Part shown: positions 1 through 62,196 of the stretch, piece after piece
How positions within the stretch are numbered: the first letter of the stretch is position 1
Layout: each line of letters begins with the position of its first letter
Origin: Candidatus Bathyarchaeota archaeon
GTDB taxonomy: Archaea > Thermoproteota > Bathyarchaeia > RBG-16-48-13 > JAGTRE01
Direction of reading: 5' to 3'
DNA length: 62,196 nucleotides
Assembly (NCBI GenBank): GCA_018396415.1
Contig: JAGTRE010000008.1
Location: forward strand, 4,663-66,858
Position numbers and translations under genes: made by a program
The notes under the pieces: model-generated
Told to the model about the DNA's origin: nothing
Database searches by the model: none
The model's input: only the letters and a program-made list of their open reading frames with translations

Positions 1-586
1 CCTCACTCGGGGTGCTAGCCTGTAAAATGCTGGCTATGAGATGTATCCGCTCGTCTATTCCCTTAAGGTTAGGAAGAAGTTTAATTGAATTGTATACTTC
101 GTCAACAGTTAATTTGGAAGGTTTCTCTTCTAGCAGTAGGGAAGCAACATCACCATAATCTCCATAGTCTAAAAAGAGTTTTCGGACAGTATCTTGCGCT
201 TTGCCTGTAGCTTCGGCGATGGCTTTCTCAATGATGCCTGGCCCAACCTTTGGGTTTGCATCGACGATTTGTCCGAGAGCAAGGCGAACCTTAGTTTCAA
301 AACCTAGCTCCTTAATTTGAAAGAAGCGAGTAAGTTCAGTTTCCTTACCCTTAATGCTTCGTAGAGTAAGAATCTTCTCGAAAGTTGAGACAACCCTTGC
401 GAATGGATAAAGATTTTTTGGTTCAAGCCCCGCTAAGGACAGTTGTATAAGAAAGTATGGTACCCTGTACCTTCGCTCAATTTGCTCTGGCGTAAATCCA
501 ACCTTTGAGAGATGAACTATGGCTTCTTTAAGGCTTCCATATGTTTTAACAAGCTCATCGAATGTGGGAGGTTTTACGAGGGTCAT
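1..586 (-). CDS. lig: ATP-dependent DNA ligase, N-terminal part (cut by window edge)
   Basis: This reading frame is open from an ATG at 586 to the left edge of the window, giving about 195 residues without a stop. The segment 'STFEKILTLRS' followed by a helical stretch, 'GKAQDTV' and 'DYGDYGDVA' resembles the DNA-binding N-terminal domain of archaeal and eukaryotic ATP-dependent DNA ligases, where a 'GDLG/GDVG' motif is typical. The catalytic KxDG lysine lies outside the window. About 50 residues precede the usual family start, which may be a lineage-specific extension. The ATG overlaps the stop of the upstream KaiC-like gene by 4 bases (ATGA), so the two are probably translationally coupled. 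The role would be sealing nicks in DNA replication and repair. The family call rests on the N-terminal domain only. Confidence 0.65.
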   Translation of the reverse strand, partial: MTLVKPPTFDELVKTYGSLKEAIVHLSKVGFTPEQIERRYRVPYFLIQLSLAGLEPKNLYPFARVVSTFEKILTLRSIKGKETELTRFFQIKELGFETKVRLALGQIVDANPKVGPGIIEKAIAEATGKAQDTVRKLFLDYGDYGDVASLLLEEKPSKLTVDEVYNSIKLLPNLKGIDERIHLIASILQASTPSE

Positions 587-1890
587 TCTTCTTCTTCCGA
601 TTCCTCTACTTTCTTCCTTTTTACTCCAGGCTTAGGCTCCTCGACCGCTTCTGCCACCCTTTCTTCAAACGGAGGTTTCTCTAAGGCTCTAATGAAACCG
701 TCACGAGTGATGTCGATTCTGATTCTGCGCCTAACAAAGTTACATAATCGACAGTCGAGGATCCTAGCAATTCTCACAAATTCACCACGCTTTGCCTCGA
801 GGTCGATTTGCTGGTCAAACCAGTAAACCCGTCCAAAATCAACGATGATTGTACCATCTAAGTTGTGAGCTAACCCAATCCCACCAGCCATTTCATAAGA
901 ATCCCATTCCTCACTACTTCTCTGATTAATGAAAAGCGCCGTAACTCCATGAACTTGGTTATACCGTGCTAATTCCATCACACGGTATTTCAAAGCCCCT
1001 CGATACGTTTCTAAGGCGGTTACAGAATCGATAAGAACTAGCTCGATTCCCCTAGTTTCCACAATATATCTATACGTTTCAGCAAACGTGGTCCAATCCA
1101 ATAAATCAGGAGTTGCCACAGCATCTAAAATATACAAATTCTGCGCTATACTCTTCCAGTTTAACTTAAGAATCTGAGCTTTCTGAACAAGGCGAGATTG
1201 AAGGTCAAACCTCGATGTCGGACTCTTCCAAGTATCTTCCGCGGTTACAAATAAAACCTTCCTACCATTAGCAGCAGTCCGAATAGCTATTTCCTCTGCA
1301 AGAATACTCTTACCCGCGCCCGGGAGCCCTGTAACAGCTAGCTGCCCGCATATTGGAATTCCTCCCAAGGGATTTCCCTCTGGGGTTAAGAACATTTCAT
1401 CTAGAAAGGTTCCAGTTGGAAAACCAATTAGGGGCTTTTTGGCTTCCTCAACTTTGATGTCTGGTCTAAGTTCATATTTGCTAAGCATCTTCGCTTTGTC
1501 CTCTTTTATTTCAGTCGTCATCGGCTTTTCTGCAAGCATCCATTCATCTGTCGGGGCTTGGGTCTCTCTCATGGCTGCCGCAAGGGTTTTCGCCATCATC
1601 TCCATCATCGCCTGCATTTCTGGAGTTATCTTAGAAGTTAACTCAGGGGGAGGAAGAGGCTTTTCCACCGCTTTTCTTTCCCCCTTAGAAATCTTCACAG
1701 GAGCTTTACTGGTAAAAATCCAGAAATCCCCTCGGCGTTCCACCATTTCGCTTTTGCGTAATTTCTCAAGGATTACCCAAGCTGAATTTGGTCCATACTT
1801 CGGTATGTCAAATGCATTCGCGACTTCTGTAAGGGTAGCCTTTCCACCTCGGTCTTTCAAAAACTCTATAACATCGCTTTCTTGAATCAA
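583..1890 (-). CDS. KaiC/RadA-like ATPase with N-terminal winged helix
   Basis: The 435-residue protein has a winged-helix-like N-terminus (about residues 1-60), a low-complexity linker (60-150) and a RecA-fold ATPase domain from about 150. Walker A is GLPGAGKS at 188-195. The strand 'LVLIDSVTAL' is the Walker B region. The tail is rich in Glu and Lys. It is a single-domain KaiC-like protein, not a double-domain clock KaiC, and it is too divergent to be the main recombinase RadA. It is co-transcribed with the DNA ligase gene downstream (ATGA overlap), so a role in DNA repair or DNA-linked regulation is plausible but inferred. The start is the ATG at 1890. Confidence 0.75.
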   Translation of the reverse strand: MIQESDVIEFLKDRGGKATLTEVANAFDIPKYGPNSAWVILEKLRKSEMVERRGDFWIFTSKAPVKISKGERKAVEKPLPPPELTSKITPEMQAMMEMMAKTLAAAMRETQAPTDEWMLAEKPMTTEIKEDKAKMLSKYELRPDIKVEEAKKPLIGFPTGTFLDEMFLTPEGNPLGGIPICGQLAVTGLPGAGKSILAEEIAIRTAANGRKVLFVTAEDTWKSPTSRFDLQSRLVQKAQILKLNWKSIAQNLYILDAVATPDLLDWTTFAETYRYIVETRGIELVLIDSVTALETYRGALKYRVMELARYNQVHGVTALFINQRSSEEWDSYEMAGGIGLAHNLDGTIIVDFGRVYWFDQQIDLEAKRGEFVRIARILDCRLCNFVRRRIRIDITRDGFIRALEKPPFEERVAEAVEEPKPGVKRKKVEESEEEE

Positions 1891-2041
1891 AACCGACCCT
1901 CACGGTTCCTCAAGTTTATAGCCCGCTTCCCTTCTATAAAATCTGTTGATCCATACCTCATGAAAAAGCCGCATGAAATTAGGGCAATTTCATATAAAAT
2001 TAAAGTAGTATTAAGTGAATTTGGACGAATAATGAATTTAT

Positions 2042-3055
2042 CTAGTGCGCTATTCCGAGAGTCTTGTTTGTTAGCTTCATTGAATCTTCTTTCGTATATC
2101 CCCCATCTAAGGCTCTGATCGCATCCACGTTTTCAGGGATTACAATCGCTTCTTGATGGATTCCCATGTAGAAGAAAAGTTCATTTCCGACGACTTTGAA
2201 CGACTCCTTCCAAATAACAACTTCGTAGAGATCGTTTCTTGGTCTGAGCATTTCTCTTGCAAAGTCGACCACATGTGAAGTAGACTTAAAGCCCTGACCA
2301 CTACTTACTAACAATACCCTTGGAGCCTCTTCAAACGTCTTTATCACTTTATCCTCAGTTACATTCTTCTCCCTTAGAGTAGCAATCACGCTATGTACGT
2401 GCATATGGGTACAAGGTACCATTAATGCCATCGTAATTATGTTTACGTTTGGAAGAACAGTGTTGACGTCAGGTCCATGATGTGAGGGTAATTCAACCGG
2501 GTCAAGTACGATTGAATCGATGGGCCCTTTACTTGGGTCGTCTGGATCCGTTGCTCTTCTCGTAATCACCACTCTAGCCTTCTCTAGACCAAACTTTTGT
2601 TCCAATGTATCCAGTGTTCTACAAAGTCCAGTTGTATTGCATGAAACTACTCTGATGAACTTTCTGCCTTTCGCTTGGTTAAAGTTGCATTGAGCCACGA
2701 ATGAGAAGCCGGCGACTTCATGTTTCTCTCCACCTTGGAAAACAGCCTTCTTACTAAATCTCTCGTAAATCTCTTTGTTTTTCGCGCCAACTCCACCTGG
2801 ACATGCATCAACGACAACGTCGACCTTTTCGAGGAGATCTGTGAGCGTTCCAACTGGGCTTAATCCCTTGTTCTCGAAGTTTCTCAGCCCTTCATCGTCA
2901 AGAGCATAAAGAGGATACTTCATCCCCGCAAGGCGAGCTTTGTAATCGGGCTTTACCTTTACTACTCCTTCAAGCTTCATGTCGGGTTGAAGGGCTACAG
3001 CATCAGCGACTCGCCTTCCAATAACGCCATACCCATTCACGGCAACATGTATCAT
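2042..3055 (-). CDS. gap: Type II glyceraldehyde-3-phosphate dehydrogenase
   Basis: At 337 residues this is the normal length for the archaeal type II enzyme, which interconverts glyceraldehyde-3-phosphate and 1,3-bisphosphoglycerate with NAD(P). The N-terminus 'VNGYGVIGRRVADAV' is the Rossmann dinucleotide-binding loop. The catalytic cysteine is C139 in 'SCNTTGL'. The segment 'PSHHGPDVNTV' is also typical of the family. The gene overlaps the end of the pgk reading frame by 4 bases, so pgk and gap form a glycolysis/gluconeogenesis operon. Since pgk is disrupted in this sequence, flux through the step downstream of this enzyme is a point of interest. Confidence 0.95.
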   Translation of the reverse strand: MIHVAVNGYGVIGRRVADAVALQPDMKLEGVVKVKPDYKARLAGMKYPLYALDDEGLRNFENKGLSPVGTLTDLLEKVDVVVDACPGGVGAKNKEIYERFSKKAVFQGGEKHEVAGFSFVAQCNFNQAKGRKFIRVVSCNTTGLCRTLDTLEQKFGLEKARVVITRRATDPDDPSKGPIDSIVLDPVELPSHHGPDVNTVLPNVNIITMALMVPCTHMHVHSVIATLREKNVTEDKVIKTFEEAPRVLLVSSGQGFKSTSHVVDFAREMLRPRNDLYEVVIWKESFKVVGNELFFYMGIHQEAIVIPENVDAIRALDGGYTKEDSMKLTNKTLGIAH

Positions 3056-4271
3056 CTTCCAGCCCTCCGAGCAGCTCGATCTAGCGCTTCAATCAAGGGA
3101 AGACTCCTTCCAGCCAAGTACATTACAAGTGCTCCTCCCGCAGTACTTACATGGTCAAACCAGTCCCTAATCCCAAGCCTTCTCAGAGCTACTGTTAAAT
3201 GCCCCCCACTTACGATCGTAGTTCCAAGGGATGACGCCATCGACCTTAGAAGGGCTTCAGTACCTACTTGAAAACCCTCCTTTTCAAAAAGCCCAGGTGG
3301 ACCGCTCATGAATATTGTGCCTGAGCTTCTTATGATCCGAGAATAGTGGTCAATTGTCCTTGAGCCTAAATCCAATATTGGTTCACCATATTTGAGATCT
3401 TCAACTGTTTTTTCAACTCTCTCTTCGTCGTGGGGTACAGCCACATCCACGGGCATTTCAAATACCTCAGGGTAATCCGAAAGCAGCTTCTTGGCTTTGT
3501 CTATATACTTCGCTTCACCTTCAACTCCAAGAGGGTAGTTCAGCTTTCCCGACGCGCGGAGGAAGATGTTCGCAATCAATCCGCATAACAGAACCTTGTC
3601 AGCTCGCTTATTTGCAATAAGCGTGTCAATTGCCTCCAATCTGTCAGAGATCTTCGCTCCACCAAGAACAGTCGTGAAAGGACCCTTCGCAACCGTCATC
3701 ACTCTATTCAACGCCTTAAGTTCTTTTACGACAAGCCTCCCAGACTCCCTCCGCAGGTCGGAAGCAGGTATGAAAATCCGACTATGGAAGGATGTGATCT
3801 ATGCGCGGTTGGAAATGCATCTAACACGCAGGCGTCAAAGAGCTTGTATAAACGTTGAACTATCACAGTCTTCGCTGCATCTTCAGGTGGAAACTCCACA
3901 TTTTCTTCAGCAGCAAATCTCAGATTGTCTAATAATAATACCTCGCCGTTATTCAGGGATTTAATTTCACGTCTTGCAGAAGGCCCAAACACATCGTCAA
4001 TGAACTTGACGGTTTTTCCAAGGAACTTGCCTAATGCCAGCGCATGTTGTTCCATTGAAATATAGTCGCTTCGACCTACTCTTCCTTGATGTGAAGCCAT
4101 AACAACCTTTGAGTGGCTTAGGTCACGAACCGTAACTGTAGCCTCTTCTATCCTATTTAGATCCATCAGTTTGCCAGTCTCAGGTTCTACCGGCGTGTTT
4201 ATGTCAACCCTTAAAAATACTGTTTTATCTTCTAAACTCAAATCTTCCAAAGTCAGAAACTTTGCTACCAT
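3052..4271 (-). pseudogene. pgk: Phosphoglycerate kinase, interrupted by a frameshift
   Basis: Two adjacent frames together make one phosphoglycerate kinase, which transfers phosphate between 1,3-bisphosphoglycerate and ADP. The N-terminal part (4271 down to 3726, 181 residues) has 'LRVDINTPVEP' and 'ASHQGRVGRSDY'. The C-terminal part (about 3740 down to 3052) has 'TVLGGAKISDRLEAI', 'SGPPGLFE' and 'VSGGHLTVAL'. The break is at 3737-3749, where CTCCC occurs twice at an 8-base interval. Removing 8 bases restores the frame and reads PTCGGRLVVKEL, close to the family sequence PT-AGRLM-KEL. Without the insertion the protein would be about 405 residues, normal for the family. It may be a real recent mutation or an assembly error, because pgk is usually essential for central carbon metabolism. 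Confidence 0.85.
3737..3749. repeat. CTCCC direct repeat at the pgk frameshift
   Basis: CTCCC stands at 3737-3741 and again at 3745-3749 on the plus strand, with an 8-base period. Deleting one period rejoins the two halves of pgk in frame with consensus residues. This is the signature expected of slippage or short-homology duplication, or of an assembly artefact. Confidence 0.7.
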
Positions 4272-4440
4272 AATATTCAGTTAAACGTACTATTTTTTAT
4301 ACCTATATTCATTTTTGAAGAATGTATCCGAGCCTTTTAGACGGATATCTAAGTATTTACTCAATCGCAAACCGAAGATAAGTCCAACTTATTCCCTACA
4401 ATACGGCGCCTTCACAAAAGAATCGTAGTCAAATTTTAAG

Positions 4441-5256
4441 TTAATAAGTGACAGGATTAAGACAAGGCTTCGCCTGAAGCCATATATTCTTGATCACTTC
4501 TTTCAGCATGTAAACAAAACCTTTCTCATCGCTCCAGGTCGCAGAAAGTTCATCACGACCCCCAAAATTGAAAAGGGCTTGTTTATCGTCCACGACGATT
4601 AAACCTATCCCCCCGGGAAGTTCAGCATCTTGCTTCCACCTCACCTCGATTGAGGCGATAAGTTCACCAAGGAAATCTGTCACGATTCCCACTTCCTTGG
4701 CAATGGCCAACATCTTAACATCAATCCTCTTCATTTCCAATACACGAATTATCTCAACTAAGCGTTTTCCCAACAATTTAACAATATTTTGATGGTTCAT
4801 GGTAACAGCTACCCAAACCTCTCGCTCGGCCTGCGCGAGCATCTTCTCAACTCTCCTTAAGACGTTTCCAGTCCCAACTATGTTCCAGAGTTCAACTTTC
4901 CTTACCCCTTCTTGACCCGCATACAAGCGTTCTAACTGGCTCAACGCCTCAACTTCAGCATCTTTTAACCTTTGAAGAATCCGTTCTTTTGATGATTCTA
5001 TAGCGTCGTGAGGAGGTACAGGCTTGTAGAGCGAAGGCTTTCCCCTATGAATCTCCACCCAACCTTTCGACTCAAGATCGTTCAAAACAAAATATATCTT
5101 CGAGTATGGAATCTTCGCATTCTCAGCTATCTCCTTTGCTTTTAAGATCCCCTTTGAAACGAGAACAGCGTAAGCCCTGCCCTCATAAACAGTTAGACCA
5201 AACCGTCTCAGATGATTTACCAACCTTTCGTTTATGCCCATATTAAATCCTTCCAT
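4441..5256 (-). CDS. TrmB-family transcriptional regulator
   Basis: The 271-residue protein begins with a winged helix-turn-helix of TrmB type: 'FGLTVYEGRAYAVLV', then 'AKEIAENAKIPYSKIYFVL', then 'LESKGWVEI'. A short coiled coil follows at about residues 85-115. The C-terminal part (about 120-260) resembles the phospholipase-D-like effector domain of TrmB proteins. Members of the family usually sense sugars and control transport or glycolytic genes. The neighbours are the pgk-gap operon (same strand, downstream) and a divergent MMPL transporter. The start at 5256 is favoured by a TATA box 25-30 bases upstream, which would give an almost leaderless transcript. An internal ATG at 5241 is the alternative. 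Confidence 0.8.
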   Translation of the reverse strand: MEGFNMGINERLVNHLRRFGLTVYEGRAYAVLVSKGILKAKEIAENAKIPYSKIYFVLNDLESKGWVEIHRGKPSLYKPVPPHDAIESSKERILQRLKDAEVEALSQLERLYAGQEGVRKVELWNIVGTGNVLRRVEKMLAQAEREVWVAVTMNHQNIVKLLGKRLVEIIRVLEMKRIDVKMLAIAKEVGIVTDFLGELIASIEVRWKQDAELPGGIGLIVVDDKQALFNFGGRDELSATWSDEKGFVYMLKEVIKNIWLQAKPCLNPVTY

Positions 5257-5280
5257 TACTCCTCAGCTTGGTTTAATCGA

Positions 5281-5290
5281 ATTTATATAC
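5281..5290 (-). promoter_or_regulatory. TATA box for the TrmB-like gene
   Basis: On the minus strand this reads GTATATAAAT. It sits 25-34 bases upstream of the ATG at 5256, the distance expected for transcription starting at or next to the start codon. The divergent transporter gene begins at 5361, so a regulator bound here could affect both genes. Confidence 0.55.
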
Positions 5291-5360
5291 CTCCTTTAGT
5301 AGTAATAAAAATTTTACAATAACCTCGAGGCGTCGGTCAGCGCTAATAGGAAGGGGCGTA

Positions 5361-8009
5361 ATGATCTTTGACAGCCTCGCTCGAATAATTGTTAAGTTCC
5401 ATAAAGTAATCATTATTCTTTGGCTCATAACCCTTGTAGCTGCCCTTCCCCTAGCCAGTCAGATGAATAGCGTGATAGTTTACACAGAAAGTCACGCCAT
5501 ACCAAGCCATTATCCTTCAGAACAAGCCAGGTATGTTGCCGCCAGGGAGTTTCCGAACTGGCCAAATACAAGCGCAGTCCTCGTAATTAAGGCAGACGAT
5601 GTCCGCTCAGACCAAATCAGACACTACGTGATAAGACTAAATCAGACTATTTGGATGAATCCCAATATCAGCCATTTACAAAATGTAACTTCAATTTATA
5701 ACATCTACCTAGTACTTCTCCGTAGCTATGTTAACAAAACCAATGAGGTGCTTTACGATATACGTCACAACGTCATTTTAGCTCTGGGATCTAGTGCAAG
5801 CGAGGAAGAAATCGAAGACACAACAATCAAATTAGCCGCTCCCTTGCTAAACGCCACAGATGACACTAAGAAAGAAATACTTCGAGCAATCTACCGGCTT
5901 GGTCCCCATGCCTATGATAATCATGGAAGAAAGGGTTACACCCGTGCCGTACTAATGCTTGCCGACCGCATACTTTGGCGGTACTCAATTGAAGACTACC
6001 CGGTCCAACCATGGGGCCAATTATACCATCAATTCGTCAGCGATGATAACCAAACGATGATTATCTCTTTTGGCTTTAGCCAAAGCGCCAGAAATCCATC
6101 CGTGGAAACAAGCGTCGGGGTAATTAGAAGTGACGCGCAACGGCTTGCAGAAGAAATGAGTCTCGATATCGGTCAAGATTTGAACGTCTATTTAACAGGC
6201 GAACCAGCATTTAACGCAGACACACGTAAAATAGCCGTAGCGGCGATGGAGAAAGTTGACATTGTTGCAATAGGACTTATTGTCTTCATTATAGGCATCT
6301 TCTTTATTTCACTGGTTGCTGCCGCCACGCCTCCACTTATTATTGGCGTAGTACTCATAGCGGCGCAAGCATTGGTTTACTTTGTGGGTAAGTATGTGGC
6401 ACCAGTCTTTTTCTTAGGACCAGATATTATGCGGATGGCGATGCTTGGAGCTGGCTGCGACTATGGTATCTTCATGTTGTCAAGGTATCGCGATGAGAGG
6501 AGAATCGGACACTCCAAGGAAGAAGCAGTCATGGAGACTGTTAGGTGGGTTGGAGAGGCAATAACTGGTAGCGCCGGAACCACCATGGTCGGTTTCGGCT
6601 CCCTCGCGGTCGTACCATTCAGCCTATTCCAAACAATGGGATTATGCGTAATGATTGGAATCGGCTGCGCCTTGCTCGCTGCATTAACTCTTATCCCATC
6701 GCTTCTAGCACTTTTTGGAGACCGGCTTTTTTGGCCAAGAAAATTGCAAAAACCTCAAAGTAGTGGCGATAGAAAAGAAAGCGGCTATTTTGTAAGGTCT
6801 ACCAAGTTTACTTTGAAGCATGCAAAGCTTATCCTCATCATTGCTATGCTTGCTACTCTGCCAGCCGTATATGTAATGGCGATTTCGCCATCAAGCTATG
6901 ATTCCATCGTAATAATGCCCCAATGTGAAGCCAAGGATGGATACTATGCTCTAACCACCGGTTTTCCAAGAGGACAAATCCTCCAAACCCAGGTATACAT
7001 TCAATTCGACACAAAGATTTGCTGGTGGCGCAACACTAGAGATGGAACAGGCACGAATTTCAACTACAAGCTTCTCGAGGCAGTTGACACACTAACCCAC
7101 CGGTTGCTGGCAGTTGAGGGAGTGGCAAACGTCTCCAGTCCGACCATGCCATACGGAAAGCACGTCACATGGTGGAAGCTTGGAGATAATGCCCGTAATC
7201 CAATGAAACCCATAGAAACACGCAAATCCTACGAGCAAATGGTGCTCAGTTACATAAGCCACAATAACCAAACCGCCATGCTTCAAATAACGCTGAGCTA
7301 CGAGCCATATAGCCTTGAAGCTATGAACACAGTGAGACAAATCCGTAATTTGATAAACAAACTCCAGGGAGAAGTTGTAGCTTTAAGGAATACTAAAATC
7401 TATATCGGCGGGGCAACTCAAGCCAACATGGATCTTATGGATTGCGTGAACACGAATTTCGTATACGTAGTTGCTGTTCTAATGGCTGGGATCTTCCTCA
7501 TTCTGCTCTTCATGTTAGGTTCAGTCCTACTCCCGATAAGGCTGATCTTCACTATTATTCTCAGCTTCATCTGGACAATGGCACTTACTACAATAGTGGT
7601 CCAAGCTTGGCTTAACATTCCAATTTACTGGTTTATCCCAGTTATGTTGTTCACGGTAGTAAATGGCTTGGGGATGGATTATGACATCTTCCTCGTCTCT
7701 AGGATCCGCGAGGAGGTTGTGAAGGGAAGGAACGATGAAAAGGCGATTGAGGTTGGAGTTGAGCGAACTGGTGGAATCATCACTGCCTGTGGCTTAGTAA
7801 TGGCTGGAGCGCTCGGGTCATTCATTTTTTCAGGCTTTCCAATACTTATAGAAATAGGATTCGCAATCGCGGTGGCAATCCTCCTAGACACATGGCTTGT
7901 CCGAATATACCTTGTTCCAGCGATTATGCTTCTAATGAAGAAGTGGAACTGGTGGGCTCCAGGACCGTTAATGCGAGTCAAAGGGCAATCTCGAAGGGAG
8001 GTTAGATAA
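5361..8009 (+). CDS. MMPL/RND-superfamily membrane transporter
   Basis: This 882-residue protein has the duplicated architecture of MMPL/HpnN-type RND exporters. There is one N-terminal transmembrane helix (about 12-32), a large extracytoplasmic domain, a five- to six-helix membrane block (about 290-455), a second helix at about 490-510, a second external domain, and a final membrane block (about 695-865). The paired motifs 'GCDYGIFMLSRYRDE' and 'GMDYDIFLVSRIREE' are the family's conserved Asp-Tyr segments in the proton-relay helices. The likely role is proton-driven export or transfer of lipids or other hydrophobic molecules. A Shine-Dalgarno AAGGGG precedes the ATG. The next gene overlaps its stop by 4 bases, so it is probably a partner. 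Confidence 0.88.
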   Translation: MIFDSLARIIVKFHKVIIILWLITLVAALPLASQMNSVIVYTESHAIPSHYPSEQARYVAAREFPNWPNTSAVLVIKADDVRSDQIRHYVIRLNQTIWMNPNISHLQNVTSIYNIYLVLLRSYVNKTNEVLYDIRHNVILALGSSASEEEIEDTTIKLAAPLLNATDDTKKEILRAIYRLGPHAYDNHGRKGYTRAVLMLADRILWRYSIEDYPVQPWGQLYHQFVSDDNQTMIISFGFSQSARNPSVETSVGVIRSDAQRLAEEMSLDIGQDLNVYLTGEPAFNADTRKIAVAAMEKVDIVAIGLIVFIIGIFFISLVAAATPPLIIGVVLIAAQALVYFVGKYVAPVFFLGPDIMRMAMLGAGCDYGIFMLSRYRDERRIGHSKEEAVMETVRWVGEAITGSAGTTMVGFGSLAVVPFSLFQTMGLCVMIGIGCALLAALTLIPSLLALFGDRLFWPRKLQKPQSSGDRKESGYFVRSTKFTLKHAKLILIIAMLATLPAVYVMAISPSSYDSIVIMPQCEAKDGYYALTTGFPRGQILQTQVYIQFDTKICWWRNTRDGTGTNFNYKLLEAVDTLTHRLLAVEGVANVSSPTMPYGKHVTWWKLGDNARNPMKPIETRKSYEQMVLSYISHNNQTAMLQITLSYEPYSLEAMNTVRQIRNLINKLQGEVVALRNTKIYIGGATQANMDLMDCVNTNFVYVVAVLMAGIFLILLFMLGSVLLPIRLIFTIILSFIWTMALTTIVVQAWLNIPIYWFIPVMLFTVVNGLGMDYDIFLVSRIREEVVKGRNDEKAIEVGVERTGGIITACGLVMAGALGSFIFSGFPILIEIGFAIAVAILLDTWLVRIYLVPAIMLLMKKWNWWAPGPLMRVKGQSRREVR

Positions 8010-8593
8010 ATACGCTAAAATTACCCATTGCAAAAATAGCGCTTGTTTCAGGTCTTGTTATTCTGCTGACCAGTCTCGCTCTAGTTGTTTATGGTCTTCA
8101 CGGTATCTCGACATCGCATCAAACGACGAAAGCAAAGACGAGGACTCTATACGATAATATACTAACCGTAAATGGCGGAGATTACGAAGTTAAGTCATTC
8201 AGCATCTCCGCTAATCGAACTGTCAAAGGAGACTTTACAACAGAAAAGGAGTTAGCAAACTTCTACGTATTAAACAGCACCAGCTACAACCAGTGGAAAG
8301 GAACAGGAGAACTAAGGGCTTACATCATCCACAAAAAGAATCCCCGCAACTATTCCTTCTCATTCAAAACGAATTATACAGACACGTATTACTTCATCTT
8401 CGATAATCGACGCCTCCAAAACGATAAAGATGTTACGTTTAGGCTACTCATACAATGGACAGAAATAGAGACTCAGTACCACCCAAATTATAACTACGTC
8501 CTTATTTATATCGGAATCACCCTAACGACTGCAGGCGGAGTTTTGGTCGGAGCGAGTTTAGTCTTGAACCTTAAGATTGAAGTAAAGCCGTGA
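8006..8593 (+). CDS. Membrane-anchored surface protein; apparent ATA start
   Basis: A 195-codon frame runs without a stop from 8006 to the TGA at 8591-8593. It contains no ATG, GTG or TTG until near its end. It has a hydrophobic N-terminal helix (about residues 8-28), an external domain of about 135 residues with several N-glycosylation sequons (NRT, NST, NYS, NYT), and a C-terminal transmembrane helix (about 165-188). The first codons are ATA AAT ACG. The ATA overlaps the transporter stop (ATAA) exactly as an ATG would in the common ATGA overlap. GGGAGG lies just upstream at 7996-8001. I recognise no family. Its position suggests an accessory subunit of the MMPL transporter. Confidence 0.65.
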   Translation: MNTLKLPIAKIALVSGLVILLTSLALVVYGLHGISTSHQTTKAKTRTLYDNILTVNGGDYEVKSFSISANRTVKGDFTTEKELANFYVLNSTSYNQWKGTGELRAYIIHKKNPRNYSFSFKTNYTDTYYFIFDNRRLQNDKDVTFRLLIQWTEIETQYHPNYNYVLIYIGITLTTAGGVLVGASLVLNLKIEVKP

Positions 8594-8857
8594 ATTTCTT
8601 CTAGCATACTGGATGAGGTTGAGCTCACAATAAGCTTAACGGAGAAGTTGAAAGCGCCAATAGACTTGGTCAATGTTGTTGCATGAGAGTCAGCGGATTT
8701 AGGCCCCATATATAGAGTCCTCAAAGAGGGAAAGCTTGTATACTGTGAGGATGAAGGCTTTAAGGGGAATTGGGAAAGAAAGATGCTCCTAACAATCCTT
8801 GACGGCGACGACCTCAACCGACTACTTAATGCTCGCTGGCTTCATTATTCAGTTTAA
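8594..8857 (+). pseudogene. Decayed MntA-type nucleotidyltransferase (antitoxin) remnant
   Basis: One frame, with no start codon and an internal TGA, reads 'LTEKLKAPIDLVNVVA', stop, 'ESADLGPIYRVLKEGKLVY' and ends 'LNRLLNARW'. This matches the C-terminal half of minimal nucleotidyltransferases of the MntA/HepT toxin-antitoxin type, where a 'DLVDL...A....L...I...G..LY' pattern is usual. The N-terminal half with the catalytic GSxxxGxxxxxSD motif is missing. It is inactive. The identification depends on a short degraded stretch. Confidence 0.5.
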
Positions 8858-8928
8858 CATCATACGCCTACAATGAGAACTGTATCATAAGGCTCATTAC
8901 AAAGGAAAAGGGCTAAACAAACAATCAA

Positions 8929-9094
8929 ATGAGTACGAGGAATAGAAAAATTATAGCGGATGCATAGGATGCGGAAAGAGTTGAAAAACTGAAAAAATAA
9001 CTGATTAAAATAAACTGAAGATATCTATGTCGAAGAGGTTTTTCAGGATACGCCAATCCTCGATCGCATGGAGTATTCAGGCTTTGCCAACTAG
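8929..9094 (+). pseudogene. Decayed HepT-like toxin remnant
   Basis: Two frames broken by several stops read 'AERVEKLKK' and then 'EDIYVEEVFQDTPILDRMEYS'. This resembles the N-terminal third of HepT/HEPN toxins, where '-EKLK-', then 'EEFLKD-ILRGAVEYSLQ' is typical. The RxxxxH catalytic motif is absent. It lies directly after the MntA remnant, the usual order for a MntA-HepT pair. It runs into the 3' end of the vapC gene on the other strand. Confidence 0.4.
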
Positions 9095-9571
9095 GGCTAA
9101 CGCCTTTTCAGGCTGAGCCTCAATGTTTATGGCTTTTATGCCTTCATTTTCAGCTACTTGAATGAGCCTTTGATCTGCACTTAGGAGAAGGTCGCATTTC
9201 ACTTCTCTGGATGTAGATATTTGAAGTGCATCAGCCTGGTATATGTGATGTTTAATTACTAGCATCCAAGATTCAACAATAGATTTCATAGTCATGGGAA
9301 GTATTTGCAGTGAACCCAATCGAACCATCTTGGTTGACTCTGAAATAAAATCTAGTAAAGCCGTTTTAAGCGCGTCATTTGTGAGAAAACCTTTTGAGGC
9401 GTACCTATCAAAGACACCAAACGTTTCGCCAATGTTCCAGATGGAGAACGTGAACCTTAACTCACCTGATTCAGCTTTGGCGTAGACAACATCAACAACC
9501 TGTGAACCTTTCTCTTCAATATACCTCTTCACGATGCTGCTTGTGTCTAGATAAACGAGTTTGGCGTTCAT
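9077..9571 (-). CDS. vapC: PIN-domain toxin (VapC-like ribonuclease)
   Basis: The 164-residue protein has the PIN-domain layout. 'VYLDTSSIVKRYIEE' gives the first acidic residue, 'WNIGETFGVFDRY' the conserved Glu, 'ADALQI' the third acidic position, and 'LLLSADQRLIQVAENEGI' the last Asp. These residues coordinate Mg2+ for RNA cleavage in the VapC family. The gene overlaps the upstream vapB-like gene by 56 bases, a typical toxin-antitoxin arrangement. A decayed MntA/HepT pair adjoins it, so this is a small toxin-antitoxin island. Confidence 0.85.
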   Translation of the reverse strand: MNAKLVYLDTSSIVKRYIEEKGSQVVDVVYAKAESGELRFTFSIWNIGETFGVFDRYASKGFLTNDALKTALLDFISESTKMVRLGSLQILPMTMKSIVESWMLVIKHHIYQADALQISTSREVKCDLLLSADQRLIQVAENEGIKAINIEAQPEKALALVGKA

Positions 9572-9848
9572 CCCTCATCCCTCTAACCTCTTCGCCAGCT
9601 AATGTTCCCAATCTAGGTCTTCTCTCTTGAACCTCTCTAATGGATGGATATACATCGGTCTCAAGTCCAATGGCTTTAGAAAAACTCCTTAACAACCCGA
9701 CAGCGTTGAAACATTTAATAGCTTCCTCGACAGCCAAACTTGTCATCCGCAGGCTTCCATATCTTGAAGATACAAATTTTTTAAATTCCTCCCACGTCGC
9801 CTCATTAATAAGAATAGTTGTTTTAACATTCATATGGTTCGCCATCAT
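9516..9848 (-). CDS. vapB: VapB-type ribbon-helix-helix antitoxin
   Basis: The protein is up to 110 residues. The core 'VKTTILINEATWEEFKKFV' and the following helix fit a ribbon-helix-helix DNA-binding domain. The C-terminal 40 residues are charged and probably wrap the toxin. It precedes and overlaps vapC. It would bind and neutralise the PIN toxin and repress its own operon. The start could be the ATG at 9848 or internal ATGs at 9845 or 9833. The last gives a protein beginning at the ribbon strand. Confidence 0.75.
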   Translation of the reverse strand: MMANHMNVKTTILINEATWEEFKKFVSSRYGSLRMTSLAVEEAIKCFNAVGLLRSFSKAIGLETDVYPSIREVQERRPRLGTLAGEEVRGMRDERQTRLSRHKQHREEVY

Positions 9849-9976
9849 TAAGATAAACCATCTAGAATATTAACCTTACTAGAATTTAAAGCAGAACAAG
9901 AGAGCTTTAAAATCTTCCAACAATTAATTACTGAGGAAACAAAAAACAAAAGATGGGTTTCTAGTGAAGAGAATTC

Positions 9977-10002
9977 CCTAAAAGGATGGCCTAAAAGGAT
10001 GG
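9977..10002. repeat. 13-base perfect tandem repeat (two copies)
   Basis: CCTAAAAGGATGG occurs twice head to tail in the 229-base intergenic region upstream of the acetyl-CoA synthetase gene. No other feature was found there. It may be a replication-slippage product or a regulatory element of the downstream gene. Confidence 0.8.
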
Positions 10003-10077
10003 ATAGCGTCTAAGCCGGCGATATATTTTAAGTCTTGAAGAAAAGAGATAGGCTACCTGAGTTCGAGGTGCCTGGAA

Positions 10078-11463
10078 ATGTTCAACAAAGATGAGTTGGA
10101 TAATTTCTTTAATGCCAAGTCTGTGGCTGTAATAGGCGCCTCAGAGACACCGGGTAAGATAGGCTATGAAGTTTTGCGAAGTCTTTCCCAATACGGCTAT
10201 AAGGGACGCGTCTATCCCGTAACTCCAAAGTCAAAGGAGATTCTTGGCGTAAAATGTTATCCAAGCGTTCAAAGCTTGCCAGAAACCGTGGATTTGGCTG
10301 TTTTCACGTTGTCTTCAGTGCTAGTTCCAGGGCTGTTACAGGAGTGCGGTGAGAAGGGTGTAAAGAATGTCGTAATCGTGTCCGGAGGCTTTCAGGAACT
10401 TGGTGGGCAGTATCAGGAGATCCAGACAAAAGTGGTTGAGATCGCAAAAAAGTATGGAATTCGTATAATAGGTCCGAATTGTATAGGCGTATTCAATTCA
10501 AAAAATAGGTTGGATACCTTTTTCCAATCGCATGAAAGAATGACACGACCTCCACTTGGACCCATAGCCTTTCTTACTCAAAGTGGCACGTTTGGATGTA
10601 CAATGCTTGAATGGGCTGCTGAAAGCGGTGTGGGCATAAGTAAATTTGTAAGTTACGGCAATCGCTGCGACGTCGATGAGGCGGATTTAATCCGGTATCT
10701 TGGAGCTGATACCGATACCAAAGTCATCGCAATTTATCTTGAAAGCATTCAGAATGGACGAAAATTTATGGCGGCTGTTCAGGAAGTACTGCCCCATAAA
10801 CCGATAGTAGTTTTGAAAGCAGGTAAGACTGATTGGGGCTCCCGGGCAGCCCGGTCGCATACTGGTCAGTTAGCAGGCTCATATCAAGTGTGCGAAGCCG
10901 CCTTCAAGCAATCTGGACTTATTGAAGCCAAGAATTTCGAGGAACTATTTGACATGGCGAAGGCATTGGCTTTACAGCCTCCCGCAGCTGGTAATAGGAT
11001 CGCGATGGTAACGAATGGGGCAGGACCATGTGTTATGGCGGCTGATGCCTGTGTTGAACGAGGACTCGTTCTAGCTAAATATCAAAGTGAAACCATTAGG
11101 AAATTAAAATCGGTTTTCCCTCCTTACTATGTCGTTGAAAATCCCGTCGACCTAACTGGAAGCGCTACCTCACAAGACTATGAAGTTGCAATTCAACACC
11201 TTGCACAAGATCAAAAAGTTGACCTAATTATGCCGTTTTTCGTGTTTCAAGACACGCCTTTAGATGAAAAAATCGTTGAAGTCATCCCGAAGATGACGCA
11301 ATATGGCAAACCGATAGTTTGTTGCGCATCCGGCGGACAATATACAAAAGCTCAAGCTGGAATTTTAGAGAGAAGAGGTATACCTGTCTTTCCTATTCCA
11401 GAAAGAGCTGTTGCAGCGGCTTACGCACTGGTACGCTACGGGACCATTATTAGAAGATGTTAA
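10078..11463 (+). CDS. acdA: ADP-forming acetyl/acyl-CoA synthetase, alpha subunit
   Basis: At 461 residues this matches the alpha subunit of archaeal ADP-forming acetyl-CoA synthetase. That enzyme converts acetyl-CoA, ADP and Pi to acetate, CoA and ATP. The N-terminal CoA-binding domain begins 'SVAVIGASETPGKIGYEVL'. 'GPNCIGVFN' follows, and the phosphorylated histidine is H261 in 'RSHTGQLAGS'. The beta (ATP-grasp) subunit is not adjacent and is not in the window. A TATA-like sequence (atatatttta) stands about 50 bases upstream. With CODH/ACS in the same region, this enzyme would complete acetogenesis with substrate-level ATP formation (inference). Confidence 0.88.
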   Translation: MFNKDELDNFFNAKSVAVIGASETPGKIGYEVLRSLSQYGYKGRVYPVTPKSKEILGVKCYPSVQSLPETVDLAVFTLSSVLVPGLLQECGEKGVKNVVIVSGGFQELGGQYQEIQTKVVEIAKKYGIRIIGPNCIGVFNSKNRLDTFFQSHERMTRPPLGPIAFLTQSGTFGCTMLEWAAESGVGISKFVSYGNRCDVDEADLIRYLGADTDTKVIAIYLESIQNGRKFMAAVQEVLPHKPIVVLKAGKTDWGSRAARSHTGQLAGSYQVCEAAFKQSGLIEAKNFEELFDMAKALALQPPAAGNRIAMVTNGAGPCVMAADACVERGLVLAKYQSETIRKLKSVFPPYYVVENPVDLTGSATSQDYEVAIQHLAQDQKVDLIMPFFVFQDTPLDEKIVEVIPKMTQYGKPIVCCASGGQYTKAQAGILERRGIPVFPIPERAVAAAYALVRYGTIIRRC

Positions 11464-11567
11464 ATACAAATTCTTCATGCGCAGAATACTTTTGACATAC
11501 CTACGAACAAAACAATTATATTCATAAAATGTTCCAATACAATTGGTTACCTGGAGAAAACTGCATA

Positions 11568-11702
11568 ATGAAAGTTTGCCCATATGATGCTGAATTTTGT
11601 CGATTCTTTGTTAAGGGCTCTGGTGAATGTTTACTTCCAGAACCCTGTGACGGTTTTATTGGCTATCAAAAACGAAGAGAAGGAGACCTTAAAATCCTTT
11701 AG
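11568..11702 (+). CDS. Small cysteine-rich protein upstream of cooT
   Basis: This short frame encodes 44 residues from the ATG at 11568, or 57 from an ATG at 11529. It has cysteines spaced C-x6-C-x9-C-x5-C in 'VCPYDAEFC' and 'GECLLPEPC', suggesting a bound metal or iron-sulfur cluster. GGAGA lies about ten bases before the internal ATG. A TATA-like AATTATATTC around 11513-11522 would place transcription start between the two ATGs, favouring the shorter form. I recognise no family. It lies 83 bases before cooT and may belong to the same transcript. Confidence 0.4.
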   Translation: MKVCPYDAEFCRFFVKGSGECLLPEPCDGFIGYQKRREGDLKIL

Positions 11703-11785
11703 GGACTTTTCAACCAAGCCAAAAATTAGAAACAGAAATCCTAACAAAACCGATAAACATTTCATTCTTCTGGGAGGAAACATTG

Positions 11786-12130
11786 ATGTGCGAATTCTCA
11801 GTATACCTCAAAGCTGGTATAAGGGAAGAGAAAATTGCTGAAGATATAACTAGTGTTAAACTTGAAGATGGAGTACTTGTTTTGCGTGATGTGCTGGGAA
11901 CGACAAAGAATGTTAATAATGCCATAATCGGCGACTTAAACGTGGATAAGGAGGTTATGCACCTACGACAGTTACCAGTTCTATCGCAACTAATGAATTT
12001 TATTCGCATTTATGAAAGATGCCTTACAGAAGAAAGATATGTGGAAGAACTCGAAACAGCTTGGGATGAGGTTAAGGCTAAGGGTGACTCGGTTATTCGT
12101 GGACTCTGGATAAAATATGTAAAGAGGTGA
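11786..12130 (+). CDS. cooT: CooT-like nickel-binding protein
   Basis: The protein is about 114 residues. Its N-terminus 'MCEFSVYLKAG', followed by 'AEDITSVKLEDGVLVLRDVLG' and 'AIIGDLNVDKE', matches CooT. CooT is a small dimeric protein that binds Ni(II) through its N-terminal Cys2 and helps mature the carbon monoxide dehydrogenase. The C-terminal 45 residues extend beyond the usual 65-70 residue CooT. The ATG at 11786 is chosen because GGGAGG lies 9 bases upstream and Cys must be residue 2. The stop overlaps the cooC start by 4 bases (GTGA). Confidence 0.75.
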   Translation: MCEFSVYLKAGIREEKIAEDITSVKLEDGVLVLRDVLGTTKNVNNAIIGDLNVDKEVMHLRQLPVLSQLMNFIRIYERCLTEERYVEELETAWDEVKAKGDSVIRGLWIKYVKR

Positions 12131-12906
12131 ATGCGGCTTTGGCTTTCAATATAGCTGTGTCAGGCAAGGGTGGAACAGGAAAAACCACAATTGCGGGGCT
12201 TATAATACGCCTATTAAGCGAGAGAACAAATAAGACGATTCTCGCCATCGACGCCGATCCCAATGCCAATCTAAACGAAGTTCTAGGAGTTTCTGTTAAC
12301 AAAGCCGTAGGCGATATTAGAGAAGACCTCTTAAAAATTAAGGACCAACTATCTCCAGGAATGTCCAAAGAAGAATACCTCAATTATACTATTCAACAAG
12401 CCTTGACAGAAGCGAAGCATTTCGATCTTCTTGTTATGGGACGTCCTGAAGGTCCTGGCTGTTACTGTTATGTTAATAGCATCCTTCGGAAGATTGTGGA
12501 TAGACTGTCGGATAAGTATGATATTGTCGTAATGGATGCTGAAGCCGGATTAGAACATTTTAGTCGCCGAACAACCAAGGATGTCGACGTTCTTTTAATT
12601 ACAACCGATCCCACAAGCCGGGGGATTATGACGGCGAAAAGAGTGAAGAAGTTGATACAAGAGTTGCACACAAAAGTGAGATACATGTATGTAATTGCCA
12701 ATCGGACCCCCCCGTCACTTGCTCCTGTGTTAGAAAAGGAAATCGAAGAAGCAGGGCTTGAGTTGATTGGGACGGTTCCTGAGGATCCCAAAGTGTTGGA
12801 ATACGACTTTCAGGGAAAACCCTTAGTTGAGCTACCTGAGAGTTCTGAGGCTTTGCGGGCAGTGGCTCAGATTTTGCAAAAACTTCCACTCCCCTTCCAA
12901 ATTTGA
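12127..12906 (+). CDS. cooC: CooC-type nickel-insertion ATPase
   Basis: The 259-residue protein is a MinD-like P-loop NTPase with the deviant Walker A 'SGKGGTGKTT' near the N-terminus. 'ILAIDADPNANL' is switch I, and 'VVMDAEAGLEHFSR' is typical of CooC. The metal-binding CxC is C112/C114 in 'GPGCYCYVN', which binds nickel at the dimer interface. CooC supplies Ni to the C-cluster of CODH, encoded here about 10 kb away. Translation starts at a GTG that overlaps the cooT stop. No nearby terminator is obvious. Confidence 0.92.
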   Translation: MNAALAFNIAVSGKGGTGKTTIAGLIIRLLSERTNKTILAIDADPNANLNEVLGVSVNKAVGDIREDLLKIKDQLSPGMSKEEYLNYTIQQALTEAKHFDLLVMGRPEGPGCYCYVNSILRKIVDRLSDKYDIVVMDAEAGLEHFSRRTTKDVDVLLITTDPTSRGIMTAKRVKKLIQELHTKVRYMYVIANRTPPSLAPVLEKEIEEAGLELIGTVPEDPKVLEYDFQGKPLVELPESSEALRAVAQILQKLPLPFQI

Positions 12907-13100
12907 TCTATATTTAAATTGGAGTTGTATTGTAGTGTTTTCTACTTTGGCGGCGCTTTCATCGGCTGTAGAACTTTTACGCAAGAATAGGTAGATCGTG
13001 TTTGAATGAGGCTGATTGAACAAACGTAGGCTCATAACGCTTTTTTTGGAAGCGAAATTAAAAAGATTCCAGCCTCGCAGAAGAAAATGAAAGTTCTGGA

Positions 13101-14531
13101 TTATTTTCGCCAAATGAATTCACTGGCAACGTAAAGAAGGATGCCAGCAACGAGAAATGCCAAGGTTCCGCCAAGGATTTGAAACTCATACGCTAACAGT
13201 TCAGTTTCTGGAGGGGGTATAAAAGCAAAGCCTATGGAAATTAAAGTTACTAGGAAGCCAAGGGCTGAAATAGCTAAAACCCCGGCTAAACCGCCTGGAA
13301 TTCTAACCTTTCTCGGCATTTCGGGTCGTTTCCATCTAAGCAAAACAACATCAACAAACATAAACAAGTAGGGAATAAAGTAAAGGATCGCGCATAATGA
13401 GAAAAGTGTCCAATAAAATGTTGTCACAGCTTCCTTGGGGTAGAAATATCCAAACGATAAAAGTACAGTTGCAATTATCGCTTGCACAAGTAACGCGAAG
13501 TCTGGAGTTTTAAATTTTTCATTAACATGACCAAAAATACTTGGCAACCGTTTATCCAGCCCTGTACAGAACAAAATTCGAACTGGACCTAGGATCCAAG
13601 TTGACAAAGTGCCGAGGCTTATTAAAACAATAAGAAAGCCGATAAAATAAATCGCTGTTTCAGCACCATACAATCGAAGAACATAACGAATAGCATCAAT
13701 CATCCCTGTTAGAATATTGATTTCACTGTAGGGGATTACTACAAGTATGGCGAGGGTTCCAACGATGTATATAAGGGCAGAGATAATTGCAGTTAAGAAA
13801 ATGGCTCTGGGAACATCCTTCCGGGGATTTTTGCATTCATCCCCAAGACTACTCAAAATTTCAAATCCCGCAAAAGCGAAAGCAAATGAAAATAATGGAG
13901 CTTGCGGTGCCCAAACCATATTAATAGTTGGAACCCAATTTGAAATAGCAAAGTCATTGGCAATGCCATGGAAGATTGCATAACTGAAACATAAACCTAG
14001 AACTATTGCACCCAATGCTACTTTGCATAATCCCCCAATGTTAGGAATCCATTTTCCAACCTTTAACCCTATGATGCCAGCTATCGAAATCAACCAAAAG
14101 ACCGCAATAGCTACTGTTGTGATAACAGGCATGTCTTGAACTAATTCACGTGCATAAAAGGCGAAAAGTATTGTGACTAAAGCTATCACTGTCATGGGGA
14201 AGTAGAAAAAGTTGTTAACCCAATAGAACCATCCACACATGAAACCTGCAAAATTACCCATGGCCTCTTTCGTCCAGAGATAGATTCCGCCTTCTCCTGG
14301 TAGTGCGGTCCCAAGTTCAGCTGCCACGTATGCATGGGGTATAAAGAACGTTATAGCCGCTATAAGCCATAGAGTTAGCGATGGAACGCCAATCGCTGCA
14401 GCTGAGGCTAGCCATCCTATGCTGACAATGGCGGCTACATAGAATAATGTTGCATCAAAAACATTCATTACGCGTGGTAAAACGGCTTTTTCACCTGTAG
14501 CGGAAACAGCATTTTTTCCTTCGATATCCAT
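13101..14531 (-). CDS. APC-family amino-acid permease
   Basis: This 476-residue protein has about 12 hydrophobic helices and the APC signature 'ALPGEGGIYLWTKEAMG' after helix 2. 'FAGFEILSSLGDECKNPRKDVPRAI' is the conserved helix 6 to loop segment of amino acid-polyamine-organocation transporters. It probably imports or exchanges an amino acid, and the substrate cannot be told from sequence. It is transcribed alone, with a 223-base upstream region containing an AT-rich TATA-like stretch near 14606-14620. It has no evident link to the flanking hydrogenase genes. Confidence 0.88.
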   Translation of the reverse strand: MDIEGKNAVSATGEKAVLPRVMNVFDATLFYVAAIVSIGWLASAAAIGVPSLTLWLIAAITFFIPHAYVAAELGTALPGEGGIYLWTKEAMGNFAGFMCGWFYWVNNFFYFPMTVIALVTILFAFYARELVQDMPVITTVAIAVFWLISIAGIIGLKVGKWIPNIGGLCKVALGAIVLGLCFSYAIFHGIANDFAISNWVPTINMVWAPQAPLFSFAFAFAGFEILSSLGDECKNPRKDVPRAIFLTAIISALIYIVGTLAILVVIPYSEINILTGMIDAIRYVLRLYGAETAIYFIGFLIVLISLGTLSTWILGPVRILFCTGLDKRLPSIFGHVNEKFKTPDFALLVQAIIATVLLSFGYFYPKEAVTTFYWTLFSLCAILYFIPYLFMFVDVVLLRWKRPEMPRKVRIPGGLAGVLAISALGFLVTLISIGFAFIPPPETELLAYEFQILGGTLAFLVAGILLYVASEFIWRK

Positions 14532-14754
14532 TCGTTGTAAGCTCCAGCAATGAATTTTCTAAAAATGTTCTTCATCTAGTTTAAAAGTGGTCAATTGTAG
14601 AATGATTATAACTTAAAAAACTTTTTATTGATGGGATTTTTATTCGATTTGCTTAATTATTAGGATGTAAGTCTCTTTAAACATTTAAAGTAAACAACTA
14701 CGTTTTCGATAAGCTTTAAACGTGGTTAACTTGATCTCAATGTCATTCGAAGCT

Positions 14755-15726
14755 TCAAATCGTTCCAGCAGTGGTGGTTAACATACCTAGGTGTGTTAAT
14801 GCGGTTTTTCTGCGACATTTTTCGCATATCTCAAGGAGTTCTGGCGAAACTCTGTGTATGCTTTCCTTATTTTTTAGACTCAGCATTAGGTCTTCACTTG
14901 CAAAAAATCGGCCGCAGATTTTGCACTTGGTTAGATTTCCTATCCTATCGATTTTGTCTATCTTTGCGACAAGTCGCCGCAGATCAAGTATGTTTATTAT
15001 TTTGATGGCCTTTTCTGGACAGATTTCTTCACATTTTTTGCAGACGGAACAGAAGCTGTGATAATGCTTTACTATATGTTTCTCTCGGCCTTCTTCAAGA
15101 ATAATTGCGCCTTCAGGGCAAACGTTGACGCAACTGCCACAGACGGTACATTTTTTCTCATCAATTATAGGTTCGCCGAAAATTTGGTATTCAAGCTCTG
15201 GAACAATAAGGCTTGGCTCTTTGGACGTTATCTTAGAAATTGTTGACAAGATTTCGATTAAGGCTTCTCTCTTCTCAGTGATAGTGATAGCCCGAATTCC
15301 ACGTAGGGGGTTTGGACCGAGTTCTCGAACTTGATTTGAAAAGTCGGTTACTAATCTTACGAATTCCGGCGCCATTGCAGCGGAGACGAAAATCATCTCA
15401 AGTCTCTTTTCACTTAATCCAAGATCTTCTAGAATTTTCTTTAGTAATAGAACTCTTTTTTCTGACCGTAGGTTGCCATCAACGTAATGACACTGCCCCT
15501 TAAGGCAACCTGCTACTATAACTCCGTCTGCACCCCGCTGAAAGGCATGAAGCACATGCATTGGACCTACTCTGCCGGAACAAGGTACTCTGACTATTCG
15601 GACATTAGTCGGATAGTCTAATTTGCTGGTGCCGGCTAGATCTGCTGCACCATATGAACACCACCAACAACAGAATGCAACTATAACTGGTTCAAACGTT
15701 TCTGACTTTTCTGACATGTTTATCAC
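14755..15726 (-). CDS. mvhD: MvhD-type protein fused to ferredoxin and zinc ribbon
   Basis: The 323-residue protein starts with an MvhD domain (about 12-145). Its motifs are 'CCWWCSYGAADLAG', 'VRVPCSGRV' and 'GCLKGQCHY', the five-cysteine pattern that holds the [2Fe-2S] cluster passing electrons from Mvh hydrogenase to HdrA. A two-cluster ferredoxin domain follows (about 185-245, 'CTVCGSCVNVCPEGA' and 'CSVCKKCEEICPEKA'). The C-terminal zinc ribbon has 'CKICGRFF' and 'CEKCRRK'. The ferredoxin plus ribbon half resembles the NuoI/HycF-type subunits of the two membrane hydrogenases at 49 and 60 kb. It is the last gene of the Mvh/HdrA operon, and its start overlaps the HdrA stop. Confidence 0.85.
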   Translation of the reverse strand: MINMSEKSETFEPVIVAFCCWWCSYGAADLAGTSKLDYPTNVRIVRVPCSGRVGPMHVLHAFQRGADGVIVAGCLKGQCHYVDGNLRSEKRVLLLKKILEDLGLSEKRLEMIFVSAAMAPEFVRLVTDFSNQVRELGPNPLRGIRAITITEKREALIEILSTISKITSKEPSLIVPELEYQIFGEPIIDEKKCTVCGSCVNVCPEGAIILEEGREKHIVKHYHSFCSVCKKCEEICPEKAIKIINILDLRRLVAKIDKIDRIGNLTKCKICGRFFASEDLMLSLKNKESIHRVSPELLEICEKCRRKTALTHLGMLTTTAGTI

Positions 15727-17687
15727 TCCGCTAGGATTCCATCAATTGCTGCGTAAAGTTGCTGGTCTTTGAAGTGGCGAAGTTGTAAGGCTCCAACTGG
15801 ACATTCTTCGACGCAGGTTCCACAGCCCTTGCAGACAACTTCGATTATGTAGGGAATACCGTTTTCCTGTATTTTTATCGCTTTATAGGGGCAGATGGCT
15901 TCGCATCTTTTGCATTTCACGCATAACGCTTCGTCTACCACGGAGCGGGCGAGATCGATTTCAACTTCCCTTTTCATCATTGGAATGGCAGCTCTGGAGG
16001 CGGCAGCCATTGCTTGAGTCACTGTTTCGGAGATATCTTTAGGTCCTACACAGGTCCCGCAGAGATAGATGCCGTCTAGCTTAGTGTCGATCGGTGCTAG
16101 CTTAATATGTGCTTCTGAAAGGAAACCGTCTGGACCTAAACTTAGGTTAAGGGTCTTGACAAGCTCATCTATTCCTTGGCTGGGCGTTATGCCGCATGTC
16201 AATACTAGCAGTTCAGCGTCAAGTATGGTTTCCATGGTTTCACTTTTTATTGTTACTTTGATATTGCCTTGAGCTTCTTCTGAGACTCCACTTACGTCTC
16301 CTTTAATAAATTTGACACCCATTTCTTGGCAGTCAGTATAATAGGTTTCGTAATCCTTTCCCGTGAGTCGGATATCTTTATAGCAGATTACGACTTCCGC
16401 GTTTGGATAAGCGCCCTTGATGTTTTTCGCATGTTTTAGGGCAATCATACAACAAATTTTCGAGCAGTACAAGTTAGTTGCCTTATCCCTTGAACCTACG
16501 CATTGGATCATAACCACTTTGTTCGGAATTTTTCCGTCGGAGGGGCGTTTAATTAATCCTTGTGTTGGTCCGCTTGGATCTAGCATCCGAGCAAGTTCTA
16601 ACTGGGTGATAACGTTGGGGAATTTGCCGTAACCATAAAGTCCATTAGGCCTAAATTCTTCGAAACCAGTTGCAACAATAACCGTTCCAATTTCAACTTC
16701 GGTTTCGCCACCCTTTTCTTCGAGGTTTATCGCTTTCGTAGGGCAAATTTTGACACATTCACCGCATTTGTTGCAACTTTGGAGATCAATTACATATGTA
16801 TGCGGGATCGCCTGCGTGAATGGAAGATAAATTGCCTTGCGCTTACTTAAACCGAGGTTAAATTCATCTGGAACTGTAATCGGGCAAACATTTTCGCATA
16901 AGCCACATGAAATGCAGAGCTTCTCGTTTACACAGCGTGGACGTTGCAAAATTTTAGCTTTGAAGTTACCAATGTAGCCTTCCAACTCCTTTACGACAGC
17001 TTGAGTATACAGCTTAATCCTCGGGTTAGTGGTAATCTCAGTTTTATACATACATTTTCTATGTAACTCAGCGGGTCTAGGAGAGATGCAAATGCCGCAG
17101 TCTTCTGTTGGAAAAACTCCACCCAGCTGAGCTACTTTACCGCCTATGTAGGGTTGTCTTTCAACTAAATGAACGTCAAAGCCATAGTCGGCTAGAGTAA
17201 GTGCCGCTTGGATGCCAGCAATTCCAGCACCGATAACTAGGGCGGACGGTTTTACCGACTGTTTGGTAAGTCCTATGACCTCAAGCAATTTTGAACGTTC
17301 AACCGAAGCTCTAACTAGGTGCTTAGCCTTAGAGGTGGCTTTTTCAGGTTCATGCATATGAGGCCAAGAGCAGTGTTCCCTCAAATTTGCCATTTCAAAA
17401 AGGAAGGGGTTCAAACCGGCTTCAGCCACTACCCGACGGAATGTGATTTCATGCAATCTTGGTGAACAGGATGCCACAACAACCCGATTCAGGTTGTAGT
17501 TCTTTATCGCATCTTTAATCATAGCTTGCCCGGTTTCTGAGCACATGAATTCGTAGTCAACCGCATAAACAACTCCTGGAATTTTTGAGGCGTACTCGCG
17601 TACTGCCTTACAATCTACTGATTTTGCAATGTTTAAGCCGCAGTGGCATACAAAAACTCCGATTCTGACGTCCTTTTCATTTACCAC
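15723..17687 (-). CDS. hdrA: HdrA-like flavin/iron-sulfur subunit
   Basis: At 654 residues this is a standard-length HdrA, the FAD subunit that bifurcates electrons in heterodisulfide reductase complexes. It has the N-terminal Cys-rich segment ('FVCHCGLNIA', 'SCSPRLHE'), the FAD loop GAGIAG at 153-158, and several [4Fe-4S] motifs: 'CISCGLCENVCP', 'CNKCGECVKICP', 'CVKCKRCEAICP' and 'CKGCGTCVEECP'. It lies between the HdrA-MvhD fusion and the MvhD-ferredoxin gene. No HdrB or HdrC is in this operon. A GTG start follows directly on the upstream stop. Confidence 0.9.
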   Translation of the reverse strand: MVNEKDVRIGVFVCHCGLNIAKSVDCKAVREYASKIPGVVYAVDYEFMCSETGQAMIKDAIKNYNLNRVVVASCSPRLHEITFRRVVAEAGLNPFLFEMANLREHCSWPHMHEPEKATSKAKHLVRASVERSKLLEVIGLTKQSVKPSALVIGAGIAGIQAALTLADYGFDVHLVERQPYIGGKVAQLGGVFPTEDCGICISPRPAELHRKCMYKTEITTNPRIKLYTQAVVKELEGYIGNFKAKILQRPRCVNEKLCISCGLCENVCPITVPDEFNLGLSKRKAIYLPFTQAIPHTYVIDLQSCNKCGECVKICPTKAINLEEKGGETEVEIGTVIVATGFEEFRPNGLYGYGKFPNVITQLELARMLDPSGPTQGLIKRPSDGKIPNKVVMIQCVGSRDKATNLYCSKICCMIALKHAKNIKGAYPNAEVVICYKDIRLTGKDYETYYTDCQEMGVKFIKGDVSGVSEEAQGNIKVTIKSETMETILDAELLVLTCGITPSQGIDELVKTLNLSLGPDGFLSEAHIKLAPIDTKLDGIYLCGTCVGPKDISETVTQAMAAASRAAIPMMKREVEIDLARSVVDEALCVKCKRCEAICPYKAIKIQENGIPYIIEVVCKGCGTCVEECPVGALQLRHFKDQQLYAAIDGILAE

Positions 17688-20041
17688 AGCAGATTCCCCT
17701 CCCTTACGGAAGCGAGCTTACCAGCTTCAGTTAGAAAATCTTGGGTCATGTTGCCAGAAAGCATCATTATTTGAACTCTGTTGGGCGAGAATCCGGCTTT
17801 CGCCAAAATTTTTCTAATAATGTCGATGCGAGATTGAGCTGTGGGTATGCCCTTCTCAAAATGACATCTCTCTTTGGGGCACCCCAAGATTAGCACGCCA
17901 TCCACACCTTGCGCAAATGCATGTAGGACATGTGAAATTGAAAGGAGACTTTGGCACGGTATAATTACCGGAATTATTGATGGAGAGTACTGTTTACGAT
18001 AATGCCCTAAACTATCAAGAACAGTGTATCCACATTCTTCGCAAGAGAGTGTAAGAATTAGTGGTTTAGGCCCGTCAATATCCTTGCTAAGAACCGCGGT
18101 TATCTGTCTTTGGATGATGTCTAGAGATGTGTTCACCATTGTAATTGCATGGTTCGGACAACTTGTTTCACATAATCCGCAGCTCTGGCAGACTTTTACG
18201 TCCACCTGCACGACGTTAGTTTCAGGATTTATGCTTATGGCTTGATATGGACAAACCTTAATGCAGATCTCACATTTTCCACAAAAATTACTGTTAATTA
18301 AGGGAACATTCAACGGTTTTTTAATGAACTTACTCATTGTTATAGCGGCTTTCGCCGCGGCTGCGCTTGCCTGCGCAACAGATTCCGGAATATCCTTCGG
18401 TCCCTCCGCACAACCACATAAATATATACCTGGAACCTTCGTTTCTACGCTACTCACTTTACGATCAAGCTCACGGAAGAAACCTTCTGGTCCAACTTCT
18501 AAACCTAAAATGCGCGCTAGCTCCTTAACACCTTTTGAAGGTACCATTGCACATGAGAGGACGACTAAGTCTGCCTCAATTGCTCGTTTATCACCGTTAG
18601 GAGATTGGTACTCTATGGTAAGCTTCCCAGTTTCCTTATCTTGGGTTACTAAGGTCACATTACCTTCGACAAATTTTAATCCAAATCTTTCCCTTGCATT
18701 AACGTAGTACTCTTCAAAGCCTTTTCCAGCAGCTCTAATATCTTTATAAATAATAGTTATGTCAGCCTCGGGATCTTGCTCAATTTTTATCAGAACAGAG
18801 TTTTTCATCGCTGCCATGCAGCAATAGCGTGAACAATAGGCGTTAATGTATGGGTCTCTTGAGCCAACACATTGAATCATCACAATTCTTTTGGGAGGAC
18901 GCCCATCTGATACTCTCTTCAATTTTCCCTCGGTTGGCCCTGAGGGATCCAGAATACGTGCTAACTGGAATTGAGTGATTACATCGGGATATGTTCCAAA
19001 ACCTAGATGGGGAAGGGTGGATGGGTTAAATTCTTCGAAACCGGTTGCAACAATAATTGAACCAACTTCAAGCGTAACTTCCTCAGGTTTTTGATTGAAA
19101 TCTAACGCTTTAGCTGGACATACCTTTTCACAGGCTTTACAAACCCCCCTAGTAAGAAAGAGGCAGTTTTCCGGATCGACTGTATATTTTCTAGGGAGGG
19201 ATTGTGGGAAAGGTATGTAAATTGCCTTACGAAATCCTAGACCGCCATTCCACTCATTTCGAACTTTTACAGGACATTTTTCGGCGCAGGTGCCGCAACC
19301 TGTACATTTCCCAAAATCAACGTACCGTGGTTTTTTAAGAACCGTTACTTTGAAGCCGCCTAGAAATTTCTCAACTTTTTTCACTTCACAGTAAGTCCAG
19401 AGCTCAATGTTCAGGTGAGCCCCAGCATCAGCCATTTTTGGCCCGAGTATACAGATGGCGCAGTCATCGGTGGGATATGTTTTCACTAAAAGCGCCATAT
19501 GTCCGCCTATCGTAGGTGAACGATCTAGTAGGTACACTTTAAACCCTTGCTCAGCAAGGTCAAGTGCAGCTTGAATTCCTGCCACGCCACCCCCAATTAC
19601 CAACGCCCTTTCCGTAACTTTGATCTCCTGTTCTCCAACAGCCTGTAGAAATCTTGCCTTCTCAATTGAAGCCTTGAGCATTCGCTTTGCCTTAGAGGTA
19701 GCCATTTCCTTGTTATTATGATGAACCCAAGCACAGTGTTCTCGCAGGTTTACAAATTCAACCTGATGCTCGGTAAAACCACATTTTATTATGCTTCCTT
19801 TTATTAAAGGTAAAAGAAGGCGTTTGGAACAGGCAGCTACAACAACACCCTGCGGTTTTTTCTCGGTTATACATGTTTCGATTTTTCTCAAACCTTCTGG
19901 TTGGCAGAGAAATGGTGTAATTTCAACATAAACCTCGTTACCCATTGCTTCTAGGAATTCAATAAGGGGATTATAATCTAAAGCTGTCCCTAAGGAGCCA
20001 CCGCAGGTGCATAACATTACAAGTTGCGTCGTTGCTTTCAC
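17681..20041 (-). CDS. hdrA: HdrA-MvhD fusion protein
   Basis: The 786-residue protein is a second HdrA (FAD loop GGGVAG at about 150-155, ferredoxin motifs 'CTGCGTCAEKCP', 'CGKCEICIKVCP' and 'CQSCGLCETSCP'). A C-terminal MvhD-like domain starts at about 660 ('SCEECGYT', 'IPCQSL', 'GCPKERCHF'). The fusion shortens the electron path from hydrogenase to FAD. The GTG at 20041 is part of the GGGGAGGTG Shine-Dalgarno itself. Two ACG codons at 20032 and 20029 sit at better spacing and would give a protein beginning just before 'QLVMLCTCGG', so the real start may be non-canonical. With the other HdrA it could form a heteromeric bifurcating complex. Confidence 0.9.
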   Translation of the reverse strand: MKATTQLVMLCTCGGSLGTALDYNPLIEFLEAMGNEVYVEITPFLCQPEGLRKIETCITEKKPQGVVVAACSKRLLLPLIKGSIIKCGFTEHQVEFVNLREHCAWVHHNNKEMATSKAKRMLKASIEKARFLQAVGEQEIKVTERALVIGGGVAGIQAALDLAEQGFKVYLLDRSPTIGGHMALLVKTYPTDDCAICILGPKMADAGAHLNIELWTYCEVKKVEKFLGGFKVTVLKKPRYVDFGKCTGCGTCAEKCPVKVRNEWNGGLGFRKAIYIPFPQSLPRKYTVDPENCLFLTRGVCKACEKVCPAKALDFNQKPEEVTLEVGSIIVATGFEEFNPSTLPHLGFGTYPDVITQFQLARILDPSGPTEGKLKRVSDGRPPKRIVMIQCVGSRDPYINAYCSRYCCMAAMKNSVLIKIEQDPEADITIIYKDIRAAGKGFEEYYVNARERFGLKFVEGNVTLVTQDKETGKLTIEYQSPNGDKRAIEADLVVLSCAMVPSKGVKELARILGLEVGPEGFFRELDRKVSSVETKVPGIYLCGCAEGPKDIPESVAQASAAAAKAAITMSKFIKKPLNVPLINSNFCGKCEICIKVCPYQAISINPETNVVQVDVKVCQSCGLCETSCPNHAITMVNTSLDIIQRQITAVLSKDIDGPKPLILTLSCEECGYTVLDSLGHYRKQYSPSIIPVIIPCQSLLSISHVLHAFAQGVDGVLILGCPKERCHFEKGIPTAQSRIDIIRKILAKAGFSPNRVQIMMLSGNMTQDFLTEAGKLASVREGNLLW

Positions 20042-20055
20042 CTCCCCTTCAAATT

Positions 20056-21420
20056 TTATTTCACCCTAATTTCAACCAGGTGAGTAGCACAAGATATACA
20101 TGGATCGTAGGCTCTAACGAGAACCTCAAATTTCCATTGAGCTTCCTTTGTTTTCCCCCTCAAAATCGCGGGTTTAAGCTCCTCCGCCATAACTCTAATT
20201 CCATACTCAATTGTAGGAACGTTTTGACAGGTTGCGACAATTAGGTTTGCACGGGTTATAATGCCATCCTTGTCGGTTACGTAATGGTGAATTAAAGTTC
20301 CCCGGGGAGCTTCAACGATGCCTACTCCGCTACCCTCCTTCGGAGTAGCCTCACGTCTAATCCTTCCACTCGTAATTTTATCATTCAACAAAAGTTCTTT
20401 GGATAATTCTACCGCGTGAATAAGCTCAACTACCCTTGCCAAGTTATAAATAAGCGGATGATGTATAGGCTTTCCAAATGTTTCCTGTAATTTTAACCAG
20501 TATTCGCGAGCCTTCGGCGTGCTAATAGTTTCTGCAACATTAAACCTTGCAAGTGGACCTACACGATACAAACCATTTGGATAACCAAATTTCTTTAGAA
20601 ATGGGTATTTAACATAGGAGTGTTTCACTGTTTTTTCAGCTATATAGGAAAGATATTCCTCTGGTTGAAATTCAAATTCCACTTCTCCATTTGAATTTAC
20701 AACTTTAACCGGACCATCATAGGTTTCGAAGTTTCCGTTACGGGTAATCGCTAAATAAAAAGTTTTAGTTGGAGGGAAGCCTTTAACGAAAGTTTCTCTC
20801 TTGGAAAATATCTCGAAGTAAATGTCGGCAAGTTTAATCGTATTTTTAAAAATCTCCTCATAGTTTTTGAGTAGCCTTCGTTTTGTTGCTACTGTTAGAG
20901 GTTTAGACATACCTCCCGGAATTGCTGCAACTGGATGAATTGCTCTCCCGCCAATTGCTTCCTTCAAATTTGCTCCATACTCTTGTAGGGCGATCGCTAC
21001 CTTCACCAACTTAGGATCTCGTTTATACAATCCAATTAAATTCTTCTCTTGAAGACGGAGAAAATAATCCGGAAGCGCGAAAACTGATAGGTGTAATGCA
21101 TGGCTTTGAATAAATTGCCCGGCGTAAAGAAGTTTTCGAAGCAGAACAGCTGGTTCAGGTGGTTTCACATTCCATGCATCCTCAATTGCTTTTACAGCCG
21201 CCAGATGGTGTGCAACTGGGCAGACACCGCAGATTCTCTCCGAAATTCGCGGCGCATCTTCTCCTGGCTTATCGACAAGTAATTTTTCAAAAAATCTAGG
21301 GGGTTCTATAATATTCAACTGCACGTTTTCAAGTTTGCCTTCCTTATACTCCACTAATATTTTCCCATGCCCTTCAAGCCTAGTTAAAGGCTCAATGTGA
21401 ACCTCAAATGTAGATGACAG
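20056..21420 (-). CDS. mvhA: [NiFe] hydrogenase large subunit, Mvh type; apparent CTG start
   Basis: The catalytic large subunit of a group 3 cytosolic hydrogenase. It has 'RICGVCPVAHH' near the N-terminus and 'DPCISCATH' at the C-terminus as the four Ni ligands, with a 7-residue tail after the His for protease maturation. The first canonical start is a GTG at 21354, but the same frame continues upstream with 'EVHIEPLTRLEGHGKI'. This is the universal first motif of hydrogenase large subunits and includes its conserved Glu. Between the mvhG stop (21426-21424) and that motif the only start-like codon is CTG at 21420-21418, ten bases after AGGAG. I therefore extend it to 454 residues. It lies directly behind mvhG in the operon. 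Confidence 0.88.
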   Translation of the reverse strand: MSSTFEVHIEPLTRLEGHGKILVEYKEGKLENVQLNIIEPPRFFEKLLVDKPGEDAPRISERICGVCPVAHHLAAVKAIEDAWNVKPPEPAVLLRKLLYAGQFIQSHALHLSVFALPDYFLRLQEKNLIGLYKRDPKLVKVAIALQEYGANLKEAIGGRAIHPVAAIPGGMSKPLTVATKRRLLKNYEEIFKNTIKLADIYFEIFSKRETFVKGFPPTKTFYLAITRNGNFETYDGPVKVVNSNGEVEFEFQPEEYLSYIAEKTVKHSYVKYPFLKKFGYPNGLYRVGPLARFNVAETISTPKAREYWLKLQETFGKPIHHPLIYNLARVVELIHAVELSKELLLNDKITSGRIRREATPKEGSGVGIVEAPRGTLIHHYVTDKDGIITRANLIVATCQNVPTIEYGIRVMAEELKPAILRGKTKEAQWKFEVLVRAYDPCISCATHLVEIRVK

Positions 21421-21423
21421 AGG

Positions 21424-22290
21424 TTATCGACTCCTAAGCATTTTAGCCAAGAAAGAAGATGCGAACGTATACCTATGAAAAGTTCCGAGGTGTACTGTTG
21501 GACTATATTCGTGAGCAAACTTTTCAGTTAAAGCAGATAACGCGTCAAGCATTGCCAAGCCTTGATCTGGAACGGTTTCCAGCGGACCGCGACAACCTTC
21601 ACAGGGCATATTATAATTTGGGCATGGTGCCTTACAGCCAGCCCGGGTTGCAGGTCCTAGACAGAGATAGCCTTGTTCTAAGAGACATTGCTTAGCGTCT
21701 GGTTTTGAAGTAACCCTCTTTATTACCTTTGGCGTTATCCCAAGCCTTTTTTTCTTACATTCGTCACAGACATTCTTCCTCGGCAACTCGGGTTTTAAAC
21801 CTAGAAGTATAGCTTGAACGATTGTTGCTATTTCCTCAGGGATTGGGGGGCAACCTGGAATCATGTAGTCAACTTTCACGATATCGCTTATTGGACGCAC
21901 TTTTTCTTGCACTTTAGGCAAATTTTCAAATGGAATAACTCCTTCAACCGTGCTATCAGTGTGCTGATAAACATAATCCAGTAGGTCATTAAGATCCAAA
22001 ATATTACAGAGAGATGCTATGCCACCGAAACATGCGCAGGACCCAAAAGCGATCACGCACTTTGATTTTTCCCGAACCTCTTTTACCACCGCTTCATTGT
22101 GAGATGTCCTGACCGCGCCCTCTATCAATGCAAGATCGATCTCATTCGGAATTTCCTTTTCATCAACTAGAATGTAAGAATGTAAGATTTTGACCGACCT
22201 CAGCAACTTCAGAAACTTTTTGTGTAAATTAACTAACGCAACATGACACCCAGCGTCACCAGCTAAACCGATTGTGACAATTCTTTTCAT
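21424..22290 (-). CDS. mvhG: [NiFe] hydrogenase small subunit, Mvh type
   Basis: The 288-residue small subunit carries the three iron-sulfur clusters that lead electrons away from the Ni-Fe site. Visible cysteine segments are 'GSCACFGGIASLCN', 'IPGCPPIPEE', 'CLLEQGYLCLGPATRAGC' and 'CPNYNMPCEGCRGP', which fit the MvhG/FrhG family. The expected N-terminal proximal-cluster CxxC appears changed to 'GDAGCHVAL', with a single Cys in 'AGCH'. This resembles the form seen in some cytosolic group 3 small subunits. It has no Tat signal, consistent with a cytoplasmic enzyme. It is followed immediately by mvhA. Confidence 0.9.
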   Translation of the reverse strand: MKRIVTIGLAGDAGCHVALVNLHKKFLKLLRSVKILHSYILVDEKEIPNEIDLALIEGAVRTSHNEAVVKEVREKSKCVIAFGSCACFGGIASLCNILDLNDLLDYVYQHTDSTVEGVIPFENLPKVQEKVRPISDIVKVDYMIPGCPPIPEEIATIVQAILLGLKPELPRKNVCDECKKKRLGITPKVIKRVTSKPDAKQCLLEQGYLCLGPATRAGCKAPCPNYNMPCEGCRGPLETVPDQGLAMLDALSALTEKFAHEYSPTVHLGTFHRYTFASSFLAKMLRSR

Positions 22291-22343
22291 TTACTGCTCC
22301 CCGGTGCGCTGGCTTTAATGGTTTAAGCGCAGAGCAGGTATGC

Positions 22344-22913
22344 CTAGGGAGTTTTTGGAATCGAGTATAGGGACGGCCATCTCGCTTCTTTCCCTGTGGG
22401 CACATGACCCATAACAACTGCACCCTTGACAATTTCGAATAGTGCTTCTCTGCGTGTTTTTAACAATTCACTAATCTTTCCATATGTAAGGGCTTTGGTT
22501 GGACATGATGCAACACAAATGGGTTTAAGACCTTTCTTTAACTTGTCAAGACATAAGTCGCATTTCGAAACGAGCTTGGCTTTACGATTAAACTCAAGAA
22601 CGCCAAATGGGCATACATAGATGCAATACTTGCAGCCTATACATTTTTCCGAATCAATTAAAACTATGCCTTCGACATTTGTAATCGCCTTTGCTGGACA
22701 TACCGCTACGCATGGTGCTTTTTCACAATGCTGGCATTGAATTGGTAATGAATAGTATGTAGTCCCCTCAACGTGAATGTATTTGGGAGGTTTCTCCTTC
22801 GGTATATTATATACGCTTACTCCAGAATGCTCAATTGCGCATTGAAATTCGCAGGTTTTACATGCAAGACATTTTTGCGGATCAACAGTGATGACATACG
22901 TTTCCTCGGCCAA
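22344..22913 (-). CDS. CooF/HycB-type ferredoxin, first gene of the Mvh/HdrA operon
   Basis: This 189-residue protein has four [4Fe-4S] motifs: 'CLACKTCEFQCAIEHS', 'CQHCEKAPCVAVCP', 'CIGCKYCIYVCP' and 'CDLCLDKLKKGLKPICVASCP'. This is the CooF/HycB pattern that links CODH or hydrogenase to other redox partners. It is the promoter-proximal gene of the minus-strand hydrogenase operon and lies back to back with cooS. It is therefore a good candidate for the electron carrier between CODH and the Mvh/HdrA complex (inference). A TTG start is preceded by AGAGGG. Confidence 0.85.
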   Translation of the reverse strand: MAEETYVITVDPQKCLACKTCEFQCAIEHSGVSVYNIPKEKPPKYIHVEGTTYYSLPIQCQHCEKAPCVAVCPAKAITNVEGIVLIDSEKCIGCKYCIYVCPFGVLEFNRKAKLVSKCDLCLDKLKKGLKPICVASCPTKALTYGKISELLKTRREALFEIVKGAVVMGHVPTGKEARWPSLYSIPKTP

Positions 22914-23077
22914 AATCGACCCTCTGCGCGGTTAGTTCTTTTGTTGTAACTTGTTGTAGTATAAAAGACTTGTATTAATAAGTTATTTTCCGCGATAGGA
23001 TAAGACTTATATTTAATTACAAAGAAGACCAAGCAAAACTAACAATTAAAATCATTTTTATAAGGGGAAGTTAGGTG
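22914..23077. promoter_or_regulatory. Divergent promoter region between Mvh/HdrA and CODH/ACS operons
   Basis: Minus strand: CTTTTATACT at about 22959-22968 lies some 46-55 bases upstream of the ferredoxin TTG, giving a leader of about 20-25 bases. Plus strand: CTTATATTTAAT at about 23006-23017 lies some 61-72 bases upstream of the cooS ATG, giving a leader of about 40 bases. The two TATA boxes are under 50 bases apart, so one regulator could control both operons. I saw no clear palindrome. Confidence 0.5.
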
Positions 23078-24946
23078 ATGTTTGAAGAAATAACTGCTGA
23101 TGGACAAACTGCTGAAATGCTTGAAAGAGCAAAGAAAGCTGGAATAAAGACAGTTTTTGATCGATTTCAAGATCAACAGCCTCAATGTGGTTTTGGCTTG
23201 CTGGGTCCATGTTGTAGGATATGTAACATGGGACCCTGCAGAATCGACCCATTTGGGGAAGGTCCCCAAAGGGGAACCTGCGGTGCAACGGCTGGAACAA
23301 TAGTTGCTAGAAACCTACTGAGAATGGTGGCGGCTGGAACCGCTGCACACACTGAGCATGCGAGGCATTCTGCTCAAGTGCTCATTGAAGCAATTGAGGG
23401 TAAAGTTCCATACTTGGTTAAGGACAATAGAAAAGTTGAGTTGGTAGCCCGCAAGTTAGGTTTGCCTGTCGAGGGCAAGGACCCAAAGGTTATTGCCAAG
23501 GAGGTTGCTGAAATCGCCATTGAAGATTTTTCAAGTCTCAAAAATGAGATTACTTATTATATGCGATCTTATTTCCCGACTAGAATTGATTGTTGGAAAC
23601 GGAACGAAGTTTATCCAAGGGGTCCCTACCGGGAAATAGTTGAAGCTATGCATCGGACACATATGGGGGTAGATGCCGACCCACAAAACATTTTCATGCA
23701 CACAATTAGAACGGGCTTATCCGACGGCTTTAGCATGCTAGTCGCCACAGAACTACAGGATATTTTGTTTGGTCTACCCAAACCAATTAGGAGCATATCG
23801 AACCTTGGAGTCCTACGCAAGGACATGGTTAACCTAATTGTTCACGGTCACGTTCCTCTACTTTCGGAAAAAGTTGTCGATGCGGCGAGAACTGAAGAAA
23901 TGGAAAAGTTAGCGAAGACGGCTGGAGCCGAGGGGATAAATGTGGCAGGAATCTGCTGCACTGGAAACGAGGTTTTGATGAGGAAAGGCATCCCACTTGC
24001 AGGAAACTTCCTACAACAGGAGTTGGCAATAATTACAGGAGCGGTTGACGCAATGTGCGTGGATGTGCAATGCCTAATGCCTAGCTTAGTCGATGTCGCT
24101 AACTGTTTTCATACAAAGATTATCACCACAATGCCTGAAGGCCGCATCCCAGGCGCTATGCACATCCCATTTATTGAAGAAAAAGCTGATGATGTCGCTA
24201 AACAAATTGTAAAAACAGCTATAGAAAACTATCAGCATAGAGACAAGAACAGAGTTTACATCCCTTCAGGAAATGTCGAAATAATGGGAGGATTCTCTTT
24301 TGAAACTATTCTACACTTCTTAGGCGGCACATTGGACCCGCTAAGTTATGCAACGTTTATCGACGGATCTGTAAGGGGAGTTGTTGGGCTAGTTGGATGC
24401 AATAATCCAAAGGTTCGACATGATTACGGTCATGTTAGACTTGCTGAAACATTGATTAAAAACGATATCTTGGTTGTTGGAACTGGTTGCTGGGCATACG
24501 CTGCAGGTAAAGCTGGCTTGCTAGTACCCGAAGCCGCATCTAAAGCGAGTACAAGGCTTCGCGGGGTTTGTAGAGCACTAGGGCTTCCGCCATGTCTTCA
24601 CATGGGCTCCTGTGTTGACAATTCGAGAATATTTGTAGCGATTTCGCAGTGGGCTCAGGATCTCAAAGTTGATATATGCGACTTGCCAGTAGCCGCAGCT
24701 GCTATGGAGTGGATGAGTGAAAAAGCAACATCAATCGCCTCATGCGCCATAGGAATGGGAGCGCTGACGGTTCTCGGAACCGTTCCTCAGTTCTTTGGAA
24801 GTGAGGAAGTGTATAAACTATATTGTGAGGGGGCAACGAAAATGTTTGGTGGAAACTTTGTGATAGAATCCGATCCTGATAAAGCAGCTAAAATAATAAT
24901 AGACCATGTTGAAGCTAAACGGGAGAAAATTGGACTTAAATCTTAA
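23078..24946 (+). CDS. cooS: Ni-containing carbon monoxide dehydrogenase, bacterial CooS/AcsA type
   Basis: This 622-residue enzyme oxidises CO to CO2 or reduces CO2. Cluster D and B cysteines are 'CGFGLLGPCCRICNMGPC' plus a further Cys in 'RGTCGAT' (about residues 38-69). C-cluster ligands are visible in 'VHGHVPLLSE' (His), 'GICCTGNE', 'DVQCLMPSL', 'VGCNNPK', 'GTGCWAYA' and 'MGSCVDNS'. All expected ligands are present. The length and pattern are those of homodimeric bacterial-style CODH, not the roughly 780-residue archaeal CdhA, and no CdhB epsilon subunit accompanies it. It heads the cooS-acsB-cdhD-cdhE operon, and cooT and cooC lie 10 kb upstream. Confidence 0.95.
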   Translation: MFEEITADGQTAEMLERAKKAGIKTVFDRFQDQQPQCGFGLLGPCCRICNMGPCRIDPFGEGPQRGTCGATAGTIVARNLLRMVAAGTAAHTEHARHSAQVLIEAIEGKVPYLVKDNRKVELVARKLGLPVEGKDPKVIAKEVAEIAIEDFSSLKNEITYYMRSYFPTRIDCWKRNEVYPRGPYREIVEAMHRTHMGVDADPQNIFMHTIRTGLSDGFSMLVATELQDILFGLPKPIRSISNLGVLRKDMVNLIVHGHVPLLSEKVVDAARTEEMEKLAKTAGAEGINVAGICCTGNEVLMRKGIPLAGNFLQQELAIITGAVDAMCVDVQCLMPSLVDVANCFHTKIITTMPEGRIPGAMHIPFIEEKADDVAKQIVKTAIENYQHRDKNRVYIPSGNVEIMGGFSFETILHFLGGTLDPLSYATFIDGSVRGVVGLVGCNNPKVRHDYGHVRLAETLIKNDILVVGTGCWAYAAGKAGLLVPEAASKASTRLRGVCRALGLPPCLHMGSCVDNSRIFVAISQWAQDLKVDICDLPVAAAAMEWMSEKATSIASCAIGMGALTVLGTVPQFFGSEEVYKLYCEGATKMFGGNFVIESDPDKAAKIIIDHVEAKREKIGLKS

Positions 24947-24969
24947 ACTAGAAGTTGAGGGTGATGCAT

Positions 24970-27138
24970 GTGAGTGAAAATTTACTTAAGATGGCAATCG
25001 AAGGAGCGAAAACAGCGATAATAGCCGCTGAGGGTTTCCTAAAGGGAGCGATTAGGCTCAAAGGAGCTGAAGCCACTGTCTCCTATCCCGAAACCGGCTA
25101 TTTCCTCCCATGCATTTATGCGTTAACGGGAAAGGACATCAAAAAGCTCAGCGAGCTTTCTCCAATACTCGATTATGCAAAATCGCTGATCAATGACACG
25201 CCGACGGTTGAAAACGCCTTGAATGCAGGTCTAGCCACGCTTATTGCAGCCGAGGTCATAGAGGCGTCAAGGTACGCTTCGTTAGGAAAACCATATGGAA
25301 CTGAAACCCTTGACGGTTTTCCACATATGGGCTTCCAGTCCGATGTCTACATGAGGAAGCAAGGAGTGGGACTGGTTTCCCATACTCTCCCCGGGATTGC
25401 CGTAATTGTTGGCTACGCCCCTAACCCTGAAGTTGCAGGCAAAATCGGTAAGGAACTTCAAGAAAGGGGAATACTATCTTTTCTTGTTGGCCCAGTCTGC
25501 GAGCAAATGGCTCAAGCAGGTGTGAAACTGGGACAAGAATACGGAATGGTGCCTTTGGGAAGAGGGTTAACTGCAGCTAGTCACGCAAGCACCCTCGCCT
25601 TCAGATTGCCAATCGTGTTCGGAGGATACAAACCCGGAAAGAAAGATGAAATTTTAGACTACATTAAACACCGCGTGCCAGCCTTTATACTCCAGCTTGG
25701 CACCCTCGACAATATCCTGATGGCCGCGATTATGGGCGTAATAGCAATGGGGCTAACCGTAACCTCTGACCAAGAGATACCAAAAATAATCAACGGATTT
25801 ACCTCGCAACCAGACTATTCAAAAATAGTCGAAAGCGCATGCGAAGTACGAAACTTAACCCTATACCCTGAAAATGTTATAAGACTAAAACGCCTCGAAA
25901 TCCCAATCCCAATTGCGTTCGGACCAGCATTTGAAGGCAAGAGCATAAGGAAGGAACAGATGTACGTTGAGTTTGGCGGGGGCAAGTCACCGGCATTTGA
26001 ACTTGTACGAATGAAAACGATGGAAGAAGTACAGGATGGCAAGATAGTAGTTGAAGGCCCAGAAATCGATCAAATGGAAGAGGGTAAAGCCTACCCCCTA
26101 GGAATAATAGTTGATATCGCCGGCAGAAAAATGGAAAAGGACTTTGAGCCAGTATTGGAGCGGCGCATCCACGAATGGATAAACTATGGCGAGGAAACGT
26201 GGCACCTTGGCCAACGCAAAATAAACTGGATTAGGATAAGCAAAGAAGGCTTCAAAAAAGGCTTCAAAATTCGTCACTTCGGAGACATCCTCTACGTTAA
26301 ATATCATACAGACTTCCCAGCGATTGCCGAGAAAGTTCAGATAACATTGCTAACAGACAAAGCAAAGGTTGAGGAAGCACTGAAGGAAGCAACGCAATAC
26401 TATGATGCCCGAGATGCAAGAATAACTGGGCTAACCGACGAACAAGTGGATACCTTCTATAGTTGCACCCTATGCCAAAGCTTTGCTGCCCAACACGTTT
26501 GCGTAATAACCCCTGAACGACCATCCCTATGCGGCGCAATTTCATGGTTGGACGCAAAAGCAAGCCATCGAATACAACCCGAGGGGTTAAACCAGCCAAT
26601 AACCCCAGGTAAATGCTTGGACCCCGAGAGAGGCGAATGGGAAGGAGTTAACGAGTTTGTCTACAAGGCGTCACGAAATGCAACTAAACGATTACATCTA
26701 TACAGCATTACAAGTTTTCCTGAAACTTCATGCGGCTGCTTCGAGTGCGTAGCAGTTGTAGCCTTTGAGGTGAACGGAGTCATAATCATTAACAGGGAAT
26801 ATGGAGGCGAAAATCCCACAGGACTCCCATTCTCAACGCTAGCAGGCACAATTGGAGGAGGAGTTCAGACACCAGGAGCTATGGGCATTGGTCGAATGTA
26901 CATTTTAAGTAAGAAATTCATTAAGCCTGATGGCGGCATAAAGAGGGTTGTATGGATGCCTAGGGAACTGAAAGAGGCTCTGGAAAGCGGACTTAGAAAA
27001 CGCGGAGAGGAAGAGGGTGTACCAGATCTCTATGACAAAATAGCTGACGAAACGGTTGCCAAAACCATGGAAGAACTAATAGCATATTTACAAAAAGTTA
27101 AACACCCAGTCCTTGAGATGCCTCCTCTCACAGTTTAA
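24970..27138 (+). CDS. acsB: Acetyl-CoA synthase, long form
   Basis: About 722 residues, the length of bacterial AcsB, whereas classical archaeal CdhC lacks the N-terminal domain and is about 470 residues. It condenses CO, a methyl group and CoA to acetyl-CoA at the A-cluster. A-cluster ligands are 'SCTLCQSFAAQHVC', 'PSLCGAISW' and 'CGCFEC'. The N-terminal part (1-300) is the CODH-interacting Rossmann domain. The GTG at 24970 is preferred because GAGG sits nine bases upstream. An ATG at 24964 and a TTG at 24955 are alternatives. Codon use and composition match the neighbours, so there is no sign of very recent transfer. Confidence 0.92.
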   Translation: MSENLLKMAIEGAKTAIIAAEGFLKGAIRLKGAEATVSYPETGYFLPCIYALTGKDIKKLSELSPILDYAKSLINDTPTVENALNAGLATLIAAEVIEASRYASLGKPYGTETLDGFPHMGFQSDVYMRKQGVGLVSHTLPGIAVIVGYAPNPEVAGKIGKELQERGILSFLVGPVCEQMAQAGVKLGQEYGMVPLGRGLTAASHASTLAFRLPIVFGGYKPGKKDEILDYIKHRVPAFILQLGTLDNILMAAIMGVIAMGLTVTSDQEIPKIINGFTSQPDYSKIVESACEVRNLTLYPENVIRLKRLEIPIPIAFGPAFEGKSIRKEQMYVEFGGGKSPAFELVRMKTMEEVQDGKIVVEGPEIDQMEEGKAYPLGIIVDIAGRKMEKDFEPVLERRIHEWINYGEETWHLGQRKINWIRISKEGFKKGFKIRHFGDILYVKYHTDFPAIAEKVQITLLTDKAKVEEALKEATQYYDARDARITGLTDEQVDTFYSCTLCQSFAAQHVCVITPERPSLCGAISWLDAKASHRIQPEGLNQPITPGKCLDPERGEWEGVNEFVYKASRNATKRLHLYSITSFPETSCGCFECVAVVAFEVNGVIIINREYGGENPTGLPFSTLAGTIGGGVQTPGAMGIGRMYILSKKFIKPDGGIKRVVWMPRELKEALESGLRKRGEEEGVPDLYDKIADETVAKTMEELIAYLQKVKHPVLEMPPLTV

Positions 27139-27168
27139 TCTTTACAAATCAAATGAAGGAGTGCGCCA

Positions 27169-28173
27169 ACGACGAGTTTCGAAATTCCCGTGGAAAAAAT
27201 AGTTGGGCGCATATCCGAAGTGAAAATTGGCGCAACCCGCGCCGAAGGAGGAACGAGAGACCGCGTTATTACAATAGGTGGAGCTACAGCCCTGCCCTTC
27301 AATTATTTTGAAGGAAAAATCCCAAACCCACCCGCCATATCCTTTGACGTTTTCGATGCACCCATAGGGCTTCCGAAAGCCCTAAAGGCACCATATAAAG
27401 ACGTTATGGAAGACCCAGCAGAGTGGGCTAGATTTTGTGTTGAAAAATACGGTGCTGAAATGGTTACGATCCACCTCGTCAGCACAGACCCAGAAAACTT
27501 AGACAGAAGCCCAGAGGACGCGGCTAAGACAATTGAAAGAGTTCTCCAAGCAGTCAAAGTTCCAATTATAATCGGCGGGTCAGGAAATCCGAAAAAAGAT
27601 CCAGCAGTTTTTACCAAGGTTGCTGAAATAACTCAAGGAGAACGTTGTCTCCTCGCATCAGCAACTCCAGAACAATATCAAACCATAGGTGCAGTTGCAA
27701 TAGCCTATGGTCATAGTGTTGTGGGTTGGACAAGCATTGATTTAGACCTTGCTAAGCAACTCAACAGGCTCCTCCTAAACCTTGGCGTTCCCAAGGATAG
27801 AATTGTAATGGATCCAACATTAGCATCCCTTGGATATGGAATAGAATATTCATTCTCAGTCATGGAGAAAATGCGAATTGCCGCCTTGCTTGGCGACGAG
27901 GCCCTCCAAATGCCAATGCTAGCCGGTGTTTCAAACGCCTGGGGTGCAAGAGAAGCCTGGAAAAAATCTCCCGAACTTGGTCCACCAGAGTATCGAGGCC
28001 CGTTATGGGAAACCATAAGTGGCATAGTTGCGGTTATGTCCGGAGCTGATCTCCTTATGATGATGCACCCTGACGCAATCAAAACCGTCCGAAAAGCAAT
28101 AAACGCCCTTCAGAAGGGCGAGAAAATCTCTACGAACATCTATGATTGGATTATGGATAAGGAGTCAGTATGA
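27169..28173 (+). CDS. cdhD: CODH/ACS corrinoid protein small (delta) subunit; apparent ACG start
   Basis: This TIM-barrel subunit of the corrinoid iron-sulfur protein passes the methyl group to acetyl-CoA synthase. Family segments include 'TRAEGGTRDRVITIGG', 'SFDVFDAPIGLPKA', 'IIIGGSGNPKKD', 'CLLASATPEQY' and 'SGADLLMMMHP'. The first canonical start is the GTG at 27190, which has no Shine-Dalgarno. The frame extends upstream through 'TSFEIPVEKI' to AAGGAG at 27156-27161 and a TGA at 27154. Only ACG codons (27169, 27172) stand at a proper distance of 7-10 bases from that AAGGAG. The long N-terminal region found in methanogen CdhD is absent. The stop overlaps cdhE by 4 bases. Confidence 0.9.
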   Translation, partial: TTSFEIPVEKIVGRISEVKIGATRAEGGTRDRVITIGGATALPFNYFEGKIPNPPAISFDVFDAPIGLPKALKAPYKDVMEDPAEWARFCVEKYGAEMVTIHLVSTDPENLDRSPEDAAKTIERVLQAVKVPIIIGGSGNPKKDPAVFTKVAEITQGERCLLASATPEQYQTIGAVAIAYGHSVVGWTSIDLDLAKQLNRLLLNLGVPKDRIVMDPTLASLGYGIEYSFSVMEKMRIAALLGDEALQMPMLAGVSNAWGAREAWKKSPELGPPEYRGPLWETISGIVAVMSGADLLMMMHPDAIKTVRKAINALQKGEKISTNIYDWIMDKESV

Positions 28174-29552
28174 GCGCAAAACTTTCCCCTATGCAGATCT
28201 ACGCGGTTCTTCCAAAGAAAAACTGTGGAGAATGCGGCGTTCCCACATGTTTGGCCTTTGCTTTCAAAGTCTCCACAGGTGAAATTAAAATCGAGATTTG
28301 TCCCTACATCACCGAAGAAACAAAAACCAAGATGGCGGCACTCGTAGCCCCGCCGATAAAATTGATTACAATTGGTGTCGGCGGAAAAGCAGTAAAAATC
28401 GGGGGAGAAGAAGTCGTTCACAGACATGAAAAAAGGTTCAACAATGAAACTGCACTGGCAATTGAGATCAGCGACCTCATGGACGCCGAGCAAATAGCAA
28501 AACGACTCGAACAAGCCAATTCAATCAAAGTTGTCAGAATGGGACAAACACTACGACTAAACTTAGTCGCTGTAAAAGGCGCGTCGGCAAACGCCCAGAA
28601 ATTTGCAGAAACCGTCAAGTTTGTTAAAGAAAAGAGCCCTTTCCCTTTGATCCTTTGCAGCTTCGATCCAAATATTATTGAAGCCGGCTTAAACGTTGCA
28701 GGTGCAGATCGCCCGCTAATCTATGCGGCGGATGAAAATAACTGGAGCAAAATGGCTGAGTTAGCCAAACGTTACAATTGCCCCCTAACCGTTTACTCCC
28801 CACATAACTTAGAAAAACTGTTTAGTCTAGTTCAGCAAATTAATGCCGCCGGTGTAAGTGACCTCGTATTAGATGTAGGCTTAGACACGATAACAGATAC
28901 CATCAATGACCTAACGATATTAAGACGCCTAGCAGTGAAAAAGGGGTTTAAGCCAGCCGGCTACCCCACAATCGCGTTTCCAGCGCTGTTAACTAGTAAA
29001 CAATTTGATGTTGAGAATGGATATTGGGAAGCTACGGTTAGTTCAATTCTTTTGCTAAGATATGCTAGCATACTGGTTTTGAGAGGAGTAGAAATTTGGG
29101 AACTGCTTTCACTGCTCACACTTAGACAAAATATCTTCACCGATCCCCAAAAACCAGTTCGCGTTGAACCTGGACTAATCGCATTCGGTCAGCCCAACGA
29201 GAATTCGCCGCTACTCATGACGACGAATTTTGCATTGACATATTACACCGTTGCGGGAGACATTGAATCCGCGAAAATTAATTGCTATCTCTTAGTCGTA
29301 GACACGGAGGGGCTATCGGTGATTACTGCAATCGCCGGGGAAAAATTAACAGCTGAGAAAGTGGCAGACGCGCTAAAGAAATTTGAGGCAGAAAAAAAGG
29401 TTAAACACCGCCAGTTAGTGATACCTGGGGCTGCCGCTAAAATTAGCGGAAAAATCGAGGATTCAACGGGCTGGAAGGTTATCGTGGGACCAAAGGATTC
29501 CGGCGAGATTGGAGCCTTTCTAAAGGAAAAATGGTTACAACAAGCCTCCTGA
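28170..29552 (+). CDS. cdhE: CODH/ACS corrinoid iron-sulfur protein large (gamma) subunit
   Basis: At 460 residues, this subunit carries the N-terminal [4Fe-4S] cluster ('KKNCGECGVPTCLAFAF', then 'ICPYI') that reactivates the cobalamin. A TIM-barrel core (about 95-320) and a C-terminal corrinoid-binding domain follow. It accepts the methyl group from tetrahydropterin and hands it to AcsB. The ATG is preceded by AAGGAG at 7 bases and overlaps the cdhD stop (ATGA). It ends the four-gene operon, converging on the AOR gene with only 20 bases between stops. No methyltransferase gene (acsE or mtr) is adjacent. Confidence 0.93.
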   Translation: MSAKLSPMQIYAVLPKKNCGECGVPTCLAFAFKVSTGEIKIEICPYITEETKTKMAALVAPPIKLITIGVGGKAVKIGGEEVVHRHEKRFNNETALAIEISDLMDAEQIAKRLEQANSIKVVRMGQTLRLNLVAVKGASANAQKFAETVKFVKEKSPFPLILCSFDPNIIEAGLNVAGADRPLIYAADENNWSKMAELAKRYNCPLTVYSPHNLEKLFSLVQQINAAGVSDLVLDVGLDTITDTINDLTILRRLAVKKGFKPAGYPTIAFPALLTSKQFDVENGYWEATVSSILLLRYASILVLRGVEIWELLSLLTLRQNIFTDPQKPVRVEPGLIAFGQPNENSPLLMTTNFALTYYTVAGDIESAKINCYLLVVDTEGLSVITAIAGEKLTAEKVADALKKFEAEKKVKHRQLVIPGAAAKISGKIEDSTGWKVIVGPKDSGEIGAFLKEKWLQQAS

Positions 29553-29572
29553 AAACACCAACCAAACTGAGA

Positions 29573-31321
29573 TCATTTTCTTAATTCGCGCCGCTTGAAT
29601 CGTTTAGAAATGTATTTAGCGAGCATGGCTGTAAATACATTTCTATCTAACTTTCCCATCAATGTCGGTGTTTCGAAGATTCTGTTCGGCAAATTCTCTT
29701 TATGAAAATCGAAACCTTCTCTAAATTTGAATTTGTATTGATTTTGAAATATTTCCCTTCCCAGCTTCTTTAATTCATCAATGGAACGGTTAATTCCAAC
29801 TAATTTTAACGCCTCCACCACCTTTTCCTCGGTATATATACCACGTGCGAATAGGCATATTACTAGGGAGGTTTGAATGCACCGCCAATTTTCTTCCTCG
29901 ATCAGTTTGTCTACCATCTCACTATGCGTTAAAGAAGATTTACATGCCTCCTGATCAATGGAGTAACCAGCATTACTGTTATGCGAGTGTCTAGCCCCAA
30001 CGAGTGTTCCGAGGAAAGCAGCGTATCCCGTAAGATAACCTGCTAACCCGTTCTTACCAATCGCCATTGCAAAATCTTTTCCTCCATATTTCTCACACGC
30101 CTCGGCTACACCTTGAGCAAGCTTTGTGTAAAATAGGTTAGGCATTTTGACTATGTTTTTCGTGATCTGAATGTAACTTTCTACGTCTCCCCAGCATGGC
30201 TTAACGTTAAGGGTTTCACTAGTTGAAATCAGTCCTTTTTCGTAAGCCTCTGTCACCCAAGCTAGAACTGTCCCTAGCATCATAGCATCGAGGCCGTATT
30301 CGTCAGCTAATAAAATCAGTTTTAGAAGGTCATTTTGATCCTTAATTAATAAATTGGAACCAAGCGCGTAAACTGGCTCATAGTCGTACCGAAGGAATAT
30401 GGGACCAATTTCATGTTGCGTAGCAAATGGAATTTTAAGCGCTGCAATATGCATGCACCCTATTGGGCACCCCGGACATGAAACTTTTCTTATCATCTGC
30501 TTTTCCGCAAAGGCTTCACCTGAGATATTTTCAGCAAAATCAAATCTTCCTGAGGTAAAGTTTTTGGTTGGTAATGCATTAATCTCATTCAACACCAGCA
30601 CGTTTTCCATTGTTCCTAAATCGTGATACTTTCTCATTTTTCCTTTTTTTTCAGCCTCTTGGTACAACTCTTCGTAAAGAAGCTTTAGCGCATCAGCATT
30701 AACAGCTGAAATTTCACCGGTCCCGGTTATCGAGATTGCCTTGAGATTTTTACTCGCAAATATTGCGCCAAGTCCTAGTCTCCCAAAGTGGTTATATGTA
30801 TCGACATTTGCGGTAGCATACCAAACTAATTTTTCACCTGCGAGACCGATGCTAACCACACTCTGAAGACCTTCAACGTTCGGAATTCTAAGCGCTTTTT
30901 CGACTACAGATGGCGGCTGACCTTTAAAGGCACCAGCATCATGAAAACCCACTTTTTGATCTGAAATTGTAACGTAAGTGAGCTTATCCGCAAAACCCTT
31001 AATGACAATAGCTCCAAAGCCCGCAAAACGGATAGCAGAAGCCAATCGCCCTCCCGCATGTGTTTCTCCAAGATTCCCGGTTAAAGGAGATTTAAACATA
31101 CAGACTGTTTTTGTACAACATGGAAGTAGACCTGTAAGAGGACCAGCCGCCATTATAATTGGAGCATCAGGAGAGAATGGATCAACATTTTGGGGGCATT
31201 CTTCTAAAAGAAGCCTTATGGCAACGCCTGTTCCTCCAAGATATTTTCTAAAAAGTTCTACACGACTCCGAATTTTTACCGACTTAGTTGTGAGGTTGAT
31301 ATAAAGGATTCGACTGAGCAA
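29573..31321 (-). CDS. aor: Tungsten aldehyde:ferredoxin oxidoreductase
   Basis: At 582 residues this is slightly short for the AOR family (about 600-620). The enzyme interconverts aldehydes and carboxylates with ferredoxin, using a tungstopterin and one [4Fe-4S] cluster. The N-terminus 'RILYINLTTKSVKI' and 'YLGGTGVAIRLL', the segment 'AAGPLTGLLPCCTKTV', and the cluster motif 'CPGCPIGCMH' are characteristic. A later Cys in 'SLVICLFARGIY' would be the fourth ligand. A TTG start lies seven bases after AGGTGG and right behind the ferredoxin gene, with which it forms a two-gene operon. It could reduce acetate to acetaldehyde with low-potential ferredoxin, or the reverse. Confidence 0.92.
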   Translation of the reverse strand: MLSRILYINLTTKSVKIRSRVELFRKYLGGTGVAIRLLLEECPQNVDPFSPDAPIIMAAGPLTGLLPCCTKTVCMFKSPLTGNLGETHAGGRLASAIRFAGFGAIVIKGFADKLTYVTISDQKVGFHDAGAFKGQPPSVVEKALRIPNVEGLQSVVSIGLAGEKLVWYATANVDTYNHFGRLGLGAIFASKNLKAISITGTGEISAVNADALKLLYEELYQEAEKKGKMRKYHDLGTMENVLVLNEINALPTKNFTSGRFDFAENISGEAFAEKQMIRKVSCPGCPIGCMHIAALKIPFATQHEIGPIFLRYDYEPVYALGSNLLIKDQNDLLKLILLADEYGLDAMMLGTVLAWVTEAYEKGLISTSETLNVKPCWGDVESYIQITKNIVKMPNLFYTKLAQGVAEACEKYGGKDFAMAIGKNGLAGYLTGYAAFLGTLVGARHSHNSNAGYSIDQEACKSSLTHSEMVDKLIEEENWRCIQTSLVICLFARGIYTEEKVVEALKLVGINRSIDELKKLGREIFQNQYKFKFREGFDFHKENLPNRIFETPTLMGKLDRNVFTAMLAKYISKRFKRRELRK

Positions 31322-31741
31322 CTATGGACCACCTGCCTCCCCAAAACCCAAAACTTCATGAGGGCAATACTTTGCGCAAAGTCCACATTCCGTACAGATT
31401 ATTGGTTTCCTAGTTTTAGGATCAAGCGTTAAAGCGCCAATAGCACATGCTGACAGGCATTCAAAATTCTTGCAATCTACGCATTTTGAGGCAACAAGTG
31501 TCACGCCGCCTTCTGGTTTAGCTTGAAGAGCTTCTTTCTTACAAGCCGCTGCACAGGGAGGATTTTTACAGGCTATGCAAACAACGACGTGAAAACGTTC
31601 CTCTAAGCTCTTTCCAGTTCTGACAAATATCGCGGCCCTAGTAGCTGAAGTTGTGCCGAAAAGTTCTCTTGAACAAGCATAGACACAGCTATAGCATCCA
31701 ATGCAACGTTCCGGTCGTTCAACCCAAACTTTTTCTGGCAT
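31322..31741 (-). CDS. Four-cluster ferredoxin, AOR partner
   Basis: This 139-residue protein has four cysteine groups: 'CIGCYSCVYACS', 'CIACKNPPCAAAC', 'CVDCKNFECLSAC' and 'CTECGLCAKYCP'. The pattern is that of CooF/HycB-like electron-transfer subunits. It precedes aor by a single base gap on the same strand, so it is probably the dedicated electron acceptor or donor of that enzyme. The start is the ATG at 31741. Confidence 0.85.
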   Translation of the reverse strand: MPEKVWVERPERCIGCYSCVYACSRELFGTTSATRAAIFVRTGKSLEERFHVVVCIACKNPPCAAACKKEALQAKPEGGVTLVASKCVDCKNFECLSACAIGALTLDPKTRKPIICTECGLCAKYCPHEVLGFGEAGGP

Positions 31742-31808
31742 GTTTCACCTCAACTTCTATCGGATAATTCGAAGCATCTTATAATAATTTTTTATTTAAA
31801 TCGGTTTG

Positions 31809-32498
31809 TTAAGTAGAAGAACTGGAATTTATTGCCTTTTCTACTGCATTTTTTATCGCAAACCCAGCCAGATGCATTAAAGTTTCTCCAGAATGCTTAT
31901 CCAGCTGCATAGATGCTAAACATGGGTAATAGTGATGAGCAAGTCCAGCCTCGTTACTTGCATTAGACTTGTTAACGCCCTTCAATTTATCTGCAACATA
32001 CCAAGTCGATCCACAAGGAGCACCTCGTCTAACCGTAACGTCCTTAATCTCCTCACTATCCACTTTTATTTCAAGTTCCGGATTTCCGAAAAACTTAGCG
32101 AAGACGTCGATAAACGGATTTCCAACCTCAGTTAATGTACAGAATGGACGAGGATAAACCGAGGCGACGCCCATGTTTTCAAGCTCTCTCTTAGTCTGAA
32201 GCTGAAGCCCCATTGGAAGCCAGTTTGGATCGTCAACCGCAACTATCACTGCCTTGGCACCAGTTTTTCTCGCGAGTGTAGGTAATAATTGAGCAGTGTT
32301 TGGATCCTGAGTCAACGAAAGAATAAGATCAGCTTTTGGCACGTTTTTTGGAATAAAATCATCCGGTTCATCTATTACAGCCGGCAATCTGAGAGTTAAG
32401 TTCCAAACTTCAACTATCCAATCCTTAGGTCCTCTTTCGCGAATGTTCTTAACTATCCTTGCTCCATATGTTCCCTGTATTATTGCGTAAATTATCAC
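31809..32498 (-). CDS. DUF166-family protein
   Basis: The 229-residue protein matches the archaeal DUF166 family, which was once described as thymidylate-synthase-like. Conserved segments are 'GTYGARIVKNIRERGP', 'ADLILSLTQDPN', 'VTVRRGAPCGSTWYVAD' and 'HHYYPCLASMQLD'. The conserved Cys residues in 'APCGSTW' and 'YYPCLAS' suggest metal or cluster binding. Members often sit near methanogenesis, CODH or Hdr genes, and the function is not established. A GTG start is used. It is divergent from the V4R regulator, with palindromes between them. Confidence 0.75.
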   Translation of the reverse strand: MIIYAIIQGTYGARIVKNIRERGPKDWIVEVWNLTLRLPAVIDEPDDFIPKNVPKADLILSLTQDPNTAQLLPTLARKTGAKAVIVAVDDPNWLPMGLQLQTKRELENMGVASVYPRPFCTLTEVGNPFIDVFAKFFGNPELEIKVDSEEIKDVTVRRGAPCGSTWYVADKLKGVNKSNASNEAGLAHHYYPCLASMQLDKHSGETLMHLAGFAIKNAVEKAINSSSST

Positions 32499-32536
32499 AG
32501 GTGTTCACCATCAATGTGAGGTAATAAGATAAATTT

Positions 32537-32554
32537 GTTAGATTTATATCTAAC
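32537..32554. promoter_or_regulatory. Perfect inverted repeat, likely operator
   Basis: GTTAGAT and ATCTAAC form a perfect 7-base inverted repeat around TTAT. A further 10-base palindrome AAATCGATTT is at 32571-32580, next to a TATA-like TTTAAAAATATTTT (about 32577-32590) that would give a nearly leaderless mRNA for the V4R regulator (ATG 32609). The pair lies between the divergent DUF166 and regulator genes, the usual place for autoregulation. Confidence 0.6.
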
Positions 32555-32608
32555 ATTTAAGTTTTGATATAAATCGATTTAAAAATATTTTCGGATCGTA
32601 GATAAACT

Positions 32609-33376
32609 ATGAAAACGATTGTGTACCCTAGCAAAAAAATAGCAACTTTATTTTATGATGATACCCGTAGAGGCATAATCCGAGAACTCCGAGCAGGTCC
32701 GAAAACGGTATCAGAACTTGCCAAAATTCTTAAAAAAAGAAAACCGACAATCGTCCACCACATTGAAATTCTGAAAAAAGAGGGGATAGTTGAACGGAAA
32801 GAATCCCCTCCCGAAGATAGACGCGAAAAACCATATGGATTAACCTCAATTTTAACACCGTTAGAAAGTATCGATAAGAAAGAATATGAAATTATGAAAA
32901 TGGCGGTAGAGGATCAGTTCAAAAGCTTCTCTTCCCTTGAAGCCGCTGAAAGTAGAGTAAAGTTATTTGTGTCATTGTTTCGCGCAATACGAATCTCTGC
33001 ATTGGTTTACGGCGTTGACATGGATGAAATTCTACGCCATACGGGCCGAATAGTTGGAGAAGCCCTTACTGGAAATTTTTCTAAATCCAACATGGAGGTT
33101 TTGTTGCGGGAATTGGCAGTTTTCTGGTCAAAAAACAGCCTAGGCGAAATGGTTTTCAAAATAGTGAAGCCCAATCTCATCGAGATACTTGTATACGAAT
33201 GTTATGAATGCGCTGGAATGCCAAAAATAGGATGCACCCTTTGTGCTTTTGATGCAGGGATAATCGAAGGGGTGATCGGTAGACTCCTATCATCCAATGC
33301 GTATGCAATGGAAACAGAATGCTGGGGAAATGGATACCAACACTGTAAGTTCATTGTTGCTCTCGAACGCGATTAA
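32609..33376 (+). CDS. HTH transcriptional regulator with V4R sensor domain
   Basis: The 255-residue protein begins with an ArsR-like winged helix ('RRGIIRELRAGPKTVSELAKIL', 'PTIVHHIEILKKEGIVER'). It ends with a V4R domain (about 150-250) containing the Cys-rich segment 'CYECAGMPKIGCTLCAFDAG' and 'ECWGNGYQHCKF'. V4R domains bind small hydrophobic ligands or metals and occur in archaeal regulators. It is divergent from the DUF166 gene, and palindromes lie between them, so it probably controls itself and that gene, perhaps also the adjacent AOR pair (inference). Confidence 0.82.
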   Translation: MKTIVYPSKKIATLFYDDTRRGIIRELRAGPKTVSELAKILKKRKPTIVHHIEILKKEGIVERKESPPEDRREKPYGLTSILTPLESIDKKEYEIMKMAVEDQFKSFSSLEAAESRVKLFVSLFRAIRISALVYGVDMDEILRHTGRIVGEALTGNFSKSNMEVLLRELAVFWSKNSLGEMVFKIVKPNLIEILVYECYECAGMPKIGCTLCAFDAGIIEGVIGRLLSSNAYAMETECWGNGYQHCKFIVALERD

Positions 33377-34260
33377 ATGAGCATTAAATTCTTTAATATG
33401 GCACGGATTTCTTCCTTGCCTTGATCGTCTAAGGGTAGTAGAGGTTTACGTGGATAACCAGCAGACTTCTGAATCATATTTAAAGCTTCTTTAACTGCAA
33501 CGACACCATATTTCTTGGTGAGCACCTCGTTTAAAGGCAAAAGTTTCAGTTGTAGCTCCCTAGCTTTCGAATATTGACCACTTCTAACGGCTTCATATAA
33601 GGTGACGCAAATTCTCGGTGCAACATTTGCTATGGCAACAATTGCCCCATTTCCTCCGAGCATAAGTGTAGGAAAAATCACGTCGCCAGTACCCGCTAAG
33701 ACCGAGAGCTTATTTCTAGCCAGCCGAATTATTTCGGCTATTTGCCAGATACTTCCACTACTATCTTTTACGCCTATTACTTGATCTAGTTCAGCAAGTT
33801 GGGCGATTACGCTCGGTTCAAGATTAACCCCAGTAAACTTGGGGACATTGTAGAGTACAATAGGTATATTGACAGATTCCGAAATCTCCTTAAAGTGCTC
33901 AATCATCTCCCTGTTTGAAAGTCTAAAGTAGAATGGAGTGACGATCAAAGCAGCGGTTGCTCCCACATCCTCCGCATCTTTAGTCAAGGCTATAGTTTCC
34001 TTCGTGCTCATACTACCGGTTCCAGCCACAACTGGGATCTTTCCATTCGCCTCTTCTACGACTAATTCTATGACCTTTTTACGCTCATCCCTTGAGAGAT
34101 ATGGGGCCTCCCCATTGCTTCCGCATGGCACAAGACCATGAACACCGCTTTCGATCCAAAATCTAACGCATTCCCTTAGCGAGCTTTCATCTATTTCTCC
34201 ATTGTGTTTCATTGGCGTTATATGAGGGGGCATAATTCCTTTGAGTACAAGTTTTTTCAT
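33373..34260 (-). CDS. DapA-family aldolase (dihydrodipicolinate synthase superfamily)
   Basis: About 295 residues with the class I aldolase TIM barrel: 'GIMPPHITPMKHNGEIDE', 'GVHGLVPCGSNGEAPYLS', 'VVAGTGSMSTKETI', 'IPIVLYNVPKFTGVNL', and the Schiff-base lysine in 'VIGVKDSSG'. This places it in the DapA/NAL family. It could be 4-hydroxy-tetrahydrodipicolinate synthase for lysine or a 2-keto-3-deoxy acid aldolase, and sequence alone does not decide. The ATG at 34260 is chosen over an upstream start at 34335 because the family begins with 'LKGIMPP'. It lies after pyrE on the same strand. Confidence 0.85.
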   Translation of the reverse strand: MKKLVLKGIMPPHITPMKHNGEIDESSLRECVRFWIESGVHGLVPCGSNGEAPYLSRDERKKVIELVVEEANGKIPVVAGTGSMSTKETIALTKDAEDVGATAALIVTPFYFRLSNREMIEHFKEISESVNIPIVLYNVPKFTGVNLEPSVIAQLAELDQVIGVKDSSGSIWQIAEIIRLARNKLSVLAGTGDVIFPTLMLGGNGAIVAIANVAPRICVTLYEAVRSGQYSKARELQLKLLPLNEVLTKKYGVVAVKEALNMIQKSAGYPRKPLLPLDDQGKEEIRAILKNLMLI

Positions 34261-34335
34261 TCCATCATCTCGCAGAATGAATTTACTACTAGGTTTCAAG
34301 TAAAATCGCTTAAAAATGAGGATAAGTTGGATCAC

Positions 34336-34962
34336 TTATTTTACTTGCTTAAGGATAGCTTTTAGTTGCTTCTGATCGACTACTCCCACTTCATATAACT
34401 TTTTAGCAGCTTCAGATATTTTTAAGAGATAATGTAATTTGATTCCGAGCTTAGAAAGAGCTTGCTTCCCACCTTCTTCACGGTCTATAAGGACGAGGGC
34501 ATCTTTAACGACCGCTCCCTCCGCGATTACTGCATCTGCGGCGCCTAGCAAGCTTGTGCCTGTAGTGATAAGGTCGTCGACAAGCAGAATACGGTCACCT
34601 GGCATTAAGAGGCCTTCAACCCTCCTCTCCCGTCCATGAGTTTTAATTTCTTTTCGAACATAAAGGAAAGGTTTTTCAAGATTAAAAGCAAGAACCGCGG
34701 AAAACGGTATCCCAGCTGTCGGTATTCCAGCGATTCTATCAAAATTCTTTAAACCGATTTCAGTTTTCGCTAAACTAGCGTAAAACCCCAAAATTTTCCG
34801 AAACGCCTCCGGATAGCTTGGAATGAGTCGTAAATCAATATAATATGGACTTAATTTTCCGCTTGCTAAAGTAAAGGCACCAAACTTTATTGCTCCAGTT
34901 CTCACTAGAACCTGAATCAAATCGTCTTTCATGCGAACAAGTTCTTCTTTTCGACTCAACAC
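34336..34962 (-). CDS. pyrE: Orotate phosphoribosyltransferase
   Basis: About 208 residues. It makes orotidine monophosphate from orotate and PRPP in pyrimidine synthesis. Family marks are 'GAFTLASGKLSPYYIDLR', 'AGIPTAGIPFS', 'YVRKEIKTHGR' and the PRPP loop 'ILLVDDLITTGTSL'. The frame extends to 35004, but GAGG five bases before the GTG at 34962 supports that start. An ATG at 34932 is also possible. The gene starts a few bases after the metallo-hydrolase stop, so the two may share a transcript. Confidence 0.9.
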   Translation of the reverse strand: MLSRKEELVRMKDDLIQVLVRTGAIKFGAFTLASGKLSPYYIDLRLIPSYPEAFRKILGFYASLAKTEIGLKNFDRIAGIPTAGIPFSAVLAFNLEKPFLYVRKEIKTHGRERRVEGLLMPGDRILLVDDLITTGTSLLGAADAVIAEGAVVKDALVLIDREEGGKQALSKLGIKLHYLLKISEAAKKLYEVGVVDQKQLKAILKQVK

Positions 34963-34969
34963 ATTAGCC

Positions 34970-35656
34970 TCAAGGATACTTGTACACGCGGTCTTTTTGA
35001 ACAACTAAACAGCGGATCGTAGGAGCTTCCTTTGACAAAATTCGAACGAATTCATCTGTTTTAGTTCCATGATATGGAATAGCTAGTTTAGGTTGAACTA
35101 ATTTTGCGATTTCAGCCCCGGTTTTCGGACTGGTCCCAGGCGCGATTCCAATAGTGCAGAAGGCGATGTCTGGTTTGTATTGCTGCCCGATCTTCCGCAT
35201 ATCACTGAAGGGTAAGCTGTCACTGGTATGATATACGGTTATCCCATCCTCAGTTGTGATTAAGTATGTAACAGGCGTAGTTGCGGGTGGATGATTACTA
35301 TACTCAGGCCGTATAGTTAACCCATCGACATCAACTGCTTCACCAACCTTAGCCTCAATCAATTTCTCAGGAGAAACCACATCGCTTAACCGCGGAAAGG
35401 AAGTAGGGTCAGAGATTACAGTGCATTTAGTTTTAGCGTAAATAGTCTCCACGATCGATTCGTCTAGGTGATCATAGTGTTCATGAGTTATTAAGATAAC
35501 CTTGACCTTAGTGAAGACCTCAGGATCCACCTCTACTGGATCCACAACTATCACCATCGTCGGACTTTTAATCACGACCCCTGCATAGTTATTAAACCAA
35601 AGGAAAGCTAACTCACCCTTCCTTAACGTTAGTGCTTCAATTTCACGGATTGACAT
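34970..35656 (-). CDS. Metallo-beta-lactamase-fold hydrolase (UPF0173-like)
   Basis: The protein is about 228 residues. Its metal-binding motif THEHYDHLD is at about residue 60, with further ligands in 'HTSDSLPF' and 'IPYHGTKT'. This is the L-ascorbate-6-phosphate lactonase/UPF0173 branch of the fold. Members hydrolyse diverse phosphorylated or ester substrates, and the real substrate is unknown. The ATG at 35656 is favoured by GAGG ten bases upstream, with a TTG at 35665 as an alternative. It is followed by pyrE. Confidence 0.8.
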   Translation of the reverse strand: MSIREIEALTLRKGELAFLWFNNYAGVVIKSPTMVIVVDPVEVDPEVFTKVKVILITHEHYDHLDESIVETIYAKTKCTVISDPTSFPRLSDVVSPEKLIEAKVGEAVDVDGLTIRPEYSNHPPATTPVTYLITTEDGITVYHTSDSLPFSDMRKIGQQYKPDIAFCTIGIAPGTSPKTGAEIAKLVQPKLAIPYHGTKTDEFVRILSKEAPTIRCLVVQKDRVYKYP

Positions 35657-35757
35657 AACAATCAAACCTCAAGTGAAATGATGAAGAGAAGAATTTAAAG
35701 GGCTTATGCATGTTTCTATGTAAAGGTTTCACCTCACATATGAACTAGGGATTGAAA

Positions 35758-37023
35758 ATGGTTGAAATTTGGCTCCCATACGGTAAGACTGAGGTTCCAG
35801 TTCGAGTACCGGACGAAAACTTGTTAGGAGTTATTGAGCCAAAAGAAAAACCAGGCCTACCTGACCCAAAGTCCGAAATACAACGAGTATTAGCCAACCC
35901 AATCGACTCGAAACCATTAAGCGAAATAGCTAAGCCTGGCAATAAGGTCGCAATAGTTGTAGACGATGCAACAAGACCAGCGCCCAGTTACATTATGATT
36001 CCGCCCATTCACGACGAACTAAGAAAAATTGGTGTCAAAGATGAAGACATCACAATAATCTTCGCATGTGGAAATCATCGACCTGTAAAACCTGAAGAAA
36101 TACCTGGATTAATTGGAGATGAAGCAGCGAGATGTGTAAAGACCGTAAACCATGATTGCAAAGCTCCCGACCTTATTGACGTGGGAACCACTAGCTTTGG
36201 AACACCTGTCTATCTCAACCCCAATTTTGTAAAAGCAGATGTTAGAATCCTCACAGGTGATGTCGAACTACACTACTATGCTGGTTATGGGGGTGGCCGA
36301 AAAAGTGTCCTCCCGGGTATTGCCAGCTTAATCTCAATCCAGAAAAATCACGCCTTACTACTCCACCCAAACGCTAGGACAGGCGTCCTTAATGGAAATC
36401 CTGTACACCAGGACATGATGGAGGCAGCTAAGTTGGCTAAGGTAGATTTCGCCCTTAATATCGTAATGAATGCAAAGAAAGAAATTGTTGGAGCATTCGC
36501 CGGGGATGCCGAGAAAGTATTCTTTGAAGGAGTAAAACTAGTTGATGAGATGTATAAAGTCAAAGTCGACGAACCAGCTGACATAGTCATAACCGCAGCG
36601 GACGGTTCACCTCATGACATCAATCTATATCAAGCCCATAAAGCACTTGATAGCGTGTTAGATATCGTTAAACAGGAAGGGGTTATCATTCTGGTTGCAG
36701 AGTGCCCGGAAGGCTATGGCAATCAAGTTTTCTATGATTGGATGATTAAATTTAAAACTAGACAGGAAATGGAAAGAGAAATCAAAAGACACTTTGAGTT
36801 AGGTGGCCATAAAGCCTATTATTTGATGAAAACCCTAGAAAAGGCTAAGGTAATTCTGGTTTCTACGATGCCAGACTACTACGCATCGGGTGTTTTTCGA
36901 CTAAAAACTGCGAAGACAGTTAACAGTGCATTACAAGTAGCATTCAATATAGTCGGAAAAAAGGGCAAAGTCTGGGTTGTCCCGCATGGATCTACCACAC
37001 TTCCAATCCTAGCTGAGAGGTGA
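35758..37023 (+). CDS. larA: LarA-family nickel-pincer racemase/epimerase
   Basis: About 421 residues with LarA family features: 'VAIVVDDATRPAPSYIMIP', 'ACGNHRPVKPEEI', 'GDVELHYYAGYGGGRKSVLPG' (with the Lys that bears the nickel-pincer nucleotide in LarA) and 'ITAADGSPHDINLYQAHKAL'. LarA uses a nickel-pincer cofactor to racemise lactate or epimerise other hydroxy acids. No larB, larC or larE cofactor genes are adjacent. The natural substrate cannot be inferred. The ATG at 35758 is preferred to a TTG at 35752. Confidence 0.88.
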   Translation: MVEIWLPYGKTEVPVRVPDENLLGVIEPKEKPGLPDPKSEIQRVLANPIDSKPLSEIAKPGNKVAIVVDDATRPAPSYIMIPPIHDELRKIGVKDEDITIIFACGNHRPVKPEEIPGLIGDEAARCVKTVNHDCKAPDLIDVGTTSFGTPVYLNPNFVKADVRILTGDVELHYYAGYGGGRKSVLPGIASLISIQKNHALLLHPNARTGVLNGNPVHQDMMEAAKLAKVDFALNIVMNAKKEIVGAFAGDAEKVFFEGVKLVDEMYKVKVDEPADIVITAADGSPHDINLYQAHKALDSVLDIVKQEGVIILVAECPEGYGNQVFYDWMIKFKTRQEMEREIKRHFELGGHKAYYLMKTLEKAKVILVSTMPDYYASGVFRLKTAKTVNSALQVAFNIVGKKGKVWVVPHGSTTLPILAER

Positions 37024-38118
37024 CCAAACCACTGCGCATAGGATTATAATGCCTATAACCAGCAATGTACAAACTCGACGGCTTTTAGTAATTTGTGAGA
37101 CATCATCTAGCGGACCAGGATGATATGTCCGCCAAGAGAGGAATAATAGAAATATCCCAAGCCACCACCATCCAGCTAGAATAAGACACGCTATCCCAAC
37201 CATCGAAGCTATACGATGCCCTCTGGGACCAAGGGTCGCCCTCGCAATGTGTCCACCGTCAAGTTGCCATACAGGCATCAAGTTGAGAAATGTCACCAGT
37301 GCACCGATCCAAGCAGCCCAACCAACTGGATGTAAATATGGTATAAATCCTTCTGGAATTGGTCGAATAAAATTCCAAAGTAAGTTATAGACTAGTGGAG
37401 CTGGAATAACTTGAATGTTGGGATAAATTTTTAACCATAATGCCAGCTGACTTTCTGGAACGAAGAAAGACATTTGGATGCCAATTACCATGACGGTGAG
37501 GGTGACTATGAACCCTACGACAGGCCCACTAATACCCAAGTCAAAAAGCTGGTCTCGGTTAATAGGCGGTCCCTTCTGAAAAATCACCGCTCCAAATGTT
37601 CCATAAGGCGGGAAACCCGGAATAAAATATGGCATAGAAGCTTCAATTCCATCTAATTCACAGGCTATTTTGTGACCTAGTTCATGCAAACCAACGATTG
37701 CAAGAAGAGAAGCCGTGAATAGGAACGCTTGCATTATTACATCTGCATCTGGCATCAGATATTTTAAGAAAATAATATCAGTGCTTTGTAAGTAGCCAGC
37801 ATAGAAGACTGTTCCAAAAGTGCCAAGAAAAAGAAGTAAATTAACCCATATTTTTGAAGGTTTTGTAGGCGATTTAGGGAAAACTCGTATAACTAACCGT
37901 TCAGCCTCCTTTCGAAGAAGGGGAACATAGCCCACTGGCTTCAATTTATCAACGAGTCTCTTAAAGGGCTCCTTGGTTGGACAGGGTAAAATGATGAAAG
38001 TCGGAACACCGAAATCCACATATGATTCTTGCACTATGAATTCGGACTCGACCACATTTTTAATGCTTGCGAAGACATCTGGAGCAACATAGGGTCCTAG
38101 AGGCGGCGCCTGTGGCAT
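37009..38118 (-). CDS. Site-2 protease-like membrane metalloprotease (M50)
   Basis: The protein is about 369 residues with several transmembrane helices. The zinc motif HELGH lies in 'GLHELGHKIACEL', and the third ligand motif is 'WQLDGGHIARA'. These identify an intramembrane S2P/M50 protease. Such proteases release membrane-bound regulators or remove signal remnants. The ATG at 38118 is chosen because the family N-terminus starts near 'APPLGPYVAPDVF'. The upstream extension to 38217 looks non-coding. Its last codons overlap larA on the other strand by 15 bases. Confidence 0.88.
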   Translation of the reverse strand: MPQAPPLGPYVAPDVFASIKNVVESEFIVQESYVDFGVPTFIILPCPTKEPFKRLVDKLKPVGYVPLLRKEAERLVIRVFPKSPTKPSKIWVNLLLFLGTFGTVFYAGYLQSTDIIFLKYLMPDADVIMQAFLFTASLLAIVGLHELGHKIACELDGIEASMPYFIPGFPPYGTFGAVIFQKGPPINRDQLFDLGISGPVVGFIVTLTVMVIGIQMSFFVPESQLALWLKIYPNIQVIPAPLVYNLLWNFIRPIPEGFIPYLHPVGWAAWIGALVTFLNLMPVWQLDGGHIARATLGPRGHRIASMVGIACLILAGWWWLGIFLLFLSWRTYHPGPLDDVSQITKSRRVCTLLVIGIIILCAVVWSPLS

Positions 38119-38218
38119 CGACAAACTTAATGTGATCCCCTTTTTACCACAGAAGACGTAGACCAAATACTTAAAAATATTATTTCCCAATCCGTAACAT
38201 TGGAGTCTAAAAATCACC

Positions 38219-38728
38219 TTGACGCAAGTAAAGAGCTTTCAGTTAAGGCTGTTCAAGGCTGAGGATCTCGATCATGTAATAAAAATTAATTTAACGTGTC
38301 TTCCGGAGAATTATAGCCCATTTTTCTATCTCGACCTTCATGAACATTACCCAAGAACTTTCCTTGTAGCCGAAGCTGACGGGCAAATTGTTGGATACGT
38401 TATGTGCCGCATTGAGTTAGGTTTCTCAGAGTTTAGGCGTATCGAATTTGCTAAAAAGGGACATGTGGTTTCAATCGCAGTTATGCCAGATTATAGAAGG
38501 CAGGGAATCGCAAAAACGCTCATGATCGAAGCAATGAAGGGGATGGAAACGTATAACGCGACGGAATGCTTTCTCGAAGTCCGGGTTACAAATCAACCTG
38601 CTATAAACCTCTACAAGAAACTTGGATTCCAAATCATCCGAATCATTAAAGCCTACTATCATGACGGCGAAGATGCCTATGAAATGTGCCGAAAATTGCC
38701 CTACAAAGAATCGGAAAATTGCGATTAA
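38219..38728 (+). CDS. RimI-like N-terminal acetyltransferase (GNAT)
   Basis: The 169-residue GNAT protein has motif A 'VVSIAVMPDYRRQGIAKTLM' (acetyl-CoA pyrophosphate loop) and the C-terminal 'VRVTNQPAINLYKKLGFQ' typical of RimI/Ard1. In archaea such enzymes acetylate protein N-termini, including Alba. A TTG start is used. It is divergent from the S2P gene, with about 100 bases between the two likely starts. Confidence 0.88.
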   Translation: MTQVKSFQLRLFKAEDLDHVIKINLTCLPENYSPFFYLDLHEHYPRTFLVAEADGQIVGYVMCRIELGFSEFRRIEFAKKGHVVSIAVMPDYRRQGIAKTLMIEAMKGMETYNATECFLEVRVTNQPAINLYKKLGFQIIRIIKAYYHDGEDAYEMCRKLPYKESENCD

Positions 38729-38922
38729 AACTTTCCACAAACAATCTAAAAATAAATCTCTAATAAAAGAACTGATGAAGGTTAGTATGTTTCTATAATT
38801 AATATGTTGAAAATAATCTTAAATGAGCAGGTTAGCCTACTTTAAGAAAGAAAAATGGTAAAACAACAAAAGGTGAGATCGCCTATAGGAAGAAAATACC
38901 TTCATTCGCAGCGTGAACAACT

Positions 38923-39081
38923 ATGAAATGCCCTACATGTGGAACAGAAATGAAATGGTATGAAAAAGCGCAAGCATGGTATTGTGAAAAATGTGGACAT
39001 GCTTCCTCAGTTGTTATCATGCCTCTCCATCGCTTGATGAGCTTGATCACGGAGGAAAAAGCGGAGGAAGCTGAAAGCTAG
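38923..39081 (+). CDS. Small zinc-ribbon protein
   Basis: This 52-residue frame has two CxxC knuckles, 'MKCPTCGTEMKW' and 'YCEKCGHA', separated by 14 residues, and an acidic C-terminal helix. The arrangement is that of small archaeal zinc-ribbon proteins of unknown role, possibly in transcription or translation. No strong Shine-Dalgarno is seen. It lies alone between a GNAT gene and the intein-containing radical SAM gene. Confidence 0.65.
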   Translation: MKCPTCGTEMKWYEKAQAWYCEKCGHASSVVIMPLHRLMSLITEEKAEEAES

Positions 39082-39214
39082 GCGAGTAACCTTTCTAACC
39101 AAATAAAATCGATTTCCCTAAAGTTTTTAAGAAATGTTCTCGTTCGTGTAAAAAGTTAAAAATCTATTTTAACGCGACAACTACCCTAAAATTGCTGTTA
39201 ATACAATATTTCAA

Positions 39215-41026
39215 TTGGTTATAAACTTGGGTCGCTGCCGCATCTGCGGATTAACCTCACGCTTGATCTCAGATGGATTAGGATTATGTCTGCAATGTAT
39301 TAGGGAAAAGCCAGATGAAGCACTTCAAGAGTCGCTTAAAGCCCACGCCGAAAGTCGAAGCCGATTTGGTCTTCCCCTGTTTCCTCCCAAAGATCCTGAA
39401 GGAATTGCATGCGGCATATGCATGAATAAATGCCAAATCGGACCTGGAAAACGGGGCTTCTGTGGACTCGTAACTAACATAGATGGCCGCCTCATCCGAT
39501 TCGGTGGAACACCTGAAAAGGGAATCTTAGAGTGGTATTATGATCCCTTACCCACTAACTGCGTTGCATGGTGGTTCTGCGCGGGATGCACAGGGCTTGG
39601 CTATCCTAAATATGCGTATAGACAAGGAGCCGAAGTTGGATACTCAAACCTTGCTGTATTCTACGGTGCCTGCCTACCAGAATATGAGAAACTGTTTGCA
39701 ATAATCTACGACAAACCAACAATTATTAGCATAGGTAAACTTGTTACAGGCATATTAAAAGAAGACAATGCAGATGATGTGTCTTTTACCCCTTTTATTT
39801 TGTCAAGGCCACGTACATCTATTAAAGTTGCGGGATTAGATAACAATTGCAAGATAAAATACGCGCCGGTAAGCAGGGTTTCAAGAAGATGGTTTGATGG
39901 GCGACTCATAAAGATCACCTTGGGAATTGGATGCACATTACATGTAACTCCAGATCATCCTATGCTAGTTTTGCAGCAGAATAAATTCGCCGTAATAAAT
40001 GCTGACCAGCTTAATATTGGAGATTATGTACCAATTGCAAAGAGGCTACCCAACCCCACTCAAGATGCGGATGAATTAGACCTAGCTAAATTGAAGACGA
40101 AGGACTCTGATCGCAAAGTTATAGTAGGTTTGCCAAATATAGACAGCCAGAAGATATGCTTTCAAAGATTAAAAGTAAGACCATCCCATCCGACCAATTT
40201 TCTTTCTTATCTAATAGAAAGCGATGTCCATCCTATTAAAGTCAAGCGCGTAGATTCTATCCCCTACAAAGGATATGTCTTCGACCTAGAAGTAAATGAT
40301 CCAAATGCCCCTCTAGCTACATTTATGCTGGCATCCGGTGTATTCATCCATAATTGCAGTTTTGATTGTCTTTTTTGTCAGAATTGGCATTATAGGGCGC
40401 TTTCCTCTCGGTTGCAACCAGTTATAAGTGCGGAAAGCCTAGCTGCAAAATCCCATGCTAGAGTTTCATGTATCTGCTATTTCGGGGGGGATCCATCCCC
40501 TCAGATGCCTCATGCCCTCAGAACAAGTGAAATTGCTTTAGAAAAAGCGAAAGAGGAAGGCAGATTACTGAGAATTTGCTGGGAATCGAATGGATATATG
40601 AATGAGGCTTTTACGGAACGTGCTGCTAGGTTGTCCTTTGAAAGTGGTGGCACTGTTAAATTTGATATAAAAACATTCAATGAAACTTTGAATCAAGTAC
40701 TTTGCGGGGTCTCCAATAAACCTACCTTGGAGAACTTCCGCAGAATTGGTGAAAAATTCTTCCGTGAGCGGCTTGAACCTCCTGTCTTAACCGCCAGCAC
40801 TCTATTAATACCAGGTTACATCGACGCCGAAGAGGTAGGCCAGATCGCAAACTTTCTAGCTCATATCGATTCAAAAATTCCATATACTCTTCTTGCTTTC
40901 TACCCGCAATACATCATGTACGACCTTCCAACAACTAGCCGTCAATTAGCTCACGAATGCTTAGAAGCAGCAAAAAAGGCAGGATTAGAACAAGTTAGGA
41001 TTGGGAACATTCACTTACTCTCTTAA
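39215..41026 (+). CDS. Radical SAM protein interrupted by an intein
   Basis: The 603-residue precursor would splice to a radical SAM protein of about 375 residues. The N-terminal part holds many Cys pairs ('CRICG', 'CLQC', 'CGICMNKCQIGPGKRGFCG', 'CAGCTG'), suggesting extra iron-sulfur clusters or zinc. The SAM-cluster motif CSFDCLFC (381-388) follows directly after the intein, so its first Cys is the +1 extein residue. The C-terminal part is a partial TIM barrel like pyruvate-formate-lyase-activating enzymes ('FGGDPSPQMPHAL', 'KFDIKTFNETLNQ'). The target is unknown. A TTG start is used. Unspliced protein would be inactive because the cluster motif is displaced. Confidence 0.85.
   Translation: MVINLGRCRICGLTSRLISDGLGLCLQCIREKPDEALQESLKAHAESRSRFGLPLFPPKDPEGIACGICMNKCQIGPGKRGFCGLVTNIDGRLIRFGGTPEKGILEWYYDPLPTNCVAWWFCAGCTGLGYPKYAYRQGAEVGYSNLAVFYGACLPEYEKLFAIIYDKPTIISIGKLVTGILKEDNADDVSFTPFILSRPRTSIKVAGLDNNCKIKYAPVSRVSRRWFDGRLIKITLGIGCTLHVTPDHPMLVLQQNKFAVINADQLNIGDYVPIAKRLPNPTQDADELDLAKLKTKDSDRKVIVGLPNIDSQKICFQRLKVRPSHPTNFLSYLIESDVHPIKVKRVDSIPYKGYVFDLEVNDPNAPLATFMLASGVFIHNCSFDCLFCQNWHYRALSSRLQPVISAESLAAKSHARVSCICYFGGDPSPQMPHALRTSEIALEKAKEEGRLLRICWESNGYMNEAFTERAARLSFESGGTVKFDIKTFNETLNQVLCGVSNKPTLENFRRIGEKFFRERLEPPVLTASTLLIPGYIDAEEVGQIANFLAHIDSKIPYTLLAFYPQYIMYDLPTTSRQLAHECLEAAKKAGLEQVRIGNIHLLS
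39671..40354 (+). other. Mini-intein (no homing endonuclease) in the radical SAM gene
   Basis: This segment encodes 228 residues, precursor 153-380. Block A is 'CLPEYEKL' with nucleophile Cys153. Block B is 'CTLHVTPDHPML' with the TxxH residues. Block F is 'YKGYVFDLEV'. Block G ends 'ASGVFIHN' with penultimate His and terminal Asn, followed by +1 Cys381. There is only a short low-similarity linker (about 280-335) where a LAGLIDADG endonuclease would sit, so the element can splice but not home. The insertion point is immediately before the CxxxCxxC motif that binds the catalytic [4Fe-4S] cluster, a conserved site as inteins prefer. Confidence 0.88.
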
Positions 41027-41210
41027 CCCATGCATAGACAATAATAAGTAAAACGGTCGGCAAGTAAAAGACGCATATAACAAAGGCTTGATCAAAAAGT
41101 TGAGTAAAAAACTGTTGAATGACAAAGACAATCCCAGCAGTAACCATCATAGTTAAGGTTGCTAATTGCCAGCTTCTGACCTCGTCTGCATCGGATTTAC
41201 ATGTCACCAT
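40995..41210 (-). CDS. Small membrane protein, two transmembrane helices
   Basis: The 71-residue frame has two hydrophobic stretches (about 16-36 and 42-62) and short charged ends. I recognise no family. Its end overlaps the 3' end of the radical SAM gene by 32 bases on the other strand. It starts at an ATG just upstream of a non-coding gap. It could be real or chance. The hydrophobic pattern is not explained by the opposite-strand gene over most of its length, because only the last ten codons overlap it. Confidence 0.4.
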   Translation of the reverse strand: MVTCKSDADEVRSWQLATLTMMVTAGIVFVIQQFFTQLFDQAFVICVFYLPTVLLIIVYAWVKRVSECSQS

Positions 41211-41274
41211 GAATCACCGATTAGCGTAATTTCTAGGGCAGCGAAGATAAAAGCCAACCCAGAGCTATTTTATT

Positions 41275-41628
41275 TTAGACCTTGTTCAATGTAATTTCAA
41301 TCGTGGAGACATTTCGGGCGTTTTCTGCTTCACCGACAGTTTCTGTACCGATTTTAATTTCTTTAACCTTGACCGTTTCCTCCATAAAGCGCCGCCGGAT
41401 TATCTCAACAACATCCACAGCCTTAGAAATCGCTAAACCACGGGCTTTCACTATAACTTCATTGGAACCTTGATTAAACTGAATAATTGTGGCTAACGCA
41501 TAGTTCATAGCTGGTTTCTTCCCGACAAAAATGACGTTTTGAGGAGCAGCAGGCTTCGGCTTTACTGGTTGAGGAGCTTCCGGTTTAGCAGCTTTTTCAG
41601 CCTCAGGGATTTTTGCTTCGCTGGACGT
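41275..41628 (-). CDS. alba: Alba chromatin/RNA-binding protein; apparent ACG start
   Basis: The C-terminal 87 residues are a full Alba domain: '[16 protein letters not shown]', '[20 protein letters not shown]', and '[14 protein letters not shown]' leading to 'VSTIEITL'. The GKKP lysines are those acetylated in Sulfolobus Alba. The first canonical start, an ATG at 41508, would cut off this first strand. The frame extends to ACG at 41628 through a Pro/Ala/Lys-rich arm of about 30 residues. AGGAGGTG lies six bases before the ACG, ideal spacing, and an in-frame TAA directly precedes it. I take ACG as the start, giving 117 residues. The extension resembles histone-like tails. Confidence 0.85.
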
Positions 41629-41808
41629 TTACGCCACCTCCTTAGACTACCGTGTGATTAATCGATAACCTTATGGAGATTTTAAAAGTTTTGCAAAATG
41701 TGCCAACAGATTGAGTTTTAAGGTTCTAAGTTACCCATAAACTAATTCGACCAAATTAGTAGGAAAACTACAAAATGAAGGATATCATAAGAAAAAGTAT
41801 TAACAAAC

Positions 41809-42111
41809 TCAATCTTCCTTTTGGGTAAGCCATAGAATCGGTATGTCTTGATACTCACCGTTGGGAAGCATTCGACGTACAGTTATGGGTAGAACGCCTG
41901 CCTCCAATTCTGCGAGGGCTATGTCAATTGGGTTTCCAATACCGCTTGAAGGAGAAATAAGAATTGGGGCACCCATTGCAATCTGTAATGCTCTCGCTCC
42001 GACCACGCGTGCTTTCTCAAATCGAGTTAGTTTGGGAGGACCTATACGAATTTGCCGCGCGGCTTCGTTTCCCTCAACTTCCTCAGAACTCTTCGCTAGG
42101 TCCTTTTTCAC
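41809..42111 (-). CDS. rpoK: DNA-directed RNA polymerase subunit K (Rpo6)
   Basis: This 100-residue frame contains the signature '[22 protein letters not shown]' of archaeal RpoK, eukaryal Rpb6 and bacterial omega, followed by '[18 protein letters not shown]'. The N-terminal 30 residues are charged and variable, and the family usually has 60-110 residues. The GTG at 42111 lies inside the end of the thermosome gene (29-base overlap), suggesting one transcript. It helps RNA polymerase assembly and clamp stability. Confidence 0.9.
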
Positions 42112-43729
42112 CTGCTTCTGGCCCCTTCGGCAATTTGGGTTCCTTCAGTTTGGCGGCGGCGATAACATCGTCAATCTTGAGGATCATCGTTGCAGCTTCG
42201 CTAGCTGATTTAACTATTTGTCGCTTAACAGCCAATGGTTCATAGATTTCAATTTCCCTCATGTCCCTAACTTTTCCAGAGAAGACGTCAACGCCAGCCC
42301 ATTTCATGCCTTTTTCATGTTGAGCGCGAATCTCTACGAGAATATCGATTGGATCCAGACCTGAGTTTTCAGCTAGGGTCATTGGAACAACTTCTAAGGC
42401 TTCCGCGAAGTTCAGTACGGCTAGTTGCTCACGTCCGGAGAGGCGCTCAGCCCACATGCGCAGTTTGTGAGCGACCTCCGCTTCTGGAGCACCTCCGCCT
42501 GCGACGATCTTAGGTTCTCTAACGACATCACGGATTACGCAAAGGGCGTCATGCAACGACCGCTCGGCTTCATCAACAATTCTCTCTGTACCGCCGCGAA
42601 CGAGAATCGTTACAGATCGGGGATTCTTGCAACCTTCAATAAAGGTCATCTTATCCTCGGCGACCTTCCGTTCCTCAACTTTTTTGGCGTAACCTAGGTC
42701 TTTAGGAGATAAGTCATCCAAGCTGGTTACAATTCGACCGCCAGTTGCCTTAGCGAGCTTCTCCATATCGGAGGATTTAACACGCCGGACAGCCATGATT
42801 CCCTTTTGCGCCAGGTAGTGTTGAGCTAAGTCGTCGATTCCCTTCTGGCAGATAACTACGTTCGCACCAGTGCTCGCTATTTTCTCAACCATATTTCGGA
42901 GCATTCTGTCCTCTTCATCAATGAAGGCTTTCATCTGCTCCGGATTCTCGATGTTAATCTTCGCGTCAAATTCAGTCTTCTCGATTTCCAATGGGCAATC
43001 AAGAATCGCGATCTTCGCGTCTTCAACAAGTTTAGGCATACCAGGATGAACAACCTCTTTATCCAGGAGGATACCTGTGATGAGCTTTGTTTCCATAATC
43101 GACTCGCCAGCCTTTTTCTCGACTTTAACGTCATCTATGTCGACCCTGTATCCACCATCGGTTTTCTCCGCAACTTGCAGAATGGCGTCCACAGCAAGGT
43201 CGGCAAGATATTCTTTGTTCTCAGCAACAAACTTTCCAGCCATCGAAGTAATTCCAATCTGGGCGAGAATCTTTTTGTCGGTTGGGTTAACTGGAATTGC
43301 GATCTCATCAAGGAACTCTAAAACCTTCTCAGATGCTTTTCGATATCCGTCGATGATAATTGTCGGGTGAACCTCTTTCTCAATTAGGTCCTCAGCCTTC
43401 CGGAGCAATTCACCTGCTAAAATAACAGCTGTTGTAGTTCCATCTCCAACTTCCTTGTCTTGGGTCTTAGCGACCTCAACCATCATTTTCGCAGCTGGAT
43501 GTTGAACCTCCATCTCGTCTAGGATAGTTGCGCCGTCATTAGTGATAGTTACGTCGCCAAAGGTGTCTACGAGCATTTTATCCATGCCTTTTGGGCCAAG
43601 AGAGCTTTTTACCGCTTCGGCAACGATTTTCGCGGCCATGATATTCGCATGCTGAGCTTCTCGACCCCTTGTTCGACCAGTTCCTTCTTTTAAAATTAAT
43701 ATAGGTTGACCTGTAAGTTCGGTTGCCAT
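42083..43729 (-). CDS. thsA: Thermosome (group II chaperonin) subunit
   Basis: About 548 residues. It is an ATP-driven chaperonin ring subunit. The N-terminus '[20 protein letters not shown]' and '[14 protein letters not shown]', the ATP motif 'GDGTTTAV', and '[12 protein letters not shown]' are all typical. The C-terminus lacks the GGM repeats of some homologs and ends with an acidic/Pro tail. The ATG at 43729 is preferred over an upstream start at 43819 because of GAGGG upstream and family alignment. A TATA box at 43771-43785 gives a short leader. Confidence 0.96.
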
Positions 43730-43770
43730 AGGAATCCCTCTAAATAGGCTGAAAGCAGAGAATATCAGCA

Positions 43771-43785
43771 TTAAAATATAAACCT
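43771..43785 (-). promoter_or_regulatory. TATA box of the thermosome gene
   Basis: On the minus strand this reads GGTTTATATTTTAAT, about 45-55 bases before the ATG at 43729. It predicts transcription start near 43750 and a leader of about 20 bases containing the Shine-Dalgarno GAGGG. Confidence 0.6.
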
Positions 43786-43818
43786 TACGCGTTTGTACAG
43801 AGCATATGTTAAAATTCA

Positions 43819-45090
43819 CTATACTTTAACCACTGTAATTCCAGATCTTTTGGCTACTTGAGCTAAAGTAGCTGACCAATCCCCGTATGCCAAGACATGA
43901 TGATTGCCGGTATCCTCAAGTAACCGAGAGACATCCCCCATAGGCTTAATCTTCGCTTGGGTCCTGCAAATGGTAAGATGCCCCATTTGCGAGTCGATAA
44001 CCTCCCCTACAATAATCGTCATTTTAAGCGGTTTAATTTGTAAATTTACCAGCGTAGCAAGACGTCTCATAAGTGGAACGTCGAGAGATACACTCAATCC
44101 TGATTCAAAATGAGTTCTAACTCTCGTGATTCGTCCCGGCTCAGATAAACTCATTGCCGCGGTGCAATGAGCGCATGCAATAGTACCGAGAGTTTTGTCG
44201 ATTTGAACAAGATTAGAAACCCAAGAGGGATGTCCCGTAAGAACACGAAACATGAGCGTAACTACCGCTGCTCTAAGGTCTGCCTCACAAACCCCGTTAA
44301 AACCGTCGTCATTTAGGCAGGCAAAGGAAAGGCAAGGTGTACAACCTGTTCTCTTTAGAAATTTAAAACAATCTAAAGTAACGGCATCTAACTTCTCATC
44401 AACAACGATCTTCTTCAAGGCGAGGTAAAGTTTTGCAGATTTGACGAGATCTTTTTGACTTGGCTCCACAACTTCTGCCTTAACCAGCCGTTCCTTGACA
44501 ACAAAATCGGCCATACGATCAGCTATGCGAGACCATTCTTGTTTGAGCTTATCAAAGGGCAAACAAACAATTTCAACACCAAAATTCATCTTTAATATTT
44601 CAGCATCAGTAGAAGCTTTGCTGAAATCCTCTTCGTCGCCAATCACCCCGATTCTCAATCCCTTCAAATTTCTTAACAGCCTGTTCGCCTGAGCTTCCGC
44701 AACGATCTCTAATGGAGCAGCGTTCAAAGAATTATAAACAATAGTGCCTTTCCATCCCCCTAGGGCAATAAGCCGCTCCCGCGCACTCAACGCAGAAGGC
44801 AAACTATTATTCTCGTGATAAGCCCAAAGAATCGCCGACTTATTATTCATTAACGTCTTAATCAGCTCCGATGTTCCTCCACTTGCAACGAAGAAAACCA
44901 TCGCATCATATTCTTCAGCTATTACAGGAAATTCTTCGATTTTTGTCACTGGTTTATCAGGTCCAAACACCTTTAATCCAGCTTCCTGAAGGAGTTCTCG
45001 TGCACGCTTTGAAGGTTCGATTGCCCGTTCAACATGGATTGGCGAAGCGACGGGAGCAACTAGAACAGTTGGTTGTTCCAACAGTGTCAA
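43819..45090 (-). CDS. L-fucose/L-arabinose isomerase-fold protein
   Basis: The 423-residue protein resembles the FucI/AraA-like family. An N-terminal sugar-isomerase-like region has '[17 protein letters not shown]' and '[13 protein letters not shown]'. The C-terminal half has '[20 protein letters not shown]', '[15 protein letters not shown]' and '[14 protein letters not shown]'. Archaeal members of this group are poorly characterised and could isomerise ketoses or act on other sugars. The TTG at 45090 abuts its GAGG, and a TTG at 45081 has better spacing. It lies 89 bases upstream of the thermosome ATG on the same strand. Confidence 0.65.
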
Positions 45091-45228
45091 CCTCAGTCCT
45101 ATCTAGCGAGCCAGGAAATATAGCTTAAGCCTCATCTACCGCTTACTTTCAGAGGCTTCGGCGAAGCTCATGCTCTTATAACTTTATGTAAAAACAATTA
45201 GTAGATATGAATCTGGAGAGTTAACATT

Positions 45229-46362
45229 TTGCGTGAAATGATTCCAATAAACAAACCACTTCTAGGAGATGAAGAAGCTCAGGCCGTTATTCAAGTTTTA
45301 AAAAGCGGACTATTGACGGTTCAAGGCGGAGGCCCCTTTATATCTCAGTTTGAAAGAAAATTTGCCGAGTTTATCGGAGTAAAATATGCAATAAGCGTAA
45401 CCAATGGAACAGCCGCCCTACATTCAGCTCTCCTTGCCGCGGGTGTTGGGCCAGGCGATCAAGTTATCGTCCCTAGTTTCAGTTTTATTGCGACAGCAGA
45501 GGCTGTTGCCCTCACTGGAGCTAAGCCAGTATTCGCAGACATAGATCCCAATACTTACTGTTTGGCACCAGAGGACGTCGAGGAAAAAATTACTCCGAAC
45601 ACAAAGGCGATTATCCCAGTTCACCTCTACGGCTTAATGGCTGATATGGATGCAATAATGGGAATTGCGAGAGATCACGACCTCACAGTAATCGAGGACG
45701 CGGCTCACGCTATCGGTGCCGAATATAAAGGGCGAAAGGCGGGATCCATTGGTGATATCGCTTGCTTCAGTTTTCATGCCACTAAAAACATGACTACTGG
45801 AGAGGGGGGCATGATAACTACCAATAATGCTGAGTACGCCGACACCCTGCAATTATTAAGGAATCATGGAGGACAAGAAGGATACAAATGCAAAATAATT
45901 GGACATAATTATCGAATGCCGGAAATCGAAGCTGCTATTGGATGCGTACAACTTACCAAACTCCCAAAGTTTCTTGAAGCACGTCGGAAAAATGCGGCAA
46001 CCCTAACCAGTATGCTTCAAGAAATCCACCAGCTGAAACTCCCAGTTGAACCAGCCGATTATAAACATAGTTGGAACATCTATACCATACGATTACGAGT
46101 GTCCAACGCTGGAAGCAGAAATCGATTCGTAACAAAGTTGCGAGAAAAGAAAATTGAAGCAAGAGTATACTATTCAATTCCAATTCATTTCATGCCAGTT
46201 TACAAGGAAAAATACTGTGGCGAGGGAGAACGCCTCCCGGCGACTGAAACCGCTTGCAGACAGGTCTTCTCTTTGCCGATTCACCCAGCAGTTTCTGAAA
46301 GCGATTTGGAATATATTGCCACCACAGTCAAAAAGCTGTTAGAAGAAGCCCGAGAGTTATAA
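45229..46362 (+). CDS. DegT/DnrJ/EryC1/StrS aminotransferase
   Basis: The 377-residue PLP enzyme has 'IPINKPLLGDEE', 'AISVTNGTAALHSAL', 'GDQVIVPSFSFIATAEAV', 'VIEDAAHAIGAEYKGRKAG' and the PLP lysine in 'FSFHATKNMTTGEGG'. The family makes amino sugars for surface glycans and nucleotide-activated sugars. No glycosyltransferase neighbours are present. A TTG start precedes CGT GAA ATG. It starts about 140 bases from the divergent isomerase-like gene. Confidence 0.9.
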   Translation: MREMIPINKPLLGDEEAQAVIQVLKSGLLTVQGGGPFISQFERKFAEFIGVKYAISVTNGTAALHSALLAAGVGPGDQVIVPSFSFIATAEAVALTGAKPVFADIDPNTYCLAPEDVEEKITPNTKAIIPVHLYGLMADMDAIMGIARDHDLTVIEDAAHAIGAEYKGRKAGSIGDIACFSFHATKNMTTGEGGMITTNNAEYADTLQLLRNHGGQEGYKCKIIGHNYRMPEIEAAIGCVQLTKLPKFLEARRKNAATLTSMLQEIHQLKLPVEPADYKHSWNIYTIRLRVSNAGSRNRFVTKLREKKIEARVYYSIPIHFMPVYKEKYCGEGERLPATETACRQVFSLPIHPAVSESDLEYIATTVKKLLEEAREL

Positions 46363-46471
46363 ATGCTATCACCACAAGAAAAAGTAGTTAGTCCCTTGAA
46401 AACGTCGGTAAATTACATTATCGGAGTAAAATTGAATGGGCAAACTGACGTTCAATTTCCATTTCAAAATC

Positions 46472-46964
46472 ATGTCTTTCGTATATAAATTTCGTGATTT
46501 CTTTTTATCTCCCAGAAATATCTTGAAAGAAGCCGAAATAAAACCTGATTTCACGTACTTGATTACGGGTGTGGTCATGGAAGCTACTCGATTGCTGCCG
46601 CTGAACTAGTAGGAACAAGTGGAAAAGTATACGCACTGGACATTAACCCCCTTGCCATTCAAAAAATTAAGAATACTGCCTTAAAGAAGCGACTAACGAA
46701 TATAGAAACCATCCATCTGATTGCGCAACTGGATTAGAAAACAATAGTGTAGATATTATTCTGTTATACGATACCTTTCATATGCTAAGAGATCCAAATG
46801 GCGTATTGAAAGAGTTACATAAAGTATTAAAACCAAATGGGATTCTGTCATTCAGCGACCATCATATGAATGAGAATGAAATTATATCTAAGGTAACAAG
46901 TAGAAGACTATTTAGGTTGCTAAGAAAAGGCAAGAGAACGTATAGTTTCTTGAAAGAGAAATAA
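46472..46964 (+). pseudogene. SAM-dependent methyltransferase, two frameshifts
   Basis: Read across three frames, this encodes a class I methyltransferase of about 165 residues. It starts 'KFRDFFLSPRNILKEAEIKP', followed by the SAM motif 'VLDYGCGHGSYSIAAAEL', 'VYALDINPLAIQKI', 'DIILLYDTFHML' and 'LHKVLKPNGILSFSDHH'. One base is missing near 46551 and one near 46713 (CATCTG where CATTCTG would continue the frame). Each loss alone would truncate the protein. It may be a recent pseudogene or two consensus errors. The rest of the sequence is well conserved, so decay would be young. Confidence 0.75.
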
Positions 46965-47010
46965 CAATGGAAGACTTTACGCAGGCAGAATGTAATGAGC
47001 TTTCATATTG

Positions 47011-47871
47011 TTACCTTGCCAATGGAAGAGTTAAACACCGCGGACCTCCTAGCCCTTTTAGGAATTCACTTAACTCAACTTCAATCACATCGATACCATG
47101 CCGTTTGAGATTGGAGTTGGTTTCAGAGTTCTCGGCTGCCGAAATTACTTTTCCAGGTCTTAAGGTTAAAACGTTAGCTGCGAGATTTCCTAATTCCTTC
47201 CACGACGGCACTGAAATAATTTTGATGCCGAGAACTTGTAACTCTCTAATCAACCTATCCGGAAGCACCGGAATATAGGATAAACCAACATGTTCGTCTA
47301 TTATGGTAAATACGGTATCCAAATGTATGAAGCCCTTGGATAGAGGAAATGCGAGTATCCGTTTAAAAATTCCCAGTTGACTGAAAAACTCTCTAATTGC
47401 TAAAACTGTACGTTCCGATTCCCCGATTGCGACGACTTCCTCGTTGATAAATACGAGATCTCCACCTTCAAACGGCAGGTCCGGACGCTGTTTATTTACG
47501 TCAAGTATAACAGGAATTCCCAACATCTTGAAAAATTGGCGAACAACTTTTTCCTCTCCACGTCTTGAAGGTAAAGCAAAGTTACAAATTATAGCACCCT
47601 TTTTTGTAACAACCGCTAGGTCACGACAGAAAACTAGGTTTGGACGCTCCACACCAGGTAAGGGAGGCATGTTAAAAACCTTCACGCCTTCTTCTCGCAG
47701 TACGCTGACAAACGTGGAATGCTGCTCGATCGCCTTTTGCACGTCAGGGGCAGCTATGAATAAGTTTTCTCTCGGATTTCGACGAATCGTCTCCAATTCT
47801 TCAATAGTAGGTGTATGGACAGCAATCGATTTCAGAGGTTTAACCTCTGAGTCCACACCCCATTCAACCAT
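47011..47871 (-). CDS. Arginine deiminase/dimethylargininase-like amidinohydrolase
   Basis: About 286 residues of the guanidine-modifying superfamily. Catalytic-type residues are visible: 'FCRDLAVV' and 'PFEGGDLVF' (Glu/Asp), 'GFIHLDTVF' (His), and the C-terminal nucleophile in 'GGPRCLTLPL'. This set fits arginine deiminase or dimethylargininase rather than amidinotransferase. It would release ammonia and citrulline from arginine-like substrates. No carbamate kinase or ornithine transcarbamylase is nearby. The ATG at 47871 is chosen because GAGG lies nine bases upstream. A TTG at 47892 is the alternative. Confidence 0.8.
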   Translation of the reverse strand: MVEWGVDSEVKPLKSIAVHTPTIEELETIRRNPRENLFIAAPDVQKAIEQHSTFVSVLREEGVKVFNMPPLPGVERPNLVFCRDLAVVTKKGAIICNFALPSRRGEEKVVRQFFKMLGIPVILDVNKQRPDLPFEGGDLVFINEEVVAIGESERTVLAIREFFSQLGIFKRILAFPLSKGFIHLDTVFTIIDEHVGLSYIPVLPDRLIRELQVLGIKIISVPSWKELGNLAANVLTLRPGKVISAAENSETNSNLKRHGIDVIEVELSEFLKGLGGPRCLTLPLAR

Positions 47872-48029
47872 TAGAAAAAACCTCGGATTCAAATCAACAA
47901 AAATCGAAGAGCCTATTTAACTTATGGCAATTTTTGGCGTGTTAAAAATCAGTTTTGCAGAGTCTAATCAAACTACTCTATAAATGGAAAATTACATTAA
48001 AAATAATAAAAATTCAAGGCGTTTGAACG

Positions 48030-48467
48030 CTACGTCTTCTTAGCTTTCTTCACCCTCTCCTCAATTTCCTTTTGTAGGAAGGGGCGTACAGCATCCCCGT
48101 GGATTAAGTTATTGAGCTCCGCCGTATTTGACGGTTTAATACGGAGGAACCATCCTGCGCCATAAGGATCATCATGAATTATTTTTGGCTTCATCCGTAA
48201 ATCCTTATTAACTTCTATAACAGTTCCGCTTAACGGAGCTTTGAGGCGCTCCACCCATTTCATTGACTCCACAGTTCCGAAGTCCTTCCCCTGTTCTAAA
48301 ACTGTCCCTTCCTTAGGCAGTCGCACAAACATAATTTTGCCAATTAACTTCTGGGCAAGGTCATTAAAACCAATTTTTGCAGTTCCATCTGCCTCCATTT
48401 TCACCCACAAATTTCTATCCGTATAGTACAAGTCATCAGGAAGTTTGTACCCTTCGATTTCAACCAA
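48030..48467 (-). CDS. gcvH: GcvH-like lipoyl-carrier protein
   Basis: The 145-residue protein has the H-protein fold: 'YYTDRNLWVKMEADGTAKIGF', the lipoyl-lysine site K70 in 'GTVESMKWVERLKAP', and 'GTVIEVNKDL' leading to 'PYGAGWFLRIKP'. H-proteins carry lipoyl-bound intermediates in glycine cleavage, and relatives (LbpA) serve sulfur-oxidising Hdr systems. No other glycine-cleavage gene is in the window. It is the last gene of the group 4 hydrogenase operon, 20 bases after the small subunit, with GGAGG before a TTG start. The position hints at a redox or carrier role linked with the HdrB in this operon (inference). Confidence 0.8.
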   Translation of the reverse strand: MVEIEGYKLPDDLYYTDRNLWVKMEADGTAKIGFNDLAQKLIGKIMFVRLPKEGTVLEQGKDFGTVESMKWVERLKAPLSGTVIEVNKDLRMKPKIIHDDPYGAGWFLRIKPSNTAELNNLIHGDAVRPFLQKEIEERVKKAKKT

Positions 48468-48489
48468 CTAAATACGCCTCCTTTAGCAT

Positions 48490-48969
48490 TCAGCGAGTAT
48501 TCGCTGCCTCTGCTTTTAATTTTTTCTCCGCCAATTTCTTGAGTGCAATAGACAAACCATAGATTATTGCTTCAGGCTTCGGTGGACAACCAGGAACGTA
48601 AACATCAACCGGAACCACCTTATCAGCCCCCCATGCGTTATCAGTCCTAGCTATCGAATAATTGTCATAGCCCTCTTCAACGTATATACCGCCGGCAATT
48701 GCGCATTCCCCGATTGCCATGACTATTTTCGGGTCTGGAGTTTGCTGATAAATCCTAAGAAGCATAGGCTCGGTGTGTTTGGGAACTGGCCCTGTAATGA
48801 TGAGGACATCAGAATACCTCGGATTGTTTTTTAGCAAACAGCCAAGTCTCTCGATGTCGAATCTAGGAGTTAATGCGGCGGCAATTTCTATGTCGCATCC
48901 GTTACATCCGCCACAATGAGCATGTGTAATCCAAGGTGATTTCTTTCTAGCCCAATTAATAAGACCCAT
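48490..48969 (-). CDS. Group 4 hydrogenase small subunit (NuoB/HycG-like), operon A
   Basis: About 159 residues. It binds the proximal [4Fe-4S] cluster through 'CGGCNGCDIE', 'AIGECAIAGG' and 'VPGCPPKPEAI'. It joins the large subunit to make the membrane-hydrogenase catalytic module. The frame extends to 49050, but the ATG at 48969 aligns with the paralog at 60524, where the protein begins just before 'WARKKSPWI', and AGGTGA precedes it. This start removes the overlap with the NuoI-like gene. Confidence 0.9.
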   Translation of the reverse strand: MGLINWARKKSPWITHAHCGGCNGCDIEIAAALTPRFDIERLGCLLKNNPRYSDVLIITGPVPKHTEPMLLRIYQQTPDPKIVMAIGECAIAGGIYVEEGYDNYSIARTDNAWGADKVVPVDVYVPGCPPKPEAIIYGLSIALKKLAEKKLKAEAANTR

Positions 48970-48986
48970 TTTCCGCTCACCTGATT

Positions 48987-49535
48987 CTAATACCACTTCC
49001 GGGTATGAGTGTCCATGGTGAAACTTAAGCTTCTCCGACAATTGACGCAATATCGAGAGTATTTCTCTAGGTCTGATTGAACCTCGGTTTTTATGTTTGC
49101 TTTAATGTTCTCCAAAACACGTTTTTTCATAATTTCTATTTGTTTATCTGGGAAAAACGTGTGACCGCAATTGGCACATTTGCTCATTTTTAGCTCGTTG
49201 TAGACTCTAAGAGACTCTTTTTCATATCCTGCTAGTTCAAATCTTTCTGTTAAGCGAATTGCATCTTCAGGGCAAACATCCTCACAACGTTGACAAAACG
49301 CGCATTTTCCATAAAAGATGTCAATGATTCTTGTGTCCTCGCCTTGCTTTATTCTAATCGCTTCAGTTGAACAGGCTTGGGCGCATGCCCCGCAACCAGT
49401 ACATTTCTCTTTATCTATTTCTGGCTGCCCACGGTAGCCGTGTATTATGGTCGCCGGTGGACCGAAGGGATATCTTGTTGTCACACATCGGTGCAACGCC
49501 TTAATCATTTCCTTAAGAAGCAGGAAACTTGGCAT
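48987..49535 (-). CDS. Group 4 hydrogenase ferredoxin subunit (NuoI/HycF-like) with zinc ribbon, operon A
   Basis: About 182 residues with two [4Fe-4S] motifs ('CTGCGACAQACS' and 'CAFCQRCEDVCP'), then a zinc ribbon ('CANCGHTFF' and 'CVNCRRSL') as in HycF. It passes electrons between ferredoxin and the small subunit. The ATG at 49535 follows GGAGG by eight bases and sits just after the NuoH stop. The track of the longer start at 49556 would overlap the NuoH-like gene. The same ribbon recurs in the operon B subunit and in the MvhD fusion. Confidence 0.9.
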   Translation of the reverse strand: MPSFLLLKEMIKALHRCVTTRYPFGPPATIIHGYRGQPEIDKEKCTGCGACAQACSTEAIRIKQGEDTRIIDIFYGKCAFCQRCEDVCPEDAIRLTERFELAGYEKESLRVYNELKMSKCANCGHTFFPDKQIEIMKKRVLENIKANIKTEVQSDLEKYSRYCVNCRRSLSFTMDTHTRKWY

Positions 49536-49539
49536 CAAG

Positions 49540-50475
49540 TTAACCTCCACTGACAATCGCCAACGTTAAACCAATTAACGACAATGGTATTGGGATTTTT
49601 AGGTACCAAGTGAACGCTTGATCGATTCTATATCGAGCGCTTGCAACGTTAACAATTGTTAGAGCAAATACAACAATGGACGCTTTTATCAGTAAATTAA
49701 TGACACACCATGGCATTGGAAAACCATCTCCTCCACCGAGAAAAAGATCCGCGAACAGAACCCCTGCAATGTACCAGAGCAAAGTTCGGGATATCTCGAT
49801 CAAACCTAAGAACTTGCCGGAATATTCGGTGACCGTTCCGGCAACAATCTCTTGTTCAGCCTCGGGAATGTCAAAAGGCTTTAAATGAAGCTTTCCGACC
49901 AAGCAGAGGAAGATGGCTACAGCAGCAAATGGATTTCTGAAAATTAGCCACGAAAATCCTGATTGTTGACTTACAATTGTGGACAAGGATAGACTTCCAG
50001 CCGTAAATGCGATAGAAATGATGGCTATTGTAAACGCTGACTCATACGCTAACATTAGAACTGCTTCCCTGTTAGATCCAACCGAGCCGAATGGTGAGGA
50101 GGAGGACGGCCCACATGCTACAAAGACCAACGATGGAATGAGAAGTAAGTATAACAATGCAATCAGGTCTCCATAGAAAGCAATTGGCGCCGAAGAGGGT
50201 CCGGCTGGTATGAACATTAGCGTTACAGATATTGAAATAAAAAGAATAACGGACAGCCAAACGAATAACTTTCTACGCGCTGTTTTAGGAACAATCGAGG
50301 ATTTTGAAAGAAGCTTAACTATATCGGCAAAGGGTTGGAACCAAGGTGGACCCCTACGATATTGCATCCTCGCTCGTACCTTTCGGAATAACCAATAGAA
50401 AAACCAACCAACTATGAACGCGAAAACTAAGCCTGGGTAAAAGAGGAAGTGAACCAAATAGTTTAAAAATGTCAT
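49540..50475 (-). CDS. Group 4 hydrogenase membrane anchor (NuoH/HycD-like), operon A
   Basis: The 311-residue protein has about eight transmembrane helices. The conserved segments are 'YRRGPPWFQPFADIVKLLSK' and 'KPFDIPEAEQEIVAGTVTEYSG', which lie at the junction of the hydrogenase arm and the ion channel in NuoH/HycD. It anchors the catalytic module and forms part of the ion path. It lies between the fused NuoCD-like and NuoI-like genes in the operon. Confidence 0.93.
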   Translation of the reverse strand: MTFLNYLVHFLFYPGLVFAFIVGWFFYWLFRKVRARMQYRRGPPWFQPFADIVKLLSKSSIVPKTARRKLFVWLSVILFISISVTLMFIPAGPSSAPIAFYGDLIALLYLLLIPSLVFVACGPSSSSPFGSVGSNREAVLMLAYESAFTIAIISIAFTAGSLSLSTIVSQQSGFSWLIFRNPFAAVAIFLCLVGKLHLKPFDIPEAEQEIVAGTVTEYSGKFLGLIEISRTLLWYIAGVLFADLFLGGGDGFPMPWCVINLLIKASIVVFALTIVNVASARYRIDQAFTWYLKIPIPLSLIGLTLAIVSGG

Positions 50476-50484
50476 AGTTTTGCA

Positions 50485-52170
50485 TCACAACCTCTTACAC
50501 TTTCTACTCAACTGCTCCAATGTCGTCGTATACCTTCTATGGGTTTTAATGTCTTCTAATTCAACAAGTCTATCAGTACAGCTAAAGCATGGATCAATGC
50601 TTCCAATGATAATTGGCGCATCGGCAATGGTTTGCTCTCGTACCATGTAAGGTATCGATGCATTGTTGTTGAATGATGGCGTACGCATTCTAACAGCGTT
50701 TGGCACATTAGTTCCGTTAGATGAAATGTAGTAAACCAGTTCTCCTCTTAATGCTTCTACTTTGCCAAAGGCGTCGCCCTCACCGAACTCAAATACTTCT
50801 GTGGATAACTGTCCTCCTACGCTTTGTAAAACATCAAGGCAATGCTCGCAAATTCCCAAAGCCTCCTTAATCTCCCCCAAACGAACTTCGACTCTAGCCA
50901 ACACATCGCCTTCCGATCTAGTGATAACCTTGAATGGAACTTCGTCGTAGGCTGCGTACGGGTCATCCCGCCTAACATCGATATCAACACCCGATGCACG
51001 AGCGGTCGGACCGACAACGCCAAGATTAATAGCATCTTTTTTTGTTAGCACACCTACACCTTTTGTTCTCGCTTTTACGATAGAGTCGCTTACCACACTA
51101 TTAATTGTAACCGCGAGGGATTTCTTCAATTCAGTAATCTTCGTCTCAATTTTTGGAATAATTTCCTTCGGAATATCGCGCCGAACTCCACCTATCGTAT
51201 TCATCGCCTTATGAACTCTAGAACCAGAAATCATTTCTTGGCAATCCATCACGATCTCTCGATCTTTCCAAGAGAGCATGAATAATGTTTGAAATCCAAT
51301 TAGATCCATGGCAACTCCAAGCCAAAGAAGGTGACTTTGCAGCCTTTCTAATTCGCACATGAGTGTTCGAATGTATCGAGCGCGGTCAGGAATATCTATT
51401 TTATTAATCATTTCTACGGTTCGACAAAATGCCGTACTATGAGCTTGAGAGCAAATTCCACACACACGTTCTGCGAGATAAATATCGCGCCAATAGCTCC
51501 GATTTTGCATTAACCGCATAATTCCGCGATGATTAAAACCAAATTTCATATCGACGTTAAGAATTCTCTCTCCATCAACTTGAAGCTTAAAAAAGGCAGT
51601 CTCAATTAATGCAGGGTGATAAGGCCCTATGGGGATGACACTTGCTAACATCGATTCTTTAGGCGGTCGCAGAGGGACCCACGATGCGTCTTGCTGAACT
51701 CCGGCGCTCTTTTCCTCTTCGAAGATCTCGGTTCTCGAAGAACTTTCCATTTTGGCCGGCCACTCGTAAGGTAGCATAAGATGCTTAAGGTTTGGATGAC
51801 CCATAAATTGAATACCTAATAGCTCAGCTGTTTCCCTCTCGGGAAAACTAGCGCTCTCAGTTAGCAAAGTTAGGGATTCGATTTTGGGATCTTCCCGGGG
51901 AAGATTCGTTTTTACAACTATATGAAGCCCCTTTTCCCTATGATCTAGAGAAAAGGAGTAGAACAAGTCAAAGCCTTCAAGGCCTAAATCCATTCCCGAA
52001 AGCTGACATAGTCTCGCCTGAAAATCTGTTAACATGATTCTACAAAGATCCCGGATTCTGTTTCTATTAATTCGAATAAAACAACGATTATCAGCACCAC
52101 GATAACTTTCGATAAAATCTGAGCCCAGAGCCGCTCGAAGCGCAACTTCAATTTCCGTCAAGGTTGTCAT
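50485..52170 (-). CDS. Group 4 [NiFe] hydrogenase large subunit, NuoC-NuoD fusion, operon A
   Basis: The 561-residue protein has an N-terminal NuoC-like domain (about 1-145, with 'SFPERETAELLGIQFMGHP') fused to a NuoD/HycE-like large subunit. Both Ni-binding pairs are intact: 'RVCGIC' (C237, C240) and 'DPCFSC' (C528, C531). This makes it a real hydrogenase, not a complex I-like subunit. There is no cleavable C-terminal peptide after a His, as in some group 4 enzymes. The fusion is of the HycE type. In operon B the two parts are separate genes. Confidence 0.93.
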   Translation of the reverse strand: MTTLTEIEVALRAALGSDFIESYRGADNRCFIRINRNRIRDLCRIMLTDFQARLCQLSGMDLGLEGFDLFYSFSLDHREKGLHIVVKTNLPREDPKIESLTLLTESASFPERETAELLGIQFMGHPNLKHLMLPYEWPAKMESSSRTEIFEEEKSAGVQQDASWVPLRPPKESMLASVIPIGPYHPALIETAFFKLQVDGERILNVDMKFGFNHRGIMRLMQNRSYWRDIYLAERVCGICSQAHSTAFCRTVEMINKIDIPDRARYIRTLMCELERLQSHLLWLGVAMDLIGFQTLFMLSWKDREIVMDCQEMISGSRVHKAMNTIGGVRRDIPKEIIPKIETKITELKKSLAVTINSVVSDSIVKARTKGVGVLTKKDAINLGVVGPTARASGVDIDVRRDDPYAAYDEVPFKVITRSEGDVLARVEVRLGEIKEALGICEHCLDVLQSVGGQLSTEVFEFGEGDAFGKVEALRGELVYYISSNGTNVPNAVRMRTPSFNNNASIPYMVREQTIADAPIIIGSIDPCFSCTDRLVELEDIKTHRRYTTTLEQLSRKCKRL

Positions 52171-52185
52171 TTGAACATCCCAACT

Positions 52186-53601
52186 TTAACCAGCAATTAA
52201 TCTAACCACATCCATCACAATGTTTGGAAACAGACCAAAGGCAACTATCAAAAGTGCGAGAAAGAGGACTGGTATTTGCAATACTGCGGGCGCTTCCTTA
52301 GTCCCTTTTAGTTGCTTAGGAATGCGTTTAATGAAAATCTTGTAGATGGCTTTAGCATAGAACAAAAATGTGATAACTGTGGTAATCATGCCGAATATAG
52401 GAAGAAAAGAAGCCAACTCGATTGAAGCCTCTTCAAGCATTCTTCCTGTGTAAAATCCAAGCAAAGGTGGAATTCCAATAAGGGTAAATGCCCCAATAAG
52501 GAATGCTATTGTGGTTAGTGGCATGCGCTTTGCAAGACCCCCTAAACTGTTCATGTCTCTAAGCCCAGTCTGGTAGATTATGGATCCAGCGCAGAGGAAG
52601 AGAAGCCCTTTTGCAAGGGCATGATTTAAAATATGTCCAAGATAGGCTGAGACGCTTAACGTTGTGCCTACACCAATCATGAGGACGATAAACCCAATCT
52701 CACTGATGGTGGAATACGCTAACATTCGCTTTATATCCCTCTCTAAGAAAGCAAACACTGAACCAATAATCATCGATAACAGACCAAACGTTACTACAGT
52801 CCACTTTAAGACTTCGAAGGCACCGAAAATTGGGAAATAAATAATCTTCGCCATCGCAAACGCGCTTACTTGAACTAACACCCCGGACAGCAAGCAACTA
52901 ATAGGCGATGGCGCCTCGGCATGCGCCTTCGGCAGCCAAATCAACCCAAATGGAACCATGCCAGCCTTTATGCCGAAACCCAGAAAAAATAGAACCGCAG
53001 TCGATAGCACCAAATTTAAGTTAGTAAGATTAGTAACGCCAACGGAGATAACTCTAAGATCAACCGATTGGAACAGAGAGTAGCAGAGGAATATTCCAAT
53101 AAGTACAAGAATGGCGCCAAAGATACTTAAAACTAAATATACAAAGGTCGCATTCAATGCCTTAACAGTCCGTCCATACAGAACAAGAATCGCTGACGAT
53201 ACAGTCGCAGCTTCAAGAAATACGTAAAGCAAAAGAATGTTGTAAGTGAGAGACAATCCAATCATATTAGCCACAAATAAAAAAGAAAGGAAGTAGTAAA
53301 GGTCTTGATTGCCATCCTCTGCCATATAACGAGTGGAATATATTACAGCGGCAAGTCCAAGTAATGAGATAACAGTTATAACAAATGTGCTAGCAGCATC
53401 CGCGTAAAGCAGTCCAATGGCACTTATTTTTCCAAGATTTATTGTTTCAGACATCAGTATAATGGATAAAATAAGGGTAACAAACATAAATCCAATTGAA
53501 CAACCGTACTGAGCACGCCTTGAAACCTTACTAATGAATGGAATAATAAAAGCTGCCATCAGCGGAACGCCAATTGACATTACCAAAATAGTTTCTGTCA
53601 T
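52186..53601 (-). CDS. Antiporter-like subunit (NuoN/MrpD/HyfB family), operon A
   Basis: The 471-residue protein has about 14 transmembrane helices. Characteristic segments are 'PKAHAEAPSPISCLLSGVLV' and 'LAYSTISEIGFIVLMIGVG', with a conserved Lys and His of the ion-translocating complex I/Mrp subunits. It probably pumps protons or sodium as ferredoxin is oxidised. It is the only subunit of this kind in either hydrogenase operon. The start overlaps the stop of the small membrane gene by 4 bases. Confidence 0.92.
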   Translation of the reverse strand: MTETILVMSIGVPLMAAFIIPFISKVSRRAQYGCSIGFMFVTLILSIILMSETINLGKISAIGLLYADAASTFVITVISLLGLAAVIYSTRYMAEDGNQDLYYFLSFLFVANMIGLSLTYNILLLYVFLEAATVSSAILVLYGRTVKALNATFVYLVLSIFGAILVLIGIFLCYSLFQSVDLRVISVGVTNLTNLNLVLSTAVLFFLGFGIKAGMVPFGLIWLPKAHAEAPSPISCLLSGVLVQVSAFAMAKIIYFPIFGAFEVLKWTVVTFGLLSMIIGSVFAFLERDIKRMLAYSTISEIGFIVLMIGVGTTLSVSAYLGHILNHALAKGLLFLCAGSIIYQTGLRDMNSLGGLAKRMPLTTIAFLIGAFTLIGIPPLLGFYTGRMLEEASIELASFLPIFGMITTVITFLFYAKAIYKIFIKRIPKQLKGTKEAPAVLQIPVLFLALLIVAFGLFPNIVMDVVRLIAG

Positions 53602-53909
53602 TTTGATTCTCCTCCACCCCTTTCTTCTTTGAGGGATAGGATAGAGATTTTCGGAACATAAATTTCATCAGACGATAAATAAGGCGGCTTCGCTGCGCCT
53701 CCGGTAAAAATGTCTATAAACTCAACTTTTCGCGGAAACAATGATGGGATAATTACGAGGAAAAGAGTGAAGAGCGCAGCTACAGAAACAAGCTCAGCGC
53801 ATAAAAATAATACAATTATATTACTACTGAATATCGCTAACGCAGAGCCTATGACCAAAAGTATGAGCGCATATAACAATGGATACCTAACTTGGTTGCG
53901 CTTACTCAC
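53598..53909 (-). CDS. Small two-helix membrane subunit, operon A
   Basis: The 103-residue protein has two hydrophobic helices (about 11-29 and 31-55) and a soluble tail. 'SSNIIVLFLCAELVSVAALFTL' vaguely recalls NuoK/MnhC, in which a Glu sits in helix 2. A conserved-looking Glu is present here, but the third helix is missing. It lies between hdrB and the antiporter-like subunit with 4-base overlaps on both sides, so it is likely a subunit of the same complex. The function is uncertain. Confidence 0.6.
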   Translation of the reverse strand: MSKRNQVRYPLLYALILLVIGSALAIFSSNIIVLFLCAELVSVAALFTLFLVIIPSLFPRKVEFIDIFTGGAAKPPYLSSDEIYVPKISILSLKEERGGGESK

Positions 53910-54778
53910 ACTATTTCCTCCAGTTTTTCAACTACTGGGTAAACGGAGATTCGATGAATATCTAATCCGATATCCTCTGAAGAAAAGCCGAAACACAAAG
54001 CTACAAGCTCTGTAAGGTTTATCACCGGAATGAACTGCTCAGGTTCTAAAAACATGAACTGGGCTTTCTCTATCATGTCATAACAAGCTGGACAGACTAA
54101 AACTATACAATCAGGTTTTTTCTCACTTATTCCCTCCAACTTCACCTTAGCCCTTTGTTGAGCCGCAAAATCAGGATCAGCATAGGTTGACGGGACGCCG
54201 CAACATAGCCTCTCGGCATCATACCTCACAATATCTACACCTAGTGTCTTAACTATCTCGTCGAATTTCTTCGGATACTCTTTTTCTGTCTCCTTATAAA
54301 GCCGGCAACCGTACTGCACGACAACCCTCAAATCTCTGAACTTTTTTCCAAGATTTGCTTCAAGCTTTTTGAGCCCAATATCAGAGTAAAGAACTTCTAT
54401 GAAATTTTTTGCTCCAACTTTTGCGTCATATCTTTTACCCAAAAATGCTAGGTCCCGGTTAACTTCATCTCTGAGTTTGACATCTTTTCTTAAGGCTTCG
54501 TACGTCTCTGTGAAGGTGCTATAGCATCCACTGCAAATCACGCAAAGCTCGTAACCAGCTGCCTCGGCGAGCGAAAGATTACGAGCTGCGATCCTGATCC
54601 AAGCATCATAACCAACGGCTCTTGAGACCTCTGGATCAGGGCAGCAAGTAGCGCCTTTCAGATCAATGAACTGAAAATCCAGTTTCTTCGCAATAAGGCG
54701 AGCAGCTTTCTCAACGAAGATCTGGGATGAGGGTATTAGACAGCCTAGAAATAATCCATATGTTTTTTTGTCATTCAC
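53906..54778 (-). CDS. hdrB: HdrB-like heterodisulfide reductase subunit, operon A
   Basis: The 290-residue protein has two complete CCG motifs: 'LGCLIPSS', 'ATCCPDPE', 'ICSGCYST', and 'YGCRLYK', 'RLCCGVPS', 'VCPACYD'. Each CCG motif can bind a noncubane [4Fe-4S] cluster, the site of disulfide cleavage in HdrB. A GTG start is used. In methanogens HdrB sits with HdrA and HdrC. Here it is inside a membrane hydrogenase operon between a NuoC-tail protein and a small membrane subunit, with no HdrC. A second copy is in operon B. Confidence 0.9.
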   Translation of the reverse strand: MNDKKTYGLFLGCLIPSSQIFVEKAARLIAKKLDFQFIDLKGATCCPDPEVSRAVGYDAWIRIAARNLSLAEAAGYELCVICSGCYSTFTETYEALRKDVKLRDEVNRDLAFLGKRYDAKVGAKNFIEVLYSDIGLKKLEANLGKKFRDLRVVVQYGCRLYKETEKEYPKKFDEIVKTLGVDIVRYDAERLCCGVPSTYADPDFAAQQRAKVKLEGISEKKPDCIVLVCPACYDMIEKAQFMFLEPEQFIPVINLTELVALCFGFSSEDIGLDIHRISVYPVVEKLEEIV

Positions 54779-54792
54779 CTAAGAAAATCCTC

Positions 54793-55077
54793 CTAAACCT
54801 TAGGTTCTTTACGTTCCCAATCAAAAGCAACTTTCTTATCCAATTTAGTCTGCTTTGCGATCACTTGTAGCTCGTGCAAGGCTTTCTCGTTCTTATAGGC
54901 GGTTGGCGGGGCTGCTTCCAATCCTATCCTTGATCTCTCCTCGACCCAAAAGTCAAGGAGCTCTTGAATGTGACCAAATTTAAGGAGATTTGTAATACCC
55001 CCCTTAAATGACAGAGGAAGGGGACTTTTTAAGAGACGACGTAGCGGAAAGCGCTTGGTTTCCTCTTCCGACATCAT
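54793..55077 (-). CDS. Orphan NuoC-tail-like protein, operon A
   Basis: This 94-residue protein is similar to the C-terminal 80 residues of the NuoC-like protein at 56255-56935. Compare 'EKALHELQVIAKQTKLDKKVAFDWERK' with 'AEALADVQKIAKAVKFDEKVGFDWKRK' (shared 'AL--Q-IAK---D-KV-FDW-RK'). It has lost the NuoC core, which in this operon is fused to the large subunit. The start overlaps the ferredoxin stop (ATGA). It probably links HdrB or ferredoxin to the hydrogenase (inference). I know no named family for it. Confidence 0.75.
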   Translation of the reverse strand: MMSEEETKRFPLRRLLKSPLPLSFKGGITNLLKFGHIQELLDFWVEERSRIGLEAAPPTAYKNEKALHELQVIAKQTKLDKKVAFDWERKEPKV

Positions 55078-55568
55078 TTAATCCCCCGGAAACTCTGAGC
55101 CAGTTTACGAGCTTCTTCCCGAGGTAATATCTTTAGAGCCCCAGTAGGACAGAACTTTACGCATCTTGGGTCATAATTAAAGGATTTACAAAAATCACAC
55201 TTCACCGCTACTCTTCTCTCAATATCAAATCTGGGCTGAGAAATTGGACATGCGACGATGCAGAATTGACAACCAATACACTTCAACGAGTCGATGAAAA
55301 CAAGTCCTGTCTTCTCGTCTTTAATTATAGCGTTAACCGGACATGATGCTTTACAAATTGGATCATCGCAATGTGCACAATGAATTCCGATAAAATAAAA
55401 TTGCTTGTTAGGATCCGGTATTATACTAATGTAAGACTTATTAAAGTCAGCGACCCCAAAGTGTGAGAAAGCGCAAACAACGTTGCATTCCATGCATCCT
55501 GTGCACTTTTCTTGATTGAAAATGAAGACTTTTTCCGGCTCGGCGGGTTTCCCTTCCAACGTGGTCAC
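55074..55568 (-). CDS. CooF/HycB-type ferredoxin, first gene of operon A
   Basis: The 164-residue protein carries four [4Fe-4S] motifs: 'CTGCMECNVVCAFSHFG', 'CAHCDDPICKASCP', 'CIGCQFCIVACP' and 'CDFCKSFNYDPRCVKFCP'. It resembles CooF and HycB, which feed electrons to membrane hydrogenases. It is paralogous to the ferredoxin at 55791. A GTG start is used. A TATA box AAAAATATATTAC is at 55601-55613 on the minus strand, about 35-45 bases upstream. Confidence 0.88.
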   Translation of the reverse strand: MTTLEGKPAEPEKVFIFNQEKCTGCMECNVVCAFSHFGVADFNKSYISIIPDPNKQFYFIGIHCAHCDDPICKASCPVNAIIKDEKTGLVFIDSLKCIGCQFCIVACPISQPRFDIERRVAVKCDFCKSFNYDPRCVKFCPTGALKILPREEARKLAQSFRGIK

Positions 55569-55680
55569 CGAAAGTTTTTCTTTAAAATTTTCCTGTCGAA
55601 GTAATATATTTTTCCTTTAAAAGGCTTTAACAGAGACCTATTCTATTTAATTGATGATGATTCTGTATTTTTAATGGAGT

Positions 55681-55708
55681 GGTATAAAATAGTATATTTT
55701 GGTATAAA
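55681..55708. promoter_or_regulatory. Operator-like repeat in the divergent hydrogenase promoter region
   Basis: GGTATAAA occurs at 55681-55688 and 55701-55708, two helical turns apart. Between them the sequence AAAATA-GTA-TATTTT (55686-55700) is a perfect inverted repeat. The operon A TATA box is at 55601-55613 (minus) and the operon B TATA box at about 55754-55766 (ATTTAAAAATATA, plus), so the element sits between the two promoters. It could bind a regulator of both hydrogenase operons, or include alternative TATA boxes. Confidence 0.5.
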
Positions 55709-55790
55709 TTTTGTTTCATAGCTGTAAGACGCCTAAAAACCGAATAACGAATGATTTAAAAATATAACAAAACTACACTAGCCTACATTC

Positions 55791-56258
55791 GTGATGAGGA
55801 TGTTAAAAGAACAAAAAATTTTAGTTTTCGACCCTCGGATATGCACAGGATGTAGAAGTTGTGAAATTGCTTGTTCATTTAAATTCTATAAAAAATGCAA
55901 TTACGAGAAAGCACGTATCAGACACCGTTTTTTCCTAGAAAAGGGAACCTTTGAGGCTATTTACTGTCAACACTGCGAAGACCCCCTCTGCGTAGCATCA
56001 TGTCCAGTTAACGCGATTAAAAAGGATGAAGAAACAGGCATCGTAAAAATTAATGGTATGAAATGCATTGGTTGCCAAAATTGTAACATTGCATGTCCTG
56101 TTCATGCACCACAATTTGATAAAGATAGGAAAATTTCAGTTAAATGTAACTTATGCGACGGAAACCCTGAATGTGTTAAATTTTGTTCTACCCGAGCAGT
56201 AAGACTTGTTGATAGAGAGGAAGCGGATAAACTTTTAAAAGAAATTTACGGTGCGTGA
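55791..56258 (+). CDS. CooF/HycB-type ferredoxin, first gene of operon B
   Basis: The 155-residue protein has four cysteine groups: 'CTGCRSCEIACSFKFY', 'CQHCEDPLCVASCP', 'CIGCQNCNIACPVH' and 'CNLCDGNPECVKFC'. It is similar to the operon A protein. A GTG start is used, with ATGs at the second and fourth codons. A TATA box about 25-35 bases upstream suggests a nearly leaderless transcript. It overlaps the NuoC-like gene by 4 bases. Confidence 0.88.
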   Translation: MMRMLKEQKILVFDPRICTGCRSCEIACSFKFYKKCNYEKARIRHRFFLEKGTFEAIYCQHCEDPLCVASCPVNAIKKDEETGIVKINGMKCIGCQNCNIACPVHAPQFDKDRKISVKCNLCDGNPECVKFCSTRAVRLVDREEADKLLKEIYGA

Positions 56259-56935
56259 AAAAGCAAATGAGTAGCGAAGAGCAGATAGAAGAAACCTTAT
56301 GCAAAGGCCTCGGAGAATATATTGTTAAGATTTTAAGACCACGAAAAAATCGGTTAGACCTAACGAGTAGAAAAGAAGGAATTCAGCAAGCCATAAAATT
56401 ATTAGTAGAAAATTACGATGCCAGATTAATGACAATCTCGGCCGTCGATGAAGGATTGGACATCGAACTCATATATCATATGAGCATTAAGGACATTGTA
56501 ATTAATGTGAAAACGAAATTCCCTAAAGAGGAACCCAAAATAAGTACCGTCACGAACATAATTCCTGGCGCTAATTGGATTGAAAGAGAAATCATGGATT
56601 TATTCGGAATTACTTTTGAAGGACATCCCGACCCACGAAGGTTAGTTCTAACACCTGAATGGCCTAAAGAAAAAACTCCGTTAAAGGGTCCTTTACGGGG
56701 AGTTGTGACACCATTCCAGAAGCCAACAGTAGAGGCTTTGCTTAATCAGGGTCAATTATTCCCAATCCTTGGCGTTACCAAAAAGCAAAGAGCCGAATTA
56801 AAAATGCCGGAAACACCTCCAACCACTTTAGTAAACGCTGAAGCCCTAGCCGATGTCCAAAAAATAGCTAAGGCTGTAAAATTCGATGAAAAGGTCGGCT
56901 TCGACTGGAAGCGAAAGAAATTGAGGTATGGTTAA
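56255..56935 (+). CDS. Group 4 hydrogenase NuoC-like subunit, operon B
   Basis: The 226-residue protein has the NuoC signature 'GANWIEREIMDLFGITFEGHPDPRRL'. A C-terminal tail of about 80 residues follows ('EALADVQKIAKAVKFDEK') that occurs as a separate gene in operon A. In complex I, NuoC braces the large subunit. A GTG start overlaps the ferredoxin stop, and its own stop overlaps the HdrB ATG. Confidence 0.88.
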   Translation: MKKQMSSEEQIEETLCKGLGEYIVKILRPRKNRLDLTSRKEGIQQAIKLLVENYDARLMTISAVDEGLDIELIYHMSIKDIVINVKTKFPKEEPKISTVTNIIPGANWIEREIMDLFGITFEGHPDPRRLVLTPEWPKEKTPLKGPLRGVVTPFQKPTVEALLNQGQLFPILGVTKKQRAELKMPETPPTTLVNAEALADVQKIAKAVKFDEKVGFDWKRKKLRYG

Positions 56936-57819
56936 TGCAAACGGAAAAAACATATGCGGTGTTTTGGGGCTGCCAGATCCCCGCCAGAATCATAAATATC
57001 GAAGCGGCGACGAGAAGGGTGCTTGCCCACTTCAAAATAAACTTGCGAGAAATAGATGGCGCCTCGTGCTGCCCTGAACCAGTTGTCTGTGCCCTCCTAG
57101 ACCGAGAAGTCTGGGTTGGATTAGCAGCAAGAAATATCGCGCTTGCGGAAAATTTGGGCTTGGACATGATGACAGTCTGCAATGGCTGCTATGAAACCTT
57201 GTTTGAAGCAAACCACTTGTTAAAGGAAGATGAAAACCTAAGAAATCATGTTAATGATGTGATCATACCGCTTGGTAAAAAGTTCACTGGAAAAATAGAA
57301 GTCAAGCATGTTGTCGAAATACTCCACAACGATATAGGAGTTAAAATGATCAAGGATAGCGTCTCAAAACCGCTTACCAATCTAAATGTGGCACTACATC
57401 CCGGCTGCCACCTATTTAGATCCAAAACACCATATGACGCAGCCCGAAAACCCGAAATGTTTGAAGCAATAGTGCGGGCTACTGGGGCGAATATTGTCCC
57501 TTATAACCTAGAAAGAATGTGTTGCGGATACCCCAATCGTATGGCAAGTGAAGAAATCTCACTTAAAGAAATGCTAGCTACAAAACTTGAAAGGGTAATA
57601 GAGGTAAATGCGGATTGCATAGTGCTGACCTGCCCAGCTTGCGACCTTCAATTCGAATACGGTCAAATCGAGCTAAAACGTAAATACAATCTAGATTATA
57701 AAGTACCCGTTATTCACGTACTGGAACTAATCGCCCTATCCCTCGGAATTAACTCTAAAGAATTCGGTTTGGAGTTCCATAAAATCCCGGTTAGCAAGAT
57801 TTTAGAAAAGTTGAGGTGA
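56935..57819 (+). CDS. hdrB: HdrB-like heterodisulfide reductase subunit, operon B
   Basis: The 294-residue protein has two full CCG motifs: 'WGCQIPAR', 'ASCCPEPV', 'VCNGCYET', then 'PGCHLFR', 'RMCCGYPN', 'TCPACDL'. All cysteines for two noncubane clusters are present. It lies between the NuoC-like and NuoD-like subunit genes, so it is a core member of the operon and not a chance neighbour. No HdrC or HdrD is present. The ferredoxin upstream may play the role of HdrC (inference). Confidence 0.9.
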   Translation: MQTEKTYAVFWGCQIPARIINIEAATRRVLAHFKINLREIDGASCCPEPVVCALLDREVWVGLAARNIALAENLGLDMMTVCNGCYETLFEANHLLKEDENLRNHVNDVIIPLGKKFTGKIEVKHVVEILHNDIGVKMIKDSVSKPLTNLNVALHPGCHLFRSKTPYDAARKPEMFEAIVRATGANIVPYNLERMCCGYPNRMASEEISLKEMLATKLERVIEVNADCIVLTCPACDLQFEYGQIELKRKYNLDYKVPVIHVLELIALSLGINSKEFGLEFHKIPVSKILEKLR

Positions 57820-58979
57820 TTTTCACGTCCATCGTATTACCAATAGGTCCACATCATCCTATGTTAAAAGAGGCAGCGTTCTTTAAAGTCGAAGTAAAAG
57901 GTGAAAAAGTTGTAAGCGCCGATATGAGAATTGGATATAATCACCGAGGCATAGAAGATTTAGCTACCAAAAAAACGTACCACCAAAACATCTTCCTCTG
58001 CGAGAGAGTCTGTGGCATATGCTCACACTGCCATTCCACGTGCTACTGCCAAACTATTGAAGACCTCGCAGGAATCGAAGCTCCGGCTAGAGCCCGATAT
58101 ATAAGGACAATTGTAGCCGAGTTAGAGAGACTCCACAGCCACTTCCTCTGGTTCGGGGTTGCGATGCACGTCATAGGCTTTGATACCGCATTTATGCACA
58201 TTTGGAAAGAACGCGAAAACATCATGGAAGCTATTGAAACTATTACTGGTAAACGAGTTAACTACGCCGTAAACACTATCGGCGGAGTTCGCCGGGATAT
58301 AACCCCTGAAATTATTCCGTACTTACAAGCCCAACTTATAAAGATCCGCACCGCTGCAACCAAAATAGAAAAATTTGTAACAGAAGACCGGCTTGTAAAA
58401 GCGAGAACAAAAGAAGTTGGAGTACTCGATAAGAATACCGCAAAAAAGATGTGTGTGGTTGGTCCAACTGTAAGAGCTTCTGGCGTGGAACAGGACGTTA
58501 GAAAAGATGATCCATACGCGGCTTACAACGAACTTGATTGGAATATTGTCACATATTCTGAAGGGGATGTGTTAGCAAGAGTCCTCGTAAGACTTGGAGA
58601 AATCTTTCAATCCATTAACATCACAGAGCAGGCATTACGCAACCTACCTGAAGGCGAAATAGCATTAGAAGAAGTACAAGAGTTTCCGGAGCGTGAAGTA
58701 TTTGACCGTGTTGAAGCCCATAGAGGAGAACTGGTCTATTATATTAGATCAAATGGAACAAACATTCCCGAACGAGTTAAAATTCGAACCCCATCCTTCA
58801 TGAATAACGCAGCCTTGCCTTCCATGCTAGTGGGCGAATCAATAGCTGACGTACTTCTTATCGTCGCCAGCATTGATCCCTGTTTTTCATGTACTGACAG
58901 ATCAGTAATGGTAATAGATAAAGAAAAAAACAGATCGTTCATTACGACGCTTGAAAAACTTGCACGGAGAAGATTTTGA
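57816..58979 (+). CDS. Group 4 [NiFe] hydrogenase large subunit, operon B
   Basis: The 387-residue large subunit has both Ni-ligand pairs: 'RVCGIC' (C66, C69) and 'DPCFSC' (C356, C359). 'YNHRGIEDLA', 'ERLHSHFLWFGVAM' and 'TVRASGVEQDVRKDDPY' are conserved NuoD/HycE segments. It is not fused to NuoC, unlike its operon A paralog. A GTG start overlaps the hdrB stop. Hydrogenase activity coupled to ferredoxin is expected from the intact motifs. Confidence 0.93.
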   Translation: MIFTSIVLPIGPHHPMLKEAAFFKVEVKGEKVVSADMRIGYNHRGIEDLATKKTYHQNIFLCERVCGICSHCHSTCYCQTIEDLAGIEAPARARYIRTIVAELERLHSHFLWFGVAMHVIGFDTAFMHIWKERENIMEAIETITGKRVNYAVNTIGGVRRDITPEIIPYLQAQLIKIRTAATKIEKFVTEDRLVKARTKEVGVLDKNTAKKMCVVGPTVRASGVEQDVRKDDPYAAYNELDWNIVTYSEGDVLARVLVRLGEIFQSINITEQALRNLPEGEIALEEVQEFPEREVFDRVEAHRGELVYYIRSNGTNIPERVKIRTPSFMNNAALPSMLVGESIADVLLIVASIDPCFSCTDRSVMVIDKEKNRSFITTLEKLARRRF

Positions 58980-59890
58980 TGCAAATTATCGAGATATTAT
59001 TTAGATTACTCGTTTATCCAGGTTTAATTTTCGCATTTCTAATCGGATCTATGTTATACTGGTTATACCGCAAGGTTCGAGCGAGATTTCAGGCAAGGAG
59101 GGGCCCTCCATGGTACCAAGTTTTCGCTGATATTATTAAGCTCCTTTCTAAAGAAACGATCATCCCCAATGAAGGGAAATTTTTCTTTCTCTTGGCACCT
59201 GTACTCGCTATTATCGGATGTTTAGCTCCCATAATTCTGCTTCCTATAGGCTCTCCGTACGCAACGGTAAGCTTCACGGGGGACTTAATAGTTATTCTAA
59301 TTTTCCTAATTCTATCTAATTTAGCCCTAATCATTGCAGGTATAAACTCAAGATCACCATACAAAACAATCGGTGCATTCGGCGAGGCAAGCTTAATGAT
59401 CGCTTATGAATTACCCTTAGTCCTTTCAGCCTTAACAGCAGGTATTTACGCAGGAAACCTAAGTGCAGCAAACATTGTACAAACCCAACTTTCGAAGAGA
59501 GCATTTGTTTTACATTACCCACTAGCCACGATTGCCTTCACACTTTGCATGTTGCCAAAAATGGGGAAACGCCCGTTTGATATTCCCGAAGCTGAACATG
59601 AAGTTATTACAGGACCACTTGCCGGATATTCAGGAGCGTTACTTGCTTTATTTGAGATAACTAGTGCAATTAAATGGTTTGTAATTCCCGGATTGGCGGT
59701 GATTCTCTTCTTTGGCGGATCCACTAACATAATTGAATTTCTCGGGAAATGTATCGGCATAACCCTGATTCTTACTTTAATCGATATTCATTATCCAAGA
59801 TTTCGAATAGACCAAAGTTTCAAGTTCTTCGTTAAGATTGCGCTGCCAATCGCTATTGTTGATTTCGTGAGGGTGCTACTCGGATGGTAA
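58979..59890 (+). CDS. Group 4 hydrogenase membrane anchor (NuoH/HycD-like), operon B
   Basis: About 303 residues and eight transmembrane helices. The segments 'RRGPPWYQVFADIIKLLSKE' and 'RPFDIPEAEHEVITGPLAGYSG' match NuoH/HycD, and the first is nearly identical to the operon A paralog. This is the only integral membrane subunit seen in operon B. No antiporter-like gene follows, so ion pumping by this complex may use NuoH alone or borrow the operon A subunit. Confidence 0.92.
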   Translation: MQIIEILFRLLVYPGLIFAFLIGSMLYWLYRKVRARFQARRGPPWYQVFADIIKLLSKETIIPNEGKFFFLLAPVLAIIGCLAPIILLPIGSPYATVSFTGDLIVILIFLILSNLALIIAGINSRSPYKTIGAFGEASLMIAYELPLVLSALTAGIYAGNLSAANIVQTQLSKRAFVLHYPLATIAFTLCMLPKMGKRPFDIPEAEHEVITGPLAGYSGALLALFEITSAIKWFVIPGLAVILFFGGSTNIIEFLGKCIGITLILTLIDIHYPRFRIDQSFKFFVKIALPIAIVDFVRVLLGW

Positions 59891-60432
59891 AGAAAAGGAT
59901 GATCGTAGAGGGACTTAGAGGCTTCGGGAAGCCTGCCACCTTAAGATACCCCGCTAAGCCATCCATACCGCCAAAGGGATATCGGGGTAAGCCCGAATTT
60001 GACGCCCAAAAATGCATTGGTTGCGGAGCATGCGCCCAAGCTTGCCCAGCAAAAGCTATAGAGTTAAGGGATGATGGAGATGAAAGAAAGCTCATCCTTT
60101 CATACGTCCACTGCTCCTTCTGTGGAAGATGTCAAGACGTGTGTCCTGAAGACGCTATCCACTTAACCAATGAATATGAGTTAGCCACGTTTGTCAAGGA
60201 AAAAGCATTTACTGAAGTCAGATTGCGATTATTAAAATGTTCAAATTGCGGACGCCCGTTTATTCCGTTTTCCCAAGCCGATGCTATAGCAAGGCGGGTA
60301 AAAGATACCATCGAAAAATATGGAATAAAGATTGATGAAGTGAAAGCCTTGTATTCGGTATGCCCAAATTGCAGAGTTATCCCTGACGAGATGGCTAAGA
60401 GAAAACTATTTCTCCTGAGGTTAAAGAAATGA
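59884..60432 (+). CDS. Group 4 hydrogenase ferredoxin subunit (NuoI/HycF-like) with zinc ribbon, operon B
   Basis: The 182-residue protein has ferredoxin motifs 'CIGCGACAQACP' and 'CSFCGRCQDVCP', then a zinc ribbon 'CSNCGRPF' and 'CPNCRVIP'. It connects ferredoxin to the small subunit. The ATG overlaps the NuoH-like stop by 7 bases. The stop is followed by 91 bases without a gene before the small-subunit gene. Confidence 0.9.
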   Translation: MVKKRMIVEGLRGFGKPATLRYPAKPSIPPKGYRGKPEFDAQKCIGCGACAQACPAKAIELRDDGDERKLILSYVHCSFCGRCQDVCPEDAIHLTNEYELATFVKEKAFTEVRLRLLKCSNCGRPFIPFSQADAIARRVKDTIEKYGIKIDEVKALYSVCPNCRVIPDEMAKRKLFLLRLKK

Positions 60433-60523
60433 TAGTAGAAATAATCATCTCTTTGTTTACTCAGAATTGCGCTTTAACAATCGTTAGGTCTATCAAGTTT
60501 TTAGTTGGAGGAATAGAAGAGAA

Positions 60524-60958
60524 ATGCCCCTAAAAGTGGCTACATGGGCAAGAAAAAAGTCGCCATGGATCATGCATGTACCATGTGGCGGATGTAACGG
60601 ATGCGACATAGAAATTGTCGCCGCATTAACTCCATACTACGACTTAGAACGATTCGGAGTTTTGCAAAAAGGATCGCCTCGACACGCTGATATACTCCTT
60701 GTTACAGGTCCAGTCACCACACAAATTCAAGAAAGCCTCAAGAGAATTTACGACCTCACTCCAAATCCGAAAATGATTGTAGCAATAGGTAACTGTGCTA
60801 TAACGGGTGAGATTTTTGCTGAGGGTTATACATTTGCAGGTCCCTTAGATAGGATTATTCCAGTCGACGCATATGTCCCAGGATGTCCCCCAAAGCCAGA
60901 GGCAATCTTAGATGGCATTGTTAAATTACTGCAGAAAAACAGTGAAAAAGGCATTTGA
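60524..60958 (+). CDS. Group 4 hydrogenase small subunit (NuoB/HycG-like), operon B
   Basis: The 144-residue protein has the proximal-cluster cysteines in 'CGGCNGCDIE', 'AIGNCAITGE' and 'VPGCPPKPEAI'. GGAGG precedes the ATG by about 12 bases. It is shorter than the operon A small subunit at the C-terminus. It is the last recognised gene of operon B and converges on a hypothetical gene. Confidence 0.9.
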   Translation: MPLKVATWARKKSPWIMHVPCGGCNGCDIEIVAALTPYYDLERFGVLQKGSPRHADILLVTGPVTTQIQESLKRIYDLTPNPKMIVAIGNCAITGEIFAEGYTFAGPLDRIIPVDAYVPGCPPKPEAILDGIVKLLQKNSEKGI

Positions 60959-60989
60959 TGACATTGGGATTTGATTACACATAACTATT

Positions 60990-61517
60990 TTAAGAAGAAG
61001 CCTTTACAATTTTAAACGCATATAATTCTTTTGTTAGCTCAACCGGCTCCAGTGTAAGATTTAACACGGACTCGAGTAACCCTTTGATAATCGCATCGGG
61101 GAGTACCGGATGAGCATTCTCAATTATGTTATCATTTATGGAAAAGCGTCCCCATCCATCATAAGTCATTCTTCTTAACACAGTTCCCCAATTTTCCGAG
61201 TTCTTTGGATCTAAACCAGCTCTGCGAAAATAGGCACGTGCACAGTTGCCGATATCTCTTCCCACTTGCTCATGCTGTTCCTTTGGAATGTGATTTAAAA
61301 TCACCTGCAGCGTTTCAGCAGGCATGAGACAGACTCGACAAGGATCGACGAAGAAGATACCTTTGTAAACGTCCCAATGATCCATCGTGTAGATTACTGC
61401 TAACTCTAGGCAACGTGTCATAAATTCCCGAAAGTGACGAAAACGCCCCTCTCCTATTGCCTTCTTAATATAAACTGATGCCTCGTCACTTATTTCAACT
61501 GAAGTTATTTTACCCAT
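60990..61517 (-). CDS. Hypothetical protein with ribbon-helix-helix-like N-terminus
   Basis: The 175-residue protein begins 'ITSVEISDEASVYIKKAI', then 'HFREFMTRCLELAV', which resembles a ribbon-helix-helix or similar DNA-binding start. The C-terminal part has 'VDPCRVCLMPAETLQVIL' and 'IGNCARAYFR', so it has a few cysteines that could sense redox state or metal. The frame extends to 61907, but that part is the antisense of atpK and not credible. The ATG at 61517 is used. It is convergent with operon B and divergent from atpK. The function is not recognised. Confidence 0.6.
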   Translation of the reverse strand: MGKITSVEISDEASVYIKKAIGEGRFRHFREFMTRCLELAVIYTMDHWDVYKGIFFVDPCRVCLMPAETLQVILNHIPKEQHEQVGRDIGNCARAYFRRAGLDPKNSENWGTVLRRMTYDGWGRFSINDNIIENAHPVLPDAIIKGLLESVLNLTLEPVELTKELYAFKIVKASS

Positions 61518-61617
61518 TTCAATCCGATCCAATTTATATTTTTTCAAAATATTTTGAAATATACAGCAAATATAAATATTGGCTATAATTCCACTAAGTA
61601 AGGGAAGGTAAAGACAA

Positions 61618-61992
61618 ATGACCAGACATAACACATCCAGATATTTCATAATAAAAAAATTACTAAAATCTCCAAAATCTGCGCTAAGCTTGACAATTCT
61701 TGCTTTCTTAATAGTTACTACCATTGTTCCAATGGTACAAGCACAAGCTTCTCCGACCGATGATGAGCCCTCCCTTGGATATGGATTAGCAATCTTAGGA
61801 GCGGGATTGGTTCTAGGACTTACTGGTCTCGGGGTTGGACTAGGAATGGGGACATTGGGAGCTGCCGGAGCGGGAGCGGTCGCAGAAAAACCTGAGGTCT
61901 TTAGCAAAGTGATCCTAATGATAGTATTCGTAGAGGCAATCGCTATTTATGCCCTGACACTGGGATTTATGATCCTCATGAAGTTACCTTAG
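61618..61992 (+). CDS. atpK: V/A-type ATP synthase proteolipid subunit K
   Basis: The 124-residue protein has an extra N-terminal hydrophobic segment (about 23-43, ending 'VQAQA', signal-peptide-like) and then a two-helix hairpin, 'GLAILGAGLVLGLTGLGVGL' and 'VFSKVILMIVFVEAIAIYAL'. The ion-binding Glu lies in 'VEAIAIYAL' in helix 2. It forms the rotor ring of the archaeal ATP synthase. A TATA-like AATATAAATATT is at about 61566-61577. It heads the ATP synthase operon, with subunit I next. Confidence 0.93.
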   Translation: MTRHNTSRYFIIKKLLKSPKSALSLTILAFLIVTTIVPMVQAQASPTDDEPSLGYGLAILGAGLVLGLTGLGVGLGMGTLGAAGAGAVAEKPEVFSKVILMIVFVEAIAIYALTLGFMILMKLP

Positions 61993-62025
61993 TTAGGATC
62001 CTACGTAGGTCACGAGGCTTAATCC

Positions 62026-62196
62026 TTGTTACGTCCAGTAAAGATGGAAAGAGTCCGAATATACATTTATGAAGATTACGTTGATGACGTTCTTTACCAA
62101 TTGGGTTTGCTCGAAACGATCCACCTTAGAGATATTCGTGAAAGTTTGAAGGAGTTCAAGAAGCAACTTCAACTAGTTGCACCTTCGCCACGACTG
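62026..62196 (+). CDS. atpI: V/A-type ATP synthase subunit I, N-terminal part (cut by window edge)
   Basis: The frame runs 57 codons to the window end, beginning 'LLRPVKMERVRIYIYEDYVD'. It matches the start of archaeal subunit I (the a-subunit that forms the ion channel and stator), which typically reads '-LRP-KM-RV-I-VLKDYVDDV'. GAGG lies eight bases before the TTG at 62026, so this start is preferred to the ATG at 62044. It lies 33 bases downstream of atpK. Confidence 0.75.
   Translation, partial: MLRPVKMERVRIYIYEDYVDDVLYQLGLLETIHLRDIRESLKEFKKQLQLVAPSPRL

Follow-up and report, generated by a model that had tools for sequence, protein, structure and literature searches.

The window, that is, the whole stretch of 62,196 nucleotides analysed here, carries on its forward strand a single open frame (39215-41026, 603 amino acids as listed) encoding the precursor of a radical SAM enzyme with an in-frame intein; homolog N-termini suggest that the true start would be the TTG at 39227. 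A LarA-like (lactate racemase family) gene is located upstream, at 35752-37023. The precursor consists of three parts, all on the same strand. The N-extein (39215-39670), whose sequence ends in ...SNLAVFYGA, harbors two conserved cysteine clusters (C4/C7/C21/C24 and C62/C65/C69/C79, extein numbering) as well as C112/C118. The intein occupies 39671-40354, and the C-extein (40355-41026) comprises the radical SAM core, recognized by Pfam and with pyruvate formate-lyase-activating enzyme (3c8f, E 4.8e-9) as the nearest solved relative by sequence. The C-extein contains all three cluster cysteines, contiguous in the motif CSFDCLFC (CX3CX2C, 40355-40378).

A first-pass annotation of this DNA had described a 228-residue intein with blocks A, B, F and G, and its limits prove exact to the base. 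Position 39671 opens Cys1, the block A nucleophile (39671-39673), and 40354 closes Asn228 (40352-40354), which together with His227 forms block G (40349-40354). Block B is a TPDH (39947-39958, Thr93 and His96), with T and H columns that are invariant in the 10 inteins aligned, and block F contributes Asp205 (40283-40285). The Cys+1 codon (40355-40357) opens CSFDCLFC, hence the first cluster cysteine is indeed the +1 residue, as had been claimed. In the alignment with nine other inteins, which also places Cys1 and the block F and G residues, the catalytic residues Cys1, TPDH, Asp205, His227-Asn228 and Cys+1 are all intact. Block F (ATFMLASG) lacks the His often present ahead of block G, a substitution common to the same-site copy of Bathyarchaeota ILS 300 (see below). 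Internal cysteines are found at intein positions 60, 88 and 163.

Concerning domain and fold evidence, the open frame matches Pfam Intein_splicing (E 1.4e-14) and Radical_SAM (E 2e-14), both exceeding the gathering cut-offs, and NCBIfam matches support the intein reading as well. When the intein was searched alone against Pfam, Intein_splicing (E 1.3e-15) was the sole match and no endonuclease domain was found, in agreement with the earlier description of an intein devoid of endonuclease; LAGLIDADG sequence is confined to the ILS 300 copy. By sequence the intein matches solved mini-inteins at E 1.8e-13, and its AlphaFold2 model adopts the intein (HINT) fold, with the TFIIB mini-intein 5o9i as top PDB match (E 8.8e-14). 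Mean pLDDT of the model is a moderate 69, lowest in the linker and exteins and low at residues 145-190. Given the splicing-domain, solved mini-intein and fold matches, chance is not a serious alternative. The sequence and fold features of a class 1 intein are present, i.e. Cys or Ser at position 1, the TxxH of block B, the Asp of block F, a terminal His-Asn, Cys, Ser or Thr at +1 and the HINT fold, and the splicing domain stands without a homing endonuclease, as in mini-inteins. The data thus confirm that the open frame carries a real, exactly located class 1 mini-intein.

The host protein belongs to the radical SAM superfamily, with its CX3CX2C motif lying inside the radical SAM domain, and is a member of an uncharacterised archaeal family whose N-terminal part bears several conserved groups of cysteines. 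Assignment to the AmmeMemoRadiSam radical SAM enzymes (TIGR04337) was considered and rejected, since the protein scores 65.8 bits with its intein against a curated cut-off of 220; uninterrupted homologs, at 60-62 bits, also fall under that cut-off. Each cluster cysteine shows a frequency of 1.00 among 109 aligned homologs, and the window extein keeps these and the other conserved cysteines. Our literature searches on this host gene found no report.

Homologs were taken from 120 relatives, from 398 genomes sampled across the phylum, and from a genome collection. The earlier proposal to survey for intein-free homologs was borne out by more than 100 uninterrupted genes, nearly all archaeal with a few from Chloroflexota, which run straight across the site as NLAVFYGA/CSxDCLFCQNW (the slash marks the insertion point). 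A motif scan gave 107 loci, some genes being fetched twice, in which NLAVFYGA or a close variant is directly followed by C..DCLFCQN. Of the loci examined, the window gene and that of Bathyarchaeota ILS 300, a genome that surfaced in the class-level search, are the only two with an intein at this point. A second, intein-free copy is lacking in the own genome at E<=1e-40, and relatives of the window intein elsewhere in the phylum, searched at E<=1e-9, amount to weak matches to other inteins. An assembly artefact was judged unlikely, since an independent genome carries a related intein at the identical position. A third same-site candidate, L118, was discarded, its long match being two adjacent uninterrupted radical SAM ORFs. 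The inteins of L038, L039 and L040 were likewise discarded as same-site alleles: they are different, endonuclease-bearing inteins located in a paralogous radical SAM gene at HVTN/CCAAWFC, where L038 ends at a contig edge and reveals its C-terminal junction only. Between L039 and L040 the inteins are nearly identical and the exteins differ more.

The ILS 300 intein (WUQV01000217.1; locus L046, the same gene as G579:C216) lies at exactly the same insertion point in the same gene family and shares 109 of the 227 aligned intein residues (48% identity) with the window copy. The two differ in that the ILS 300 copy, of 517 amino acids, retains a LAGLIDADG endonuclease domain (LAGLIDADG_3, E 2.4e-14). 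In the window intein the corresponding place between blocks B and F, as judged by the alignment and low pLDDT, is taken by a disordered linker that appears to be the endonuclease scar (residues ~130-175, 40058-40195), and linker sequence is kept on either side of the missing domain (DELDL... and ...LIESDVHPIKV). Since ILS 300 has a LAGLIDADG intein at the same site and the window copy keeps both linkers, the latter most likely descends from a homing element of the ILS 300 kind by loss of the endonuclease. The extein tree joins ILS 300 to the intein-free L060 (support 100/99), and the window gene branches elsewhere. As the two intein-bearing host genes are not sisters, the intein distribution in this tree is patchy in the manner of a homing element, and may have come about via transfer, loss or both.

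Taken together, sequence comparison argues that the window gene very probably holds a splicing-competent, endonuclease-deleted class 1 mini-intein inside an uncharacterised archaeal radical SAM enzyme that is the only close copy found in its genome. Its ancestor would have been a LAGLIDADG homing intein targeting the DNA for the conserved NLAVFYGA-CSxDCLFCQNW motif, with the endonuclease lost afterwards and the flanking linkers left behind. Excision after translation would follow the standard route, i.e. N-S acyl shift at Cys1, transfer to Cys+1, Asn cyclisation and S-N shift, and would leave the first cluster cysteine free to bind the [4Fe-4S] cluster. A degenerate intein that has lost splicing and leaves the enzyme inactive would be in keeping with an endonuclease already gone, and a dead gene that is the only close copy could pass unnoticed if dispensable; nevertheless, with the frame open, every catalytic residue in place and the cluster and other conserved extein cysteines all intact, we regard this as very improbable. 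For the splicing-competent intein, we infer active splicing, inactivity of the unspliced enzyme and no dedicated redox control.

The last point touches on the suggestion that, splicing and cluster binding sharing one cysteine, redox state could affect both maturation and activity. The dual role itself stands, one thiol serving both splicing and cluster, whereas the implied redox control is not supported. Inteins require Cys, Ser or Thr at +1. They also tend to insert near active sites, with a mean distance to active-site residues of 8.3 A as compared to 21.1 A for other C/S/T sites (PMC3359363). Dual use of Cys+1 is hence expected of inteins. A native redox-trapped intein has been reported for Pyrococcus abyssi MoaA, where an N-extein cysteine is bonded to Cys1 (PMC10663303, review). 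In the window precursor no such trap cysteine lies near the splice site: Ala, Gly and Tyr occupy positions -1 to -3, and the closest cysteine of the N-extein lies 28 residues upstream of the junction. Moreover, intein Cys60, Cys88 and Cys163 are missing from the ILS 300 intein in the alignment.

A conditional mini-intein, in which oxidation, metal or premature cluster loading occupies Cys+1 (or Cys1) and maturation needs the right redox or iron-sulfur supply, could draw on the published MoaA trap and on Cys+1 being a cluster ligand; with the three ligands lying together in the C-extein, a feature specific to this site and unlike tetraether lipid synthase (Tes), the precursor might in principle bind a cluster that would block Cys+1. 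The distant N-extein cysteine, the internal cysteines that the same-site intein lacks, the more than 100 homologs managing without an intein, and insertion at active sites being the rule (PMC3359363) weigh against it, and we consider it improbable. In its form as a maturation gate, transesterification would have to compete with whatever occupies the precursor Cys+1, be it a cluster, a metal or oxidation, and splicing would thereby report iron-sulfur or redox status. This version appears a long shot; if true, its mechanism would differ from the disulfide that the N-extein of MoaA forms. Splicing may respond to redox state or to the cluster, and redox gating is an idea that can be put to the test but has no specific backing.

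The window intein is mostly ordinary in being placed just ahead of an essential cysteine, as usual for inteins. Other inteins of its own genome, found by search only, likewise occupy what we take to be active-site motifs. A 197-aa mini-intein (L042:2694-3374) interrupts a nucleotide sugar dehydrogenase at GGH/CIPQ, its +1 residue being the GGHC cysteine, presumably the catalytic one. A 177-aa mini-intein (L043:2541-3161, reverse strand) lies at GHVDHGK/TTLVQ, presumably the P-loop (GHVDHGK/TT), of a GTPase that we take to be initiation-factor-2-gamma-like. Finally, an intein of ~415 aa with endonuclease-like sequence and an approximate N-terminal boundary (L041:3131-4468) resides in what is presumably an MCM helicase. 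The site described here is new, and so is the host gene for inteins; it extends intein insertion to an uncharacterised radical SAM family of archaea and provides a natural set of empty, endonuclease-bearing and endonuclease-deleted forms of one site.

Among known systems, the Tes inteins (NCBIfam NF045703; L152, L153 and L154, from G168, G125 and G154) resemble the window intein in their radical SAM host, in a cluster cysteine at +1 and in the occurrence of both full-length (453 aa, L152) and mini forms (235 aa, endonuclease-deleted, L153 and L154 of the same genus). They differ in that +1 is the third cluster cysteine and not the first (CNFSCWY/C), so that the motif is split, and in having an N-extein cysteine at -3. 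Other members of that genus have Tes frames of intein-free length. Together with Tes, the window gene shows that inteins have invaded radical SAM motifs at more than one cluster cysteine, making interference between cluster chemistry and splicing directly testable. The intein of P. abyssi MoaA, which we take to be a radical SAM enzyme, shares the type of host. Compared from the review, it also has a proposed redox response, while its disulfide between an N-extein cysteine and Cys1 has no counterpart here (PMC10663303). The closest solved mini-intein by both fold and sequence is the TFIIB Mvu mini-intein (5o9i), which resides in another host protein and is 23% identical.
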